Positions 1 to 64,000 of a stretch of DNA of 64,000 nt are shown here, one piece after another; position 1 is the stretch's first letter; every line of letters begins with the position of its first letter. The DNA comes from Hyphomonas sp. Mor2 (GTDB lineage Bacteria; Pseudomonadota; Alphaproteobacteria; Caulobacterales; Hyphomonadaceae), in contig NZ_CP017718.1 in assembly GCF_001854405.1 (NCBI RefSeq), positions 1,984,001 to 2,048,000 of the forward strand, in the 5' to 3' direction. A model generated the notes under the pieces. That model was not told the origin of the DNA, made no database searches, and saw only the letters and a program-made list of their open reading frames with translations. Both the position numbers and the translations under genes were made by a program.

Positions 1-13
1 TGAGGAGTCATCT

Positions 14-2134
14 GTGACGCTCGCCACCCCTGTCGCCAAACGCGAACTCAAGACGATCGAACAAGTCGGTCGGACCCGCGTCGACCCGTACAATTGGATG
101 AAGGATGAGAACTGGCAGCAAGTGATGCAGGACCCCACTGTCCTGCGCGCTGACATCCGCGAATATCTGGAGGCGGAAAACGCTTACACCAAGGCCAAAC
201 TGGAAGAACCATTGGACGGGCTCAAGGAAGAGCTGTTCACCGAAATGCGTGGTCGGATCAAGGAGGATGACAGCTCCCTGCCCTCCGTAGATGGGCCCTA
301 TGCCTATCTCACCCGTTTTCGCACGGGCGGAGAGTATCCGATCATTGCCCGCAAGGACGCGGCGGACATTTACAACAAAGAAGCTGAAGACGAGATCCTG
401 CTGGATGGCGATGCTATGGGCGAAGGCCAGCCCTATTTCGCGTTCAATGATGTCGAGCATAGCCCGAACCACAAACTCATCGCCTATGCCGTCGATACGC
501 AGGGCAGCGAGTTCTACGACATCAAGTTCAAGAATCTCGAAACCGGCGAAGACCTGCCGGATGTGATCGAGAATACCTATGGCTCCTTCGTCTGGGGGGC
601 GAATTCCGATCGCGTTTACTGGATTGAGCGCAATGATGAAGGCCGACCCGCCGCGGTTCACATGTACAAGCTGGGCGGAGACGGCTCGACCGAGATCTAT
701 CGCGAGCAGGATCCGGGTTTCTTCCTCGCCGTGAGCGAGTCCCAGTCCGGCGCGTACATCTTTGTCGGCGCTGGCAGCCACACCACGTCTGAGATCCACT
801 ATTTCAAGGCTGACGCCGAGACGCCTGAACTCAAGACCATCGCCCCGCGAGAAACCGACGTGGAATACAGCGTCGAGCATTGGGGCGATCAGTTCGTTAT
901 TTCCACGAATGTGGACGGCGCCGTGGACTTCAAGATCGTCACCGCGCCAACAGACGCCCCTGGCCGCGAGAACTGGACAGATATTGTCCCACACGCCCCC
1001 GGCACGCTTATCCTCGGCATGGATGTGTTGAAAGATCACTTCATCCGGCTCGAGCGTCATGAAGGCTTGCCGCGCATCATTGTTCGCGACCGGGTAAGCG
1101 GCGCTGAAGAGACCATTGCGTTTGATGAAGAAGCGTATTCGCTCGGCACCTCAGTGGGCTACGAGTATGATACCAGCAAGATGCGGATCAATTATTCGTC
1201 GCCGTCCACGCCAGCGCAAGTGTTCGACTATGATCTTGCCACCCAGGAACGGATCCTGCGCAAGGAACAGGAAGTTCCCTCGGGCCACAATGCGGAAGAC
1301 TATAAGGTGAAACGCGTGCTGGCGCCGGCCCGCGATGGAGAGACGGTGCCGGTGACGATCCTCTACCACAAGGATACGCCAATCGATGGCAGCGCCCCGA
1401 TGCTGCTCTATGGCTATGGCTCATACGGTGTGACCATCTCCGCCCGTTTCCGAACCACGCCTCTGGCGCTCGCTGATCGCGGCATGGTCTACGCCATTGT
1501 CCATCCTCGCGGCTCGATGGCCAAAGGCTATCAATGGTATCTGGACGGAAAGCTGGAAAAGAAGGTGAATACGTTCAATGACTATGTCGATGCGGGCAAT
1601 TTCCTGATCTCGGAAGGCTACTCTTCCCGTGGCAATGTCGTCGGCATGGGCGGGTCCGCAGGTGGCCTGCTGATGGGTGCAGTGGCGAACCAGGACCCGG
1701 AAATGTTCGCCGGGATCATCGCGGCGGTGCCGTTTGTCGACGTCATCAACACCATGTCCGACGAAAGCCTGCCGCTGACGCCGCCAGAATGGCCCGAATG
1801 GGGCAACCCGATCACCAGCGCCGAGGACTATGACACGATCATGGCCTACAGCCCGTATGATCAGGTCGTGGACAAGCCGTATCCAGCCATGCTCATCACC
1901 GGCGGTCTCTCCGATCCACGCGTGACCTATTGGGAGCCCAGCAAGTGGGCGGCGAAACTGCGCCACGAGGCGCCGGACGCTGGTCCATACTACCTCCGCA
2001 TTAACATGGAAGCCGGCCATGGCGGTGCCTCGGGCCGCTTTGAGGGTCTGAAAGAAACGGCCCTGGAATATGCCTTTGCATTGTCCGCGGTTGGTAAGGC
2101 TGGGGACGTTGATTTATCAAACGACAGCGATTAG
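14..2134 (+). CDS. ptrB: Oligopeptidase B (S9A serine peptidase)
   Basis: Cytoplasmic serine endopeptidase of the prolyl oligopeptidase family, expected to cut short peptides after basic residues. Residues about 1-420 fit the beta-propeller that restricts access, and about 430-706 the alpha/beta-hydrolase domain. The nucleophile elbow GGSAGG puts Ser near 548, LSDPR puts Asp near 634 and EAGHGG puts His near 669, so the triad is complete. At 706 aa it has the usual family length and no signal peptide. The start is GTG with TGAGGAG six bases upstream; because this lies at the window edge a longer N-terminus cannot be fully excluded. Assignment to oligopeptidase B rather than prolyl oligopeptidase rests on overall resemblance. 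Confidence 0.93.
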   Translation: MTLATPVAKRELKTIEQVGRTRVDPYNWMKDENWQQVMQDPTVLRADIREYLEAENAYTKAKLEEPLDGLKEELFTEMRGRIKEDDSSLPSVDGPYAYLTRFRTGGEYPIIARKDAADIYNKEAEDEILLDGDAMGEGQPYFAFNDVEHSPNHKLIAYAVDTQGSEFYDIKFKNLETGEDLPDVIENTYGSFVWGANSDRVYWIERNDEGRPAAVHMYKLGGDGSTEIYREQDPGFFLAVSESQSGAYIFVGAGSHTTSEIHYFKADAETPELKTIAPRETDVEYSVEHWGDQFVISTNVDGAVDFKIVTAPTDAPGRENWTDIVPHAPGTLILGMDVLKDHFIRLERHEGLPRIIVRDRVSGAEETIAFDEEAYSLGTSVGYEYDTSKMRINYSSPSTPAQVFDYDLATQERILRKEQEVPSGHNAEDYKVKRVLAPARDGETVPVTILYHKDTPIDGSAPMLLYGYGSYGVTISARFRTTPLALADRGMVYAIVHPRGSMAKGYQWYLDGKLEKKVNTFNDYVDAGNFLISEGYSSRGNVVGMGGSAGGLLMGAVANQDPEMFAGIIAAVPFVDVINTMSDESLPLTPPEWPEWGNPITSAEDYDTIMAYSPYDQVVDKPYPAMLITGGLSDPRVTYWEPSKWAAKLRHEAPDAGPYYLRINMEAGHGGASGRFEGLKETALEYAFALSAVGKAGDVDLSNDSD

Positions 2135-2167
2135 GACGACTTCAAGTAATCTGAGGGGAAGAGCAGA

Positions 2168-2719
2168 ATGATACGGAATGCACTTTGTCTGGTACTCTTG
2201 CTCTTCTCTTCCATTTCATTGTCTCAATTCAGTCTGGCGCAATCCGATTCGCACGGCTGGACTGTCTTGTCCAAACGCACATCAATTGATGTGAAACGCA
2301 GCGTCCAGGAAGATGTCGTGTTCGATTCGGTCAACCTGCGGACCACGAACCCGGACCTGCCGGAAGTCAGATTCAGCTGCAGTGAGGAATTTGGCTTGCG
2401 GGTTACCTTATTACTGCAACCATTGAGCGAAGGAATTCTCGACAGCGGCACACGATACCGCGCTCGTGCACGCTTTTCTAACCTGGCGGTCGAGGGGCGC
2501 GAACCAGCCCGCGTTCGCTGGGTCCATGTGAAAGAAGTTCGCGCTTTGCAAAGCGGGTCGCAAAAGACCGCCAAAATGATCTACAACGCGGCGATCGAGG
2601 GCCGGTCATTCTCGGTCAAAGAACCCTTCAAGAAAGATGTTCAGATCAGCATGCCCCCTGTCGACGAAAACTTTCGCACCTTCGCGAAGCGCTGCGTCGT
2701 CACCAATGGGACAAAATAA
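2168..2719 (+). CDS. Exported protein of unknown function
   Basis: I do not recognise the family. The first ~25 residues form a clear Sec signal peptide (MIRN, a run of Leu/Ser/Phe, then SLAQS), so the 183-aa product is probably periplasmic. The mature part is mixed polar and beta-like, with two cysteines (in FSCSEE and KRCVV) that could form a disulfide. ATG start with a GGGGAAGAG-type ribosome site. It follows the oligopeptidase gene by 33 bp and could be co-transcribed, but nothing links the two functions. Confidence 0.7.
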   Translation: MIRNALCLVLLLFSSISLSQFSLAQSDSHGWTVLSKRTSIDVKRSVQEDVVFDSVNLRTTNPDLPEVRFSCSEEFGLRVTLLLQPLSEGILDSGTRYRARARFSNLAVEGREPARVRWVHVKEVRALQSGSQKTAKMIYNAAIEGRSFSVKEPFKKDVQISMPPVDENFRTFAKRCVVTNGTK

Positions 2720-2743
2720 AACCCCGGCCAGTCTGGCCGGGGT
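2712..2743 (-). terminator. Rho-independent terminator of the thiolase gene
   Basis: Perfect 10-bp stem ACCCCGGCCA / TGGCCGGGGT around a GTC loop. Read on the minus strand it is followed by a T-rich run (TTTATTTTGT), a classic terminator for the thiolase gene. On the plus strand the tail is poor, though it may also slow transcription from the exported-protein gene. Confidence 0.8.
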
Positions 2744-2767
2744 CTCCAAATAGAATAGCGCCCGCCT

Positions 2768-3976
2768 TTAGTGCAGGAACTCGAACAGGCCTGCAGCGCC
2801 CATGCCGCCGCCAATGCACATGGTGACGACGCCATATTTGGCTTTGCGGCGTTGGCCCTCCATCAGGATTGAGCCGGTGCAGCGTGCGCCCGTCATGCCG
2901 AATGGGTGACCGATGGAAATTGAGCCGCCATTCACATTGTACTTCTCAGGGTCGATGCCGAGATGGTCGCGACAATAGAGACACTGCGATGCGAACGCTT
3001 CGTTCAGTTCCCAAAGATCGATATCGTCGACGGTCAGGCCGTGACGCTCGAGCAGACGCGGCACGGCTTTGACGGGACCGATGCCCATCTCATCCGGATC
3101 CACACCACCAACATTGAAGCCCATGAAGCGGCCCAATGGGGACAGACCGCGGCGTGCGGCCTCTTCGGCTTCCATGACAACCACCGCCGCAGCGCCATCA
3201 GACAGCTGCGAAGCGTTGCCTGCGGTGATGAACTTGCCTTCCTGGACTTGCTGGCCGCCGCGGAACACGGGTGGCAAGCCTGCCAGCGCTTCGACAGTTG
3301 TGCCAGGGCGGTTGCACTCGTCACGGTCGACGGTGACTTCTTGATAGGTCTCTTCGCCGGTTTCCTTGTTGACCAGCTTCATGCGGGTCTTCAGCGGAGC
3401 AATCTCTTCCGCCATGTAGCCATTCTTCTGGAATTCAGCCGTCCGGCGCTGGGATTCAGCGGAATACTCGTCCTGATATTCGCGGCTGATGCCATAACGA
3501 TCGGCAACGATCTCGGCCGTTTCGATCATGGTCATCCAGATGGCTGGCCATTGTTGCATCAGCTCGTCTTCGACATAGCGATGCGTATTCATGTGGCCAG
3601 AGCGAGAGACAAGCGAGAGGCTTTCCACACCGCCGCCGATGGCAACCGGTGCGCCTTCATTGATGACGGTGTGCGCGGCATTGGCGATCGCCTGCAGACC
3701 GGACGAACAGAAGCGGTTGATCGTCGCGCCTGAGGTCGAGCTTGGGCAGCCGGCCCAGAGCGCGGCATTGCGAGCGACGTTGTGACCTGTCGCGCCTTCA
3801 GGCTGTGCCGATCCGAGGAAGACGTCTTCCACCGCTTCGGCCTCGACATTGGCACGCTCGAGCGCGCTCTTGATGGCGTGGCCCGCCATAGTAATGCCGT
3901 GCGTGTCGTTGAGCGACCCGCGACCGGTCTTGGCAAGGCCCGTGCGGGCATAGGATACGATGACTGCTTCGCGCAT
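2768..3976 (-). CDS. Acetyl-CoA C-acyltransferase (thiolase)
   Basis: Thiolase-superfamily enzyme that would split 3-ketoacyl-CoA in beta-oxidation or condense acetyl-CoA units. The acyl-accepting Cys lies in NRFCSSGLQA, the His in GGSISIGHPFGMTG, and the second Cys in CIGGGMGAAGLFE near the C-terminus; all family motifs are intact. Length 402 aa is normal. I chose the internal ATG (MREAVIV) because GGGAGA sits 8 nt before it; the upstream in-frame start adds 13 unlikely residues. It is transcribed divergently from the thioredoxin-like gene, and the spacer holds an imperfect palindrome that may be a regulator site. FadA-type versus biosynthetic use cannot be decided here. Confidence 0.93.
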   Translation of the reverse strand: MREAVIVSYARTGLAKTGRGSLNDTHGITMAGHAIKSALERANVEAEAVEDVFLGSAQPEGATGHNVARNAALWAGCPSSTSGATINRFCSSGLQAIANAAHTVINEGAPVAIGGGVESLSLVSRSGHMNTHRYVEDELMQQWPAIWMTMIETAEIVADRYGISREYQDEYSAESQRRTAEFQKNGYMAEEIAPLKTRMKLVNKETGEETYQEVTVDRDECNRPGTTVEALAGLPPVFRGGQQVQEGKFITAGNASQLSDGAAAVVVMEAEEAARRGLSPLGRFMGFNVGGVDPDEMGIGPVKAVPRLLERHGLTVDDIDLWELNEAFASQCLYCRDHLGIDPEKYNVNGGSISIGHPFGMTGARCTGSILMEGQRRKAKYGVVTMCIGGGMGAAGLFEFLH

Positions 3977-4044
3977 GACGAATATCTCCCGTGATTGGTC
4001 TATGTTGCGGCGCACCCTAGAGAAGCGAGCCGCCCTCGACTAGG

Positions 4045-4062
4045 GGTAACGTTAACGTAAAC
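4045..4062. promoter_or_regulatory. Candidate operator in the thiolase divergent promoter region
   Basis: Palindrome centred on GTTAAC: a perfect 10-bp core ACGTTAACGT, with two further symmetric pairs at the edges (7 of 9 base pairs overall). It lies 69 bp upstream of the thiolase start and 81 bp upstream of the divergent gene. Its shape fits a dimeric repressor site, such as the TetR-like regulators that often control fatty-acid genes, but no regulator gene is adjacent. Confidence 0.4.
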
Positions 4063-4142
4063 AGGAAGGACGTCGCGGAAACCTCTTCACGAAGACGCGA
4101 TTCCTGCCTATCCCGGGCGAAACGAAGAGAAAGGCCAGTGTC

Positions 4143-4832
4143 ATGCGGCGTGCCGCCATCGCATTCATCGCCATGTTCGGGTTGGCCGTATCTGCGTCAG
4201 CCGAAAGCCCCATCAGCAACGATGAGCCGACCGCGACGGGCTTCTATCGCCCGGGTGCCGTGGCGCCCGCTTCGGCTGACTTTAGCCGTGGTGACGTGCC
4301 TCGCGACGATTATGGCCGCCCGTATCTTTATGAAGGGCTTGGCGCCCCGCTGCCCGACTTTATCGGGGAGACCACCGACCAGACCTCGTTTTCGTCCACG
4401 TTGCTGGACGGACGTTGGACCGTGATCGAGGTGTGGGGGATCTGGTGCCATGACAGCCGCCGCGACGCGAAATATGCGGCGGCTTTGTCGCGCGCCCTGG
4501 CCCAGGATCCAGACGTTGATTTCATGTCTATCCACACACCGCAGAACGCCGACCGTTCACACCTGGCAATGCGAAACTATGGCTCCGTCTCGGCCTGGTT
4601 TGAAGAAAAAGGCTGGACCTTCCTGACCGTAATCGACGAAGATGCATCCATTCGCGACGCTCTCAAGATTCGCTGGACCCCGACCTATCTTCTGGTGGCA
4701 CCAGACCGAACCGTACAGGGATTTCGCACCGGCCTGGCGGATGCTGGCGACGATGCGGTCAAGGATTTTGTCCAGGACATTTCGCACACGCGCGCCGCCT
4801 GGTCGGCCGCCGAATCGCGCGCAACCGAGTAG
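4143..4832 (+). CDS. Exported thioredoxin-fold protein with a CxxS site
   Basis: A signal peptide (residues 1-20, ending SASA) precedes a TlpA/thioredoxin-like domain at about 65-220. The strand and turn before the active site read VIEVWGIWCHDS, and the later WTPTYLLVAPDR contains the expected cis-proline region. The second redox cysteine is replaced: the motif is C102-H-D-S105, so a normal CxxC dithiol cycle is not possible. Monothiol chemistry (isomerase- or peroxidase-like) or a purely structural role is more likely. ATG start behind AGAGAAAGG. Family membership is fairly sure; the substrate is unknown. Confidence 0.8.
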   Translation: MRRAAIAFIAMFGLAVSASAESPISNDEPTATGFYRPGAVAPASADFSRGDVPRDDYGRPYLYEGLGAPLPDFIGETTDQTSFSSTLLDGRWTVIEVWGIWCHDSRRDAKYAAALSRALAQDPDVDFMSIHTPQNADRSHLAMRNYGSVSAWFEEKGWTFLTVIDEDASIRDALKIRWTPTYLLVAPDRTVQGFRTGLADAGDDAVKDFVQDISHTRAAWSAAESRATE

Positions 4833-5044
4833 AATCGGACCGCACTCAAGTTCGCAGATTCAAGCCAGTTTCCATTTGATTCAAACACCGTGTGATCGAG
4901 CTTCGTACAGGTGTCCGGAAACTCCTGAAATTCCTGCAGATATAACCGTTATTTCATCTGAATCTTGCCTTTCCACCCTATCAAAGCCTGGCTCTGCCCC
5001 TGTATTAAGAGAGAGTTGGCAATACGCATAAGGTGGACCTGAAC

Positions 5045-6841
5045 ATGCTGCACCCATCGACCAAGAAACTGATCGATCGTCTGGCTGAAATGACGGAGCT
5101 CGGCAAACTCGATTGGACCGAAGGTGAAAACGGAGATTTGGTTTACTCCACCGAAGGCTACAGCGTCTGCCTTCCAGATGGCGGGCGCGAAGTGGTGATT
5201 CATAGCATCGAGGGCAAGGAGCTCGAACGCGCCGCCGCCGATGCTCTGGCGGGCACAATGACCGACGCCGGGACGCCCTATGCACAGATCGTTGCAGAAA
5301 TGGGCGCTGAAGCCGGGCGTATCGCGCGCGGTACCGAAACCGCGATTTCCAGCTTGCTGGCTGGTATGGAAGAGCCGGCAGCGCCTGCGGAATCAGACCC
5401 CACCGAGTCCATGGATGAAGGCCCGGAAGATCCAGGCGATGAAAGCGCGCCTATGATGTCGGATAGTGTCGACGAACAAGAAGCTCCTACTGAAATCGAA
5501 ACGACGCCGGAACCGGATGCAGAGCCTGAAACGGAACTCGCCGCCGCGGCAGATGAAGCCGAGGTCGTTGAGGCTGACGATGCACATGCTGAAGTCGAGG
5601 ATTCTGAGCCAATCGACGAACCAGAAATCGTCGCGGACTCGTCTGGTGATGATTTGTCTCTCGAGGCGCCTATGGAAGCTGAGGCAGGAGAGGTCGACAC
5701 GGAAAGCCAGGTGACCGAAGCCGTCGCGCGCCTCGCTGATGAGGTGAACAATCGCGATGCCCTGACAGAGCCTGCGGCCGAGAGCGAACTGACCGAAACC
5801 TCAGCCGAAGAAGAAGAAGCGCCTTCCGCGCTCGGCATGGCCGCGGCCACAGCCGTTGGCGTGGTCGCGACTGCGGCAGGCCTGGATCAGGACGATTCCA
5901 GCGAGATTGTGCCTGAGACAATCACCACAGAGACCAGCCTCGAACCAGAACCTGAAGCGAGTGCCTCCACAGCCATTGATGCATCGCCGCCGACCTATGT
6001 GCCATTTGGCCTGGAAGACTCCGATGAGACGCCTGCCCCCGTTGAGGCGCCCGCTTCCGAACCCGCACTCGAAGACACGATCTCTAGCGCCTCCATAGAT
6101 GAAGAAGTTGCTTCGTTCGCGACGTTCACGCCTGAGGCTGAAGCAGAGCCAGAAGCCACCTTCTCAGCGGAGAGCGACGAGGCGACGGACGAGCCTGTCG
6201 TGGAGATGACAGCGCCAATTGATGAGGCGATGAGCGAACCTGAAAGCACTGAGGAAGCCCCGCAAACGGACGCGACGTTCTCAAACGAAGCCGAACCGAT
6301 GTCCGAGGCGCCCGAGACGACGTCGGAACCTCAATTGGACACGGCCCCGGAGACCGAGTCTTCTCCGCTGGTTGAAGCTGAACCAGAGCCTGAGATAGCG
6401 GCGGAAACTGTCGTGGCAGATACCGCACCTGACGCGACCGAAATCGCTGAGGAATCGAGCATCGAGCCTGCTGGCGAAGATGCATCCGAGGTAGAAGAAG
6501 AGCCGGTCCTAGCGACGGCAACCGAACCACAGTCTTACAGCCTGAGCGGAATCGGCGCTGGATTTGGTCTGGGCGCGCTGGCCGCGAAAACAGAAGCCAG
6601 CGGGATCCCCGGGCCAAGCGCTGCGCCTGCCGCGACGCCGGAAAAGATCGTCATCGATGCGACAGAAGATGTGTTGCCGGAACTGGAAGGCAATCTCAAT
6701 GTCGAACGTATGGAAGCGGCGGTTTCAGAAATTAATTTCGGGGCCAAGCAGAACGGTGACCCATCGGAAGACGGCCAAACAGAAGAAGATGCCGACGGAG
6801 ATATCCTCAAGCCGCGTACGCGATTCAATCCTTGGGATTGA
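5045..6841 (+). CDS. Long acidic, probably disordered protein
   Basis: Family not recognised. Three parts are visible. About residues 1-105 look folded (helix, then WTEGENGDLVYSTEGYSV and VVIHSIEGKE, then a helical Ala-rich stretch). About 106-490 are almost wholly Glu, Asp, Ala, Pro, Thr and Ser with recurring EPE/EAE units, expected to be disordered and strongly negative. About 495-598 contain a short glycine-rich apolar segment (LSGIGAGFGLGALAA), a predicted helix LNVERMEAAVSEINFGAK and the tail LKPRTRFNPWD. There is no signal peptide. I chose ATG over an upstream GTG because AAGGTGG lies 8 nt before it. A tethering or scaffold role is only a guess from this architecture. Confidence 0.75.
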   Translation: MLHPSTKKLIDRLAEMTELGKLDWTEGENGDLVYSTEGYSVCLPDGGREVVIHSIEGKELERAAADALAGTMTDAGTPYAQIVAEMGAEAGRIARGTETAISSLLAGMEEPAAPAESDPTESMDEGPEDPGDESAPMMSDSVDEQEAPTEIETTPEPDAEPETELAAAADEAEVVEADDAHAEVEDSEPIDEPEIVADSSGDDLSLEAPMEAEAGEVDTESQVTEAVARLADEVNNRDALTEPAAESELTETSAEEEEAPSALGMAAATAVGVVATAAGLDQDDSSEIVPETITTETSLEPEPEASASTAIDASPPTYVPFGLEDSDETPAPVEAPASEPALEDTISSASIDEEVASFATFTPEAEAEPEATFSAESDEATDEPVVEMTAPIDEAMSEPESTEEAPQTDATFSNEAEPMSEAPETTSEPQLDTAPETESSPLVEAEPEPEIAAETVVADTAPDATEIAEESSIEPAGEDASEVEEEPVLATATEPQSYSLSGIGAGFGLGALAAKTEASGIPGPSAAPAATPEKIVIDATEDVLPELEGNLNVERMEAAVSEINFGAKQNGDPSEDGQTEEDADGDILKPRTRFNPWD

Positions 6842-6872
6842 TCGGATCTATCCTGCCCAAATCTTAAGCAGG

Positions 6873-6899
6873 GGCGCGCCGGTGGCGCGCCTTTTGTTT
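6873..6899 (+). terminator. Rho-independent terminator after the acidic protein gene
   Basis: Perfect 8-bp stem GGCGCGCC / GGCGCGCC with a 3-nt loop, followed at once by TTTTGTTT. It lies 31 bp after the stop codon. Confidence 0.85.
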
Positions 6900-7055
6900 G
6901 AGGTTCGTGACCACGAGGCAACAGTGTAAAGAAATATACACTCTAGCTGTCTCGAAATCTCAAACTGCCCTTGCCCAATACCTGCCTTTAGCTAGGTCGA
7001 ACGTGAAAGTGCCTCATGCAGAGACGCTCAAACCCTGGCTGAAAGTGACCCGCTC

Positions 7056-9275
7056 ATGTCTGTCAAATCCTCCCTCAAATTCTCAACCGCCGCTGCCATT
7101 CTGCTCGGCCTCGGATCGAGCCCGGCCTTCGCCCAGGATGCCGACGAAACCGACGCGCGCCGCCTCGACCCGGTCGTGACGACAGCGCAACGCGTCGAAC
7201 AGGACGCGCAAGACGTGCCGATTTCGATCACCACGGTGTCTGATGAGAAACTGGACAATCTGAAGGCCAGCGGCGCGGATGTCCGCTTTTTGTCTGCGCG
7301 GGTACCCAGCGTGATCGCTGAAAGCTCGTTTGGGCGCGCCTTCCCGCGTTTCTATATTCGCGGCTATGGCAACACGGACTTCGATCTCAACGCGACTCAG
7401 CCGGTTTCGCTCGTCTATGATGACATTCCTTACGAAAACCCGATTCTGAAGGGCTATCCGGTCTTCGACATGGCGGCCGTGGAGGTTTTGCGTGGACCAC
7501 AAGGCACTCTGTTCGGTCGCAACACGCCGGGCGGCATCATCAAGTTTGATAGCGTCAAGCCGAGCCAGGAATTCGATGCCTATGTCCGCGGATCCTACGG
7601 CACCTATAATACGATTGACCTGGAAGGTGCGGTCGGCGGCCCTCTGACCGACAAACTGTCCGCCCGCCTGTCCGTACTTCACCAGTCGCGGGATGACTAT
7701 GTCAACAACGCCTTCACCGGCGAAAGCGATGCCTTTGAGGGTTTCGAGGTCACAACCGGCCGCGTCCAGTTCCTGTTTGAGCCGACCGATACGCTCGATC
7801 TGCTTTTGAACATTCACGCGCTGACCAATGAAGGCAGCGCGCGCCTGTTCCGCGCCAATATCATTGATCAGGGCCAACGCGGCCTTGGCAGCAATTTCGA
7901 TCGCGACAATGTCTTCTTTGATGGCGGTGCGGGCAACCCTCTGACCCAGGACTCTGCCGGCGTGAACTTCAAAGCCGTCAAGGATTTCCAGAATGGCTGG
8001 GACTTCACTTACATATTCGGTCTGGAGACGACAGAAACCTCGTCCCGCGGCGACATTGATGGCGGCGCCATCGGCCCGAACGGCTTCGTCCCATCTGGTC
8101 CGTTCAATTTCCCAAGCGATACGCAAGGCGGCATTGACGACCTCACCCAAACGACCCACGAAGCGCGCTTCGCGTTCGACAATGGCGGCCCTCTGCGTGC
8201 ACAGACGGGTGTCTTCTTCTTCGACGAGGAAGTCGAGATCACATCTCTGGCTTTTGCCGGAAGTTTCAACTTCTCTGGCGCCACGCGGGCGCAGGATTCT
8301 CAGTCCGTGGGCATCTTCGGATCTCTGTCCTACGATGTCTCCGAGCAGCTGACCTTGTCTGGTGGCTTGCGTTTCACGGATGACGAGAAAGACTTCACGG
8401 CCTCTCGTATCGTCGGCACACCGCTCGGACCGCTCACGGAAAACGTCTCGGACGAGCAGGTCAGCTGGGACGTCTCTGCGACATACGCCGTCAATGATGA
8501 TGTCAATGTCTATGGCCGCATTGCGTCTGGTTATCGCGGGCCAAGCGTTCAGGGCCGACTGGTCTTCGGGGACACCCTGTCCGTCGCCGATAGTGAAACG
8601 GTCATCGCGTATGAAGCTGGCGTCAAGTCGGAGCTGTTCGACAATCGCGTGCGTCTGAACTCGAACGTGTTCTTCTATGAAATCTCCGACCAGCAGCTCA
8701 CGGTTGTTGGCGGTCAGAACAATACGGTGCAGCTCATCAATGCAGACAAGGGCGAAGCCTACGGGTTCGAGGCCGATCTCGAAGCGGTGATCACAGAAAA
8801 CCTCCTGGTGACCGGCGGCTTGTCTTACAACAAGACAGAAATCAAGGATGATCTGCTTCTGTCACCCGGGTGTGGCACGGCTTGTACAGTGCTCGACCCG
8901 GCCGTCACGGTCGGCACCTCGACCTTCTTCAACATTTCCGGAAATTCGTTCCCGAATGCGCCGGAATGGATCGCCAATGCGACGGCTCGCTACAGCATTC
9001 CGATCGAAGGCGGTGAACTCTACGCGTTCACCGACTGGGCTTATAAGGGCGACACGAACTTCTTCCTGTATGACAGTGTTGAGTTCTTCCAGGAAGGCTA
9101 TTGGGAAGGCGGCCTGCGCTTCGGGTATGCCTCGGATCGCGGTTACGATGTCTCGGTCTTTGGGCGCAACATCACGGATGAAGATGCTCTGACGGGCGGC
9201 ATCGACTTCACGACATTGACCGGCTTCGTCAATGAGCCGCAAACCTTCGGGATTGAGCTTCGCTACGACTTCTAG
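7056..9275 (+). CDS. TonB-dependent outer-membrane receptor
   Basis: Ligand-gated outer-membrane transporter powered by TonB-ExbBD. Signal peptide of about 26 residues (ends SPAFAQD), then a TonB-box-like DPVVTTAQR, a plug domain at about 45-160 with the RGYGN and VEVLRGPQGTLFGRNTPGG motifs, and a beta-barrel ending in the typical aromatic tail (ELRYDF). 739 aa is usual. The ligand is not evident; no siderophore, B12 or sugar genes are adjacent, and no Fur or riboswitch element was recognised upstream. It is transcribed alone, bounded by the terminator before it and a strong bidirectional one after it. Confidence 0.95.
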   Translation: MSVKSSLKFSTAAAILLGLGSSPAFAQDADETDARRLDPVVTTAQRVEQDAQDVPISITTVSDEKLDNLKASGADVRFLSARVPSVIAESSFGRAFPRFYIRGYGNTDFDLNATQPVSLVYDDIPYENPILKGYPVFDMAAVEVLRGPQGTLFGRNTPGGIIKFDSVKPSQEFDAYVRGSYGTYNTIDLEGAVGGPLTDKLSARLSVLHQSRDDYVNNAFTGESDAFEGFEVTTGRVQFLFEPTDTLDLLLNIHALTNEGSARLFRANIIDQGQRGLGSNFDRDNVFFDGGAGNPLTQDSAGVNFKAVKDFQNGWDFTYIFGLETTETSSRGDIDGGAIGPNGFVPSGPFNFPSDTQGGIDDLTQTTHEARFAFDNGGPLRAQTGVFFFDEEVEITSLAFAGSFNFSGATRAQDSQSVGIFGSLSYDVSEQLTLSGGLRFTDDEKDFTASRIVGTPLGPLTENVSDEQVSWDVSATYAVNDDVNVYGRIASGYRGPSVQGRLVFGDTLSVADSETVIAYEAGVKSELFDNRVRLNSNVFFYEISDQQLTVVGGQNNTVQLINADKGEAYGFEADLEAVITENLLVTGGLSYNKTEIKDDLLLSPGCGTACTVLDPAVTVGTSTFFNISGNSFPNAPEWIANATARYSIPIEGGELYAFTDWAYKGDTNFFLYDSVEFFQEGYWEGGLRFGYASDRGYDVSVFGRNITDEDALTGGIDFTTLTGFVNEPQTFGIELRYDF

Positions 9276-9299
9276 GTCGCAGCGATTACCCCAAAAAGG

Positions 9300-9328
9300 A
9301 GCCCCGCAGACCGGTCTGCGGGGCTTTT
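9300..9328. terminator. Bidirectional terminator between receptor and RND genes
   Basis: A 13-bp perfect inverted repeat (AGCCCCGCAGACC and its complement) with no spacer, preceded by AAAAAGG and followed by TTTTGCTT. The two flanking genes converge here, so it can end both transcripts. Confidence 0.88.
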
Positions 9329-9337
9329 GCTTATTCC

Positions 9338-12300
9338 TTATTCGGCCGCGACCCTCGCCGGATGTTGCCAGCCTCTGCCCGTTATCAATCGGATCAGACG
9401 CCGAAACGGCTTCATCGTCATGATCCGGAACACGGCCGGGGTAAAATAGAGCGCCAGGATGGCCGAACCGGCAACCCCACCCGCAATGCCAGTTGCGAGC
9501 GGCATCCAGAACACATCGCCCTGCAGAATGATCGGTACAAAACCGCCCATGGTGGTCAGCGTCGTGGCAATGATGTGGCGAGTCGCAGCCACAACCACCT
9601 CGCGCTGCGCGATCACATCGTCAGACTTGGCCGCCTCATTATTATTCAGCAAAGCGAGCACAACGATCGTCCCGTTAATGGAAATACCGAGCAGGCCGAG
9701 ACCGCCAAGGATCGCATTGAAGCCGAGCGGCAGATTGAACATCCAGACTCCGCCAAAGGCGAGACCAATCGACATGAAGCCAACGCCCATGACCAGAAAC
9801 GCCATGCGGAAGGAATTGAACACCAGCGCCACCGCGCCGAGCATGACCAGCATCAAAGGCACGGCGAGGGATAGCAGGTTGGCCATGGCTTCCGACTGGT
9901 TGCTGGCCGTCCCGCCTTCAATCCAGTCAAAGCCAGGAGGGAGGTCGAATCCTGCATCGTCAAGCTTTTGCTTGAACTGCTGATTGATCGGACCGGGTAG
10001 CGCGTAAGGCTCTATATAGGCGAAGATCTCATTCACACGCCGACCGTCGAGCCTGATAATTTCCGCCGTTTGCGGCGACAGTGTCAGGTCACCGAGCGCG
10101 GCCAGCGGCGTGCCGAGCCCCGGACGCGCATTACCGATCGTCTTGGAGCGTAAATCGGTAAGCTGCGTACGACGCTCATCCGGGGCAATCACCCGTACAG
10201 GCAGCTCTTCAATGCCCTCCAGGATCGATCCGGCGGGCACCCCTTCCAGCTCCGCGCGAATATCCCCGGCAAGCCCAGTCAGTCGCAGCCCCGACATGGC
10301 CGTCGCGGTTTCATCCGCGTCCAGCGTCACGATCGGCGCGCCCGTTTTCATCCGCGCCATCGTGAAGGTTACACCCGGCGTTTGCGCCAGAACCTGTCGA
10401 GCTTGATTGCCATAATCGTTCAATGCCGCGAGGTTTTCGCCGCGAATGTAAAACGCGATCGGGGCCGGAACGGGTGGTCCTTGCTCGAATGGTGTCGCCA
10501 GGATCTGCGCTTGCGGGAACGTCCGTCGCAAAGTGGCTTGCACATCGCTGACCAGAACCCGCGTGGTTTCATTATTTCCAAGCTGGACGAACCCGCTGGC
10601 GAAGCCGGAAAAGCCCTGCGTGTTATTGATGCTGTTATAATAGACGCGCGGTCCAGGTTCTCCGACGACAAAGTGGATCCCCTCAATGTCGGGATAGGTC
10701 TCGCGCAGGAAGGTCGCAACGGACTGAGCCGTCGCTTCGGCTTCGTAGATCGTCGCCTGCGGATTGAGGGTGATTTCCAGTTGGAATTGATCGCGCTCCG
10801 TCTGAGGGAAGAACTGGCTGGGCAATTGTCCGCCGAGATAGAAGCCGACGGTAACCGGCACAATTCCAAGCAGAATGCCGAGCAGCGGATTGCGCAACAC
10901 ACGTTCCACGCTCCACCGGTAGCCGTCTGTCAGCACATCAAACTTGATCCCATCGCGCCAGAACCAACTGCGTTCTCCCGCCCGCCTCGGGCGGTCAAGC
11001 ATACCCGCCATGGCCGGGATGATCGTCATGGCCACCAGGAAGGACATGACGACCGCGAAGATTACCGAGGTCCCAATCATACCAATGAACTCGCCCGCAG
11101 CGCCCGGCATGGCTGCGATCGGCGCAAAGGCGAGCGCGGTTGTCAAAGTCGAGGCGAGCAACGGTCCGAACAGTTTTTTCAGGGAGTGATCAATCGCGTC
11201 CAGGATCGTTCGTCCGCTGGCCCGCTCCTGATCAAACTCATCAACCACAACGATCGCATTGTCGATCAACAGGCCAAGCGAAATGACCAGTCCCGTTACC
11301 GACATCTGGTGCAGCGGATAATCGAAGAACTTGAACAAGGTCAGGACCAGCGCCACCGTCAGGGGAAGCGCCATGCCGACCGCGAAAGCGGCTCGCCAAC
11401 CCATGATGAAGAACAGCACTGCGAACACGAGTCCAGCAGAGACCAACAGGTTCTGCGCCAATCCATTGAGGCGGGACTCGGTGTATTTACTCTGATCGAA
11501 GATCGGCGACACGCTGATATCTTCCGGTACACTCTGCGCGAACTCCGCAACCATCTCCCGCGCGGATTTCGCCCAGACATCGACGCGCTGGTTTGGCTGA
11601 ATATAGGCGGTTACAAAAATCGCCCGATCGCCATCGCTGAAGGCCATTTTCGTTGGTGGATCCTCGATCCGCTTGACCACTTCTGCGACGTCGCCAACGC
11701 GCAGGGCGCTGCCATCGTCGCGCTGGACAAGCGGCACCGCGCGGACGCGGGCAATGCCATCAAACTCGCCTCCAATCTCGAGGCCGACATTGCTGCTATC
11801 GCCGCGTACCTCACCTGCTGGCGCCTTGGCATCCGCGGCCGCGATCAGGGCTGCGGCATCGTTGAGAGACAGGCCCGCAGCCGCAAGGGCTTCAGGGTCC
11901 GCGATGACCCGGACCTCCTCTTCCGACAGGCCCATAATTTCGGTTTCATCGGTCGCGTTGAGCGCACGGAACCGATCTGACAAGACTTCCGCCAGCCGCC
12001 CCATAACCGCCAATTGTGGTTCGCCTTCTCCTTCCCAGCTGATCGCGACTGTCATCGTCGCTGCGCCGACAAAAACGCGGCGTACAAATGGTCTGGAGGC
12101 CCCAGCAGGTAGTTCGGCTTCGGCGAGTTGCACCTGCTGACGGATCAAGGTCCAGGCATTGTCCACTTCGGCCGGACTGAGGTCTTCACTAATATCGATG
12201 GAGATTTGCGAGACATTTGCGCGTGAGCTGGAGATGATCTCATTCATCTCCGGCAGTTCCAACAATCGCCGTTCGATGGGTTCAGTGACGGTCGCTTCGA

Positions 12301-12469
12301 TGCGCTCAGCATCCGCGCCGGGAAGAGAGGTCAGGACATACCCGTATCGCTCTGTCAGCGTTGGGTCTTCCTGCCGTCCAAGTGTCAGGATCGCGAAGAA
12401 CCCGCTGATCAGGATCACGAAAACGGTCAGGATAGTGAGCCGGGGAAGCCTGTAGAACAGGGTTGTCAT
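9338..12469 (-). CDS. RND efflux permease (AcrB-like)
   Basis: Inner-membrane proton-driven pump of the resistance-nodulation-division family, 1043 aa. It has one N-terminal TM helix, a periplasmic porter region (~35-330), a block of TM helices (~335-500), a second porter region and a second TM block ending near 1020. In TM4 the usual Asp-Asp pair reads D403-N404 (GLLIDNAIVV), and the TM10 position normally held by Lys in AcrB reads Asn (GISINGTIVV), so the proton relay differs from AcrB. It is the last gene of a TetR-MFP-RND operon, 6 bp after the adaptor gene. No outer-membrane channel gene is present, so it must borrow a TolC-like protein. Confidence 0.94.
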   Translation of the reverse strand: MTTLFYRLPRLTILTVFVILISGFFAILTLGRQEDPTLTERYGYVLTSLPGADAERIEATVTEPIERRLLELPEMNEIISSSRANVSQISIDISEDLSPAEVDNAWTLIRQQVQLAEAELPAGASRPFVRRVFVGAATMTVAISWEGEGEPQLAVMGRLAEVLSDRFRALNATDETEIMGLSEEEVRVIADPEALAAAGLSLNDAAALIAAADAKAPAGEVRGDSSNVGLEIGGEFDGIARVRAVPLVQRDDGSALRVGDVAEVVKRIEDPPTKMAFSDGDRAIFVTAYIQPNQRVDVWAKSAREMVAEFAQSVPEDISVSPIFDQSKYTESRLNGLAQNLLVSAGLVFAVLFFIMGWRAAFAVGMALPLTVALVLTLFKFFDYPLHQMSVTGLVISLGLLIDNAIVVVDEFDQERASGRTILDAIDHSLKKLFGPLLASTLTTALAFAPIAAMPGAAGEFIGMIGTSVIFAVVMSFLVAMTIIPAMAGMLDRPRRAGERSWFWRDGIKFDVLTDGYRWSVERVLRNPLLGILLGIVPVTVGFYLGGQLPSQFFPQTERDQFQLEITLNPQATIYEAEATAQSVATFLRETYPDIEGIHFVVGEPGPRVYYNSINNTQGFSGFASGFVQLGNNETTRVLVSDVQATLRRTFPQAQILATPFEQGPPVPAPIAFYIRGENLAALNDYGNQARQVLAQTPGVTFTMARMKTGAPIVTLDADETATAMSGLRLTGLAGDIRAELEGVPAGSILEGIEELPVRVIAPDERRTQLTDLRSKTIGNARPGLGTPLAALGDLTLSPQTAEIIRLDGRRVNEIFAYIEPYALPGPINQQFKQKLDDAGFDLPPGFDWIEGGTASNQSEAMANLLSLAVPLMLVMLGAVALVFNSFRMAFLVMGVGFMSIGLAFGGVWMFNLPLGFNAILGGLGLLGISINGTIVVLALLNNNEAAKSDDVIAQREVVVAATRHIIATTLTTMGGFVPIILQGDVFWMPLATGIAGGVAGSAILALYFTPAVFRIMTMKPFRRLIRLITGRGWQHPARVAAE

Positions 12470-12475
12470 GACACG

Positions 12476-13663
12476 TTATCCGTTTCCGGCGACCTGGCCA
12501 TTGGCGCTGACCTCTACCGGAGTCACCGGCTGACCTGGTGTGATGCGCTGCAGGCCATCAATGATTACCCGGTCACCATCTCGCACGGCACCGCGCACAT
12601 AAACGCGCTCGCCGGATTGGTGGATAATCTCGACAATGCCCGGTTCGGCTTTCCATCCGCCTCCCATTCGGCGGGCAATGTAAACCGACCACAGACCGCG
12701 ATCAGATTCGGTCAGGGCCGAGACGGGGAGCCATAGGCCCGGCTCATCTATCTCCTGTTCCATGGCGAGGCGAACGACTGCACCTGCGGACACGGCGTCG
12801 GCATTCTGGACGTCAAAAAGGGTTGTGACCGTTCGGTTATTGGCATCAATGACGCCGGTTACAGACCGCAACGTGGCCAGAACCGGTCCTTGATCCGAGC
12901 TTAACTCATACACGTCGCCGATCGTCAGCGTGTCTGCAAGCCGAGCCGTTAGGCCGAGGCGCGCTTCCAGATTTCCAGTCTCCACAAGTTCGAAGACGGG
13001 CTGGCTCGGGCCCGCAATGGCGCCTTCATCCGCGAGACGGGCGGTTATTGTGCCATCAAACGGTGCTTCGATCCGAGCCAGATCGATCTGAACGCGAAGG
13101 GCGTCGGCATTTGCACTCGCGGCCTGGATCCGCGCCAGCGCCGTGTTGGATTGTGCCCGGGCCTCATCGACTCGCTGACTCGAGACGTGGCCTTTCTCAA
13201 GCAATGCAATCTGTCGATCGACTGTGGATTCGGCGAGATCGTAAGAAGCGCGTGCCTCGCTGACCATCGCCTTAGCGGCTTCCAACTGAGCCCGCAAACT
13301 ACGTGTATCCAGCACGGCCAGCGTCTGGCCAGTCTCAACCCGGTCGCCAATATCTGCGCCCAGGCTCGCGATCCGCCCGCCCGTTGAGAAGCCAAGCTGG
13401 CTCGACCGGCGCGGCGCGACAATGCCGGTAAATTTCTCTTCCGCCGTGAACGCGTCTTCGAAGGTCACATTGATCGTTTCAACCGAGATTGGCACTGGTG
13501 TGGCTGTGGGCACGAGCGGTCCTTGGGCAGACCTGTTCTGCAATACGAAGACGCCGAGCGCCGCGACCACTGCCGCAATCACGATCAGGAACAAGACCCC
13601 CTTTACTGCGGTCGGTTTGGTCTCACGCTCCTGCATCTCGTAGGTTTCGCTTTGCTCACTCAT
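12476..13663 (-). CDS. RND periplasmic adaptor (membrane fusion protein)
   Basis: Links the permease to an outer-membrane channel. One N-terminal TM helix (about 20-41: VLFLIVIAAVVAALGVFVL) anchors it. Then come the lipoyl half-motif (FSTGGRIASLGADIGDRVETGQTLAVLD), an alpha-hairpin (~110-180), the second half (VQIDLARIEAPFDGTITARLADEGA), a beta-barrel and a C-terminal membrane-proximal domain (RVYVRGAVRDGDRVIIDGLQRITPGQPV). Length 395 aa is normal. Its start overlaps the end of the regulator gene by 8 bp, which indicates translational coupling. Confidence 0.94.
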   Translation of the reverse strand: MSEQSETYEMQERETKPTAVKGVLFLIVIAAVVAALGVFVLQNRSAQGPLVPTATPVPISVETINVTFEDAFTAEEKFTGIVAPRRSSQLGFSTGGRIASLGADIGDRVETGQTLAVLDTRSLRAQLEAAKAMVSEARASYDLAESTVDRQIALLEKGHVSSQRVDEARAQSNTALARIQAASANADALRVQIDLARIEAPFDGTITARLADEGAIAGPSQPVFELVETGNLEARLGLTARLADTLTIGDVYELSSDQGPVLATLRSVTGVIDANNRTVTTLFDVQNADAVSAGAVVRLAMEQEIDEPGLWLPVSALTESDRGLWSVYIARRMGGGWKAEPGIVEIIHQSGERVYVRGAVRDGDRVIIDGLQRITPGQPVTPVEVSANGQVAGNG

Positions 13664-14309
13664 CGTGGGCCTCCATGCCGCGGATCACCTGATCGACGTG
13701 ATAGTCAATAAACGCTTCGCGCCCCATTATGGGCTGCCCTTCCTTAAGGGCCGGAAAACTCGGAATATGGGCAATCATCAGGACCAGGCCATGCATCGAT
13801 GCCCAAGCCGATTTGGCGGCGAGCGAGGGATCAATGTCCTTTCGAAACGCCCCGGTTTCCACGCCTTCAGCAATCATTCCGCGCAAGACGTTGAAGGCTT
13901 TTCCCTTTTTTGTCTCATCAAAGCCAGGCTCGGTATCGACCGGGCCCTTTGACGTCGATTCACCCGCAAATGCGGCCGCATAGTGGTGCGGCTTCGCCGT
14001 GGCCACGCGAATATAGGTCGATAAGCAATCGCGCGCACGGTCTTCGAAAGGTGTCGACGTGTCGGCGATGCGGTGAACATTCTCCAAGATAAGCTCGAAA
14101 AAGCTCTCTTTCAGCTCATCGACCAGCTCATCCTTGGAGCTGAAATACTTGTAGATCGCGGCCGGTGAGTAATCGATATTCTCTGCGAGGCGCCGAATAG
14201 ACAGGCCTTCTGCGCCCTCTCGGGCGAAGACCGACTCCGCCGCAGACAGGATCCGGGCGCGGATCTTGTTGCGGCGGCGTTCAGCCGGGGAGGAAGTTGC
14301 TACAGTCAT
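13656..14309 (-). CDS. TetR/AcrR-family repressor of the efflux operon
   Basis: 217-aa one-component regulator. Residues about 10-60 form the TetR helix-turn-helix (ILSAAESVFAREGAEGLSIRRLAENIDYSPAAIYKYFSSK is the expected pattern, seen as a continuous match); the rest is a helical ligand-binding and dimer domain. I placed the start at the ATG preceded by AAAAGGG with 8 nt spacing rather than a GTG 7 codons upstream. As first gene of the efflux operon it probably represses its own promoter, where an imperfect palindrome lies 43-59 bp upstream of the start. The inducer is unknown. Confidence 0.92.
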   Translation of the reverse strand: MTVATSSPAERRRNKIRARILSAAESVFAREGAEGLSIRRLAENIDYSPAAIYKYFSSKDELVDELKESFFELILENVHRIADTSTPFEDRARDCLSTYIRVATAKPHHYAAAFAGESTSKGPVDTEPGFDETKKGKAFNVLRGMIAEGVETGAFRKDIDPSLAAKSAWASMHGLVLMIAHIPSFPALKEGQPIMGREAFIDYHVDQVIRGMEAHDE

Positions 14310-14351
14310 CTTACGGACCCTTTTGACCACAAATAGTACGCGCGTTCAGAA

Positions 14352-14368
14352 AGTAAACACTGTTCACT
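14352..14368. promoter_or_regulatory. Candidate TetR operator
   Basis: Imperfect palindrome AGTAAACACTGTTCACT: 7 of 8 base pairs around a central base are symmetric. It sits between the divergent tetR and nitroreductase genes, close enough to affect both promoters. Length and symmetry fit a TetR dimer site. Confidence 0.5.
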
Positions 14369-14406
14369 AACAATATCTTTCTGGTAATCAGGAGCGAGGC
14401 CCTTAA

Positions 14407-15045
14407 GTGCGTGTCATGACCGCACTTTTTCCCCCTGCTCCGCCCCTCGGCACGCCGATGTTACCGACCCGCCCAAGCGCGGAAGCCCGCCAACTCATCG
14501 CCTTGCGGCGCTCTGTCAGCAAGCGCAGTCTTGCCGAACCAGGCCCGGACGCGACCACGCTGAATGAACTTCTTACGGTGGCAACCCGGGTTCCGGATCA
14601 CCGCCGCCTCGCGCCCTGGCGATTTCTGGTGTTTGAAGGCGGCGCGCGGACGACCTTCAATCAGCGCGCCGTTGAGATCCAGAAACAGGAAGACCCGGCG
14701 GCGACCGAGACCATGCTTGCCGACACAGCGGGCTACTTCACCCGCGCACCCGTTATTGTCGCAGTCATCTCCTCGCCTGATCCGACCCATAAGACGCCGG
14801 TCTGGGAACAGGAATTGTCGTGCGGGGCCCTGTGTCAAAATCTGTTGCTGGCGGCGAATGCCAGCGGCTGGGCGGGATGCTGGCTGAGCGAATGGATCGC
14901 GTTCAGTCCGGGCATCAATGCCCTGCTCGGGCTGACCGAGACAGAGCGGGTCGCTGGTTATATTTATCTCGGCACCGCCAAGGACGTTCCACAAGAGCGT
15001 ATGCGCCCCGATGCGGCGGCCAAGATTACGCGCTGGCACGCCTGA
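14407..15045 (+). CDS. Nitroreductase-family FMN oxidoreductase
   Basis: 212-aa protein of the nitroreductase fold. It has the N-terminal RRSVSKRSL and VPDHRRLAPWRFLV motifs that bind FMN phosphate, and the C-terminal CQNLLLAANASGWAGCWLSEW region typical of the YdjA-like subgroup. It would reduce nitro compounds, quinones or similar using NAD(P)H. Start is GTG with GAGG 8 bp before it; an ATG three codons later is an alternative. It diverges from the TetR efflux operon and is 2 bp from the next gene, so the pair is probably one operon. The substrate is unknown. Confidence 0.88.
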   Translation: MRVMTALFPPAPPLGTPMLPTRPSAEARQLIALRRSVSKRSLAEPGPDATTLNELLTVATRVPDHRRLAPWRFLVFEGGARTTFNQRAVEIQKQEDPAATETMLADTAGYFTRAPVIVAVISSPDPTHKTPVWEQELSCGALCQNLLLAANASGWAGCWLSEWIAFSPGINALLGLTETERVAGYIYLGTAKDVPQERMRPDAAAKITRWHA

Positions 15046-15047
15046 AC

Positions 15048-16472
15048 ATGACGACGCTCGACCCGGACGATTGGAGTGCATTTCGGGCATCCGCCAATGC
15101 GGTTCTCGACGCTGCGATTGAAAAGTTCCAGTCTGTGCGCGAGGGGCCGGTCTGGTCGCCGACCCCGGACGCGGTACAGGCGCAACTTTCCAACGGTCTT
15201 CCAATTACCGAAAGCGATCTGAAGGCCGTGACCAACGACCTGATCGCGCTGTTGCCTTACGGGGTAGGCAACACCCACCCGCGTTTCTTCGGCTGGGTAC
15301 ACGGCACGGGTAGTCCAGGAAATCTGATTGCTGAGATCGCGGCATCCGCCATGAATGCCAATTGCGGCGGGCGCGATCATGTCGGCATCTATGTCGAACG
15401 ACAGGTCATAGACTGGTGCAAATCCCTGTTCGGGTTTCCGGACAAGGCAAGCGGCCTGCTCGTCTCCGGCACGTCCATGGCGACGATTATTGCCGCCAAG
15501 ACGGCGCGCGACAGGGCGCTTGATTTCTCGTCTCGACAGGCCGGTGTCGGCGCTTCCAGGTTGGTCGGTTACACATCAGAGCAGGCACATAGCTGCCTCG
15601 CCCGGGCCTTCGACATGATCGGTCTTGGCACAGAGGCCCTCCGCAAGATTCCAACGACCGCGGACCATCGAATGGACATCGCCGCATTGCAGGCCCAAAT
15701 CGATTCAGATCGCGCCGCGGGCGCCCAACCCTTCTTCCTCGCCGGAACCGCTGGAACCGTGAACACGGGCGCAATTGATGATCTGGCAACGCTCGCAGCG
15801 ATCGCTCAAACAGAGAGACTCTGGTTCCATGTCGATGGCGCGTTCGGAGCCTGCGCAATGACCAGTGCACAGATCGCACCGCGACTTACGGGAATTGAAA
15901 GCGCGGACTCGCTTGCGTTTGATTTCCACAAATGGATGCATGTGAATTATGATGCAGGCTGTGTCCTCATCCGGGACGGGGCGTCGCATCGCAAGGCCTT
16001 TACCAGTCGTCCTGACTATCTTGCTGCGGACGGCAAGGCACTGGCAGGCGGAGAGCCCTGGCCAGTCGACTATGGTCCGGAACTCTCTCGCGGTTTCCGG
16101 GCGCTGAAAGTCTGGGCGCATCTGCGCGAACACGGGACGGAGAAGATTGGAAAAGCGATTGAACGCAATTGCGAGCAGGCGGTGCATTTAGGCGCTTTGG
16201 TTGATGCTCACCCGCGTTTCGAATTGCTCGCGCCGGTCTCGCTAAACATCTGTTGTTTTCGTTTTATCGCTGCCGAGATGTCAGACCCTGAATTGGATCG
16301 CCTGAATGAACGTCTCGTGGAACGGATCCAGTTGGAAGGCACAGCCGCCCCCTCTTCTACCCGTATCGATGGGCGCTATGCGATCCGCGTGAACATTACC
16401 AATCACCGAACCCGGCGGGAAGATGTCGAGATCCTTCTGACCGCGCTTGAGCGCCTCGCTACGGCGCGCTAA
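15048..16472 (+). CDS. PLP-dependent amino-acid decarboxylase (group II)
   Basis: Pyridoxal-phosphate enzyme related to aromatic L-amino-acid and glutamate decarboxylases. The PLP lysine is in DFHKWMHVNYD, the ring-stacking His and substrate loop in NTHPRFFGWVHG, and WFHVDGAFGA supplies the Asp that pairs with the pyridine nitrogen. Length 474 aa matches. ATG start 2 bp after the nitroreductase stop. A much longer in-frame extension runs into the preceding gene and was rejected. The true substrate (Tyr, Trp, Phe, Asp or other) cannot be read from sequence alone. Confidence 0.9.
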   Translation: MTTLDPDDWSAFRASANAVLDAAIEKFQSVREGPVWSPTPDAVQAQLSNGLPITESDLKAVTNDLIALLPYGVGNTHPRFFGWVHGTGSPGNLIAEIAASAMNANCGGRDHVGIYVERQVIDWCKSLFGFPDKASGLLVSGTSMATIIAAKTARDRALDFSSRQAGVGASRLVGYTSEQAHSCLARAFDMIGLGTEALRKIPTTADHRMDIAALQAQIDSDRAAGAQPFFLAGTAGTVNTGAIDDLATLAAIAQTERLWFHVDGAFGACAMTSAQIAPRLTGIESADSLAFDFHKWMHVNYDAGCVLIRDGASHRKAFTSRPDYLAADGKALAGGEPWPVDYGPELSRGFRALKVWAHLREHGTEKIGKAIERNCEQAVHLGALVDAHPRFELLAPVSLNICCFRFIAAEMSDPELDRLNERLVERIQLEGTAAPSSTRIDGRYAIRVNITNHRTRREDVEILLTALERLATAR

Positions 16473-18238
16473 TCGATCCCGAACAAGGCGTCGCTTTCGG
16501 CCAACATGGCCTGACCACCCTGTGTGATGCTCGCCACGGCGCCCTGTGCCGCCGCCAGCGACGTTTCAGCAAAGAAACCCGCCAGCGCCGTCATCCGTCC
16601 ACGCATCGGACCGCTTTCTCCGCGCGCCTCAATCGCGCCTTTGGTCAGGAAATGCCCGCCGATCACATCACCGGCCAGCGCCAGATAAGCCGTCGCCCCT
16701 GCCAGCGCGACATCTCGATCCTCTTTCATCATCCGGACCATCCAGTCCGTGGCTTCCGTCAGCGCTCTATTGGCGTCGACCAGGCGATCGGCGATCTGCA
16801 CCAGATTGGGATCATTGGTCTCGCGGGCCTCGCGGGCGGTCTGCTCGATTTCGGCCAACATCGCCGTCATCGCCGCGCCATCTGCCATGGATAATTTGCG
16901 TCCGACCAGATCGATGGCCTGAATGCCGTTCGTACCCTCATAGATTGGAGCGATCCGGGCATCGCGATAAAGCTGCGCGGCGAGCGTCTCATTCATGAAG
17001 CCCATTCCGCCATGCACCTGTACGCCAAGGCTTGCCACTTCGACACCCATATCGGTCGACCAGGCTTTTGCGATCGGGGTGAGCAGCTCTTCGCGCAGGC
17101 GAGCCTCCTCACGCGTTTCGGCGGTTTCGGCGACATTGGCGAGATCGGCTGCAACTCCTGTCGCAAAGCAGATCGCCCGCGCTGCCATGACCTTGGCGCG
17201 CATTGTGGTCAGCATACGACGTACGTCCGCATGGTGCAGGATCGGCGCCGCACCGTCGACGCCGGAAGCCTTGCCTTGCTTGCGTTCCTGCGCGTACTCG
17301 AACGCCGTCTGCCAGGCCGCTTCGCCCACCGCGACGCCTTCCAGACCGACATTCAGGCGCGCCGAGTTCATCATCGTGAACATGCAGGCGAGGCCTTTAT
17401 TCTCGGCACCGATCAGCCAGCCCCGCGCGCCATCATACTCCATCACGCAGGTCGGCGAGGCGTGGATGCCAACCTTTTCCTCAAGACCTATGCATTTGAC
17501 GCCATTCTCATCGCCCAGACTGCCATCCTCATTGACGATCCGCTTCGGCACAATGAACAGCGAGATCCCGCGCGACCCGGCCGGGGCGTCAGGCGTACGT
17601 GCAAGAACCAGGTGGATGATGTTCTCAGCCACATCGTGATCGCCCCAGGTAATGTAAATCTTCTGCCCGGAGATGGCGTAAGACCCGTCGCCATTCGGCA
17701 CAGCCTTGGTCTTCAGCGCCCCGACATCCGAGCCCGCTTGCGGTTCGGTGAGATTCATAGTGCCAGTCCACTCACCGCTGACGAGTTGCGGCAGGTATTT
17801 CGCTTTCTGCTCATCCGTGCCGTGTTCCAGCAGCGCTTCGATCGCCCCAAAGCTGAGCATCGGACACAGCGCAAAGGCCATGTTCGCGCCGTGGAACATT
17901 TCCATCACAGCCAGGCCCAGGACTTTCGGCAGGCCCTGTCCGCCCCATTCCTCCGGCGCGGACAATCCCATCCAGCCTCCTTCCCGGAAGGCGGCATAGG
18001 CGTCTGCGAACCCGGGCGCGGATTTGACCCCGGCATCGGTGAGCTGGGCGCCCGCCTTGTCGCCAGACTGGTTCAGAGGCGCCAATACGTCCCTTGCGAG
18101 CTTTCCAGCTTCATCCAGGATCGGTTCGATCAGATCCGGATCGTAAGTCTCAAAGGCCGGATGTCCTTCGAATTGTGGCAATCCAGCCAGTTTGGTCAAA
18201 GCGAAGGATAGATCCGTGACAGGCGCATTGTATGACAT
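16469..18238 (-). CDS. Acyl-CoA dehydrogenase
   Basis: FAD enzyme that introduces the first double bond in acyl-CoA beta-oxidation. It belongs to the ~590-aa subgroup with an extra C-terminal helical domain. Visible motifs are MNLTEPQAGSDVG and YITWGDHD (FAD/substrate contacts), VHGGMGFMNE, and IYEGTNGIQAIDLVGRKL with the catalytic-base Glu. There are two ATGs two codons apart; I prefer the second because GGAG is 10 nt before it but only 4 nt before the first. Its 3' end overlaps the convergent decarboxylase by 4 bp. The nearest family partner is the thiolase at 2.8 kb, not in an operon. Confidence 0.94.
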   Translation of the reverse strand: MSYNAPVTDLSFALTKLAGLPQFEGHPAFETYDPDLIEPILDEAGKLARDVLAPLNQSGDKAGAQLTDAGVKSAPGFADAYAAFREGGWMGLSAPEEWGGQGLPKVLGLAVMEMFHGANMAFALCPMLSFGAIEALLEHGTDEQKAKYLPQLVSGEWTGTMNLTEPQAGSDVGALKTKAVPNGDGSYAISGQKIYITWGDHDVAENIIHLVLARTPDAPAGSRGISLFIVPKRIVNEDGSLGDENGVKCIGLEEKVGIHASPTCVMEYDGARGWLIGAENKGLACMFTMMNSARLNVGLEGVAVGEAAWQTAFEYAQERKQGKASGVDGAAPILHHADVRRMLTTMRAKVMAARAICFATGVAADLANVAETAETREEARLREELLTPIAKAWSTDMGVEVASLGVQVHGGMGFMNETLAAQLYRDARIAPIYEGTNGIQAIDLVGRKLSMADGAAMTAMLAEIEQTAREARETNDPNLVQIADRLVDANRALTEATDWMVRMMKEDRDVALAGATAYLALAGDVIGGHFLTKGAIEARGESGPMRGRMTALAGFFAETSLAAAQGAVASITQGGQAMLAESDALFGID

Positions 18239-18359
18239 GGTCATGCAACTCCGACATAATTGTTATAGTACCCGTCTGCATATAACGTGACTGGCCAAGA
18301 TGAAATCCTACGCTACGTTTTGGCGCAGGTTAAATTGATTCAGGAAATGGATTCTACCG

Positions 18360-18980
18360 ATGAGAAAACTAGCAGTTGCCGCCAGCCTTCTGGCCATCGC
18401 CCTCCCGGCCCAGGCCAACCCAACCCTCGAAGGGGTCGCTTCAGGCCTGTACAATCTCGAGAAAACGCATGCCTTCCTGACCTGGACGGTGCAGCACAAT
18501 GGCATTTCCGGTTACACCGTAAACTTTACTGATTTTAGCGCGGACCTGGTTTTCGACGCTGAAAGCCCGGAAAATTCGCAGCTCAGCGTCACCATCAATC
18601 CGACCGCGCTGAATACCAATTACCCCAATGCGGAAAAGAAGGTCGAATGGGAAACCGAACTGGCCAACGACCCGCGCTTCATGAACGCCACCGAGTTTCC
18701 GACCATCACGTTCAATTCCACCTCCGTCAGTCAGACAGGCGAGTTTGAAGGCACGGTCACCGGGGACCTGACTTTCCTGGGCGTGACGCAGCCCGTAACG
18801 CTGGATGTGTCTTATGGCGGTGTGGCGAACCCGCCCTGGTTCGGACAACGCGATGTGATCGGGTTCACCGCATCGACAACCCTCTCTCGGTCTGACTTTG
18901 GTCAAACCTCCATGGCCGCCGTGATTTCCGACGAAGTCGAGATCGAGTTCTCCGGCGAATTCCTGCAAGCTGAAGAATAA
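18360..18980 (+). CDS. YceI-family periplasmic protein
   Basis: Lipocalin-like beta-barrel that binds a polyisoprenoid or ubiquinone-like lipid. Signal peptide 1-19 (ends PAQA). The YceI domain covers about 25-204, with DFSADLVFDAESPENS, the ALNT..P..EKK.E.E region, FPTITFNST and VTGDLTFLGVTQPVTLDVSY. First gene of a cluster with a second YceI lipoprotein and a cytochrome b561-YceI fusion, so it is probably part of a small periplasmic quinone or electron-handling system. ATG start follows GGAAATGGA; the first gene is divergent from the acyl-CoA dehydrogenase. Confidence 0.93.
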   Translation: MRKLAVAASLLAIALPAQANPTLEGVASGLYNLEKTHAFLTWTVQHNGISGYTVNFTDFSADLVFDAESPENSQLSVTINPTALNTNYPNAEKKVEWETELANDPRFMNATEFPTITFNSTSVSQTGEFEGTVTGDLTFLGVTQPVTLDVSYGGVANPPWFGQRDVIGFTASTTLSRSDFGQTSMAAVISDEVEIEFSGEFLQAEE

Positions 18981-19015
18981 GCGGCCGACCGAACAAAGTG
19001 AGAGGGAATAACACA

Positions 19016-19726
19016 ATGACACTCAAGACTTATCTTATTGCAGGATCTGCCGCATTTGCGCTGAGCGCCTGCGGTGGCACGGCGAGTGAGCCGACAATTG
19101 AAGATGCTGAGACACCTCCGGTGGCAGAGGAAGCGGACCTGCATCCACTGCTCGCGGACGTCGCCGCGGCGAACTATTCGCTGGAAAAGACGCATGCCTT
19201 CATGACCATCAAGATCGGGCATAATGGCGGCATCACCCAGTACCGGATCAGCTTCACCGACTTTGACGGAGACCTGGTGTTCGATCCCGCCGATCCGGAA
19301 GCGGCGAGCATCTCGTTCTCGATCAATCCGGCCAGCGTGGAGACCAACTATCCTGGCGACTATGCCGCCGGCCATGCAGACAGTCCCTGGCAGAGTTGGA
19401 ACGAAGATGTTTCGCGCGATGCCAAATGGCTGAACTCCGACGTGCACCCTGACATCACATTTGTCTCGACCAGTGCGGAGAAAACCGGCGATTTGATCGG
19501 AACCGTGACGGGCGACCTTACTCTGCTGGGCGTCACCAAACCGGTCACGCTTGATGTCACTTATAATGGCGTGGCCAACCCACCCTGGTTCGAAGGACGG
19601 GACGTGATCGGCTTTGATGCCAGCGCCAAGGTCAATCGCTCGGACTTTGGAATGACCGCGTTCATTCCAAACATTGGCGACGAGGTCACAGTCGAATTCT
19701 CGGGCGAATTCCTGCAGGACGAATAG
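19016..19726 (+). CDS. YceI-family lipoprotein
   Basis: 236-aa paralogue of the preceding gene. The N-terminus is a lipoprotein signal (FALSACGG, Cys about 18), then an acidic linker, then a YceI barrel at about 40-235 sharing LEKTHAF, GDLTLLGVTKPVTLDVTYNGVANPPWF and GRDVIGFDAS with its neighbour. It should be lipid-anchored and face the periplasm. ATG chosen because AGAGGG is 9 nt upstream; 35 bp after the first YceI gene and 3 bp before the next, so one operon. The strong likeness to its neighbour suggests local duplication. Confidence 0.92.
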   Translation: MTLKTYLIAGSAAFALSACGGTASEPTIEDAETPPVAEEADLHPLLADVAAANYSLEKTHAFMTIKIGHNGGITQYRISFTDFDGDLVFDPADPEAASISFSINPASVETNYPGDYAAGHADSPWQSWNEDVSRDAKWLNSDVHPDITFVSTSAEKTGDLIGTVTGDLTLLGVTKPVTLDVTYNGVANPPWFEGRDVIGFDASAKVNRSDFGMTAFIPNIGDEVTVEFSGEFLQDE

Positions 19727-19729
19727 ACC

Positions 19730-20944
19730 ATGAGCGCCGCTTCGGAGCGATATACGAGCGTCGCGATCACCCTCCACTGGCTGATCGCGATCGCCATTCT
19801 GGGCATGATCCTGGGCGGTTGGTACATGTCCGACCTGCCAGATGGCGCACCGGGACAGTACTTCCTGTACCAGATGCACAAATCGATCGGGATCACGATC
19901 CTTCTGCTGACCATTGCGCGCATTATCTGGCGTGTGATGAACCCGCCGCCACCTTTGCCAGAGGACATGAACGCTCTGGAGAAGACGGGCAGCCACCTGG
20001 TCCACCTTGGCTTTTACGGCCTGATGATCCTGATGCCGCTGACCGGATGGTTGTATAGCTCGGTCAGTGTGAAGCTGGATGTGCCTACGGTCCTGTATGG
20101 CGTGATCAGCTGGCCGGATGTACCGTTTGTGGCGGGTCTCAAGACCGAAGCGGCCAGCGGCGTCGTGAACTTCATTCACTCGAAGCTCGCCTGGGTCGCA
20201 ATCGGCCTGCTCGCCCTGCATGTCGCTGGGGCCCTGAAGCATGAGTTTAGCGCCGAGGAAGGGGTCTTGAAACGCATGATCCCTGGCCTGTTCGGTCAGG
20301 CCACCAAACCGCAAGCTCCGAGCCGAGGCGCCGTAACCGCCTTCGGCGCTGCGCTCGCCGCACTGGTGGTCATCACCGGCACGCCGCCCGTCTTGAGCGC
20401 CGTCTCTGGATCGGGACAAGCCGTGACGACGGATGCCGCATTCGAACCCAACTGGACGGTCGACTATGACGCTTCGTCTATCACATTTTCCGGAACCCAT
20501 GATGGCAATGCCTTTACCGGCACATTCGGAAACTGGGACGCCGCGATTCAGTTCGATCCCGAGAACCCCGGGGCTTCGGACGTTCGAGTGACCGTTGCAA
20601 CCGGGAGCGCACAAGCCAGTCAAAAGCTCTATACAGACAGTCTGAAATCGCCGGAATGGTTCAACATCTCGGCCTTTCCGAACGCCAGCGTCGAGATTCT
20701 GGACATCACTCAGAATAACGAGGGCGGCTACACCTCCACGGCGCGATTGACCCTGAAAGACCTGACCGTCGACGCTGGTTTTGTGTTTACCCTTCAGATC
20801 GATGGCACACGCGCACAGATGAGCGGCCAGAGCGTATTTCAACGGACCGCACTGGATCTCGGTCAGGCCTCTGACCCTGGCGCAGATTGGGTCTCTGAGG
20901 ACGTGACGGTCGATGTCGTCGTGATCGCGGAACGGACAGACTAG
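19730..20944 (+). CDS. Cytochrome b561-YceI fusion protein
   Basis: 404 aa in two modules. Residues ~8-185 are a four-helix cytochrome b561 (prokaryotic CybB type) with candidate haem histidines in TLHWLI (His16), QMHKSIG, FIHSKLAW and LALHVAGALKH; this unit would pass electrons to or from ubiquinone. After a fifth hydrophobic segment (~203-222) residues ~235-402 are a YceI domain (WTVDYDASSITFSGTHDGNAFTG and later strands), placed in the periplasm. The gene starts 3 bp after the YceI lipoprotein gene. The fusion ties the quinone-like lipid carrier directly to a membrane haem protein. Exact electron donor and acceptor are unknown. Confidence 0.92.
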   Translation: MSAASERYTSVAITLHWLIAIAILGMILGGWYMSDLPDGAPGQYFLYQMHKSIGITILLLTIARIIWRVMNPPPPLPEDMNALEKTGSHLVHLGFYGLMILMPLTGWLYSSVSVKLDVPTVLYGVISWPDVPFVAGLKTEAASGVVNFIHSKLAWVAIGLLALHVAGALKHEFSAEEGVLKRMIPGLFGQATKPQAPSRGAVTAFGAALAALVVITGTPPVLSAVSGSGQAVTTDAAFEPNWTVDYDASSITFSGTHDGNAFTGTFGNWDAAIQFDPENPGASDVRVTVATGSAQASQKLYTDSLKSPEWFNISAFPNASVEILDITQNNEGGYTSTARLTLKDLTVDAGFVFTLQIDGTRAQMSGQSVFQRTALDLGQASDPGADWVSEDVTVDVVVIAERTD

Positions 20945-21010
20945 AACGGCGTCAGGGTTTCGCGGAAATTTGGCGTTGCCCTTTGCGCATGCGGCCCATA
21001 TGAGCGCAGC

Positions 21011-21949
21011 ATGAGCGCCCCTGTTCTTCCTTCCTCTGACGCGGCCATCGCGCGCGCCGTTGAAACGCTGCAAGCGGGCGGGCTTGTGGCCATGCCGACA
21101 GAGACCGTTTACGGGCTCGCCGCCAATGCTGCGAATGCGGGAGCCGTCGCTCGGCTTTATGAGGCCAAGGGACGTCCGCGTTTCAATCCGCTTATCTCGC
21201 ATGTCGCCAGTCTCGAGCTCGCCCGAAAACAAGGCCTGTTCACGCCACAGGCGCTGGCTCTGGCGGAGGCGTTCTGGCCAGGTCCTCTGACGCTTGTCGT
21301 GGACGCTGCGCCGGATGGCACCGTCTGCGATCTCGCCCGGGCCGGACTGCCGAGCGTCGCGTTGCGCATGCCCAATCACCCGGTGGCACAGGCGTTGTTG
21401 ACCGCCTTTGGCGCCCCCCTGGTTGCACCGTCCGCCAATCCGAGCGGTCAGATCAGCCCGACCCGCGCAGCGCATGTCGCGGCGGACATGGGCGAGCGCG
21501 TCGATCTCATCCTCGATGGCGGGACCTGCACATCGGGCCTGGAGTCGACCATTATCGATGCCCGCGGCGAACAGCCTGCTTTGCTCCGCCCAGGCAGTCT
21601 CGCGCCTGAGGAGATTGAACGCGTCTGGCCAGGACTCCTTCGTCCCGCCCTCAACCCGGATGCGCCGCAATCGCCAGGACAATTGTTGCGGCACTACGCT
21701 CCCAATGCCCGCTTGCGATTGAATGCAATCACGCCAGATGACGGCGAGGCCTTTCTCGGGTTTGGACCGGTCGAGGCAACGCTCAATCTGTCGCTTTCGG
21801 GCGATTTGACCGAAGCGGCAGCGAACCTGTTCAGCATGCTGCGCCAGCTCGACGAACGTCATGAACGGATCGCGGTGGCTCCCATTCCCGATCATGGCCT
21901 CGGCGAAGCGATCAATGACCGGCTTACGCGCGCCGCGAAAACGGCGTAA
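21011..21949 (+). CDS. tsaC: L-threonylcarbamoyladenylate synthase (Sua5/TsaC)
   Basis: Makes threonylcarbamoyl-AMP from threonine, bicarbonate and ATP, the first step of the t6A37 modification of ANN-decoding tRNAs. The YrdC domain covers about 10-200, with ETVYGLAANA, KGRPRFNPLISHV and SANPSGQISPT; the ~110-aa C-terminal extension marks the longer Sua5 type. 312 aa is normal. ATG start; the FAD-linked dehydrogenase gene begins 9 bp after it, so they are probably co-transcribed without a functional link. Confidence 0.94.
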   Translation: MSAPVLPSSDAAIARAVETLQAGGLVAMPTETVYGLAANAANAGAVARLYEAKGRPRFNPLISHVASLELARKQGLFTPQALALAEAFWPGPLTLVVDAAPDGTVCDLARAGLPSVALRMPNHPVAQALLTAFGAPLVAPSANPSGQISPTRAAHVAADMGERVDLILDGGTCTSGLESTIIDARGEQPALLRPGSLAPEEIERVWPGLLRPALNPDAPQSPGQLLRHYAPNARLRLNAITPDDGEAFLGFGPVEATLNLSLSGDLTEAAANLFSMLRQLDERHERIAVAPIPDHGLGEAINDRLTRAAKTA

Positions 21950-21958
21950 AGGAATTTG

Positions 21959-23368
21959 ATGACCTTGCCGACTGAATTTCTGACCGAGGCCAAGTCCCTG
22001 CTCGGGGACAAGGGCTGGCGCATGGACGCTGAAAGCCTGGAAGAAGCCGCCACACCTTGGCGTGGGACCTATCAAGGGCATACCCCTTTCCTGGCCCTGC
22101 CCGCCTCGACCGAGCACGTCTCCGAGCTCGTCAAACTGTGCCAGACCCATAAAGTCGCGATCACGCCTCAGGGCGGCAATACAGGGCTGGTGGACGCCGG
22201 CACGCCGCACGGCGAGATCGTCTTGTCGCTCCGCCGAATGCAAACCGTGCGAGCAGTAGATCCGTTCAACAATTCGCTCACCATCGAAGCCGGGGCGCCG
22301 CTGGTCAAAGCCCAGGAGGCGGCGGACGATGCGCGACGCCTTTTCCCTCTGTCGCTCGGGTCCGAAGGCACGGCCACAATTGGCGGCTTGATCTCGACCA
22401 ATGCGGGCGGTGTCGCGGTGCTGCGCTATGGCATGATGCGCGACCTGATCCTCGGGCTCGAAGTCGTCCTGCCAAATGGTGAGATCTGGGACGGACTGTC
22501 GGGATTGCGCAAGAACAATACCGGCTACGACCTCAAGCACCTGTTCGCGGGCGCCGAAGGGACACTTGGGATCATCACGGCGGCAACGCTGAAATTGTTT
22601 CCCCGAGTTGCCAAGAGCACCGCCTGGATCAGCTGCGAAAGTGCCAAAGCCGTCGTCGAACTGCTGGCCCTGACGCGTGACCATGCCGGCGATACGGTCA
22701 CCAGTTTCGAGATCATTCCTGCCAATGCGATTTCCATGGTCCAGTCGGAAATGCCCGATGTGCGCGACCCGCAGCCCTCCGACCTGCCCTGGCGCGTGCT
22801 GTGCGAAATCTCCATGGCCAGCGACGTGCATGCCCGTGATGTGATGGAAACGGCGCTGCAATCGGCTTTCGAGGCTGGTCTTGCGGCCGATGCGGTGATC
22901 GCCGAAAGCCTGTCCCAGGCGAAATCCTTCTGGACTATTCGAGAAAGCATTCCGCTTTGCAAGCGCGCCTATGGCACCGCCATCAATCACGACATTTCTG
23001 TTCCGGTCTCACAGATCCCCGGCTTTCTTAAGCGCGCTGAGCTGGCCATTCATGAAATCTCACCCAGTGCGGAAATCATTGCCTTCGGTCATGTCGGCGA
23101 CGGCAATCTCCATTATTCTGCCTGCGAACCGAAAGACGCTGCCGCGCCCATTCTCAGCAATCATGCCGCCGAGATCACGACGATTGTACACGAAGAAGCG
23201 ATGGCGTTTGGCGGTTCGATCAGCGCTGAACATGGCGTCGGACGGTTGAAACGGGATGAACTGGAAACGATCCGGCCCGCCGCGGCGACGGCGACCATGA
23301 AAGCGATCAAGACGGCACTGGATCCGGACGGGATCATGAACCCGAACCGGGTGGTGAGCCTGGATTAG
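21959..23368 (+). CDS. FAD-binding oxidoreductase (GlcD/D2HGDH-like)
   Basis: 469-aa flavoprotein of the VAO family. The FAD-binding domain (~40-215) holds ITPQGGNTGLVDAG and the SLGSEGTATIGGLISTNAGG loop. The C-terminal domain (~220-468) holds HVGDGNLHY with metal-binding His residues and SAEHGVGRLKRDEL. It oxidises a D-2-hydroxy acid; D-2-hydroxyglutarate or D-lactate are the likeliest because those groups share this layout. The ATG is preceded by AAAGGA at 5 nt; an adjacent in-frame TTG was ignored. No glycolate-oxidase partner subunits are near. Confidence 0.93.
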   Translation: MTLPTEFLTEAKSLLGDKGWRMDAESLEEAATPWRGTYQGHTPFLALPASTEHVSELVKLCQTHKVAITPQGGNTGLVDAGTPHGEIVLSLRRMQTVRAVDPFNNSLTIEAGAPLVKAQEAADDARRLFPLSLGSEGTATIGGLISTNAGGVAVLRYGMMRDLILGLEVVLPNGEIWDGLSGLRKNNTGYDLKHLFAGAEGTLGIITAATLKLFPRVAKSTAWISCESAKAVVELLALTRDHAGDTVTSFEIIPANAISMVQSEMPDVRDPQPSDLPWRVLCEISMASDVHARDVMETALQSAFEAGLAADAVIAESLSQAKSFWTIRESIPLCKRAYGTAINHDISVPVSQIPGFLKRAELAIHEISPSAEIIAFGHVGDGNLHYSACEPKDAAAPILSNHAAEITTIVHEEAMAFGGSISAEHGVGRLKRDELETIRPAAATATMKAIKTALDPDGIMNPNRVVSLD

Positions 23369-23592
23369 TCAAGCGCTCCCAATTTCGTTACGGGCAGCAC
23401 CACACGCCTCACGAGCTTGCACCCTGAAGAGATAGATAGGCGAGGCGCGCTTGTTTCAAACGCGGAGGAACTGCCGCTCTCTCGAGACGGCGATACTGCG
23501 CCTGAACCAAGCGCGCCCGCGGTGACATGCTTTCATACGTTAGACCTTGGCCACCTGGACCAAGCGCCTGCCAGGGGCTGCGGAGGGGTAAG

Positions 23593-23615
23593 AAAAACAT
23601 CCGGGGGATGTTTTT
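23593..23615. repeat. Perfect hairpin AAAAACATCC-GGG-GGATGTTTTT
   Basis: 10-bp perfect inverted repeat with a 3-nt loop. The A run before and T run after give it the look of a weak bidirectional terminator, but the GC part of the stem is short. It could serve transcripts entering the island from the FAD-oxidoreductase gene 224 bp upstream. Confidence 0.6.
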
Positions 23616-23690
23616 CCCCGAAGCAGGCCTGAGCGGTAGCGAAGGCGGAGGCATGGGAAGCAGATGCCCCTGCCGGGGCCTTCTGCGCCT

Positions 23691-23715
23691 TCATTTGATC
23701 CACTGGATCAAATGA
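23691..23715. repeat. 25-bp near-perfect palindrome
   Basis: 12-bp arms TCATTTGATCCA and TGGATCAAATGA flank one central C. The size and AT-rich arms are unlike the other, GC-rich hairpins in the island, and fit a protein dimer site or a recombination or methylation target as well as an RNA hairpin. Confidence 0.6.
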
Positions 23716-23915
23716 TCGCTGGCGCGACCGGCTTCGAAGCCCGGCGCGTTACCGTGCAAGGGGTACAGCTCCCCAAGCCCAGCCACGCGGCCACCGCTCC
23801 CCCCTTTAATCCAGCCGTTCCGGACTAGCCCTTCATCAAGAGGAGATGGGGTGGAGACTAACACGGTTTCGCGGGGCGGGGATTGAAGCGGGATTGAGAG
23901 CGTGAATCCACCCCT

Positions 23916-24086
23916 CGCGCCCCCTTCTCCCGGATGCGGGCTTCGAGGGAAAGCAATCGTATACGATTGCCCCGAGAAGGGCCGGGGATGAGGGCACCGC
24001 TCTCTCGGACCGCACAGACAATGCTTTGACGTTCCCCATCTTGCCCTCACCCCAACCCCTCTCCCGCGTCCGGGAGAGGGGCTTGC
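23916..24086. repeat. Direct repeat element, copy 1
   Basis: About 171 bp, some 97 percent identical to a second copy 345 bp downstream. Order inside: CCCTTCTC, an 18-bp perfect palindrome GCAATCGTATACGATTGC, GAGAAGGG (outer arms pairing around the palindrome), a unique stretch, then an 11-bp stem CCCCTCTCCCG with loop CGTC at 24056-24081. No coding potential and no terminal target duplication were recognised. Confidence 0.85.
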
Positions 24087-24123
24087 TCTGTGTGGGGATT
24101 AAGGGACGAAACAGAGCCCGCAT

Positions 24124-24141
24124 TGCCAACGCAAGTTGGCA
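24124..24141. repeat. Short hairpin between the repeat copies
   Basis: TGCCAAC, loop GCAA, GTTGGCA: 7-bp perfect stem with a GNRA-type tetraloop on the plus-strand RNA, which suggests an RNA structure rather than a DNA site. Confidence 0.5.
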
Positions 24142-24185
24142 TCTATGGCGGCTGGTGGATGACGGTCTCGACCGCTGTCCCAGGG

Positions 24186-24203
24186 CCCCTGCCTGCGCAG
24201 GGG
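24186..24203. repeat. Short GC hairpin between the repeat copies
   Basis: CCCCTGC, loop CTGC, GCAGGGG: 7-bp perfect stem. A related sequence (CCCCTGCCTGCGCGGGCGTCGG) occurs again near 24500, so this is a third small repeated motif in the island. Confidence 0.5.
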
Positions 24204-24260
24204 TCGGTGGATAATTGTGAGGGATCGAAGGGCAGGATTTAGGGACGCAAACCTTCCACA

Positions 24261-24431
24261 CGCGCCCCCTTCTCCCGGATGCGGGCTTCGAGGGAAAGCA
24301 ATCGTATACGATTGCCCCGAGAAGGGCCGGGGATGAGGGCACCGCTCTCTCGGACCGCACAGACATTGCTTTGACGTTCCCCATCTTGCCCTCACCCCAA
24401 CTCCTCTCCCGCATCCGGGAGAGGGGCTCGC
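24261..24431. repeat. Direct repeat element, copy 2
   Basis: Second copy of the ~171-bp element. The 18-bp palindrome (24298-24315) is unchanged. In the final hairpin (24401-24426) the loop is CATC instead of CGTC, and one stem C has become T, which still pairs with G as a wobble in RNA. The few changes thus spare both palindromes. Confidence 0.85.
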
Positions 24432-24530
24432 CCCCGTGTGAGGATTGAGACGCTCAGATCTGATCATTTTGCGGTCGCAGGTGCACACCTGTCCCTGGTC
24501 CCCTGCCTGCGCGGGCGTCGGCGTGTGATG

Positions 24531-24980
24531 TCAGCCTTTGGGCCAGTGCTCGCGCAGCCGAAACGGATGCCTGGGATTAAGCGCAATCCACGATTCAACG
24601 TCCCGCAGCTTTTCCGGAAAAGCGGGGACCTGTTGTGGGCGTTGAACAGTGTGAAATCGATAGCCCGCGCTCCAAAGTCGGCGAACCTTCTCCCATTGTT
24701 TCAGTTCGGTCTTGCGGGGGGCCTTAAATGACTTGCCCATATGCGCCAATTGTTTCGAGCATTGCGGGCATTTGTACGACCGATCAGGGACGAATGGTTT
24801 CTTGAAGTTTTTTCGGCAATCAAAACACGCAAACGACACCAGAAGGGCCGACCTTCGCATCGGGTATTGCTCATAATGACTCTGGCGCTGTTGACGGTCC
24901 GCATAAAGCTCGCTGAACCGTTTCAGACCAGCGGCTTTTCTAAGAGACTTTCGTCGGGTTTTTTCCTGTCGAGACGGCAT
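24531..24980 (-). CDS. Small zinc-ribbon protein of unknown function
   Basis: 149 aa, very basic. It has a C-x2-C...C-x2-C zinc ribbon in the middle (SFACFDCRK and YKCPQCSKQL), followed by LAHMGKSFKAPRKTELKQWEKV and a segment rich in aromatic and Pro residues (AGYRFHTV, VPAFPEKLRDVESW). I recall this ribbon followed by MGKxFKAPK as a recurring theme in uncharacterised bacterial proteins, but cannot name the family. The basic N-terminus (RQEKTRRKSLRKAAG) could bind nucleic acid. The start is uncertain: ATG here, or a GTG 5 codons upstream; neither has a strong ribosome site. It lies between the repeat island and the SRAP gene. Confidence 0.7.
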   Translation of the reverse strand: MPSRQEKTRRKSLRKAAGLKRFSELYADRQQRQSHYEQYPMRRSALLVSFACFDCRKNFKKPFVPDRSYKCPQCSKQLAHMGKSFKAPRKTELKQWEKVRRLWSAGYRFHTVQRPQQVPAFPEKLRDVESWIALNPRHPFRLREHWPKG

Positions 24981-25125
24981 ATCTGAAGCATCCACTATTT
25001 CGAGCGCTTTGCAATGTCCGCCTCCCCCCCTCGAATGCCGATATCTGATTCAGGTCCAGTTGGCCCCTTTGCGATCCGCGCTTTCTAGGCCACACTCGGA
25101 ACCTGCGTAAAAGGGGACGGCGAGC

Positions 25126-25815
25126 GTGTGTGGGCGGTTTTTCAGGCATGGTGTGAGCTGGGAGGAGTATAGCTCCTATCTCAATCTGTTCGAATATGCT
25201 GGCATCGATCCGCCGGAACCGGCTTATAATATCGCGCCGACCCAGATCGCGCCGATTATTCGGATCGCCGGGGAAGACGAGCCCGTACCGGCGGGCGAGC
25301 GACATATGGCGCCCGCAATGTGGGGCCTGGTGCCCAGTTGGTGGCGCAAACCGCTGAAGGAGAAGAAATTCTCCACCTTCAATGCGCGCAGCGAGACGAT
25401 TGCCACCTCGAACACTTTTCGCGGGGCCTTTCGGCACAAACGCTGCCTCGTCCCGGCCAGCGGGTTCTATGAATGGACGGGCCAGAAGGGCAGCAAGACT
25501 CCATTTGCGATCGGGTTACGCAATCGCCGCTGGTTCTGTTTTGCGGGGCTCTGGGATCGAGCTACGATTGATGGCTCCGAGATTGACAGTTTCACCATCC
25601 TGACGACGACGCCGAATGACCTGATGGCCGGGCTGCATACGCGCATGCCCGTCATCCTCGATCCGAGCCAGTATGAACGCTGGCTCGATACGTCCACCCG
25701 CGACGTCGAAGACCTGTACGAGCCCTTCCCCACCGACGCGATGCATGCCTGGGCCGTCGCACCTGCGGTCGGCAATGTCCGCAATCAGGGACCGGAGCTG
25801 ATTTCGGAGGTCTAG
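25126..25815 (+). CDS. SRAP-family protein (YedK/HMCES-like)
   Basis: SOS-response-associated peptidase fold that protects abasic sites in single-stranded DNA by forming a thiazolidine link through Cys2 after removal of Met1. The GTG start gives M-C-G-R-F, exactly the needed N-terminus. The other conserved residues are present: Asn in YNIAPTQ, Glu in SGFYEW and His in LHTRMPVIL. 229 aa is normal. GGGGA lies about 9 nt before the GTG. It converges on the aminotransferase gene with no spacer. I saw no LexA box upstream. Confidence 0.93.
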   Translation: MCGRFFRHGVSWEEYSSYLNLFEYAGIDPPEPAYNIAPTQIAPIIRIAGEDEPVPAGERHMAPAMWGLVPSWWRKPLKEKKFSTFNARSETIATSNTFRGAFRHKRCLVPASGFYEWTGQKGSKTPFAIGLRNRRWFCFAGLWDRATIDGSEIDSFTILTTTPNDLMAGLHTRMPVILDPSQYERWLDTSTRDVEDLYEPFPTDAMHAWAVAPAVGNVRNQGPELISEV

Positions 25816-26988
25816 TTAGCCCGTCACCAAGGCCGTCAGGACGTCGCAAACCTTGTGAACCTGCGCTTCTGACAGGTAGGGATGCATCGGCAGGCTCAGG
25901 GAGTGCTTGGCCGCCTTTTCGCATTCTGGCAGGGATCCCATTTCCGCCAGGTGCGCGAAGGCGGGCATTTCGTGGATCGCCATATCGTAATAGATGCCGC
26001 TCGGAACGCCCTGTTCCGACAGCCCGGCGCGAACCGCATCCCGGTTCGGCACACGGACAGTGTAGAGGCCGTAGCCATTTTCTTGACCGTCCAGCGCTTC
26101 CTGCAAGCCGACCACATTGCCGAGACGTTGATTGTAGATCTCCGCGGCTGCCATTCGGCGCGCGCGTTCGTCTTCGAACAGGCCCAGTTTCTCGGCCACA
26201 ACCGCGCACTGGATCGAGTCGCAGCGGCCATTGATGCCGACCCGGATCGATTCCTTGCGATTGTCACCCGTGCCGTGCCAGCGAATGGAGCGCATGCGAT
26301 CGGCGAAATCCGCATCCTGGCAAAGGATCGCGCCGCCATCGCCATAGCCGCCCAGCGACTTGGTCGGGTAGAAACTGGTCGCGGTGATCTCGGCAATATT
26401 GCCGACCCAGCGGCCATTATCCTTGCCACCAAAAGCCTGTGCACCATCCGCAATGACGCGCAGGTCATGCGCGTCGGCGACGGCCTGGATGGCCATATAG
26501 TCGGCTGGCAATCCGTACAGATCGACGGGCATCACGGCACGCGGCGTCAGGCGACCTTCGGCTTTTACCGCATCGATTTTGCGGGCCAGATCGGCCGGGT
26601 CCATGTTGAACGTGCGCGGATCAATGTCGACCAGGACCGGATACCCGCCAGACAGCAGCACCGCATTCGCCGTCGCATTATAGGTAAAACCAGGCATGAA
26701 CACCGCGTCGCCTTCGGCAATGCCCATGGCCAGCAGCGGCATGACCAGCGCCTGGGTACCGGAGCCGACCGCCACCACATCGGCCGCGCCAGTGAATTCG
26801 GCCAGTTTCTCCTCGCACTCGGTCACTTCCGGGCCGCCAATGAAACGGCCATGATCGAGAATATCGGTCCAGCGCTTTTCCAGGGCCGGACGGATCGCGG
26901 CTTGCTGGGTCTTCAGGTCGAACAGCTGGATCGGAGCATCGGCGGGAAGCTCGATCAGGGCGGTGGACGCAGTGGGGGCATAGGCCAT
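25816..26988 (-). CDS. DegT/DnrJ/EryC1/StrS sugar aminotransferase
   Basis: PLP-dependent aminotransferase acting on nucleotide-linked keto sugars, 390 aa. It has VGSGTQALVMPLLAMGI, the FMPGFTYNATANAVLLSGG substrate region, DGAQAFGGK and the PLP-lysine motif SFYPTKSLGGYGDGG. The oxidoreductase gene ends 3 bp before its start, on the same strand. Such a Gfo/Idh plus DegT pair would oxidise and then aminate a UDP-sugar: either GnnA/GnnB, which makes the 3-amino GlcNAc of some lipid A, or a WbpB/WbpE-like surface-sugar step. The choice between these is inference. Confidence 0.92.
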   Translation of the reverse strand: MAYAPTASTALIELPADAPIQLFDLKTQQAAIRPALEKRWTDILDHGRFIGGPEVTECEEKLAEFTGAADVVAVGSGTQALVMPLLAMGIAEGDAVFMPGFTYNATANAVLLSGGYPVLVDIDPRTFNMDPADLARKIDAVKAEGRLTPRAVMPVDLYGLPADYMAIQAVADAHDLRVIADGAQAFGGKDNGRWVGNIAEITATSFYPTKSLGGYGDGGAILCQDADFADRMRSIRWHGTGDNRKESIRVGINGRCDSIQCAVVAEKLGLFEDERARRMAAAEIYNQRLGNVVGLQEALDGQENGYGLYTVRVPNRDAVRAGLSEQGVPSGIYYDMAIHEMPAFAHLAEMGSLPECEKAAKHSLSLPMHPYLSEAQVHKVCDVLTALVTG

Positions 26989-26991
26989 GGT

Positions 26992-27909
26992 TTAAGCTCC
27001 GATCGTGTGAAGGGCTGAAAGTTCGGCCTGTTCGGCCATGTGCACGGCAAGCGCGGCTTCGCGGCCCGGTACAGCGCAAGCGCGCTCGCCCAGGGCGGCT
27101 GCAAAGAAAGCTTCATCGGCCGCGCCGAGCGGGTCCGGAAGGCGCTCTGATACGTCGAGACTGATCTTGAACGGCGTTGAGTTTTCGATGTCTCTGGTCA
27201 GGAAATTGATCGCCAGCGTGCCGGATGGATAAGTCAGGACCATGCGGCGGTCGCGCTCACTGTGACAGCGGCTCGCTGTGACTTCGGCTTGCCCGACCGA
27301 GAAGCTGAGGCGCGACGTCGACTCGTCAATATGGTCGGTGTGCGCCCGCCGCCCGGTGGCTTCAACGCTGAGGGCTGGCCCCATCAGCTTACCGACCAGG
27401 TCGAGATCATGGGTCATCAGATCCCAGATCACGGAGACATCTCCTGCCCGGCCATCCGGCGCCGGCGGTCCCATGCGCCAGGCTTCGATCCGGGTCGGGG
27501 CTTCAGGGATGTCGAACAGGCCCATGGCCTCCATCACGAACCGTTCCTGGTGGCCCACCTGCAGAACCAGACCCGCCTCATCGGCAAGACGCGCCAGTTC
27601 GTCAGCAGCATGTCCGGTCAGCGCCAGAGGCTTTTCGACCATGACATGACATCCGGCCTGCAACGCGCTGCGCACCACGGCTTCGTGATAGGTGGCCGGA
27701 CAGGCCACAATGACCGCATCGGTCGCCGCAAACAGGGCGTCCTGCTCAGCAAATCCTTCCACGCCATGCTTGTCAGCCAGCGCGCGACATCGGCTCTGGT
27801 CCGGGTCGAACAGGCCGACAAAGTCGGTGCGTTCAGACGCAGCGATCTTGCCAGCGTGATAGCCGCCAAAGACGCCGGCACCAATCAGACCGGTCTTCAA
27901 ATTTGCCAT
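26992..27909 (-). CDS. Gfo/Idh/MocA-family oxidoreductase
   Basis: NAD(P)-dependent sugar dehydrogenase, 305 aa. The N-terminal Rossmann domain starts GLIGAGVFGGYHA, and VMVEKPLALT carries the conserved EKP lysine; the C-terminal half has a catalytic-type WDLMTHDLDLV (His-Asp). It starts the two-gene unit with the DegT aminotransferase and should make the keto sugar that enzyme aminates. Compatible with GnnA (UDP-GlcNAc 3-dehydrogenase), but no lpx genes are within the window. Confidence 0.92.
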   Translation of the reverse strand: MANLKTGLIGAGVFGGYHAGKIAASERTDFVGLFDPDQSRCRALADKHGVEGFAEQDALFAATDAVIVACPATYHEAVVRSALQAGCHVMVEKPLALTGHAADELARLADEAGLVLQVGHQERFVMEAMGLFDIPEAPTRIEAWRMGPPAPDGRAGDVSVIWDLMTHDLDLVGKLMGPALSVEATGRRAHTDHIDESTSRLSFSVGQAEVTASRCHSERDRRMVLTYPSGTLAINFLTRDIENSTPFKISLDVSERLPDPLGAADEAFFAAALGERACAVPGREAALAVHMAEQAELSALHTIGA

Positions 27910-28076
27910 GGGTCCACTCCACTCTGGAGCCGCTCATCGCATTTCCCGCCTACGGGATGCAACTGAACATGTCCGCTGCAGCCATCAAAAGGCATTGCGA
28001 ATTCTTACAAGCGCCCCTTTGCTTCCCACGCGGAAGCGTCCAAATATGGAGGCAAAGCACCCAGAAGGACTGAACA

Positions 28077-29102
28077 ATGTCGACCCTCACCTCAAATGAC
28101 TGGACCCTTGCCAAACGCCCTGTCGGCGAACCACAGGCAGATGATTTTGCCATGATTTCAAGCGAAGCGCCCGCCCCCGCTGCTGGAGAAATCCAGGTCC
28201 GCAACTCGTGGATGTCGGTGGATCCGTATATGCGCGGTCGGATGTATGATCGCGAGAGCTATGTCCCGCCCTTCCAGATCGGTGAAGTGCTGCAAGGCGG
28301 TGCTGTCGGGCGGGTCACCGCCTCGAACCATCCAGATTATGCCGAAGGTGATCTGGTTCAATCCATGGCCGGCTGGCGTGAAGCCTGGACCGCGACACCC
28401 GAAGCGGTGATGGCGCAAAAACTGCCCGGAGATACCGGCCTGCCGGACAGCGCATTCCTGGGAATTGTCGGCATGCCAGGCCTGACCGCCTATGCCGGGA
28501 TCCTGCGCGTGGCAGAGCTGAAGGAAGGCGATGTTGTGTTCGTGTCGGGCGCGGCGGGTGCGGTTGGCTCCGCTGTTGTCCAGATCGCCAAGATCAAAGG
28601 CTGCACCGTGATCGGCTCGGCCGGTGGGACGGAAAAATGCAATCTGGTCAAGTCGCTGGGCGCCGACGAGTGCATCGATTACCGCGAGGCTGGAAATTAT
28701 GAGGGCCTGCTCGCCGCCCTGAAGGCCGCTGCACCGAAAGGGATCGATGTCTATTTTGACAACGTAGGTGGTGATCATTTCCAGGCGGCGATCGAGTGCG
28801 CGCGTCCGCTCGGTCGGATGGCCATTTGCGGCATGATCTCTCAATATAATGACACGGAACCCCGTCCGGGCCCGAACAATGTCATTCAAATCGTGGGCAA
28901 GCAGCTGCAAATCCGCGGATTTATCGTATCTACCCATGCCGACCTTTTGCCGGACTTCCAGCGCGACATGGCGGGCTGGATCCTGGGCGGCCAGATGAAA
29001 TTCGAGGAAACCGTCATGGAAGGCATTGAGAATGCCCCCAATGCGTTCATGGGGCTCTTCTCCGGTCAGAATAAGGGCAAGATGCTGGTCAAGCTGAGCT
29101 AA
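28077..29102 (+). CDS. NADP-dependent MDR-family reductase (leukotriene B4 reductase/CurA type)
   Basis: Zinc-free medium-chain reductase, 341 aa, that reduces alpha,beta-unsaturated ketones or aldehydes with NADPH. Seen are the WMSVDPYMRGRM motif, GMPGLTAYAGI, the nucleotide fold VFVSGAAGAVGSAVVQIAK and IDVYFDNVGGDHF. The zinc ligands of alcohol dehydrogenases are absent, as expected. ATG start, AAGGA 7 nt upstream. Next gene follows after 28 bp on the same strand. Confidence 0.93.
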   Translation: MSTLTSNDWTLAKRPVGEPQADDFAMISSEAPAPAAGEIQVRNSWMSVDPYMRGRMYDRESYVPPFQIGEVLQGGAVGRVTASNHPDYAEGDLVQSMAGWREAWTATPEAVMAQKLPGDTGLPDSAFLGIVGMPGLTAYAGILRVAELKEGDVVFVSGAAGAVGSAVVQIAKIKGCTVIGSAGGTEKCNLVKSLGADECIDYREAGNYEGLLAALKAAAPKGIDVYFDNVGGDHFQAAIECARPLGRMAICGMISQYNDTEPRPGPNNVIQIVGKQLQIRGFIVSTHADLLPDFQRDMAGWILGGQMKFEETVMEGIENAPNAFMGLFSGQNKGKMLVKLS

Positions 29103-29130
29103 GACCCACGTCTCGGAAAGCCACACGGCC

Positions 29131-29718
29131 ATGCGTAACTCCGTTTTCGACTTCATCGACAATCTCGACACATTGCTGGCGGTGATTGTCGGTGCGGTGC
29201 TGGCGACGGGCGGCGCGATGATTGCCGAAATTGTTCAGGACCGTCTCGGCCAGAAACGAAAAGAACGCGACGCGGCGCGCTTCTTTGGCGAAATTCTGGC
29301 CACGGTCGACCGGGTCCTGGACCGCGCCTTTGCGTCCATGGAGATTGGTGAACGATGGGGCGACGTGACCCTGCGCCTGTTTCGCACAGCGCTCAATGAG
29401 GCCGCGATCTATGAACGCAATCGCGAACGCCTGTTCGAATTGCGCGACATGGCCCTGCGCGCCGACATTCACGTGCACTTCCTGACCGAGATGGTGCCGC
29501 TGGTCGCTTTGACCGAAGACTCCCGTGAGATTGCCGAGCTTGAAAAGGAGCTTCGGCACGCCGACGCGCTGAGCGTGATGCAAAGGGCGACGCTGGAAGA
29601 AGAACTGGTCGCCCGGCGCGAAACTCGTGAAGGCGCCGTCGATGCGATCCGCGCCGAACACGCCAAGACGGAAGCGATTTGCAAACGCCTGGAGCCGATT
29701 GCCGGGGTGACGTTCTAG
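29131..29718 (+). CDS. Membrane-anchored coiled-coil protein, unknown function
   Basis: 195 aa, family not recognised. One TM helix at about 13-35 (LDTLLAVIVGAVLATGGAMIAEI), then a long charged helical region with heptad-like Leu/Ala spacing (~40-75 and ~125-185), so it is probably a coiled coil on the cytoplasmic side. Only 3 bp separate it from the next gene, and both may form an operon with the reductase upstream. Confidence 0.75.
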   Translation: MRNSVFDFIDNLDTLLAVIVGAVLATGGAMIAEIVQDRLGQKRKERDAARFFGEILATVDRVLDRAFASMEIGERWGDVTLRLFRTALNEAAIYERNRERLFELRDMALRADIHVHFLTEMVPLVALTEDSREIAELEKELRHADALSVMQRATLEEELVARRETREGAVDAIRAEHAKTEAICKRLEPIAGVTF

Positions 29719-29721
29719 GCG

Positions 29722-30627
29722 ATGGCCCCGCTCTTCAGCGCTTACATCATCGTCGACTGGAGCGCCGCCGCCCGGCCGGTGACAGGCGCGAACTCGATCT
29801 GGATTGGGGTCCGCCGCCGCGACGCGCAATCCTTTGAGAGCTTCAACCCAGCCACGCGGCTAAAGGCGCGGAACCTCCTGCATGATTTGGCAAGGGAGTT
29901 TGTGTCCCGCGGGCAGCGTGTCCTGATCGGGTTTGATTTTGCCCTTGGCTATCCGGCCGGAACCGCGCGTGCGCTCGGTCTGGATGCGCATCACCTGTCT
30001 CCCTGGAAGGCCATGCATGCGCATCTCGCCAGCCAGATCGTCGAGCATGAGGACAATAAGAATGATCGGTTCAAACTGGCTGCTACCCTGAACGAGAGAA
30101 TGACTGGCGGGGCGCATCCGTTCTGGGGCGCGCCCCGGTCACAGACTTGCGCGACGCTGGCGGCGCGAAAGGGAAATTTTGACCGGTCGGAGTCGTTGCC
30201 GGAACATCGCCTCACAGAGGGGTGGGTTCGATCAACCTTCAAGGCCCATCCAAAATCCGTCTGGCAGCTGCTCGGAGCGGGTGCGGTCGGATCGCAATCG
30301 CTCCTCGGCATCGCCGCCGTCGCCGAGTTACGGGCTCGCATTGCCGGGGCACAGCTTTGGCCATTCGAAACAGGCCCCGGAAAAATGACCGCTCAGCGGC
30401 TCGAACACACGTCCTGTTTGATGGCGGAAATCTATCCGAGCACAGCCAACGTGACCGAAAATCCCGAAGAATTCCTAGATCAGGCGCAGGTCAGAACGCT
30501 CTCGGACCGCTTCGAATCGCTCGATTCCGCCGGAATCCTCGGTGGTGCCTTCGATTTCACAAATTCAATTTCTGATAGAGAAATTCACAAAATAATCGAC
30601 GAAGAAGGGTGGATTCTGGCAAAATAA
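29722..30627 (+). CDS. DUF429-like protein (predicted RNase H fold)
   Basis: 301 aa. An N-terminal strand with an acidic residue, IIVDWSAAARPVTGANSIWIGV, and later LIGFDFALGYPAGTARALGL match the pattern of DUF429/RNase H-like proteins (D-W-S...G-x-D-x-x-x-G-x-P). Similar alphaproteobacterial proteins are sometimes labelled as molybdopterin-guanine-dinucleotide synthesis, which I do not trust. Catalytic activity is unknown; the two aspartates would be the candidate metal ligands. Follows the coiled-coil protein by 3 bp. Confidence 0.75.
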   Translation: MAPLFSAYIIVDWSAAARPVTGANSIWIGVRRRDAQSFESFNPATRLKARNLLHDLAREFVSRGQRVLIGFDFALGYPAGTARALGLDAHHLSPWKAMHAHLASQIVEHEDNKNDRFKLAATLNERMTGGAHPFWGAPRSQTCATLAARKGNFDRSESLPEHRLTEGWVRSTFKAHPKSVWQLLGAGAVGSQSLLGIAAVAELRARIAGAQLWPFETGPGKMTAQRLEHTSCLMAEIYPSTANVTENPEEFLDQAQVRTLSDRFESLDSAGILGGAFDFTNSISDREIHKIIDEEGWILAK

Positions 30628-30694
30628 CGCTGAATCGCCCGTATTTATTGGGTTTTCGGGATTCACGGCCAAATCGAATCATGAACAATGCCCT

Positions 30695-30715
30695 CAACGG
30701 CATCTACCGCCGTTG
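30695..30715 (+). promoter_or_regulatory. Leader hairpin before the HU gene
   Basis: 7-bp perfect stem CAACGGC / GCCGTTG with a 7-nt loop, ending five bases before the AGGGAG ribosome site of the HU gene. It is placed to influence translation initiation or mRNA stability. Confidence 0.4.
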
Positions 30716-30732
30716 AACTAAGGGAGATCCCA

Positions 30733-30999
30733 ATGAACAAGGGTGAACTGACCAAAGCAGTTGCAGAAGCAGCAGACATGTCTCAGGCCGACGCTGGCCG
30801 TGCTGTGGACGCTGTCTTTGATTCAATCGCAGGTGCGGTGAAGAGCCGTGACTCTGTGGCTATTGCCGGTTTCGGTACTTTCGTTGCGAAAACTCGCGGC
30901 GCGCGTGAAGGTCGCAACCCTGCGACTGGCGAAACCATCCAGATCAAAGAGAAAACCTCTGCGGCTTTCAGACCGGCTTCCGCTCTGAAAGACATTTAA
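30733..30999 (+). CDS. HU-family histone-like DNA-binding protein
   Basis: 88 aa, the standard length. MNKGELTKAVAEAADMSQADAG is the helical dimer part; VAIAGFGTFVAKTRGAREGRNPATGE is the beta-saddle with the conserved GFGTF, and RNPATGE the arm containing the intercalating proline. It compacts and bends DNA. The ATG is preceded by AGGGAG; an in-frame upstream start lies inside the leader hairpin region and was rejected. Single-gene unit with its own leader. Confidence 0.96.
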   Translation: MNKGELTKAVAEAADMSQADAGRAVDAVFDSIAGAVKSRDSVAIAGFGTFVAKTRGAREGRNPATGETIQIKEKTSAAFRPASALKDI

Positions 31000-31020
31000 G
31001 GTCATTCGCGAAAGCGATCC

Positions 31021-32442
31021 TTATGAAACGGCGTGCTGCACATCGCGGCGCGCCGTTTTTCTTTCCAGAATGAACCATTGCAGACTGCCGGCAATGAACA
31101 GGGTAATCGTGATCGCCTCCATCATGCCCTGCACGCCGCGGTCCCAGCTAACCGCCATGACATAGCAAAGCGGAATCATCAGCGCGAAGAAGGAGGTGAT
31201 GTGGATGGCCGTCGGCAGCCAGATCACGCCTTGTGCCCGCATCGCCATTGAGGCCGTCGCCTGAAGCCCGTCAAATGTCGTTGCCAGAGCCGCATAGATC
31301 AGCATGGCTGCAATCGCAGGGGCGAGCAGCGTCCCGTCAATGCTCGCCTCGGAATTGACCAGAAGCAAAGCGACCGGCGTATTGAAAATATAGATCAGGA
31401 CGGCCAGTCCTGCGCCCAACACAAAGGTCGCCGCGACGCCGAGCCGCGACGCATCTTTCACGCCCTGCCAGTCCCCCCGTCCGACATGTTCAGCCACCCG
31501 CACACTGGTGGCTGTGCCGATGCCGAGGAAGAACATGAAGCAGAAGCCCATGACCTGAACCGAATAGCCATAGATCGCGTTCACCGCGACGCTGACAAAG
31601 GCGGCGATTGTGTAGGTCAGGTTGAACCCGCCCCACTCTGCGATGTTAGAGACCGCTGTACCGCCACCCACGGTCATCTGACGGCGGGCTTCATCCTCTG
31701 GACCAGGCTCGGATGGCTTCAGTGCTGGCGTGAGCCAGATGACAAAGCCGATCAGAGCAATCGTGATCGCCCAGCGCGAGCCAACTGTCGCCCAGGCCAC
31801 GCCTTCACCACCCATTTGCGGCATCCCCCACCAGCCCAGCACCAGGGCCAGGTCGATGACCAGATTTACGCCAACGCCGAGATAGGACGTGATCGTCACG
31901 ATCAGCGGACGGCGCAGCGCTTCAAGATAATAGCTGCACACGGTCGACATCATGAAACCAAGCAAGCTGAGCGACAGAATTTGCGTAATCAGGGCTGTTT
32001 CAGCCGCAAACTCGTCCGGCGTCATGGAGGCGCTGATGGTCTCGTTCGGATTGATCTGCACGAACAGGAACTGAAACAGCGGCGCCGCAACAAGATAAAC
32101 CATACCAGTGACCAACAGGCCAATGAGCACCGCCCAGCTCATGCCCCGCCGGAAGATCCGGCCGGACAGATGTTCCTGCCCGCGTCCGACCAGCTCAGAC
32201 GTCAGCACCTGTACCCCAAGCAGGATGCCCATGCCAAAGCCGAGCGTGATCCCGATCGGCAGCCAGGAATTCAGGATGAAGGCCAGCTCATGCTCCTGGC
32301 CTTTCACCTGGCCGAGCACGATCGCATCCGTCAGGCCCATCAACATCCACGACAGGCGTGAGATCGCGATCGGCCCTGACAGCCGCAAAAGGTCTAGAAT
32401 TTCAGAGGCCCGCGCCCAGGCGGGCCATGCCCGCTGGGTCAT
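31021..32442 (-). CDS. MATE-family multidrug exporter
   Basis: 473 aa with about 12 TM helices in two halves (roughly 15-230 and 255-460) and no signal peptide: the layout of the multidrug and toxic compound extrusion family, which is driven by Na+ or H+. MLMGLTDAIVLGQV in TM1 and the mirrored VAEHVGRGDWQGV loop in the second half are typical. It starts 15 bp after the DAHP synthase gene and is probably co-transcribed. Substrate unknown. Confidence 0.92.
   Translation of the reverse strand: MTQRAWPAWARASEILDLLRLSGPIAISRLSWMLMGLTDAIVLGQVKGQEHELAFILNSWLPIGITLGFGMGILLGVQVLTSELVGRGQEHLSGRIFRRGMSWAVLIGLLVTGMVYLVAAPLFQFLFVQINPNETISASMTPDEFAAETALITQILSLSLLGFMMSTVCSYYLEALRRPLIVTITSYLGVGVNLVIDLALVLGWWGMPQMGGEGVAWATVGSRWAITIALIGFVIWLTPALKPSEPGPEDEARRQMTVGGGTAVSNIAEWGGFNLTYTIAAFVSVAVNAIYGYSVQVMGFCFMFFLGIGTATSVRVAEHVGRGDWQGVKDASRLGVAATFVLGAGLAVLIYIFNTPVALLLVNSEASIDGTLLAPAIAAMLIYAALATTFDGLQATASMAMRAQGVIWLPTAIHITSFFALMIPLCYVMAVSWDRGVQGMMEAITITLFIAGSLQWFILERKTARRDVQHAVS
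31027..31064 (+). terminator. Possible HU terminator overlapping the MATE 3' end
   Basis: AACGGCG and CGCCGTT form a 7-bp stem around a 17-nt loop, followed by TTTCTTT. It starts 28 bp after the HU stop and lies over the last codons of the convergent MATE gene. The long loop lowers confidence. Confidence 0.4.
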
Positions 32443-32457
32443 GGTTAAACGTCCTGA

Positions 32458-33837
32458 TTATCCGGCTACGCGAGATGGCATGGGGGAAACGTCCTTATAC
32501 TCCAGAAGCTTCTCTGCGATCAGGAAGGCAAGTTCAAGGGCCTGTTCGCCATTTAGGCGAGGATCACAATGAGTGTGGTATCTGGATGACAGGTCAGCTT
32601 CGGAGATGGCCTGCGCGCCGCCAATACATTCGGTGACGTCCTGGCCGGTCATTTCGAAATGAACCCCGCCTGGAACACAGCCCTCGGCATTGAGCACGTC
32701 GATGAAGCCGCGAACTTCGGTCAGGATGCGGTCGACGGGCCGCGTCTTGTAACCGGACTCGGTTTTCAACGTATTGCCGTGCATCGGATCGCAAGACCAG
32801 ACGACGGTCCGCCCGCTCTGCTTCACCGCTCTCGCCAGAGGCGCAAGCCCCGCTTCGACCCCTTCTGCACCAAAGCGCGAGATCAGGGTGATCCGGCCCG
32901 CTTCATTCTCAGGGTTGAGCGTTTCGATGATCCGGAGCAACTCATCAGCTTCGAGGCCCGGGCCGCATTTCATGCCGATCGGGTTCTTCACGCCCTTGCA
33001 GAATTCCACATGGGCATGATCTACCTGACGGGTGCGATGGCCGATCCATAACATGTGCGCGGACGTGTCGTACCAGTCGCCGGACGTTGAATCGATCCGG
33101 GTCATGGCCTCTTCATAACCGAGCAACAGGGCTTCGTGCGACGTATAGACCTCGACCTGCGCCATTTGCGGGACTTCCTGAGAGGTCACGCCGCAGGCGC
33201 GCATGAAGTCCAGCGCGTCACTGATCTTGTCCGCCATTTCGCGGTAACGCTCACCCAGCGGAGAGCGGTCGACAAAACCCAGCATCCACTGGTGGACATT
33301 GGACAGATCCGCATAACCACCGCGCGAGAACGCGCGCACCAGGTTCAGCGTCGACGCTGACTGCGAATAGGCCCGAATAAGGCGCTCAGGGTCGGGTGTC
33401 CGCGACGCTTCGCTGAAGTCCATCCCATTGATGTTGTCGCCCCGATAGGAGGGTAGCGTCACCCCATCAATCTCTTCCACTGGCGACGAACGGGGCTTGC
33501 CGAACTGACCCGCCAGGCGACCGACTTTGACCACAGGCTTCGAAGCCGCATAGGTCAGTACCACCGCCATTTGCAGCAGAACACGCAAAGTGTCGCGAAT
33601 ATTGTCCGCGCTGAATTCCTTGAAACTTTCGGCACAATCGCCGCCCTGTAGAAGGAAGGCCTCGCCCGCCGCAACGCTCGCCAGACGCTGTTTCAGCGTG
33701 CGCACTTCGCCAGCAAAAACCAGTGGCGGAAACGCAGCCAGACGCTGCTCGACATCTTTCAGGTGGTCGAGGTCCGGATAGTCTTCCGGGATGTGCTTTG
33801 CCGGGCGTGCGCGCCAGCTGCTGGGCGTCCAGGTCAT
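32458..33837 (-). CDS. Class II 3-deoxy-7-phosphoheptulonate (DAHP) synthase
   Basis: First shikimate-pathway enzyme, joining phosphoenolpyruvate and erythrose 4-phosphate. The 459-aa length and motifs ([57 protein letters not shown]) mark the plant-like class II type. The metal-binding Cys in GGDCAE is present, as are the His and Glu residues in DPMHGN and HFEMTG. ATG start follows AAGGAGAAG, a strong ribosome site. A feedback mode cannot be inferred. Confidence 0.95.
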
Positions 33838-33974
33838 GGGCTTCTCCTTAAGGTCGCGCTTTATGCACAGGCAATGTCACACAATCAAGCTTTACCCTGC
33901 CGATATGACATGAAATTGTGGTGCTCGAAGAATACGGATAATAGCGCAAACCCTCCCAGTTGGATGCTTCGTAA

Positions 33975-35282
33975 ATGTCGCAACTCTTTATTGCCCATGG
34001 CCATCGCGATGTAGATCCGCTTCTGCAAGTGCATGAAGCGATGCGCCGGGCGTCCGTTCCAACCTGGTACACGCCCGCTGGCAGCAAGGATTTCGAGCCG
34101 GAATCCGTCAATGCAGCAATAGATGACGCGTTTGGCATGGTGGTGCTGGTCTCAGCCTCATCGATCCGGTCAAAAGCCGTTCAGGAGCAGCTGCAAATCG
34201 CGCATGAGCGCGGCCTCAAACTGTTTCCGATCCGGGCCGACAATGCGCGCCTGTCAAAACAGTTCAAAACCATCCTCGCCGATCAACTCACGGATTCCCT
34301 CAATGATGAGGGGGCGCTGGAGCGCCTGGTTCAGCAGGTCAAGGAGCGCTATGAGCGCCGCTGCCCGGTGATTTCGGTGATGAATCTCAAAGGCGGCGTC
34401 GGCAAGACCACGGTGAGCAGCCAGGTTTTCGGGACCTGGCAGTCCAGTCTTGGGGGTCGCACGCTGCTGATCGACCTCGATCCGCAATACAATCTCACGC
34501 AGACCTTCTTCAATATGGATCATGCCGACGCGAGTTCAGCGCGCGACAAATCCGTGATTTCTCTGTTCGAACGCTCGCGCCTGCATGCATATGACACGAT
34601 TTCTCCGTCGGAGAGCTGGTCGGAGATCAATACCGAGCCCTTTGAACCAGCAGCACGGGACGTGATCAGCCACGATATTCTGGCGGGTGAAGACGCACCG
34701 GGCGGCCGGTTCGACCTGATCTCCGGACAGTTCGAGATTTCCAAATACGCATTTGCCAAGGGCCCGGAGGCTCTGGCTCTGGTCGGATCAAATTTCCGGC
34801 GCATGATCGATTATTATCGCAGCGAGTACGATCTGATCGTGTTTGACACCAATCCAAACGCCACGTTCCTCACCCGCTGCGCTCTGGAGGCCGCGGACCG
34901 CGTCCTCGCCCCCATGCATGCCGACGCCTATTCGCTGCGCGGCGTGAAACTGCTCAACCAGGTGATGCAGGAACAGATCAGCGATGAGAAACGTCCGGAT
35001 CTCTCCATCCTGTTCAATGCCGTGGGGCGATCAGAGCAATCGAACTTTGAAGCCGATGCCCGCAATGGCGCATTCAACGCACAAGCCGGTTTTGACCTGG
35101 CTGGCGCCCTGCTCAGCAGCGCCCTGCCGCGCTCAGGCCATCTCAATGTCAGAACACCCGAGCTTGAGGATGCGCCCTGGAAGCAGCTGGTCATCCATAA
35201 TGGTCGCGGTGGCGGCTTGAAGCGCATGCGCGAAACGCTGAAAGGCATCGCGGCTGAGATCAAGCAACTCGTGGACGACTAG
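33975..35282 (+). CDS. TIR-ParA fusion protein
   Basis: 435 aa. Residues ~1-100 match a bacterial TIR domain: LFIAHGHRDVDP, SVPTWYTPAG, then MVVLVSASSIRSKAVQEQLQIAHERGLKLFPIRAD. Without gaps, the catalytic Glu position falls on Gln72 with Glu71 next to it, so NADase activity is open. Residues ~130-430 are a ParA/MinD-type ATPase: deviant Walker A KGGVGKTT at 139-146, LLIDLDPQYN, and Walker B LIVFDTNPNATF with Asp about 291. No parB, parS or partner gene is adjacent. Its stop codon overlaps the convergent BCCT stop. TIR proteins often act in anti-phage immunity through NAD+ loss; that role here is inference. The ribosome site is weak. Confidence 0.88.
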   Translation: MSQLFIAHGHRDVDPLLQVHEAMRRASVPTWYTPAGSKDFEPESVNAAIDDAFGMVVLVSASSIRSKAVQEQLQIAHERGLKLFPIRADNARLSKQFKTILADQLTDSLNDEGALERLVQQVKERYERRCPVISVMNLKGGVGKTTVSSQVFGTWQSSLGGRTLLIDLDPQYNLTQTFFNMDHADASSARDKSVISLFERSRLHAYDTISPSESWSEINTEPFEPAARDVISHDILAGEDAPGGRFDLISGQFEISKYAFAKGPEALALVGSNFRRMIDYYRSEYDLIVFDTNPNATFLTRCALEAADRVLAPMHADAYSLRGVKLLNQVMQEQISDEKRPDLSILFNAVGRSEQSNFEADARNGAFNAQAGFDLAGALLSSALPRSGHLNVRTPELEDAPWKQLVIHNGRGGGLKRMRETLKGIAAEIKQLVDD

Positions 35283-36859
35283 TCTGCCGGGTGCATGCGA
35301 TCCAGCGCATCGGCCTGGAATACCATACGGATCAGGCAGACCTGCAGGCCCAGGACGACAAATAAGGCCGGTAGTCCTCCGACATTTGAGAGCATACGGA
35401 CGCCATCAATGCCGCTAAAGGCGACCATGATCCAGGCCATCAGGCAAAGCAGGATGACCCAGATGATTTTCAGGCGCGGCGCGCTTGGCTCGGTTTCGTC
35501 TGCTTCTGTCATCGGTTGATCGTGCGTCTTGCAGATTTGCGAGATGGCTTCGGTATTGCTGTCGGCGGCGGTGACATAGGAAATGAAGGACAGGATCAGG
35601 ACGATCGGAATGAGAAGGCCGGTCAGCGGAATGAAGTCGAGCGCGCGGAACATGACGCCTTCCGGCCCGACGGTATCCAGGGTGTCCTTCAGCACACCGC
35701 CTTGGGCCGCATCGGTCTCCATCGCGAAGACACCGAAAACGCTCATCCAGAGCATGGAGAACAGGGCCGGCAGGATCAGATTGACCAGCACGAAGGCGCG
35801 AACGGTATAGCCGCGCGCTATCCGCCCAAGGAACATCGCCGTTACCGGTGCCCAGGCGAGCCAATTGGCAAAATAGAAGGTCGTCCAGCTCTTCGCCCAT
35901 TCGCCGTCCTCGCTGGCCGCGCCGATGATCAAGGACCGGTCGAGAAACTCGCCGGCATAGGACAGCATCGCCTGGCCGCCCTGCGCGACAATCTCTGCGG
36001 TCGGTCCGAACGCGAAAATGACGGCGACGAAGACGAAGAAGAACCAGGTGTTCACGACCGACAGAACCCGAATCCCGCGCATCAGGCCCGTGAGCGAACT
36101 GATCAGTACAATCACCCCAATGGCCAGTGCCACGAGCGCCAAGAGGATCGGCCCGTTCGGCAACCCGGTCAGATCAGCCACGCCGCCTGAGAGCAGCAGC
36201 ATGCCTGCACCGAGTGAGGCGGCCATTCCCATGATCAAAGCCAGCAAGATAGCCGCGTCCAGCAGCGCTGCCAAAGCCGATGGCAAGGGCCGTCCGAGCA
36301 GCGCCACGAAGGGCCCTGACACAGAATAAGGCTTGCCGAGATTGTGATAGGCGAGCGCGAAGGTGAGCGCTGCCACGGTGTAGATGGCGTAAGGCGAGAT
36401 CGCCCAGTTCATGAAGAGGGTGACCAGACTGAAGGCCTTGGCCTCGTCGCTGCCCGGCGCGATGCCGCGCGCCGCGCTGCCCGGCTCGTAGAGATGATAC
36501 ATCGGTTCAGCCATGGCCCAGAACAGGATGCCGATGGCGATGGTCGTGCACAGCGTGATCGAGAACCAGCTCCAAGGCTGCAGCGTGCGTTGCGCCCCTA
36601 CCCCTCCGATTGTCACCTTGCCGAGCGGTGACAACATCACGCCGAAACTGGTCAGAACGAAGCCGAACACCGCCCAGGAAATCACATTCGAAAAGGTCGC
36701 CAGGATCCAGTCATTGAGCAATTTAGCGAAGGCCAGAAACACTTTTGGATCTATCATCGTTGCGATGACCGCCGCGATGAAGATCGACATCGGTACAAAG
36801 ATCACAAAAGGGCGCAACGAACTCTCGCGCGCCCTCAAGGATTGGATCAGACCGGCCAA
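35279..36859 (-). CDS. BCCT-family transporter
   Basis: 526 aa with about 12 TM helices, the betaine/carnitine/choline transporter fold. The family signature region reads WTTFYFANWLAWAPVTAMFLGRIARG; compared with BetP-type proteins some Trp residues of the substrate box are changed, so the substrate may not be glycine betaine. It could take up a compatible solute or another trimethylammonium compound with Na+ or H+. It converges on the TIR-ParA gene with a 4-bp overlap and starts 3 bp after the M16 lipoprotein gene ends, so it could be the last gene of that run. Confidence 0.9.
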   Translation of the reverse strand: MAGLIQSLRARESSLRPFVIFVPMSIFIAAVIATMIDPKVFLAFAKLLNDWILATFSNVISWAVFGFVLTSFGVMLSPLGKVTIGGVGAQRTLQPWSWFSITLCTTIAIGILFWAMAEPMYHLYEPGSAARGIAPGSDEAKAFSLVTLFMNWAISPYAIYTVAALTFALAYHNLGKPYSVSGPFVALLGRPLPSALAALLDAAILLALIMGMAASLGAGMLLLSGGVADLTGLPNGPILLALVALAIGVIVLISSLTGLMRGIRVLSVVNTWFFFVFVAVIFAFGPTAEIVAQGGQAMLSYAGEFLDRSLIIGAASEDGEWAKSWTTFYFANWLAWAPVTAMFLGRIARGYTVRAFVLVNLILPALFSMLWMSVFGVFAMETDAAQGGVLKDTLDTVGPEGVMFRALDFIPLTGLLIPIVLILSFISYVTAADSNTEAISQICKTHDQPMTEADETEPSAPRLKIIWVILLCLMAWIMVAFSGIDGVRMLSNVGGLPALFVVLGLQVCLIRMVFQADALDRMHPAD

Positions 36860-36862
36860 GAC

Positions 36863-38287
36863 TTACCCGTCCAGGCCTTCCGGTTCTCCGACGATGACGA
36901 AGGTAAAGTTCTCCGGATCGAGATATTCGGCTGCCACGCGATTGACATCTTCCAGCGTCACGGCCTCGACCAAAGCGTTGCGCGTGTCGAAAAAGTCGAC
37001 GGGTAATTCGTCCAGACGAACGCCCATCATCCGCCCCGCGATCTTGGCGTTGGAGTCAAAACCAAGCGGATAGGATCCGGTCAAATAGGCCTTGGCATCC
37101 TCGAGCTCCTGCTCGGTCATGCCATCGGCGACCATTTTTTCCATATTCTCTTTGACGCCTGCAATGAACTCACCGGCGCTTTCATTCTTGGTCTGGCCAC
37201 CGCCGCTCCACAGCTGGATTTTCTCATCACTGCTGACATTGGTGTAGACGCCATAGGTCAGGCCCTTGTCGACCCGCAAATCCTGCATCAGACGGCTTTG
37301 GAAGCCGCCCCCGCCAAAGGTGTAGTTGAGCACGACAGCGGTGTAGAAGTCCGGATCGTCGCGGCGCATGGCCGGGGCCGCGAATGTCACCAGGCTCTGC
37401 GGCTGGGGCAATTCAACGGTGATCGGCTCGGCGCTCGCTGCAGCCAGGACGACGTCGTCGGTCTCTACCGTCTCGCTGGTATCGGGCAGATCTGCGACCG
37501 CCGCATCAATAAGGGGGGCGAGTTGTTCCGGCGACATGGCACCGACCGCCGTGACCAGCATGCCATCCTTGACCATTAGCAGGTCCTTGTGTGCCCGCAT
37601 CGCGTCCTGGGTGATTGCAGCCAGGCTCTCGGCGCTGGTATCGCGGGCATAGGCATGATCCGGATACAGCGCGGCTGCACGCGCGCGCGCGGCCAGATAC
37701 TGCGCATTGGTTTCCCGTGTCTGCAGACTGACTTCCTGTTCGCGCTGGAAGCGCTCAAACGGGCCGTCATCGAAGCGGGGCTGCGACAGGGCCAAGGCGA
37801 TCATGCCGAATGAGTCTTCGGCATTATCCGTCAGCATGGAGGCATTACAGTAAGTGTTCTCATTACCGGCACCGCAGGAAAAGCTCATATTCAGCTCTTC
37901 CATGGTTTTGAAAAAGGCTTGCGCATCAAGCTCTCCGGCCCCTTCATTCATGTGATAGACCATGGCATTGGTCAGGCCTTCCTGGCCGACCGGGTCATTG
38001 GTCTCACCGCCTTGCCAGGCCATACGCAAAGACAAGATCGGGATGGACGGCTCTTCGACCAACCAAACCGAAACCCCGCCGGGTGTGGTAAATTGCTGGA
38101 TCGTGGCGAACTCGCCATCGTGAACTTCAACCGCCAGTGTGGACGCGGCGGCGGTGGCGAGGTCCTCGGTTGAAACAGATGTGACGTCCTCGGTTGCGAC
38201 CGATGAGACGTCGTCGGTTGCAACGGATGTATTGCACGCGGTCAGGGCAATGGCTGCGGCTGTGCTGATCAGGAATGAAAGGCGCAT
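36863..38287 (-). CDS. M16-family peptidase homologue, lipoprotein, inactive site
   Basis: 474 aa. Lipoprotein signal with lipobox ALTAC (Cys18), a linker of three 8-residue repeats, then two M16 domains (~55-255, ~265-474). Where active M16 enzymes have HxxEH this protein has a sequence near YHMNEGAGELD, without the zinc motif, so it is predicted to be the non-catalytic partner. It retains the R/Y pair region (GGGGFQSRLMQDLRVDKGLTYGVY) of the C-terminal domain that contacts substrate. It follows the active M16 gene by 2 bp, matching the known two-subunit arrangement of M16B peptidases. Confidence 0.9.
   Translation of the reverse strand: MRLSFLISTAAAIALTACNTSVATDDVSSVATEDVTSVSTEDLATAAASTLAVEVHDGEFATIQQFTTPGGVSVWLVEEPSIPILSLRMAWQGGETNDPVGQEGLTNAMVYHMNEGAGELDAQAFFKTMEELNMSFSCGAGNENTYCNASMLTDNAEDSFGMIALALSQPRFDDGPFERFQREQEVSLQTRETNAQYLAARARAAALYPDHAYARDTSAESLAAITQDAMRAHKDLLMVKDGMLVTAVGAMSPEQLAPLIDAAVADLPDTSETVETDDVVLAAASAEPITVELPQPQSLVTFAAPAMRRDDPDFYTAVVLNYTFGGGGFQSRLMQDLRVDKGLTYGVYTNVSSDEKIQLWSGGGQTKNESAGEFIAGVKENMEKMVADGMTEQELEDAKAYLTGSYPLGFDSNAKIAGRMMGVRLDELPVDFFDTRNALVEAVTLEDVNRVAAEYLDPENFTFVIVGEPEGLDG
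38156..38227 (-). repeat. Three 24-bp in-frame repeats in the M16 lipoprotein linker
   Basis: Encodes residues 21-44 as three units of the pattern S-V-(A/S)-T-(D/E)-D-(V/L)-x. The nucleotide units share GACGTC(C/G)TCGGTTG, so they arose by tandem duplication and could vary in number between strains. Confidence 0.7.
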
Positions 38288-38289
38288 GA

Positions 38290-39651
38290 TTAGAATTCCC
38301 CTTCTTCGGGCAGCAAATGCGCCTCAATATAGTGATTGTCTGCGGCGAAAACTTTCCGGACGGCGCTCAGCGCCTGTTCGGTGGTAATGGCGCGAATATC
38401 GTCTTCATAGCTCATCAGGTCTTCAATCGACCCACCAATTGCCATCCAGCTGCCAAACAGCTGCGCCATGTTCTGCTGATTGTCGCGCGCATAGATGGCC
38501 GAGGCGGCCATTGAATTGCGTACGCGTTCGACATCTTCGTCGCTGAAACCGGTTTCGAGCAGGGAACTGATCTCTGCCATAACCGCCGTTTCCAGCTCCT
38601 CCATGCTCACGCCCGGACTGGGCGTCGCGTAGATCACCGCCGGGCCATCATCATGCAGACCGGTCCAAGCAAAGGTCCCTGCATTCACAGCGACCTTCTG
38701 CTCTTCGACCAGTGCGACATACAGCAAGCTGGTATTGCCGCCGCCAAGCACATCCAGACCAACATCCAGAGCCAGGGAGAAGTCACGGTCCCGCAACTGG
38801 CTGGTGCCATTATAGTAGCGATACCAAACCGGTTGGCGCACTTTCGGATCCGAATGGGTCAGCTCCTTGGTTTCAGTCAGCGCCGGGACGTCCGCCCATT
38901 TGCGCGTGCCATCGACCAGACCTGACGGTTCGATCTTGCCATAATGCTCTTCGGCCAGGGCTCGCACCTCGTCGCCTGTCACATCGCCGGCGACGACCAG
39001 GATTGTATTCTCTGGAGAGTAATATTTCTTGTAGAAATCAATTCCGTCTTGCGGGGTCAGAGCTTCGACCTCATCCATCCGCCCGATCACCGTGATTTCA
39101 TATGGATGGTCTTTCCAGAACTCCGCCAGAACCTGTTCTCGCAAAATCACGCCAGGATTGTTGTCGACCCGCTGACGGCGCTCTTCTTTGACGACATCGC
39201 GTTCAGTGATGAAGCTGCCTTCCGGGTCTTCATCAATGATCAGGTCCGTCATCCGCTCGGCTTCGAGTTCCATCATCTTGCCAAGATGCTGTTTGGCGAC
39301 GCGTTGATAGTAGGCGGTATAATCCCAGCTGGTGAACGCATTATGCTGGCCGCCGACCCGCGCGATGGTCGAGTCAAACTCGCCATCTTCAAGATCGTCC
39401 GTCTCCTTGAACATGACATGCTCAAACAGGTGCGCGATGCCTGACTTTCCCGGGTCTTCATCAACCGCGCCGACCTTGTACCAGATCATATGGGTGACGA
39501 CGGGAGCGCGGTGGTCCGGCAAGACGACGACATCCATGCCATTGTCGAGCGTAAAGGTCTCCGGTGCCCAGGCGTCCGCGGCCTCCTCTGCGAAGGCGGT
39601 TCCTCCGCACAAAACCATGGCGGTCAGCCCGCCGGATATCCAATGTTTCAA
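38290..39651 (-). CDS. M16-family zinc peptidase, active subunit
   Basis: 453-aa exported protease with signal peptide (1-21, TAFAEEA). The inverted zinc motif HLFEH is at 74-78 with the distal Glu in VKEERRQ, so the catalytic set is complete. A second M16 domain follows at ~230-440. Together with the next gene it should form a heterodimeric clamshell peptidase that degrades peptides or misfolded fragments in the periplasm. It starts 41 bp after the DUF3035 gene. Confidence 0.94.
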   Translation of the reverse strand: MKHWISGGLTAMVLCGGTAFAEEAADAWAPETFTLDNGMDVVVLPDHRAPVVTHMIWYKVGAVDEDPGKSGIAHLFEHVMFKETDDLEDGEFDSTIARVGGQHNAFTSWDYTAYYQRVAKQHLGKMMELEAERMTDLIIDEDPEGSFITERDVVKEERRQRVDNNPGVILREQVLAEFWKDHPYEITVIGRMDEVEALTPQDGIDFYKKYYSPENTILVVAGDVTGDEVRALAEEHYGKIEPSGLVDGTRKWADVPALTETKELTHSDPKVRQPVWYRYYNGTSQLRDRDFSLALDVGLDVLGGGNTSLLYVALVEEQKVAVNAGTFAWTGLHDDGPAVIYATPSPGVSMEELETAVMAEISSLLETGFSDEDVERVRNSMAASAIYARDNQQNMAQLFGSWMAIGGSIEDLMSYEDDIRAITTEQALSAVRKVFAADNHYIEAHLLPEEGEF

Positions 39652-39692
39652 GTGTCTCTCCGCGCGCTATTTCAGTTGTGAGTTTGGCTCGA

Positions 39693-40169
39693 TCAAGTGC
39701 CAGGCAGTTTCAGGCGATCGCCGCTGCCGCGTTCAATCGTCACTTCCGCACCGCCCGTGGCGCTGTCTGCCGGCGTATCCGGATCGTCTCCGTTCCAGGA
39801 CAGGACGCGATCCGCGATGCTGGACGCTTTCCGGATCGTGCGGGCTTCTTCCCAATCGACCCGCTGGCGAATAACCGGGCTGACCGCATTGGCGCCGGCG
39901 GCTGCGACCAGAGCCCGCTCAGCCGCGCTGGCATCCTGGCCAAGATCGGTCCCGAAGGCTGACGCGGTTCCGGCCCGCTCGGCATCCACTTCAAAAGGTT
40001 GTGATTGCCCAGCTGGCGGCGGGCGCAAGCTGTATTCCGGCGGCACCACCAAAGGCGCCTTCTTCACGACTCGAAATTCGTCGGGCGAATTGCTGCCGCT
40101 CAAGCCAGCGCATCCTGTGACCAGCGTTAAAGCCAGGCCAGTGGAGAGTATCAAAGCAGTTCTTTTCAT
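39693..40169 (-). CDS. DUF3035-family lipoprotein
   Basis: 158 aa with lipobox VTGC (Cys19-20 region) and the core DEFRVVKKAPLVVPPEYSLRPP that marks DUF3035, a small alphaproteobacterial family usually next to lspA and M16 genes, as here. The remainder is polar and probably extended. Function unknown; its conserved position suggests an envelope role. 11 bp after the lspA stop. Confidence 0.88.
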   Translation of the reverse strand: MKRTALILSTGLALTLVTGCAGLSGSNSPDEFRVVKKAPLVVPPEYSLRPPPAGQSQPFEVDAERAGTASAFGTDLGQDASAAERALVAAAGANAVSPVIRQRVDWEEARTIRKASSIADRVLSWNGDDPDTPADSATGGAEVTIERGSGDRLKLPGT

Positions 40170-40180
40170 GGCGTCCTCGC

Positions 40181-40720
40181 CTAATCTTCTTGTTCGGCCC
40201 CAGCCGACTTGTCTTGTCGCGACATTAGGAACTGATCCACAAAGAGCAAGACCGCTCCTACAGAAATCGCCGCGTCGGCCACGTTGAATACATAATTGAA
40301 AAAATATGGCCGGAAGATGCCGCTAAAGTCGAGAAAATCGACCACGGCTCCGAACCGAACCCGATCAATGACATTGCCAAACGCGCCGCCAATCACCAAC
40401 GCCAGGGCCAGGCCAGTGAAGTGACGGCCGGCACGGTAGAGCCAGACTGAAAACCCAATCGCGATTGCGGTTGTCATCAGCACCAGGAACCAGCGCATCA
40501 AGCCTTCCGATTGTCCAATCCCGAAGCTGACGCCGCGATTCCAGACCATGGTCAGGTCGAAGAATGACGTGACCTCGATCCGACCGCATCCTTGCGTCTT
40601 ATCGAGACATCCCAGCGCGTTGAAGCGCGGCTCATTCAGAACCGCCCATTTCGACCATTGGTCCAGGACCACGATGATCGGGACCAGAAAGAAAAAGGCC
40701 AGTCGGATGCGCTCAGTCAT
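40181..40720 (-). CDS. lspA: Lipoprotein signal peptidase (signal peptidase II)
   Basis: Cleaves prolipoprotein signal peptides after lipid addition. 179 aa, four TM helices. Catalytic aspartates are in GNVIDRVRFGAVVDF and FNVADAAISVG, with the conserved VLDQWSKW near the N-terminus. Start: ATG preceded by GAGG at 5-6 nt, one base after the ileS stop, so the two are coupled; an earlier in-frame start inside ileS is not supported. Several lipoproteins in this window would be its substrates. Confidence 0.95.
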   Translation of the reverse strand: MTERIRLAFFFLVPIIVVLDQWSKWAVLNEPRFNALGCLDKTQGCGRIEVTSFFDLTMVWNRGVSFGIGQSEGLMRWFLVLMTTAIAIGFSVWLYRAGRHFTGLALALVIGGAFGNVIDRVRFGAVVDFLDFSGIFRPYFFNYVFNVADAAISVGAVLLFVDQFLMSRQDKSAGAEQED

Positions 40721-40721
40721 T

Positions 40722-43667
40722 CTATCCTCGGATCTCCCGGATCGCCGCCGCATCGCGGGGGGTGACATCCGGAAACTCGGGGTCCGCCGTCGCCGGATCG
40801 AAATATTTCCAGCTGCGCGCGCATTTCACGCCTTCAGCCTTTCCAGGAAGGACCGCCACGCTGGCCTCCTCCGGCAGGCGGAACGCTTCGGCGGGCGCGT
40901 CGTCGGTCACCAGTCTGGCTTGCGAAGTGATGAAAATGTCCTCGGCCACCTCGCCTTCGTAGGCGCCCAGCAGATCAGCATCGGCGATGTAGACGGTCGG
41001 GGCCGCTTCCAATGAAGACCCGATCCGCTTTTCCCGACGCTCGATCTCTATCGCCCCGGTCACCACACGGCGGACGCGGAAGATCTTCTCCCAGCGCGCG
41101 GCCAGATCCTCGTCTTTCCAATCGAGCGGCGTTTCCGGAAATTGCAGCAAGTGAACGCTATCGGCCCGATCTGCGAACGCGCTGATCAGGAAGGATTCCT
41201 CGGTGGTGAACGGCATGATCGGGGCGAGCCAGGCGAGCAGACGCTCGAGGATCGCCGCCATGACCGTCCGGGCCGAGCGGCGTCGAATATCACTCGGCGC
41301 ATCACAATAGAGGCTATCCTTGCGGATATCGAAATAGACCGCCGACAGATCGACCGAACAGAAATTGAGCAGCGCGGTCATGACCCGTTTGAAATCATGC
41401 TCGTCATAGGCCTTGCGGACCGTCTCATCGAGTTCGGCCAGGCGATGCAGGACCCAGTTTTCCAGGCTCGGCATTTCGACCGGCAGCACCGCCTCTTCTG
41501 GCGAATAGCCATGCAACGCGCCGAGCAGATAGCGCATCGTGTTGCGCAGTCGGCGATAATTCTCCACCGCGCCCTTGATGATCTCATCGGAGATGCGCAG
41601 GTCTTCGGTATAGTCGGCGCTGGCCGTCCAGAGGCGCAGGATTTCGATGCCATACTGATTGGCAAAGTCTTTCGGATCAATCGTGTTACCGATCGACTTG
41701 GACATTTTCTTGCCCTCGCCGTCGACAATCATGCCATGCGTGACGACCTGTTTGAACGGGGCCATGCCTCGGGTCGCGCAGCTTTCGAGCAAGGAGGACT
41801 GGAACCAGCCGCGATGCTGGTCTGAGCCTTCCATGTAAACATCGGCGACCCCGGTCGCGTCATCAATGATGCCGCGGTCGCGCAGGGCAAAGGCGTGCGT
41901 GGTGCCTGAGTCAAACCAGACATCGAGCACGTCATTGACCTTGTCCCAACCGGCCGGGTTGTCGAGGAAGTCGCTGACCTCCGCCGAGAACCAGCCTTCC
42001 ACGCCCTCTTCCCGGATCTTGGCGAGGATCTTGTCATTGACGGCAGCTGCCTCGGCTTCAGGCAACGCCGCTGTGTGCGGCTCGCCTTTTTCATTGACCA
42101 GCAGCGTGATCGGCACGCCCCAATTGCGCTGACGCGAGATCAGCCAGTCCGGCCGGTCTGCGACCATGGCTTTCAGGCGGTTATAACCGGTGGGTGGCAC
42201 GAATTTGGTCTGCTCGATGCCGTCCAGCGCCATCTCGCGCAGCGGCCGGGAGCCGTCTTTGCCCGGCGTATCCATCGCGATGAACCATTGCGGCGTCGCC
42301 CGGCGAATGACTGGCGCCTTGGAGCGCCAAGAGTGGGCGTCCCGGATCTCGGTCATGCCGCGTGCAAGCAGATTGCCGCTCTCCGCGAGGAGGCGGATGA
42401 CTTCCGGATTGGCTTTGCCGGGCTGTCCGCGCTTCTTGCCGGACGTGCGGATGATGTCGAGACCGCGCAGAGGCTCGGCGACATCGTCGGTGTAGCAGCC
42501 GTCTGGATCGACGATCTGGCGGATCTGTTGCGTCGTGCGGCCGGATTCGACCCAGACATTGAAATCATCTTCGCCATGCGCCGGTGCGGTGTGGACGAAG
42601 CCTGTACCTGCGTCATCGGTGACATGGTCTCCGGCGAGCATTGGGATCTCGTGTTTGAAGAACTCATCGAGTTCTGACAGCGGATGTTCGAGCACAAAAT
42701 CAGCGTTGGGCTGAACAGCCTGAACTTTCTTGAACGCTTTGGCTTTCGCTCCATCCATTACAGAATCGACCAGACGGTCCGCGACGATCAGTTTGTCACC
42801 AACCTTCACGTACGGAGCGAACCCGAGTTCCTCTTCGCTCATGACGTCCTCAACTTCATACAAACTGTATTCGATTGAAGGACTAAAACTCACCGCCTGG
42901 TTGGCCGGAATGGTCCAAGGCGTCGTCGTCCAGATCACGACCGAAGCATCAGTCAGATCCGCAGCCCCCGACTTCACCGGAAACTTCACCCAGATCACTG
43001 GCACCTTGCGGTCGTGATACTCAACCTCAGCCTCCGCCAGCGCCGTTCGCTCAACTGGTGACCACATCACAGGTTTCGCGCCGCGCACGAGACGGCCGCC
43101 CATGGCGACGCGCAGGAATTCGCGCACCGTGGCCGCTTCGGACTCGAAATTCATGGTCAGATACGGATCATCCCATTCGCCTTCGACGCCGCAACGACGG
43201 AAGCCGGCTTTCTGGACCTCGATCCACTCCGCCGCGTATTCGCGGCAGGCGCGGCGGAACTCGTCACCGGGGACATCATCCTTGGTCCGGCCCTTGGAGC
43301 GGAACTGTTCCTCGACCTTCCACTCAATCGGCAGGCCGTGACAGTCCCAGCCCGGCAGATAAGACGCATCAAAGCCGCGCATCTGGTGATTGCGGACAAT
43401 GATATCCTTGATGATCTTGTTCATCGCCGTGCCGAGATGGATCGGGCCGTTCGCATAGGGCGGGCCATCATGCAGGATGAACGGCTCAGCCCCACGCGCT
43501 TTGGCATCTGCGCGGAAGCGCTCATAGAGCTTCATCTCATCCCATTTCTCGATCCATTTCGGCTCAGCTTTCGGCAAGCCGCCGCGCATCGGGAAATCGG
43601 TGGTCGGCAAGAACAATGTGTCCTTGTACGGGTTTTCAGGTTTTTTCGGTTTATCAGTATCGGCCAT
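40722..43667 (-). CDS. ileS: Isoleucyl-tRNA synthetase
   Basis: 981-aa class Ia synthetase charging tRNA-Ile. HIGH-type motif as HLGT in PIHLGTAMNK, KMSKS as KKMSKSIGNT, a CP1 editing domain with TTPWTIPANQAV, and an anticodon-binding domain from about 660. The C-terminal zinc finger of some types is not obvious, fitting the shorter alphaproteobacterial form. Placed between ribF and lspA, the order common in proteobacteria; ribF ends about 156 bp upstream. Confidence 0.97.
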   Translation of the reverse strand: MADTDKPKKPENPYKDTLFLPTTDFPMRGGLPKAEPKWIEKWDEMKLYERFRADAKARGAEPFILHDGPPYANGPIHLGTAMNKIIKDIIVRNHQMRGFDASYLPGWDCHGLPIEWKVEEQFRSKGRTKDDVPGDEFRRACREYAAEWIEVQKAGFRRCGVEGEWDDPYLTMNFESEAATVREFLRVAMGGRLVRGAKPVMWSPVERTALAEAEVEYHDRKVPVIWVKFPVKSGAADLTDASVVIWTTTPWTIPANQAVSFSPSIEYSLYEVEDVMSEEELGFAPYVKVGDKLIVADRLVDSVMDGAKAKAFKKVQAVQPNADFVLEHPLSELDEFFKHEIPMLAGDHVTDDAGTGFVHTAPAHGEDDFNVWVESGRTTQQIRQIVDPDGCYTDDVAEPLRGLDIIRTSGKKRGQPGKANPEVIRLLAESGNLLARGMTEIRDAHSWRSKAPVIRRATPQWFIAMDTPGKDGSRPLREMALDGIEQTKFVPPTGYNRLKAMVADRPDWLISRQRNWGVPITLLVNEKGEPHTAALPEAEAAAVNDKILAKIREEGVEGWFSAEVSDFLDNPAGWDKVNDVLDVWFDSGTTHAFALRDRGIIDDATGVADVYMEGSDQHRGWFQSSLLESCATRGMAPFKQVVTHGMIVDGEGKKMSKSIGNTIDPKDFANQYGIEILRLWTASADYTEDLRISDEIIKGAVENYRRLRNTMRYLLGALHGYSPEEAVLPVEMPSLENWVLHRLAELDETVRKAYDEHDFKRVMTALLNFCSVDLSAVYFDIRKDSLYCDAPSDIRRRSARTVMAAILERLLAWLAPIMPFTTEESFLISAFADRADSVHLLQFPETPLDWKDEDLAARWEKIFRVRRVVTGAIEIERREKRIGSSLEAAPTVYIADADLLGAYEGEVAEDIFITSQARLVTDDAPAEAFRLPEEASVAVLPGKAEGVKCARSWKYFDPATADPEFPDVTPRDAAAIREIRG

Positions 43668-43823
43668 TTGGACGTCTTCGGATCAGCGTGTGAAGAAAGG
43701 GCTAAGCAATAGGTCCCCGGCCGCGAGCTCTAGAGTGAGCGGGCGACCGGGCGGCTAATTCGAATAATGGATATGCGCGCTGTCCAGTTCATGAGGCCCG
43801 CTTAGCAGGGCTCGGAGGGCCTG

Positions 43824-44741
43824 TCATCCCGCCAGATGAGCCTTAGCGTCTTTGACGTCCTGATGCATGCGCGTGACCATGGCATCGACGGAGTCGAATT
43901 TCAGCTCCGGCCGCAGGAAACGGACCAGAGCGACTTCCAGCTGCTGGCCATAAATGTCGCCATCAAACTCGAAGATGAAGGTTTCCAGCAGCGGGTCGCG
44001 AATGCCGGTTGTCGGTGTGCGGCCAAAATTAGCCACGCCGCCCCGCCAATCCTCTTCGCCCGCGATCCTGGCGCGCACGGCATAGACGCCATGGCGTGGG
44101 TGAAGGAGATCGCCCAGATGCAGGTTGGCCGTCGGAAACCCGATGGTTCGCCCGCGCTTCTCGCCATGCTCAACCACGCCGTCGACAACCCAGTCATGGC
44201 CGAGAATTTCGGCAGCTTTTTCGGGCTCGCCAGCGATCAGCGCCTCGCGGATCGCCGTGGACGACGCTTTCGCCCCCAGCGCTTCAATCTTTTCAATCAC
44301 CGTCACGCCAAACCCGAGCGCTCGGCCCAGCGAGGCGAGCCGGCCTGCATCGCCCATCCGGCCGCGTCCGAAGCGGAAATCAAAGCCAACCGTGACATGC
44401 GAGGCGCCCAGGCCCTGTTTCAGAACCTGGCGGGCAAAGACTTCATCCGTCATCGCCGCCATGTCGGCATTGAAAGGCAGCTCGTACACGGCTTTCGCAC
44501 CGAGCTCCATCAGCCGGGCATTGCGGCGGGCCGGCCGATAGATCCGAAAGGGCGGATCGTCGGGCCGAAAGAATTGTCGCGGCGGCGGCTCAAAGGTCGC
44601 CACGCCCAGCGCGCCGCCGGCTGCGACCGCGCCTTCAATTACGGCGCGATGCCCCGCATGCACGCCGTCAAAATTGCCCAGAGCGACGGAGAAACCGCGA
44701 GCGGCGTCTGGCACGTCCTTGTAGTGGGCAATGACAGTCAT
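43824..44741 (-). CDS. ribF: Riboflavin kinase/FMN adenylyltransferase
   Basis: Bifunctional enzyme making FMN and FAD. The N-terminal nucleotidyltransferase domain has ALGNFDGVHAGHRAVI and the later GFDFRFGRGR; the C-terminal flavokinase has GRTIGFPTANL, GVYAVRA and the conserved FIFEFDGDIYG. 305 aa is normal. It directly abuts the MaoC gene (no spacer). The flavoproteins in this window need its products. Confidence 0.95.
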   Translation of the reverse strand: MTVIAHYKDVPDAARGFSVALGNFDGVHAGHRAVIEGAVAAGGALGVATFEPPPRQFFRPDDPPFRIYRPARRNARLMELGAKAVYELPFNADMAAMTDEVFARQVLKQGLGASHVTVGFDFRFGRGRMGDAGRLASLGRALGFGVTVIEKIEALGAKASSTAIREALIAGEPEKAAEILGHDWVVDGVVEHGEKRGRTIGFPTANLHLGDLLHPRHGVYAVRARIAGEEDWRGGVANFGRTPTTGIRDPLLETFIFEFDGDIYGQQLEVALVRFLRPELKFDSVDAMVTRMHQDVKDAKAHLAG

Positions 44742-45173
44742 CTAGGCGTCCCGGCTCGGCACCATGACCATGGCTTCGCCGGAAATCGCGGCCTTTCCAT
44801 CGACATTGCAGGAGACTTTCAGCGTCACGCGATTGCCGCGCTCCTTCATCTCGGTGACTTCCACCTTCACGGTGACATGCGAGCCAATATAGACGGGTCG
44901 GCGAAAGCGCATGTTGAGGCCGACAAAGATCGATCCGGGACCCGGCAGGTCATTGCCGAGAATGCCGGAAATATAGCTCGCCGTCAGTGCCCCATGCGCG
45001 ATCCGCTGCCCAAATGGGGTCTGTTTGGCAAACTCTTCATCCATATGCAGTGGATTGCGGTCGCCCGACACCTGCGCAAACAATTCAATGTCGTTTTCGG
45101 TAATGACGTGCTCGGTCTGATGGGTCATGCCCACCGACAAGTCTTCGAACTTATAGCCGTCTTTATATGTCAT
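44742..45173 (-). CDS. MaoC-family (R)-specific enoyl-CoA hydratase
   Basis: 143-aa hot-dog-fold protein. The hydratase motif reads FAQVSGDRNPLHMDEEFAKQTPFGQRIAHGAL, with the catalytic Asp and His in place. It would hydrate trans-2-enoyl-CoA to the (R)-3-hydroxy form, feeding PHA synthesis or other lipid routes. 4-fold more than a name cannot be said: the preferred chain length is unknown. It sits between the HAD gene and ribF on the minus strand. Confidence 0.92.
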   Translation of the reverse strand: MTYKDGYKFEDLSVGMTHQTEHVITENDIELFAQVSGDRNPLHMDEEFAKQTPFGQRIAHGALTASYISGILGNDLPGPGSIFVGLNMRFRRPVYIGSHVTVKVEVTEMKERGNRVTLKVSCNVDGKAAISGEAMVMVPSRDA

Positions 45174-45229
45174 TTCGGATCGATCTCCGTGTTTCGTTCA
45201 CGGCCTGTTACAATGTGTTTCAGCTTTCG

Positions 45230-46087
45230 TCACCATGTGAGTTTAGGCAACGCCCATTTTGCGGTGACGGCATACTCGGTCAGCAGCTCGCCAACCTCTT
45301 GCTCGAAATCTGCGCCATGCTGTTGCAGGCCGGTGCCGACATAGAGGCCATCAAAGCCCCGCGCGAGCGCGCCTTTCATGTCGGTGGCGGGGCTATCACC
45401 GATGCACAGGGTTCGTGCGGGCGAGGTTTCGACGCCCAGATCTGACAACTTCGCAAGCGCCAGATCGTAGATCGGATCATGCGGTTTGCCGGGATAGATG
45501 ACTGTGCCGCCCTCGTCCTCAAAGATCTTCGCCAGCGCCCCTGCGCACCAGAACAATTGATCACCGATACGTACCCGAATGTCAGGATTGGCGCAGATCA
45601 TCTCCATACCACGATCCGCCGCTTCGGCGAGACGGTCGAGATAGTCGTCCGGATGTTCATTGGCCTGATCTTCGAGCCCAATACAGAGAATCGTATCGGA
45701 CGTCTTCTCATCGCCGAACTGCAGGTCGAGGCCTTGATAGAGATAGCGATCATGCTCCCAGCCTTCGCTGGGCGCCATGCGATAGAAGAGCTCGCCGACG
45801 CGGGCGCTAAGCACTTCGCGGGTGGCATCGCCGGAGGTGACGCAATCATCAAACGCTTCTGGGGGAACACCAAGGGGGTCGAAGTGCCGAATCGCATGCT
45901 CTTTCGGCACCGGCGCATTGGTAATCAAGCAAACGGCCCCGCCTTGCTCGCGGTATCGCACCAGCGCCTCGCAGGCTTCTTCAAATGCGATCCGGCCATT
46001 GTGAATGACGCCCCAGACGTCACACAGGATGATGTCATAATGATCGGCAATGGCTGCAAGGCCGCCGGGAAATTGTGGATGAGTCAT
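45230..46087 (-). CDS. HAD-superfamily hydrolase, TIGR01459 type
   Basis: 285 aa, class IIA HAD fold. Motif I is LCDVWGVIHNG, keeping the nucleophile Asp but with Val-Trp in place of the usual x-Asp; motif II is LITNAP; the Lys is in YPGKPHDPIY, and CIGDSPATDMKGA supplies the acidic motif. These features match an alphaproteobacterial family with no settled substrate; a phosphatase on a small sugar or nucleotide phosphate is likely. Confidence 0.9.
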   Translation of the reverse strand: MTHPQFPGGLAAIADHYDIILCDVWGVIHNGRIAFEEACEALVRYREQGGAVCLITNAPVPKEHAIRHFDPLGVPPEAFDDCVTSGDATREVLSARVGELFYRMAPSEGWEHDRYLYQGLDLQFGDEKTSDTILCIGLEDQANEHPDDYLDRLAEAADRGMEMICANPDIRVRIGDQLFWCAGALAKIFEDEGGTVIYPGKPHDPIYDLALAKLSDLGVETSPARTLCIGDSPATDMKGALARGFDGLYVGTGLQQHGADFEQEVGELLTEYAVTAKWALPKLTW

Positions 46088-46136
46088 GCGAGCGACCTAG
46101 GAAGCGCGGCCTGCCGCGTCAATCCAATGTCCGCTT

Positions 46137-47372
46137 TTAGGACGCCCGCGCCGTAAGCTGGCGGACCAGTTCCGGCGGCGGCTTGGTTTCTTCCATCAAC
46201 GAGGACTTGATTGGACGTGGGGCACCGAAAATGTGGCCCTGACCGTAGGGGATTCCAAACTCCAGGATCTCGACGACGCTGACCTCTTCCTCGATTTTCT
46301 CGGCGATCAGCGTCACGCCATAGCGTGAGCAGACCGCTGCAACTTCTTCACCAGAGACCTTGCGATCAACCGAAGACATGGGCCGCGGCCCGAACGGATT
46401 GCGCAGCTGCTCGATCAGCTCGCCGCCATTGAACTTGACGAAGCGGATACCGGCATCCTGCAACCGAGGCAGGTCGATATCGATGGTCTCGGCATGGTCG
46501 ATGGAGAAGCGGAACCCCAGCGCGGTCAGACGCTCCATCGCTTCGCGCATCTGGCGGGATCTGTGCTCAAATCGGCTAGCGCGGATTTCGAAGATCAGTG
46601 CCCCGGCCAGATCGCGATTCTGTTCCATATGGCTGAGGAAGAAAGGGAAGAAATGCGGATCTTCGAGCGAATAGGATGAAACATTGCAGAACACGCCGAC
46701 CCGGCGATCGCGAGCGGCGAGGCGGCGCACCACCTCAACCGAGCGATACAGCATCATATTGTCGATCACGCCGAGCAGATTGGCGCGGCGGGCGGCGTCG
46801 AGAAAATCTGCTGGCAGAATCAAGGAGCCATCCGGTCCGCGCAGGCGCGTATAGCCCTCATAGAAGGACACCCGGCGCTGTGGCAAGGAGACGATCGGCT
46901 GCAAGTGCAGATCCACACGGCCATCCTGCAGAGCTTCCTTCACCGCGCGCAGCAGCGCATCTTCCTGAGGGGCCACTTCGCCGGTCGTTTCGGCATCCGC
47001 CAACTTGGTCTCGAAACTGCGCGACAGGCGCTCGATCAGGGTTTCAAGCTGACGCATTTCGCTGACCAGAGCGTCGCGGCGCTCGGTCAGTTCCTGTTTG
47101 ACGGTGGTTTCGATCGCCGTGGCACGGGTCTCAACAGTGTCGATCCGTTCCCGGACGTCTTGCTGCGCAGATTCAACCGTGTCGATCCGGGTTTTCAACG
47201 TCGATGACTCGCCTGCGCGGGTCGCGAACAGGTGCACTTGTCCAATCAGAGCCGTCAGAATAGCGCCCGCACCGATGGCGAGGTTCAGCTCAATACCGGC
47301 ATAGGTAAACAGGCCCCATCCAGCCCCTGCCCCAAGCGCAGCATAGATCATAAAAAACACGGCAACCATCAA
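46137..47372 (-). CDS. tipF: TipF-like degenerate EAL-domain protein
   Basis: 411 aa. Two TM helices (~2-22 and ~28-48), a coiled coil (~60-135) and an EAL domain (~150-395). EAL is altered to YEGY. Seen: Glu in YEGY, Asn in FCNVSS, Glu in IFEIRAS, Lys in FVKFNG and Gln in YGQGHIFG. The DDFG motif reads SIDHAE, so the second metal Asp is lost. This TM-coil-EAL layout and degenerate site match Caulobacter TipF, a c-di-GMP receptor that helps place the flagellum at the new pole. No flagellar genes lie in the window. The name is an inference from architecture. Confidence 0.8.
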   Translation of the reverse strand: MMVAVFFMIYAALGAGAGWGLFTYAGIELNLAIGAGAILTALIGQVHLFATRAGESSTLKTRIDTVESAQQDVRERIDTVETRATAIETTVKQELTERRDALVSEMRQLETLIERLSRSFETKLADAETTGEVAPQEDALLRAVKEALQDGRVDLHLQPIVSLPQRRVSFYEGYTRLRGPDGSLILPADFLDAARRANLLGVIDNMMLYRSVEVVRRLAARDRRVGVFCNVSSYSLEDPHFFPFFLSHMEQNRDLAGALIFEIRASRFEHRSRQMREAMERLTALGFRFSIDHAETIDIDLPRLQDAGIRFVKFNGGELIEQLRNPFGPRPMSSVDRKVSGEEVAAVCSRYGVTLIAEKIEEEVSVVEILEFGIPYGQGHIFGAPRPIKSSLMEETKPPPELVRQLTARAS

Positions 47373-47468
47373 TTCCAGCCCCAGAAAGACGCGATAATCT
47401 TAACAATTAGGCGTCAAACGTTAACGAATTGGTAGCAATAGGGCTGATTTGCACCCCCTGCCAAGAGA

Positions 47469-47936
47469 TCAGGTTAATCCATCCACTGCATTTCTTTCGG
47501 CATCGAGGAATTCGCGCAACGCTTGCAACGTGGGCAAAATTTTCTCCAACTGGGAGATGTCCAGGTTCTGCGCGACAATCTCGGCTAAGGGTCCAATCGC
47601 GCCGATGCCCCGCGCCCGTGCGGCTTTGCCTTCCTCCGTGATCGTCACGATTTTTCGACGCCGGTCTTCTTCGCTTCCCGTGATTTCGATATATCCCTTG
47701 TGTTCGAGCTTGGTGAGAATTGCGGTCATGGACGGCTTGGTGACCTGGAACGCCTTGGCCAGAAAACTCGGCGACTTCTCGCCCGGCAGCCGGACGAAAT
47801 GATTGAGCACGCCGAACTCGGATGGGTTCAGATCGGGCGCCAGGACACGCGCGAATCTCGCTGTTGCCAGCTGATCGATAATGCCGATTTCATTAAACAG
47901 CGCGAACACGAGCGCGCCTTGAGACGAATCTTTCAT
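47469..47936 (-). CDS. MarR-family transcriptional regulator
   Basis: 155 aa, winged helix-turn-helix (~45-110: PSEFGVLNHFVRLPG, KAFQVTKPSMTAILTKLEHKGYI, then the wing GSEEDRRRKIVTITEEG). The order of flavoprotein gene then regulator, 2 bp apart, makes it the probable autorepressor of this two-gene operon, acting at the perfect palindrome in the promoter. No reactive Cys is visible, so a small ligand rather than peroxide is the likely signal. Confidence 0.93.
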   Translation of the reverse strand: MKDSSQGALVFALFNEIGIIDQLATARFARVLAPDLNPSEFGVLNHFVRLPGEKSPSFLAKAFQVTKPSMTAILTKLEHKGYIEITGSEEDRRRKIVTITEEGKAARARGIGAIGPLAEIVAQNLDISQLEKILPTLQALREFLDAERNAVDGLT

Positions 47937-47938
47937 GC

Positions 47939-49096
47939 TCAGACATTTATCAGCTTGCTCTCAACCGGCCAACGCGGGCTGGCGGCGGGGAATTTTGTAT
48001 AGCCGAGGCGTCCAAACATGTGCACGACGCCTGTCTCAGCGCCCAAACTGGCATGGATCGCCTGATAGGGCTCAGCCATTTCCGGGAATTCCTGCAGGAT
48101 CTGGCTGAGCGGGTGAATGCAGAGCCCGATCTGCTGCGCCGCCAGGTTCATGCGCACCCAGCTTCGCCCTGCCTCGATCTGGCTGAGACGCGTATTCTCA
48201 GCGGCCGTGATCCAGGCAAAGCCCTGGGCTGAGTGGATAATGTCCCGGTACATGTCGATGCCAATATTGTAGGCTTGGCTGCCTTTCTCGTTCAGGCCTT
48301 CATGACTGACTATGCCGGTCATCTTGAACAGGCCCATCTGGAGCCCGCCCATATCGATGCCGTCCGGATCCTTGACCACGGCGCGATTGCCGATGCGCAT
48401 CAGGTCGATGCTCTCCTTGCGGGTGATGTCGGTCTCATACTCGATCATCCAGCCGAGCCAGGCCAGATCGATCAACTCCCTGACCGTATCCGGATCATTT
48501 GTGCCGCCAAAGCTCAGGTCGCCGGTCCCGGCAGCGAGGACCTGGCGCAGCGCCCCGTCTTCGACCTTTTGCGACAGGTCGTACGGTTCTTTCGTGGAGC
48601 GTCTGGCCAGGACATTATCGAACAAGGGGTCCTTGCTCGGGCGCGCGTCTGGGAGGAACGTCACTTGCGCAATTCGGCCATTTCCGAGCCGCGGCTGACC
48701 GGCACCATCGGGGAATGGAACAATGTCCGCGCGTAGTCCTTTTTCGGCCGCCGCCATGCGTAGCAATTCCAGCATGCAGCCGAAGCCGATCGTAATCTGC
48801 CTGTCGAACGGATCAGTTTCCGGCAGGCGTTTGTCGAGATCGATACGCACGTCAATGCGATTGTCTCCGACCAATTCGAACATCCAGGGCTGGCGATTAT
48901 GCGGATTGGGCGCCAGGATCGCATAGGCCAGTGCATCAATGCGCGGATCACCAAAGCTCTTGCCCGCCTCAGACCAGGGCGCGCGCGCCTTAGCCATTCC
49001 TGGCCCGTGCGCATAAATTGCCGCGCCGCCAGCGCCTGCACCAAGGAGCACCGCGCTGGCGCCAGCTGTTTTCAAAATCGCGCGTCTGGAAAGCAT
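47939..49096 (-). CDS. Acg-family FMN-binding oxidoreductase, exported by Tat
   Basis: 385 aa. The N-terminus SRRAILKTAGASAVLLGAGAGGAA is a twin-arginine signal, so it should be folded with FMN in the cytoplasm and exported. Two nitroreductase-like half domains follow (APNPHNRQPWMF, with RRSTKEPYD in the middle and WVRMNLAAQQIGLCIHPLSQ near the end). Family members are linked with nitro- or stress-related redox. The first gene of the MarR operon; the substrate is unknown. Confidence 0.9.
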   Translation of the reverse strand: MLSRRAILKTAGASAVLLGAGAGGAAIYAHGPGMAKARAPWSEAGKSFGDPRIDALAYAILAPNPHNRQPWMFELVGDNRIDVRIDLDKRLPETDPFDRQITIGFGCMLELLRMAAAEKGLRADIVPFPDGAGQPRLGNGRIAQVTFLPDARPSKDPLFDNVLARRSTKEPYDLSQKVEDGALRQVLAAGTGDLSFGGTNDPDTVRELIDLAWLGWMIEYETDITRKESIDLMRIGNRAVVKDPDGIDMGGLQMGLFKMTGIVSHEGLNEKGSQAYNIGIDMYRDIIHSAQGFAWITAAENTRLSQIEAGRSWVRMNLAAQQIGLCIHPLSQILQEFPEMAEPYQAIHASLGAETGVVHMFGRLGYTKFPAASPRWPVESKLINV

Positions 49097-49117
49097 GTGT
49101 GAGGCTCCATTTCATAT

Positions 49118-49135
49118 TAGTTAGTTTTCTAACTA
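49118..49135. promoter_or_regulatory. MarR operator
   Basis: Perfect inverted repeat TAGTTAG-TTTT-CTAACTA, 18 bp, 22 bp upstream of the flavoprotein start and overlapping the candidate -10 (GATAGT, minus strand). The size and AT-rich arms are typical of MarR-dimer sites. Confidence 0.75.
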
Positions 49136-49158
49136 TCTATTTATAGCGCGCGTGTCAA
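49132..49158 (-). promoter_or_regulatory. Promoter of the flavoprotein-marR operon
   Basis: On the minus strand a consensus -35 TTGACA lies at 49158-49153, then 15 bp to a -10-like GATAGT (49137-49132) that overlaps the MarR palindrome. The spacer is 2 bp short of ideal, which would fit a weak or tightly regulated promoter. Confidence 0.55.
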
Positions 49159-49361
49159 GGCCGACCGTGATGTCGCTGCCACACTGGGATAAGGTTTTAT
49201 GAGATTCATGACTTTTCTTTCAGAAGCAGGTTTGACAGGTCGCGCCACGCTTCCTACTCAAAGGTTCAAATCCCGAAACACCCACGGTCCACGGTCATTG
49301 CTTGACCGGATGGGGGCGTCTCGGGGGAGACCGGGGTCCTGTGCAAACGGGACCCCGTTGC

Positions 49362-50084
49362 TTATTCAGCGCCTGTATTTTGGACGAAATGCGCCGTACT
49401 TAACGGCCAGGTCAGATCCGAATCAGTAGCTTCGCATGACACCACCATTCGCACCTGCTCGACCGGCGTTTCGGGCGATGGTTCGAGCAAGCGCTCGCAG
49501 GTCTGCAACTCAATCACGGCCCGGTCTTCATAGGAAATTCGGTAGCCGCCTCGTAGAGCTGTGACGCGGACGTCGCCGGTGTCGAAAACAATTTGACCCG
49601 TCGATGCGGTTCGCCCTGTCAGAATGGCGGCGTCATACCCGCCTGCCGGAATTCCCTCTTCGACAATGCGTAACGCGTCAGCTTGCTCGAATGCCTTGTT
49701 GAGACCTTCCACCACATCCAGTACGCCACGCGGCCCAATCGTGAGCAGTGCTGCATCACGGCCGGCCCGCCAGCTTTCATTTCGAATCTCGTCCAGGCCT
49801 TCGATATCCGCGGCGCGCAGGGAGAACACAATGACGCCGTCGAGCTGGCGAAGATCTGCAGCCGAGAGACTTGCGGCAACGCCCGCGGGTGCGCCGAACA
49901 GAATGCGTTTTCCACCAGCCGCAACGAGTGCGCATGGTCGATCCGCACGATCCGGACCGCAGGGGATCAGAACGAAATCACGCGGCGAGATCTCCAATGG
50001 TTCAGCGGGCTCTTCCACCGCCGGAGGCGAGCACGCCGCGGCGACACTCAATACTCCAATCGCCAGGGTGTGTCGGATCTTCAT
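49362..50084 (-). CDS. Lipoprotein with metallo-beta-lactamase-like fold, metal motif lost
   Basis: 240 aa; I start at MKIRHTLAIG because it opens a lipoprotein signal (VAAACS, Cys18-19 region); an upstream in-frame start would overlap the FAH gene. The core VIVFSLRAADIEGLDEIRNES...RDAALLTIGPRGVLDVVEGLNKAFEQADALR follows the RNase Z/MBL layout (HxHxDH, then GL.D, GP.G, GLN.AY) but the His residues are replaced by S-L-R-A-A-D; only the Asp remains. A binding or decoy role rather than hydrolysis is probable. Family assignment is by pattern and is not certain. Confidence 0.75.
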   Translation of the reverse strand: MKIRHTLAIGVLSVAAACSPPAVEEPAEPLEISPRDFVLIPCGPDRADRPCALVAAGGKRILFGAPAGVAASLSAADLRQLDGVIVFSLRAADIEGLDEIRNESWRAGRDAALLTIGPRGVLDVVEGLNKAFEQADALRIVEEGIPAGGYDAAILTGRTASTGQIVFDTGDVRVTALRGGYRISYEDRAVIELQTCERLLEPSPETPVEQVRMVVSCEATDSDLTWPLSTAHFVQNTGAE

Positions 50085-50107
50085 GTCTATGGCTCTATCC
50101 AGACTCT

Positions 50108-50962
50108 CTAGTCCAGAACAGTCACCTTTTTCTCGGCGACAATCTTGTGCTCTGCGTATCCGATCTGGTCGATCTCGACCCGCACGGTATCGCCCGCCTT
50201 CAACCATTTCGGCGGATCAAACCCAGCCCCGACGCCTGCCGGTGTCCCGGTGAAGATGATATCGCCTGGCTCCAGCGTGAATGAGGCGGTGAGGTGGGCG
50301 ATCTGCTGGGCGATCGAGAAGGTCATGTCGCGCACGTGCCCGGATTGTCTGAGTTCGCCATTAACAAAGCCGCGCACTTCCAGCCCGGACAAATCCTCAA
50401 TTTCATCCGGCGTGACAAGGCACGGGCCAAATGGCGCGTGAGTATCAAACCCTTTGCCCATAATCATGGTCGGGCTGGCGCGTTGCCAGTCGCGAACCGA
50501 GAAATCGCAGCCGCAACTAAATCCCGCCACCATCTCCATGGCGCGCTCCTCTGGCACGTGACGCCCGGTCTTGCCGATGATCACCACCAGTTCCGCCTCG
50601 TAATCGAGCTGGTCCGACACGACCGGCAGATGGACGTCGCTATAGGCGCCATTCGCTGCGGTCGCCTGTTTGTTGAACCATTTCTGCACATTCGAGGTCG
50701 GGTTCTTGATGAAGGAGACTGATTCCTTTGCATGCGCGGCATAATTCACGCCGATACCGAGGATCTTTCGCGGCCGAGGAATGGGCGCCATGAGCTCGGC
50801 CGAGTCCAGAGCAAGCGTACCGGCTTCCCCCGCCCTATCCGCAGCGCCAGGCAGATCGTGCAAGAGCGCACTGAGGTCGGATTCGGCAAGCAAATAGACC
50901 CGGTCGTCGCGCAACAGACCTGCGTGCGGGCGTCCTTCGGTTCTGATTGTGACCCATCTCAT
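50108..50962 (-). CDS. Fumarylacetoacetate hydrolase-family protein
   Basis: 284 aa with the FAH catalytic core from about 60: VNYAAHAKES, the metal-binding DYEAELVVIIGK (Glu-x-Glu), KGFDTHAPFGPCLV and the C-terminal PGDIIFTGTPAGVG. Members hydrolyse or decarboxylate 1,3-diketo and oxalo compounds. The next gene on the same strand, the lipoprotein, begins 24 bp later. The exact substrate cannot be stated. Confidence 0.92.
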   Translation of the reverse strand: MRWVTIRTEGRPHAGLLRDDRVYLLAESDLSALLHDLPGAADRAGEAGTLALDSAELMAPIPRPRKILGIGVNYAAHAKESVSFIKNPTSNVQKWFNKQATAANGAYSDVHLPVVSDQLDYEAELVVIIGKTGRHVPEERAMEMVAGFSCGCDFSVRDWQRASPTMIMGKGFDTHAPFGPCLVTPDEIEDLSGLEVRGFVNGELRQSGHVRDMTFSIAQQIAHLTASFTLEPGDIIFTGTPAGVGAGFDPPKWLKAGDTVRVEIDQIGYAEHKIVAEKKVTVLD

Positions 50963-51092
50963 GTTTCGTGTGACCTCTTCGCTACGATTGTGCGAAACCG
51001 GACGGAAAGGCTGTCGGTTTCAATTGATGCGCGCGTGCCGCGTGACTAGTGCTGTGTTTTGGGTTGGTGGGACAGTAGAAAGTTTAGACTAA

Positions 51093-52757
51093 ATGACACA
51101 AGGCCTTCGTGCTCAGGAAAGTACGCTTGCGGATCTATTGTGCAATGGCACAGAAATGGCGATGCCGCCGTATCAGCGCAGCTATTCGTGGGAAAATTCC
51201 GAAGCGGACGCGCTCCTCAGTGATCTTCGCGACGCCAGCGAAAGCTCGGAGAATCACTTCATCGGCGCCATCGTGCTGGTGAAAGAATCTTCCGGTCGTT
51301 TTCTGATTGTCGACGGTCAACAGCGCCTGACGACTCTGACGATTCTGCTGTCTGTCTTGCGGGACATGGAATCAGATTCCGGTCGCAAGGATGAGATTCA
51401 CTCCCTGATCGCCGATGATAATGGCGGCGCGGCGCCGACCTGGCGGATTTCGCTCAATCATATTGATGGCCCGTACCTGCGCGAAGCGATCCAGAATCGC
51501 GGCGCGTCGCTGACCAAGGATGTCGAGCCGAATGATAGCGAGAGCCAGCGCCGCATGACGCGCAATCTCGACAATTTCATCAGGACCGTCCGCAACATGT
51601 CCCCTGAGGCGCAGCGCGAGCTGGCCGATACGATTCGTAACCGCGTCCTGCTCGTCAAGGTGATCGTCGAGGATTGGGATGGCGGCTACAATGTGTTCCG
51701 CGTCCTCAACACACGCGGCAAGGCACCGAACAGCCATGACATTATCAAGACCGACTTGCTCGAAAACGCCTCGCTGTCACAGGAAGAGGCGGATGAGTTC
51801 TCCAGAGAATGGTCGGAACATGAATCCCGCCTCAGTGGATCGGGCTTTGATGACCTGCTTAACCAGATCAGCACGCTATATGCCCGCAAGACCAAGAAAG
51901 GCGCGAGTGAGTTTCGCAAGGCGGTGATCAACCGCTCTTCCGGTGGCACCCGCGAATTCTTGTCAAAGGAGCTGCCAGCCTATGTCGATGCTTATGTCAC
52001 GATCTCAACCGGCGACGGCCAGTTCGGCAATATGACGCCGCAGGTCACCGAATGCCTCAATCACTTGCGTCTGATCGATCATCAGTTGTGGCGGGCGCCG
52101 GCGTTGAAATTCCTCGTCAATCACAATGGCAGCCCCGAAAACGCGTACATGTTCTTCAAGAGCCTGGAACGGTTTGCCTATGGCGCCATGATGTCGATCA
52201 CGGATCAGCGCAGCCGCCAGCGGCGCTATCAGAAGATTGCCGACAATGCGGACAATCCTCGCGCGCTTCTATCCGAAAGCGGACCGATGGCCTTGTCGCG
52301 CGAAGAGCGCAGGGAAATTTCCAGTCGATTGCGCAGCCGTTTCGGCGCATTTGCGCAGCGCCGTGCGATTGCCCTGCGTCTAAATGCAGAGATTGAAAGC
52401 GGTAAAGCGCTGGGCCCGGATGATGGGGCTACGGTGGAACATGTTCTACCCAAGAACATCCCGGAAGACTCCCCCTGGCACAATGCCTGGCCGAACCCGG
52501 CCGTGCACCGCGATCTGGTCGACACGATCGGAAACTTTGCGCTTTTGTCCCAGTCGACCAATCAAAAGGCTGACAATCTTTCCTTCGAGGAGAAGAAGGC
52601 GCTGTATTTTGCCAGTCCCGATCCGGAATTCGCACTGACTCGCGACATCAAGGACAAGGTGGCCTGGACGCCAGAAGTCGTGCGTACGCGCACAGAGCAT
52701 CTCGCAAAAATCATGGAAAATGCCTGGCAGCTCAATCGCGCCTTCATGAAGCTCTAG
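51093..52757 (+). CDS. DUF262/DUF1524 protein (GmrSD-like)
   Basis: 554 aa. N-terminal DUF262 (~10-230) with MPPYQRSYSWE and IVDGQQRLTTLTILL; C-terminal DUF1524 (~400-545) with the HNH-like VEHVLPKNIP and IGNFALLSQSTNQKADNLSFEEKK. This is the fused GmrS-GmrD layout of type IV restriction enzymes that cut modified phage DNA using NTP, e.g. glucosyl-hmC DNA. Both key motifs are intact. Single gene with no methylase beside it. An alternative is a housekeeping DUF262 protein of unknown use. The ATG has a weak ribosome site. Confidence 0.88.
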   Translation: MTQGLRAQESTLADLLCNGTEMAMPPYQRSYSWENSEADALLSDLRDASESSENHFIGAIVLVKESSGRFLIVDGQQRLTTLTILLSVLRDMESDSGRKDEIHSLIADDNGGAAPTWRISLNHIDGPYLREAIQNRGASLTKDVEPNDSESQRRMTRNLDNFIRTVRNMSPEAQRELADTIRNRVLLVKVIVEDWDGGYNVFRVLNTRGKAPNSHDIIKTDLLENASLSQEEADEFSREWSEHESRLSGSGFDDLLNQISTLYARKTKKGASEFRKAVINRSSGGTREFLSKELPAYVDAYVTISTGDGQFGNMTPQVTECLNHLRLIDHQLWRAPALKFLVNHNGSPENAYMFFKSLERFAYGAMMSITDQRSRQRRYQKIADNADNPRALLSESGPMALSREERREISSRLRSRFGAFAQRRAIALRLNAEIESGKALGPDDGATVEHVLPKNIPEDSPWHNAWPNPAVHRDLVDTIGNFALLSQSTNQKADNLSFEEKKALYFASPDPEFALTRDIKDKVAWTPEVVRTRTEHLAKIMENAWQLNRAFMKL

Positions 52758-52779
52758 CGATATTCGGAGTTGAACGCGA

Positions 52780-53397
52780 TCAGGAGGTCGCTTCGTTGAG
52801 TTTGCGCTCGGCAGTATAGTCGGCGAGCTTGTCGGCCGCGTCGCGGGCCTGATCAATGCTTTCATCGAAAGCTGTCAGCGCATAGGAGGCGCCGCCGAGC
52901 TCTTCCTGCTCATATGTGGTCAACGCGTTTACGAAGGTCCGCCGCGCTTTCTTGGCGGTCACAAGCGCGCTCTCATAGCTGACCAGATCCGCGCGCAAAC
53001 TCTTTGCCGTTGCACCTGAACCCTGAAGCTTTTCGGCTTCCATCGTGGCCACGTTCAAACCGTGGGTTGCACTCTCAATATCGTCGCGCAACTGCGAAAT
53101 CTGTTGCGACCTCGAAGGTGCATTGGCCTTGAGATCGGAAGCATATTTCATTTCGGGTGTCTGGTCTTCGTTCGAGGCTCCGTCCATCAGGACCCGAGCA
53201 AACCCGAGCAAGCCGCCACTCTTGGCCACCCAGTTCTTGCGTTCTGCCAGATCTGTATAGGCATCGGACACTTCGCGGAGGCTGCTTTGTTCGGTCGTCA
53301 AGCCGGTTTCGACAACCGCTTCCGAAGACACCATGGACACAGTGGCGCAAGCGCCAAGGCTGGACGCCAGAATGACCGAAAGGAGAACACTACGCAT
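52780..53397 (-). CDS. Coiled-coil lipoprotein of unknown function
   Basis: 205 aa. Lipobox LGAC (Cys17) and a mostly helical, Ala/Ser/Glu-rich mature part with heptad-like stretches (SQQISQLRDDIESATHGLNVATMEAEKL and later). No enzyme motif. It could be an envelope spacer. It converges on the DUF262 gene, 22 bp away. Confidence 0.75.
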   Translation of the reverse strand: MRSVLLSVILASSLGACATVSMVSSEAVVETGLTTEQSSLREVSDAYTDLAERKNWVAKSGGLLGFARVLMDGASNEDQTPEMKYASDLKANAPSRSQQISQLRDDIESATHGLNVATMEAEKLQGSGATAKSLRADLVSYESALVTAKKARRTFVNALTTYEQEELGGASYALTAFDESIDQARDAADKLADYTAERKLNEATS

Positions 53398-53526
53398 CGG
53401 GCTCTACACCTAACAAAACTAAACCCTCACCTGTAATGACACATACAGATGAGAAAAACGCCGTCCATACCCTTTATTCAGAAGTTAACAATCGATAGGT
53501 GAAGAGGTCGTGAACAAAGGCACAAA

Positions 53527-54492
53527 ATGCTCAAACTTTATCCACCAGTAGAAGCGCGGCGATCCGAATATCTGCGTGTCAGCGATTTGCACGAGATCTA
53601 TTGGGAGGAATCGGGCAATCCGAACGGCCTGCCCGTGATCGGTATTCATGGCGGTCCCGGCGGTGGATCCAGCCCGGAAATGCGGCGCTTCTTCGATCCG
53701 ACCGTCTACCGGATCATCCTCATGGATCAGCGCGGATGTGGGAAATCGACGCCGCATTCGGAGCTTGAAGAAAACGACACCTGGAGCCTGGTCAGCGATA
53801 TTGAGGCGGTCCGTGAGCATCTCGGCATCGACAAATGGGTCTTGTTTGGCGGCTCCTGGGGTTCGACGCTGGCGCTCGCTTATGCGGTGACTCATACAGA
53901 ACGTGTGTTGGGCCTCATCCTGCGTGGCATCTTTCTGCTGACAGAACGCGAGGTGCGCTGGTTCTATCAGGAAGGCGCCAGTCGCCTGTTCCCGGATGCC
54001 TATGACCGCTATGTGGCGCCAATTCCGGAAGACGAGCGCAGCGACCTTCTGACCGCATTTTACAAACGTCTGACGGGTAAGAACAAAGCCGAACGCCGCG
54101 CCGCGGCCAAAGCGTGGGCCTGTTGGGAAGGCGAGACGATCACGATCCAGGGCCCGACAAGTCGCCCGAAACGATTTGAAGAAGACGATTTCGCCGACGC
54201 CTTTGCGCGCATTGAGTGCCACTATTTCTACCATAAGGGCTTTTTTGAAAAGGATGGCTGGTTGCTGGAGCAAGTATCGGAAAAGCTCGTCGACGTGCCC
54301 GGCATCATCGTGCATGGCCGTTATGATGTGGTCACCCCGCTCTCAACCGCCTGGGCCTTGAACAAGGCTTGGTCTGAGGCGGAGCTGCACATTATCGGCA
54401 ATGCCGGCCACTCCAGCCTGGAACCCGGGATTGTCGACAAGCTGATCCGCGCGACCCGGGAATTCGGGCGCCGTTTCAAGACCTCCCAATAG
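53527..54492 (+). CDS. pip: Prolyl aminopeptidase (S33)
   Basis: Releases N-terminal proline from peptides. 321 aa alpha/beta hydrolase: oxyanion HGGPGGGSSPEMRRFFDP, nucleophile FGGSWGSTLALAYA, Asp in VHGRYDVVTP and His in GNAGHSSLEP, all typical of the family. No signal peptide, so cytoplasmic. The ATG follows AAAGG. A stand-alone gene on a short plus-strand run with the carbonic anhydrase after 122 bp. Confidence 0.95.
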   Translation: MLKLYPPVEARRSEYLRVSDLHEIYWEESGNPNGLPVIGIHGGPGGGSSPEMRRFFDPTVYRIILMDQRGCGKSTPHSELEENDTWSLVSDIEAVREHLGIDKWVLFGGSWGSTLALAYAVTHTERVLGLILRGIFLLTEREVRWFYQEGASRLFPDAYDRYVAPIPEDERSDLLTAFYKRLTGKNKAERRAAAKAWACWEGETITIQGPTSRPKRFEEDDFADAFARIECHYFYHKGFFEKDGWLLEQVSEKLVDVPGIIVHGRYDVVTPLSTAWALNKAWSEAELHIIGNAGHSSLEPGIVDKLIRATREFGRRFKTSQ

Positions 54493-54614
54493 TCGGAAAA
54501 CTATCAAACAAGCATGTATGATCGCTTGTGCCTATCACACGCATAATCAAAGTTTATTCGCCATTCGGTACAAACGCTCCATTTCTACAAGGTCAAACTT
54601 GGGAGTGACATTCA

Positions 54615-55472
54615 ATGAAACAGATTTTGCTAGCCGCGGCGGCGGGTAGTTTGCTTGCCGCATGCGCAAACACCACGCCGACCGAAAGCACCGATGAGGC
54701 GGCCGCACCGGAAGCAACCGAAGAGGCGGTGGTCGAAGCCGCTGCAGAGACGACGCCAGATCTTTGCGTTGGCATGGGACCACAAACGCCGCGCGACATT
54801 TCCAGTATTGTCGGCCTCAACACGGTCAACTTCCCAACCGCGCCGCCTGCCTCTTCCATGAACCTGTGCAACATCCACACGCACACCAATGCCGAACACA
54901 AGGGCCCAGGCTTCAGCATCTTTGTCGATGCCAGCGACAATGGCGGTTATGCCTGCAACGCCACCCCGGACCTGACCGAAGCGGAATTGCTGCCGGCTGT
55001 CGGCGCCTATAAGGGCGTGGTGCCGGGGCAGACGATCGAAGTGCACTGGGTGCACACCACTTGCGATACAGCGCCCGGCGAAGGCCTCGGGGCGTGTGTC
55101 CCGGAGACCTGTACGGATCCGCTTCTGCGTGTGGAGGCTCAGACCTTCCTCGTTGTGAATGATCCGAACGCGCTCGATTTCACCGTCATGGCTGACGTGA
55201 TTGAAGAGAAAGGCGGGTTCTATCAGGCCGGGATGATCCCGTCCGATACCGGCACGCCTGTGAGCTTCCGCGGCTCAACCACCGGGCCCAGCTATACGCA
55301 GGCGGTCTGCTCGCCCGCACAAGTGACGTGGAATGTCCGCCCCGACTGCGCCAAGCTCGACATCAACTCGCTGCACAAATGGGCGGAAGATGGAAACGTC
55401 TTCAACGAGACCAAGTCGCACGGCGTGCGCCAATTGGTGACTGCGCCTGAGTTGCTGTCGGAAATCGAGTAA
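54615..55472 (+). CDS. Delta-class carbonic anhydrase, lipoprotein
   Basis: 285 aa, lipobox LLAAC (Cys16-17), then an acidic Thr/Ala/Glu linker to ~45 and one enzyme domain. The zinc-site pattern fits delta-class enzymes first known from diatoms and also seen in bacteria: MNLCNIHTHTNAEHKGPGFS, GQTIEVHWVHTTC (His-x2-His) and LRVEAQTFLVVND. Four or more Cys residues could form disulfides. It would interconvert CO2 and bicarbonate on the periplasmic side. Stand-alone gene with a strong terminator. Family call is good; activity unproven. Confidence 0.85.
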   Translation: MKQILLAAAAGSLLAACANTTPTESTDEAAAPEATEEAVVEAAAETTPDLCVGMGPQTPRDISSIVGLNTVNFPTAPPASSMNLCNIHTHTNAEHKGPGFSIFVDASDNGGYACNATPDLTEAELLPAVGAYKGVVPGQTIEVHWVHTTCDTAPGEGLGACVPETCTDPLLRVEAQTFLVVNDPNALDFTVMADVIEEKGGFYQAGMIPSDTGTPVSFRGSTTGPSYTQAVCSPAQVTWNVRPDCAKLDINSLHKWAEDGNVFNETKSHGVRQLVTAPELLSEIE

Positions 55473-55497
55473 GGGACCAGACAATCCAATAAAATAG

Positions 55498-55533
55498 GCC
55501 CCCGGCTCTTGAGAGAGACGGGGGCTTTTTTTT
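55498..55533 (+). terminator. Rho-independent terminator of the carbonic anhydrase gene
   Basis: GCCCCCG / CGGGGGC stem (7 bp) with a 14-nt loop and eight T residues after it, 26 bp past the stop codon. Confidence 0.88.
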
Positions 55534-55549
55534 GAAGTGAGCGGCTCGT

Positions 55550-56956
55550 TTACTCCGCGTTGGGTCCCAAGAGTGCGGTCAGGAATCCTGGAAGCTGAAC
55601 CTGATACTGATCCTGAATCTTGTCCAGGAAGCCAAAGACCAGCACGAACGCCACGAATGGAGGCACGAACCACCGGATGAGGAAGCGCCAGATATTCATG
55701 ACATTGCCCTCGCCCAGCTCCGTGGTCAGCATATTGCGGCTGAGGATCCAGCCCGCAAAAACCGCGACCAGCAATCCGCCAAGCGGCAAAAGAAGTCCTT
55801 CGGTCATGAAGTCGACGAAATCGAGATACTCGAGCGAGAAGACATAGGCTGCGCCGATCATCCAGAGGACAAAACCGACACCGAGCGAAGCCCCAAAACG
55901 CGTGACACCCTGCCGTTCTTCGAGCCACGAAACACCGACTTCCATGAGTGAGATGGATGAGGTGAATGCCGCGAACAAGGCCAGCGCGAAGAACACAGTG
56001 GCGAAAATTGTGCCGCCTTCAACGCCGCCAAACGCGACCGGCATCGAGATGAAAAACAGGCTCGGGCCACTGGCGGGGTCGAGCCCGGCCGCAAAGACAA
56101 TCGGGAAAATCGCGAAGCCTGCAATCAAGGCCACGAATGTGTCTGCGGTCACAACGATGGATGAGGAGCGAGGAATATCTGTCTGGCTGTCCAGATAGGC
56201 CCCGTAAGTGATCATCAGACCGACCCCAACCCCGATCGAGAAGAAAGCCTGACCGAGAGCAGACAGGAATGTCTTGAAGCCTACATCTTCCCACTTTGGT
56301 TCAAACAGGAACGCCGCCGTCTTGCCCACGTCGCCTTGCGTGACGGCAAACCCGACAACGACCAGGAGCATGATGAAAAAGGCAGGCATGAGGATTGTGG
56401 CAACCCGCTCAAGACCGCCTTTCACGCCGCGGCCAACAACAAACACATTCGCCGCCAGAAACAAGAATAACAGGCCCAGAATGCCCCATTTTCGAGACGT
56501 TCCGTTTTCGCCCTGGCCGATCGTATCAACGAAGTTTGTCGCAGACGCGGCCGCGTCCATGCCTTCGAAACGCCCTGTCGGTGCTTGCAACAGGAAGGCA
56601 ATGAGCCAGACCGAGATCACCATGTAGAAGGTCAGAATAAAGAAGGCAGTCAGTGAGCCAACCCACCCGACGACGCCCCAATTGCCGGACCGGCTTTCCG
56701 CGCGCGCGAGCGATTCGATCCCTTCAATGGCCGACATGCCCGATTTTCGGCCCATGCCGTATTCTGCCATCAACAGGGGCAATCCCACCAACAACACGCA
56801 TAGCAAGTAGATGACGATGAAGGCGCCGCCGCCATTTTCGCCTGCTGTATATGGAAACCGCCAGAAATTGCCGAGGCCGACGGAAGATCCGACCGCGGCC
56901 ATGATGAATCCAAACCGCGAACCCCACGTATCTGTCTTACGACCGATCGCTGCCAT
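55550..56956 (-). CDS. Sodium-dependent transporter (NSS/SNF family)
   Basis: 468 aa, about 12 TM helices. TM1 carries the family signature SSVGLGNFWRFPYTAGENGGGAF with Na+ and substrate contacts; TM6 region FFSIGVGVGLMITYG follows the LeuT pattern. It would co-import an amino acid or related compound with Na+. It converges on the carbonic anhydrase gene and starts 112 bp before rodA's end. Substrate unknown. Confidence 0.94.
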   Translation of the reverse strand: MAAIGRKTDTWGSRFGFIMAAVGSSVGLGNFWRFPYTAGENGGGAFIVIYLLCVLLVGLPLLMAEYGMGRKSGMSAIEGIESLARAESRSGNWGVVGWVGSLTAFFILTFYMVISVWLIAFLLQAPTGRFEGMDAAASATNFVDTIGQGENGTSRKWGILGLLFLFLAANVFVVGRGVKGGLERVATILMPAFFIMLLVVVGFAVTQGDVGKTAAFLFEPKWEDVGFKTFLSALGQAFFSIGVGVGLMITYGAYLDSQTDIPRSSSIVVTADTFVALIAGFAIFPIVFAAGLDPASGPSLFFISMPVAFGGVEGGTIFATVFFALALFAAFTSSISLMEVGVSWLEERQGVTRFGASLGVGFVLWMIGAAYVFSLEYLDFVDFMTEGLLLPLGGLLVAVFAGWILSRNMLTTELGEGNVMNIWRFLIRWFVPPFVAFVLVFGFLDKIQDQYQVQLPGFLTALLGPNAE

Positions 56957-57067
56957 TAAACTCTCCTCCCAGGGAATGATTTTGTCGCGACACTAGCCGT
57001 CGTTGAGCAAAAATCAACGCAAAGACTGGCTTTCGAGGGACGATTAAACCGGAATGAGACGTTGGGG

Positions 57068-58231
57068 TCAGGCGCCTGTATTGAGTGGTTCATTGCGCCC
57101 GAGATGGGCGGCGCAGACGAGGCCGAAACACCCGGCGGTCGTGATCATCACCGTGCCGCCATAGGAGAGCAGCGGCAATGGAACCCCGACCACAGGAACT
57201 AGCCCTAACACCATGGCAACATTGAACAAAATATAGAAAGTCACCGTCGCCACGGCCCCCGCCGCGGCGAATCGGGCGAACAGGCTCGCCGCCCTCAGTG
57301 CGATGGCCAGTCCCAGGCCAAGAATCACCATCCACAGGATCAGAACCCCACTGGTCACCAGGAAGCCAAACTCCTCGGCGAGGACGGTCAGAATGAAATC
57401 AGTGTGCTGTTCGGGAATATAATCGAGCTGCGACTGCGTGCCTTCCATATAGCCCTTGCCGGTCCAGCCGCCGGAACCGATGGCGATTTTTGCCTGCTCG
57501 ATCTGGTAGCCATCATCCATGACATTGACCGATGCCCCCGTCAGCTGCGCCAGATAAGTGTCCACGCGCTCGCGCTGATAATCCTGCAGGACGAAGAAAT
57601 AGATCGCCGGAACGCTGGCAATCGCCGCAACCCCGATCGCCATGATGACGCGCCACCAAAGGCCTGCGAGGAAAATCAGGATGCCGCCAGACGCGAACAA
57701 AGCCAGTGTGGTTCCAAAATCCGGTTGTCGGAAGATTAAGGCCGCTGGCAAGGCGATCAGTGCAATGGCGGGCAAATGTATCAGGAACCCACCCGAGAAA
57801 TCGTTCCAGCGCTTGTGGTAATAGGCCGCCAACGCCAAGGTCAGCGTGACCTTCATGAATTCCGAGGGTTGCACGCCGACCGGGCCGATCTGGACCCAGC
57901 GTTGCGCACCGCCGCCGGTGAACCCGAAGAACTCCACTGCGACCAGCAAGACCAGCGTCGCCAGATAACTTGGCCACGCGGCCCAGAACCACCAGCGTAT
58001 CGGGACCAGTCCAGCAACCAGCAAAACCCCCAGCGCGACACCAAAGCGCGTCGCCTGGCGCATCGGCAGCCCGGCCTCTTCCGGGTTGGTGAAGGTCGCT
58101 GAATGCAGAATGGCGACGCCAATCATCGCCATCGCGCAGATCAGCAGGATCAGCCCCCAGGGCAAGGATCCGAGCTGCGTCCACATGGATCGCCGGGAAA
58201 AATCGAGAGAACTGGCCCGCAGAGTCGCCAT
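57068..58231 (-). CDS. rodA: Rod shape-determining protein RodA (SEDS glycosyltransferase)
   Basis: 387-aa polytopic SEDS protein that polymerises glycan strands with PBP2 in the elongasome. Ten TM helices; conserved Asp in the extracytoplasmic loop region and GVPLPLLSYGGTVMI near the end. Last gene of the mre operon, 2 bp after mrdA. 387 aa is normal. Confidence 0.96.
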   Translation of the reverse strand: MATLRASSLDFSRRSMWTQLGSLPWGLILLICAMAMIGVAILHSATFTNPEEAGLPMRQATRFGVALGVLLVAGLVPIRWWFWAAWPSYLATLVLLVAVEFFGFTGGGAQRWVQIGPVGVQPSEFMKVTLTLALAAYYHKRWNDFSGGFLIHLPAIALIALPAALIFRQPDFGTTLALFASGGILIFLAGLWWRVIMAIGVAAIASVPAIYFFVLQDYQRERVDTYLAQLTGASVNVMDDGYQIEQAKIAIGSGGWTGKGYMEGTQSQLDYIPEQHTDFILTVLAEEFGFLVTSGVLILWMVILGLGLAIALRAASLFARFAAAGAVATVTFYILFNVAMVLGLVPVVGVPLPLLSYGGTVMITTAGCFGLVCAAHLGRNEPLNTGA

Positions 58232-58233
58232 GG

Positions 58234-60156
58234 CTAGCGGGCTCCCGCGCCTGTCGCGCCGCTGACAGATGCGGTGCGGAGATAGCTCGGAGACCGACGC
58301 GAATCGAGGCGCAGCGCTTCAGCCATGATATCCCGAGCCACCGGCGCGGCGGCCTTCGAACCGCCCTCCCCATGCTCGACCACGACCGAGATCGCATATT
58401 TCGGATCATCGTGCGGGGCATAGGCCACAAACAAAGCATGATCGCGCAGGCGGCGAGCAATCGCATCACCACCGAGAACGCCAGTGGCGCGTTCCTGAGC
58501 CGAAATGCGGCGCACCTGCGAGGTGCCGGTCTTGCCCGCCAAGCGCGGACCGCCGAGTCCGAGATCGCCTGACCGCAGCGCAGTTCCACCCGCTTCCGAG
58601 GTGACCCCGTACATACCCGCTTTCATGCGCCGCATAATGTCAGGATCGAGAGGTTGATCGAACGGGATGTCGCTGTCTGGTCGCGGCCCGTCACCGATAA
58701 TGCGCGGGGTGATGATCTTGCCTTCAGAGGCGATGCGGGCACTCATCACGGCCAGCTGCAGCGGCGACGTTGCCACCTGTCCCTGTCCGATCCCGATATT
58801 CAGCGTTTCGCCTTCATACCAGGGCTCGCCGCGCGCGGCGCGTTTCCATTCATCGTTCGGCATCACGCCACTGCGTCCACCGGTGAGGCCAAGTTCCCAG
58901 CGCTGGCCGAAGCCGAAGCGCTTGCCCATATCAGCCAAAGTCTCGATGCCCATGCGTTTGGCGATTTCATAGAAATAGACATCGCACGAGCTCTTGATCG
59001 CCCAGTGCATATTGACCGAGCCGTGCCCGCGCTTCTTCCAACAGTGCCAGGTATTGTTGCCGAACCTGTAATGCCCGGGGCAATAGACCCTCTCATTCGG
59101 ATCGATCACGCCGGCTTCCAAAGCCGCCGCGGCCACAACCATCTTGAACGTCGAGCCTGGAGGATAGGTGCCGTCATAGGCCTTGTGATAAAGCGGCGAA
59201 TACTCCACATCATCACGCAGCAGCGCATAGTCCCTGGACGAGATGCCATTGACGAAATCGTTCGGATCGAAGGCGGGCGTTGAAACGAAGGCGAGGATGT
59301 CACCCGTTTCGATATCGAGCACCACGGCGGCGCCGCTTTCCGCGCCAAAACGGTCTATCGCAAATTTCTGAAGCTCTGCGTCCACGGTCAGATAGAGATC
59401 GCGCCCCGGTTTTGGCGCCAGGCTCGGATCATCGAATTCGCGAATGATCCGCCCGGCAGCATTGGTTTCGAGCTTGCGGAACCCGGCTTCACCGCGCAGC
59501 CAGTCTTCGGCGTAGCGTTCGACGCCCGAACGGCCCGTCCGCATATCCGGATGCTTGAACAGCCGGCGGACAGCAGCGCGTTCCTGGGCGTTGGCCCCAT
59601 CACTCAGACGTTCGAGATCCATTTCGCTCGCCTTGGCGACATAGCCAAGCACGTGAGCGAAGTCGCGTCCGCGTGGATAAGATCGTGTGGCTGCCATTTC
59701 GACCTGAAGACCCGGCAGGCTCGGTGCCAGCACCGAAAGCCGCGAGAAATCTTCATAGGACAGCTCGCTCTTGACCGTCACGGGCTGGAAGCTCGCCTGT
59801 CGGCGCGCATCGCTGATCAGACGTGCCTGGCGTTCCGGCGACAGATCAAGATGGTTCGACAGCTCTGCCATCAGACCTGGCAGGTCGTTCGATTGCTCGC
59901 GCACGATCGAGACCCGTCCGGCCTGGCGATGGGCCGCCAGAGGGCGACCGAACCGATCGAGAATGTTGCCGCGCTGCGGCGGCGCGAGATCGAGGCGTAC
60001 ACCATTCTCTGCAGCCGCCACTTCGAACCGCTCATGCTCCATGATCTGCAGCTGGAACAGGCGCGTGATCAGGCCACCAAAAGCTGCAGCCCCGCCCCCA
60101 GCCGCGATCAAGGCTCGGCGGCTGAACAGGGTATCGATCGGGCGTTTTCCACTCAT
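58234..60156 (-). CDS. mrdA: Penicillin-binding protein 2 (elongation transpeptidase)
   Basis: 640 aa class B PBP: TM helix at ~12-35, pedestal domain, then transpeptidase domain. Catalytic Ser in PPGSTFKM, SxN-type SSCD in KSSCDVYFYE, KTG in LAGKTGTSQV. Works with RodA on side-wall peptidoglycan. Overlaps mreD by 4 bp and is followed by rodA after 2 bp. Confidence 0.96.
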   Translation of the reverse strand: MSGKRPIDTLFSRRALIAAGGGAAAFGGLITRLFQLQIMEHERFEVAAAENGVRLDLAPPQRGNILDRFGRPLAAHRQAGRVSIVREQSNDLPGLMAELSNHLDLSPERQARLISDARRQASFQPVTVKSELSYEDFSRLSVLAPSLPGLQVEMAATRSYPRGRDFAHVLGYVAKASEMDLERLSDGANAQERAAVRRLFKHPDMRTGRSGVERYAEDWLRGEAGFRKLETNAAGRIIREFDDPSLAPKPGRDLYLTVDAELQKFAIDRFGAESGAAVVLDIETGDILAFVSTPAFDPNDFVNGISSRDYALLRDDVEYSPLYHKAYDGTYPPGSTFKMVVAAAALEAGVIDPNERVYCPGHYRFGNNTWHCWKKRGHGSVNMHWAIKSSCDVYFYEIAKRMGIETLADMGKRFGFGQRWELGLTGGRSGVMPNDEWKRAARGEPWYEGETLNIGIGQGQVATSPLQLAVMSARIASEGKIITPRIIGDGPRPDSDIPFDQPLDPDIMRRMKAGMYGVTSEAGGTALRSGDLGLGGPRLAGKTGTSQVRRISAQERATGVLGGDAIARRLRDHALFVAYAPHDDPKYAISVVVEHGEGGSKAAAPVARDIMAEALRLDSRRSPSYLRTASVSGATGAGAR

Positions 60157-60704
60157 GCGCTACCCCCGTTTGGTACCGTTCGGCGAAGACCGAGATCAAA
60201 CAAGGGGGCAATCAGCATGTGCACGACCAGCGTCGCGAAATAAGCGGTCAGCATGGGTGTCACACGCACAAAATGCCCCGATGAAATACTCGCAACAATC
60301 CATACGAGCGTGATCCCGGAGAACAAAGTTACAACCGGGAGAATAAAGCTCAGAAACGGCGTGCGTTCTGTGTCAAACATCTGGTGCACCATCGCCGAAA
60401 GGCCGAAGGTCAGAAGGTTGGCCAGGCCGTGACTGCCCCAGGGCGCCTGCGACGCATCCTGAGCAAACCCGAACAGGAGCAGCAGGAGCATAGGCGCAAA
60501 CCCGATGCCGGAACGTCCCCAACCGACAGCGGCAATCAGTCCGACATATGGCCAGGCCAGCGGTACTCCAAACAGCGATTTCGGGGTCAGACCAACCAGT
60601 CCGATCACCACCACGATCAGAAAGCCGATGAGCAGGCGGGCCCGAGGCCGCGCCGCTTCCCAGCGCAACGCCAGCGAGTCGGCCATCCCGCTCAGCCAGT
60701 TCAC
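60153..60704 (-). CDS. mreD: Rod shape-determining protein MreD
   Basis: 183-aa integral membrane protein, five or six TM helices, with the motif GLANLLTFGLSAMVHQMFD found in many MreD proteins. Part of the elongasome core that stabilises MreC and PBP2. Starts inside the last codon of mreC (ATGA overlap). Confidence 0.9.
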   Translation of the reverse strand: MNWLSGMADSLALRWEAARPRARLLIGFLIVVVIGLVGLTPKSLFGVPLAWPYVGLIAAVGWGRSGIGFAPMLLLLLFGFAQDASQAPWGSHGLANLLTFGLSAMVHQMFDTERTPFLSFILPVVTLFSGITLVWIVASISSGHFVRVTPMLTAYFATLVVHMLIAPLFDLGLRRTVPNGGSA

Positions 60705-61561
60705 GAGCCATCCTCGTCGGTCAGTTCGGCAATTTCGGTTTCAATCGGAAACAGCTCCGGCGCCGGAATCGACATGATCGGCTTCAGACGGACATAGGAT
60801 AGCTGTCCATTCAGCATGGCCAGATCCACGCGGATCTCCTTGCCCTCGGCATCGCGCACATGACCGACCACGACGCCGCGCGGGAACAATCCGCCTTCGC
60901 CTGAGGTCAGAATGCGTTCATTGGGCAGGAATTCCCCCTGCTCTGGCAAGTCGGTCAGACGACCAAGCCCATCGCGGCCACCATACATGATCGCACGCAA
61001 ACCGCTGGCTTCGCCCATAACCGGCACGCGGCTGTTGAAGTCCGTAATCTTGAGGATGCGAGACGAGCGCTGGCCAACCTGTACGACCCGACCCACCAGA
61101 CCGCGATCATTCTCGGCAAAATACCCCTCGAACACACCGTTTGTGGCGCCCGCATTGGCCAGCAGCGCCTCCGCGAACGGGCCATTTGTCTCGGCCATGA
61201 TCCGCGCCGTCACCTCGGCACCGCCGGGTTCTCCCTGCATGTTGAGGATGTCTTCATAGACTTCCAGCCGCTCGGCCATGGTCAGGGCCAACGCCTTGTA
61301 CTGCGCCAGCTCCCGTACCCGCGCTTCCAGTTCGAGAATCCGTCGCTCCTTGGCAGATGCGCCGCTGATCCGGTCGATCAGGCTGGGCCGGGTGACATGG
61401 AAAAGCTGATCCGACGCCGCCGTCCGCACAGGCTCCACGCCTTCGCTAAGACGCGGTGAGGTTTGCAGGAGGAGCAATGCCAGAAGGCCAGCAACAGCCA
61501 CGAAGAATCCGTACCGCCGAAGCGGGCGCTGTCTGTATCCCTTGCCGCTCATGCGAGGCAT
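60701..61561 (-). CDS. mreC: Rod shape-determining protein MreC
   Basis: 286 aa. One TM helix (~15-33), a coiled coil (~65-100) and two beta domains in the periplasm (VGRVVQVGQRSSRILKITDFNSRVPV and later GVVVGHVRDAEGKEIRVDLA). Bridges the cytoskeleton MreB to PBP2. ATG with GAAGGA at 8 nt; an ATG three codons later is possible. MreD starts in its stop codon. Confidence 0.95.
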   Translation of the reverse strand: MPRMSGKGYRQRPLRRYGFFVAVAGLLALLLLQTSPRLSEGVEPVRTAASDQLFHVTRPSLIDRISGASAKERRILELEARVRELAQYKALALTMAERLEVYEDILNMQGEPGGAEVTARIMAETNGPFAEALLANAGATNGVFEGYFAENDRGLVGRVVQVGQRSSRILKITDFNSRVPVMGEASGLRAIMYGGRDGLGRLTDLPEQGEFLPNERILTSGEGGLFPRGVVVGHVRDAEGKEIRVDLAMLNGQLSYVRLKPIMSIPAPELFPIETEIAELTDEDGS

Positions 61562-61610
61562 GGGGCTGATCCTTCTTTCTAGATCGCAGACGTTTTAGCC
61601 TGCAATCGTG

Positions 61611-62666
<1,056 letters not shown>

Positions 62667-62776
62667 CTAGCTCTTGCCCGGCCGTCCCCGGCGCGTGCAG
62701 CTTGGTTTCTTGTATCAGCCCTTATACCCTCATGCCGTTTAGATTTAATTAAAGCAAGTCTGCATTCTCATTCTTT

Positions 62777-62793
62777 GTGTACGATCCGTACAC
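62777..62793. promoter_or_regulatory. Palindrome in the leuA-mreB spacer
   Basis: GTGTACG-ATC-CGTACAC, perfect 7-bp arms with a 3-bp centre, 126 bp upstream of mreB. Looks like a dimer site. It may control mreB; no regulator is adjacent. Confidence 0.45.
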
Positions 62794-62820
62794 CAAGCCA
62801 CCACCCCAATAGACATTGCG

Positions 62821-62852
62821 AAAAGAAAAACCTGCCCCAAAATGGGACAGGC
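62821..62852 (-). terminator. Rho-independent terminator of leuA
   Basis: On the minus strand GCCTGTCCC pairs with GGGGCAGG (one mismatch-type position) across a short loop, followed by TTTTTCTTTT. 31 bp after the leuA stop, so it separates leuA from mreB. Confidence 0.8.
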
Positions 62853-62882
62853 TTTATGCAAACGCTTCGTTTGTTAAGGTTT

Positions 62883-64000
62883 TCAGGCCGCCATACGCTT
62901 CAGGCGCCGCGCTTCCAGTTTGTTCAGCGCGTGAATGTAAGCTTTCGCGGCTGCGACCAGCGTATCCGGATCCGAAGACCGGCCGGTCGCCATGATGCCC
63001 TCACCCTTGAGGCGCACATGCACATCCGCCTGGGCATCTGTGCCGCCTGTCACGGCGCTGACCTGGAACAGGTCGAGCTTGCCTTCATGGGGAACAATCT
63101 TGCGGATCGCATTGAAGACCGCATCGACGGGACCATTGCCTTCCGACGACACTGCATGGCTCTCACCATCGACCAGAACCGTCAGATCCGCAGTCTGTGG
63201 ACCTTCAGAGCCGGCGACAACACGTAGTTTTTCAAAGGAAATTCGCTCGCCGACAGCGGACAGCTGGTCATCGACCAGCGCCATCAGGTCATCGTCGAAG
63301 ACGTGCTTCTTCTTGTCGGCGAGATCCTTGAACCGCTTGAATGCCTCATTCAGGCTGTCCTTGTCGAGCTCATAGCCGAGGCTTTCCAGCTTGTCCCGGA
63401 ACGCGTGGCGGCCCGAATGCTTGCCCATGACCAGGCTGGTCTTGGAGACGCCGACATCTTCCGGCTTCATGATCTCATAAGTTTCGGCATTCTTCAGCAT
63501 ACCATCCTGGTGGATGCCGCTTTCATGCGCGAATGCGTTCTTGCCGACGATCGCCTTATTATATTGCACCGGGAAGCCGGTGATCCGGCTGACCATGTGA
63601 CTGGCAGACGCGAGCTTGGTGGTATCGAGCCCGGTCGTAAAGGGCAGATCATCGCGGCGCGTGTTGAACGCCATGACCACCTCTTCCAGCGCGGCATTGC
63701 CCGCCCGCTCGCCAAGGCCATTGATCGTACATTCCACCTGCCGTGCCCCGTTCTGGACACCTGCAATCGAGTTGGCCACTGCCAGGCCAAGATCATTATG
63801 GCAATGCGTCGACCAGATCACCTTGTCACTGTCTGGAATATTCTCCCGAAGACGGCGGATCAGGTTGCCGTACTCTTCCGGGTGGGAATAGCCCACCGTG
63901 TCGGGAATATTGATCGTCGTGGCGCCGCTGGTGATCGCCGCATCAATGCACTTGCAGAGAAAGTCAAACTCCGTGCGCGTCGCATCCTCCGGGCTCCATT
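62883..64000 (-). CDS. leuA: 2-isopropylmalate synthase, 5' end beyond the window
   Basis: First step of leucine synthesis: acetyl-CoA plus 3-methyl-2-oxobutanoate. The visible 372 codons run from inside the TIM barrel (WSPEDATRTEFDFLC, INIPDTVGYSHPEEYG, HCHNDLGLAVANS, ECTINGLGERAGNAALEE) to the C-terminal allosteric domain (~last 130 residues) that binds leucine. The reading frame continues past the right edge, so the start is not seen; about 150 residues are missing at the N-terminus. The stop is followed by a clear terminator. Confidence 0.95.
   Translation of the reverse strand, partial: WSPEDATRTEFDFLCKCIDAAITSGATTINIPDTVGYSHPEEYGNLIRRLRENIPDSDKVIWSTHCHNDLGLAVANSIAGVQNGARQVECTINGLGERAGNAALEEVVMAFNTRRDDLPFTTGLDTTKLASASHMVSRITGFPVQYNKAIVGKNAFAHESGIHQDGMLKNAETYEIMKPEDVGVSKTSLVMGKHSGRHAFRDKLESLGYELDKDSLNEAFKRFKDLADKKKHVFDDDLMALVDDQLSAVGERISFEKLRVVAGSEGPQTADLTVLVDGESHAVSSEGNGPVDAVFNAIRKIVPHEGKLDLFQVSAVTGGTDAQADVHVRLKGEGIMATGRSSDPDTLVAAAKAYIHALNKLEARRLKRMAA

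Follow-up and report, generated by a model that had tools for sequence, protein, structure and literature searches.

The window, the 64,000-nucleotide stretch of Hyphomonas sp. Mor2 DNA analysed here, carries a gene (33975–35282, + strand) for a 435-aa protein in which a TIR domain (residues 1–128) is fused to a Soj/ParA-type ATPase (residues 129–435), as indicated by Pfam matches and by comparison of AlphaFold models with PDB folds. A TIR domain is usually an immune enzyme and has been studied as such; ParA ATPases, which act at DNA surfaces, have been studied as positioning motors. Comparison of homologues and their loci suggests, as our best reading, that the window protein is a domesticated, partnerless descendant of a module made of TIR-ParA and a small partner. 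We put at about 55% the probability that it acts as a non-enzymatic, orphan ParA positioning or scaffolding switch, and neither as a partition ATPase nor as an NAD-depleting effector.

Domain architecture and selection

The TIR domain (33975–34358, +) matched Pfam TIR_2 (PF13676) with 30.6 bits, against a curated cut-off of 28 bits. When the AlphaFold model was compared with the PDB, TIR chains headed both fold lists, with DNPH1 close behind, and the sequence profile of this half matched the AbTir, PdTir and Cat1 chains. The initial annotation had proposed a TIR fold for the N-terminal segment and had suggested comparing a predicted structure with known TIR folds; the Pfam match and the fold lists bear the proposal out. 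The ATPase domain (34359–35282, +), which had also been recognised in the same frame, was confirmed by its match to Pfam AAA_31, by its ParA fold and by its invariant motifs, which comprise a deviant Walker A with signature Lys139 and Walker Lys144 and the further Walker motifs, all of them intact in the window protein. The closest folds to this half were pNOB8 ParA and Soj, and it was nearer to DNA-binding ParA than to MinD.

Both domains appear to be under purifying selection. In pairs with the proteins of L006, L007 and L008, dN/dS (Nei-Gojobori) was 0.02–0.06 in both domains and rose up to 0.20 in more distant pairs, values that are rough because dS exceeded 1 in 10/12.

A stretch of the form HxGRGGGLK..R at the C-terminus (residues 408–419; window 35196–35231) was nearly invariant in the window lineage and was not seen in L122 or L069; it is possibly a lineage-specific contact with DNA or a partner. 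Homologues are named in their sources as 'chromosome partitioning protein', 'AAA family ATPase', 'cellulose biosynthesis protein BcsQ' and, in one case, 'TIR domain-containing protein'. One protein with 81% identity (P0052) is recorded under a eukaryote source, probably through contamination.

A constant locus beside aroG

The TIR-ParA gene lies divergent from a class-II DAHP synthase gene, here called aroG (32458–33837, − strand; Pfam PF01474, E 1.3e-211), across an intergenic stretch of 137 bp (33838–33974). By tblastn, the same arrangement with a spacing of 137–175 bp was found in 38/38 sampled Hyphomonadaceae loci, which represent 37 genomes because L010 and L065 come from the same genome. 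A MATE-type transporter gene (31021–32442, −; Pfam MatE) is part of the conserved neighbourhood. The convergent neighbour was a pyridine nucleotide-disulphide reductase gene, here called gor, in 28 of the 38 loci, followed by rpiA- and glmU-type genes, and a BCCT transporter gene in five, the window being of this type (35279–36859, −; Pfam PF02028; the ORF ends overlap by 4 bp). The BCCT transporter and M16-type peptidase genes that stand at 35279–39651 in place of the usual gor, rpiA and glmU are a local replacement in the window's subclade.

Among 105 Hyphomonadaceae genomes, 66 gave one match each at E≤1e-30, two of these being partial; by genus label, the gene was present in 19/29 genomes of the window's genus and in 41/42 of another (g4). 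We examined 16 loci without TIR-ParA. At eight of them aroG and gor were 131–265 bp apart with nothing between, at four another ParA gene occupied the junction (L165–L168), and at four the block was lost or rearranged. On an aroG tree of 53 rows, the presence and absence of TIR-ParA required five changes. Because the locus is constant, and in view of this distribution on the aroG tree, we take the pattern to reflect vertical inheritance, probably with several losses. Across the family the gene is patchy, and it is dispensable rather than essential.

The ParA genes at the junction of L165–L168, and a similar one between gor and aroG at L119, encode a second, TIR-less ParA-like ATPase of about 285 aa or more, each followed by its own ORF of 122–151 aa ending in KLFEY or KLFDY. 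L165–L168 have no window-type gene, and at L119 the TIR-less ParA and TIR-ParA systems stand side by side.

The flanking genes of the window gene are those for DAHP synthase and the BCCT transporter, with no adjacent parB, and the protein reached the cut-off of no NCBIfam partition model (NF041546, ParA_partition, 71.8 of 180 bits). The initial annotation had allowed that homologues might always lie beside parB and plasmid replication genes; the constant neighbour in the sampled Hyphomonadaceae loci proved to be aroG. No PADLOC family was matched among the nine neighbours in the window, and the protein itself gave only weak PADLOC matches (best 14.4 bits, E 0.004), which does not place it in Thoeris, SPARTA or another listed TIR defence system.

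A mobile or plasmid origin was considered and rejected on the fixed aroG locus and on searches with a relative, L066, used as the query in place of the window protein. By tblastn, L066 matched 33 of 72,556 plasmid records and 16 of 50,697 phage records, none of which reached 80% coverage of L066. Among the rows listed, each of the 25 from plasmids fell in the ParA half or started at its edge (residue 113 on), as did 14 of the 15 from phages, the remaining one covering residues 62–176. When viral contigs were searched with an accessory profile (A6) and ParA-half patterns, the best 80 of 378 relatives all started at residue 113 or later.

Relatives and a small downstream partner

In the order, the family profile was found in 84/348 sampled genomes, among them genomes of a second family (f3, with Vitreimonas and Terricaulis as names in the sources) and of a third (f4), represented by L122. 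Outside the window lineage, TIR-ParA was divergent from aroG in 20 of 26 loci, 131–1668 bp apart, and six had no aroG in the stretch. The loci thus fell into three groups: the f1 type, which is the window lineage; the f3 type, likewise linked to aroG; and accessory copies. In the tree, the f1 type formed one clade (97/94), as did the f3 type (100/99), and L122 was sister of the f1 type (100/99). The accessory copies L066, L067 and L071 grouped, weakly supported (85/66), nearer to the f1 type; three other accessory rows lay on very long branches. L122 has the same aroG locus, Glu72 and the partner described below; L050, a basal f1-type member, has Glu72 and no partner. In one genus (g23; L106, L107, L110, L116 and L120), an ORF of about 440–510 aa, by its look a putative membrane protein, lies between TIR-ParA and aroG.

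In class searches, profile A1 found 2/385 genomes (four candidates scored per genome), both of the window's family. Profile A3 found 8/318 (five candidates scored per genome), including the same two family members; of the remaining matches, five genomes had one half only and one (G464) had the two halves in different places. Distant copies may have been missed by these searches. A protein of a Myxococcales MAG (P0279) has both Pfam domains, and the TIR-ParA architecture therefore reaches beyond the window's group.

Directly downstream of TIR-ParA, 25 of the 26 loci outside the window lineage encode a same-strand ORF of 128–141 aa, which starts with a 4-base overlap in 18 of them; the other locus, L118, has only a fragment. 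These ORFs form one alignable family of low identity (12–76% against the first of 18 aligned rows), and the proteins are basic (pI 9.5–11.0, with the first 60 residues net basic in 25/25). Four partner proteins were scanned and gave no Pfam match above cut-off. A profile built from the 25 ORFs, which consequently match it by construction, found nothing at the window gene or its 38 lineage loci, so that the window gene does not belong among orphan ParA genes with a partner, and nothing elsewhere in the window's genome (G000) at E≤0.001. An ORF of at least 95 aa was present in the scanned downstream stretch at 11 of the 38 window-lineage loci, none matching the profile. The partner occurred in 2/105 family genomes, both lacking a window-type gene: in G032 it adjoins an accessory TIR-ParA, and in G033 the match is partial. 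The initial annotation had described the fusion as being without partition partners. This description fits the locus, where neither partner nor parB was found, but it misses that relatives carry a small gene directly downstream; judged against them, the partnerless state is a derived one in the window lineage.

Neighbours of accessory copies were scanned at L112, L123, L066 and L108, and L067 and L071 were left out. At L112 (4792–9277 and 9455–10702), TIR-ParA and its partner are surrounded by AbiTii, a second TIR-like protein (by PADLOC profiles) and a phage-type integrase, which makes this locus a candidate defence island; its TIR keeps the catalytic Glu. The other scanned loci showed nothing similar: the neighbours of L123, the Hirschia baltica copy with its partner, are genes of metabolism and transport, L108 lies beside a PLP enzyme, and three neighbours of L066 had no Pfam match. 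The setting of L112 weakly supports a defence ancestry of TIR-ParA.

Decay of the TIR active site

In the alignment to solved NADase TIRs, their conserved Glu fell on the column of Gln72, and the window protein accordingly has no catalytic Glu of the WxxxE motif. The initial annotation had already doubted the catalytic Glu on seeing Gln72 in its position, rightly as it turned out; Glu71, which it had noted next to this position, was rejected as the catalytic residue, since residue 71 varies among homologues. The accessible part of one study lists eight residues needed for the NADase activity of AbTir, the Glu and Trp of WxxxE among them (PMC11374754). Five of these columns were mapped by profile alignment (a chain numbering offset of 130 fits all five; V193, R215 and Y238 were left out), and the window protein departs from AbTir at every one of them, with A7, L17, T33, A68 and Q72.

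The columns were counted in proteins of 400–485 aa, comprising 119/120 nearest homologues (f1 type), 120/120 of a second list (f3 type) and 82/94 new proteins of a third list, each taken from the best 120 listed. An accessory-type set (n = 35; P0241–P0276 within the length range) was delimited by a cut of our own choosing, its members being accessory by likeness only and known from proteins alone. Among the best 120 listed for the f1 and f3 types each, Glu72 was present in 0/119 f1-type and 120/120 f3-type proteins and in 34/35 of the accessory set. On the same basis and in the same order, Trp68 (the W of WxxxE) was found in 0/119, 105/120 and 12/35 (with Phe in 16 of the accessory set), Asp33 in 8/119, 0/120 and 32/35, Ser7 in 19/119, 0/120 and 32/35, and Arg17 in 0/119, 86/120 and 7/35. 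Column 17 (AbTir R151) was given little weight because it varies within the accessory-type set as well. With this column set aside, the residues indicate a TIR site that is whole in the accessory type, half kept in the f3 type and gone in the f1 type.

The third list (82 proteins, among the best 120 listed) had E in 69 at column 72, D in 7, L in 2, H in 2, A in 1 and Y in 1. A count over 159 rows (42 loci-or-window rows plus P proteins of 420–460 aa), 154 of which belong to the window lineage, gave Q or D at this column in 153 of the 154, with E only in L050; the 14 f3-type tree rows had E in nine, D in three, A in one and H in one. Because of the substituted columns, we infer that the TIR of the window lineage has lost NADase activity. 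The f3 type is linked to aroG, yet it has Glu72 in 120/120 (among the best 120 listed) and in 9/14 tree rows; a housekeeping locus alone therefore does not imply a dead enzyme.

Discussion

In the reading that we favour, the ancestor would have been a two-gene module, TIR-ParA followed immediately by the gene for a small basic partner. The Hyphomonadaceae would then have lost this partner gene and the NADase site of the TIR, with both domains kept under purifying selection. The apparent loss of the TIR site and of the partner, set beside the retention of both domains, suggests that a household gene arose from an old defence module, and we infer such an ancestry in defence. Two single sequences, L122 with Glu72 and partner and L050 with Glu72 and no partner, point to a loss of the partner first and of the Glu second. 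By analogy with Soj, the ParA half may dimerise on ATP and bind nucleoid DNA without sequence preference, a plausible DNA switch. The TIR half may self-associate or dock another protein, and the ATPase cycle would then control where or when the TIR assembly forms. Against this reading, a patchy gene with empty aroG-gor junctions could also fit a patchy defence gene.

A more specific history is possible, at odds well short of even. A mobile anti-phage module, consisting of an NADase-competent TIR-ParA and its basic partner, might have been captured at the Caulobacterales aroG locus and converted stepwise into a cell-organisation ATPase, with the partner lost, then the Glu, and with the pseudo-TIR left as the built-in cargo or oligomerisation domain of ParA. 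If this is true, the accessory copies are an undescribed defence system.

The window protein might instead still serve immunity without being an enzyme, its degenerate TIR pairing with another TIR or effector in the role of adaptor, sensor or decoy. Patchy presence in the family fits a conditional defence gene, TIR-TIR assembly does not need the catalytic Glu, and the setting of L112 is in keeping with such a role. We nevertheless find this doubtful, as close pairs show conservation of both domains, at dN/dS values far below 1, and the nine neighbours include no recognisable defence gene. The initial annotation had supposed that DNA sensing by the ATPase switches on a TIR that consumes NAD. 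In favour of this idea, many defence proteins have TIR domains of this fold that act as NADases, related sets keep the Glu, and the surroundings of L112 include AbiTii, a second TIR-like protein and an integrase. Such an anti-phage effector is hard to reconcile with the five changed NADase columns, Glu72 being found in 0/119 (among the best 120 listed), with the fixed chromosomal locus at aroG and the PADLOC results for the protein and its neighbours, or with the lack of a full-length plasmid or phage match to the Glu-bearing L066 query, and we regard it as quite unlikely.

An enzyme of altered chemistry, with Q or D at column 72 replacing the Glu, would explain why this column is constrained (Q or D in 119/119, among the best 120 listed), but columns 7, 33 and 68, which AbTir needs, are changed too, and the idea seems very improbable. 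To a partition ATPase of the chromosome or a plasmid, stranded without parB and parS, we give the least credence of all. The ParA half has its nearest fold matches in pNOB8 ParA and Soj, and sources call the protein a 'chromosome partitioning protein'; however, its ParA_partition score lies below the cut-off, the constant neighbour is aroG and not a replication gene, the four scanned partner proteins of relatives lack a Pfam match above cut-off, and the genome has another ORF (270 aa, L003) that, judged by eye, resembles Soj.

The graded decay of the enzyme site from the accessory type to the aroG-linked types, together with a partnerless lineage, offers a natural series in which to study how an immune effector can take on a housekeeping role. 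A new defence module has a concrete candidate in those accessory copies that retain an intact site. The parts are of known kinds; their combination, the decay series and the partner are new as far as our searches of the open-licence literature reach, in which, within the accessible parts of articles that included PMC7159879 and PMC6963756, no TIR-ParA fusion was described.

The TIR fold is shared with AbTir, PdTir, SPARTA TIR-APAZ and Thoeris ThsB, with profile matches to the AbTir, PdTir and Cat1 chains. Compared with bacterial TIR NADases, the window protein has substitutions at the WxxxE Glu and Trp and at three other columns that AbTir needs, going by the accessible portion of PMC11374754. 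In the conflict systems covered by the available text of PMC7159879, TIR and MinD/ParA-like domains occur in the same system class, on separate proteins, and the MinD/ParA-like domain is predicted to be inactive; the window protein, by contrast, combines intact ATPase motifs with a degenerate TIR. With McdA-McdB, PpfA and ParC-ParP, it shares a ParA-type ATPase away from parABS and, in its relatives, a small basic downstream protein; it differs by the TIR fusion and by the absence of the partner in the window lineage. Orphan ParAs and partners with charged N-termini are covered in the accessible parts of PMC10241942 and PMC9178275, the former describing such partners of ParA/MinD ATPases, and the likeness of the relatives' basic partner to these proteins is a lead. 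Soj and pNOB8 ParA, the closest folds to its ParA half, are ParA-family Walker-type DNA-binding ATPases, from which the window protein is set apart by its N-terminal TIR, by a locus at which no ParB was seen and by its fixed place beside aroG.
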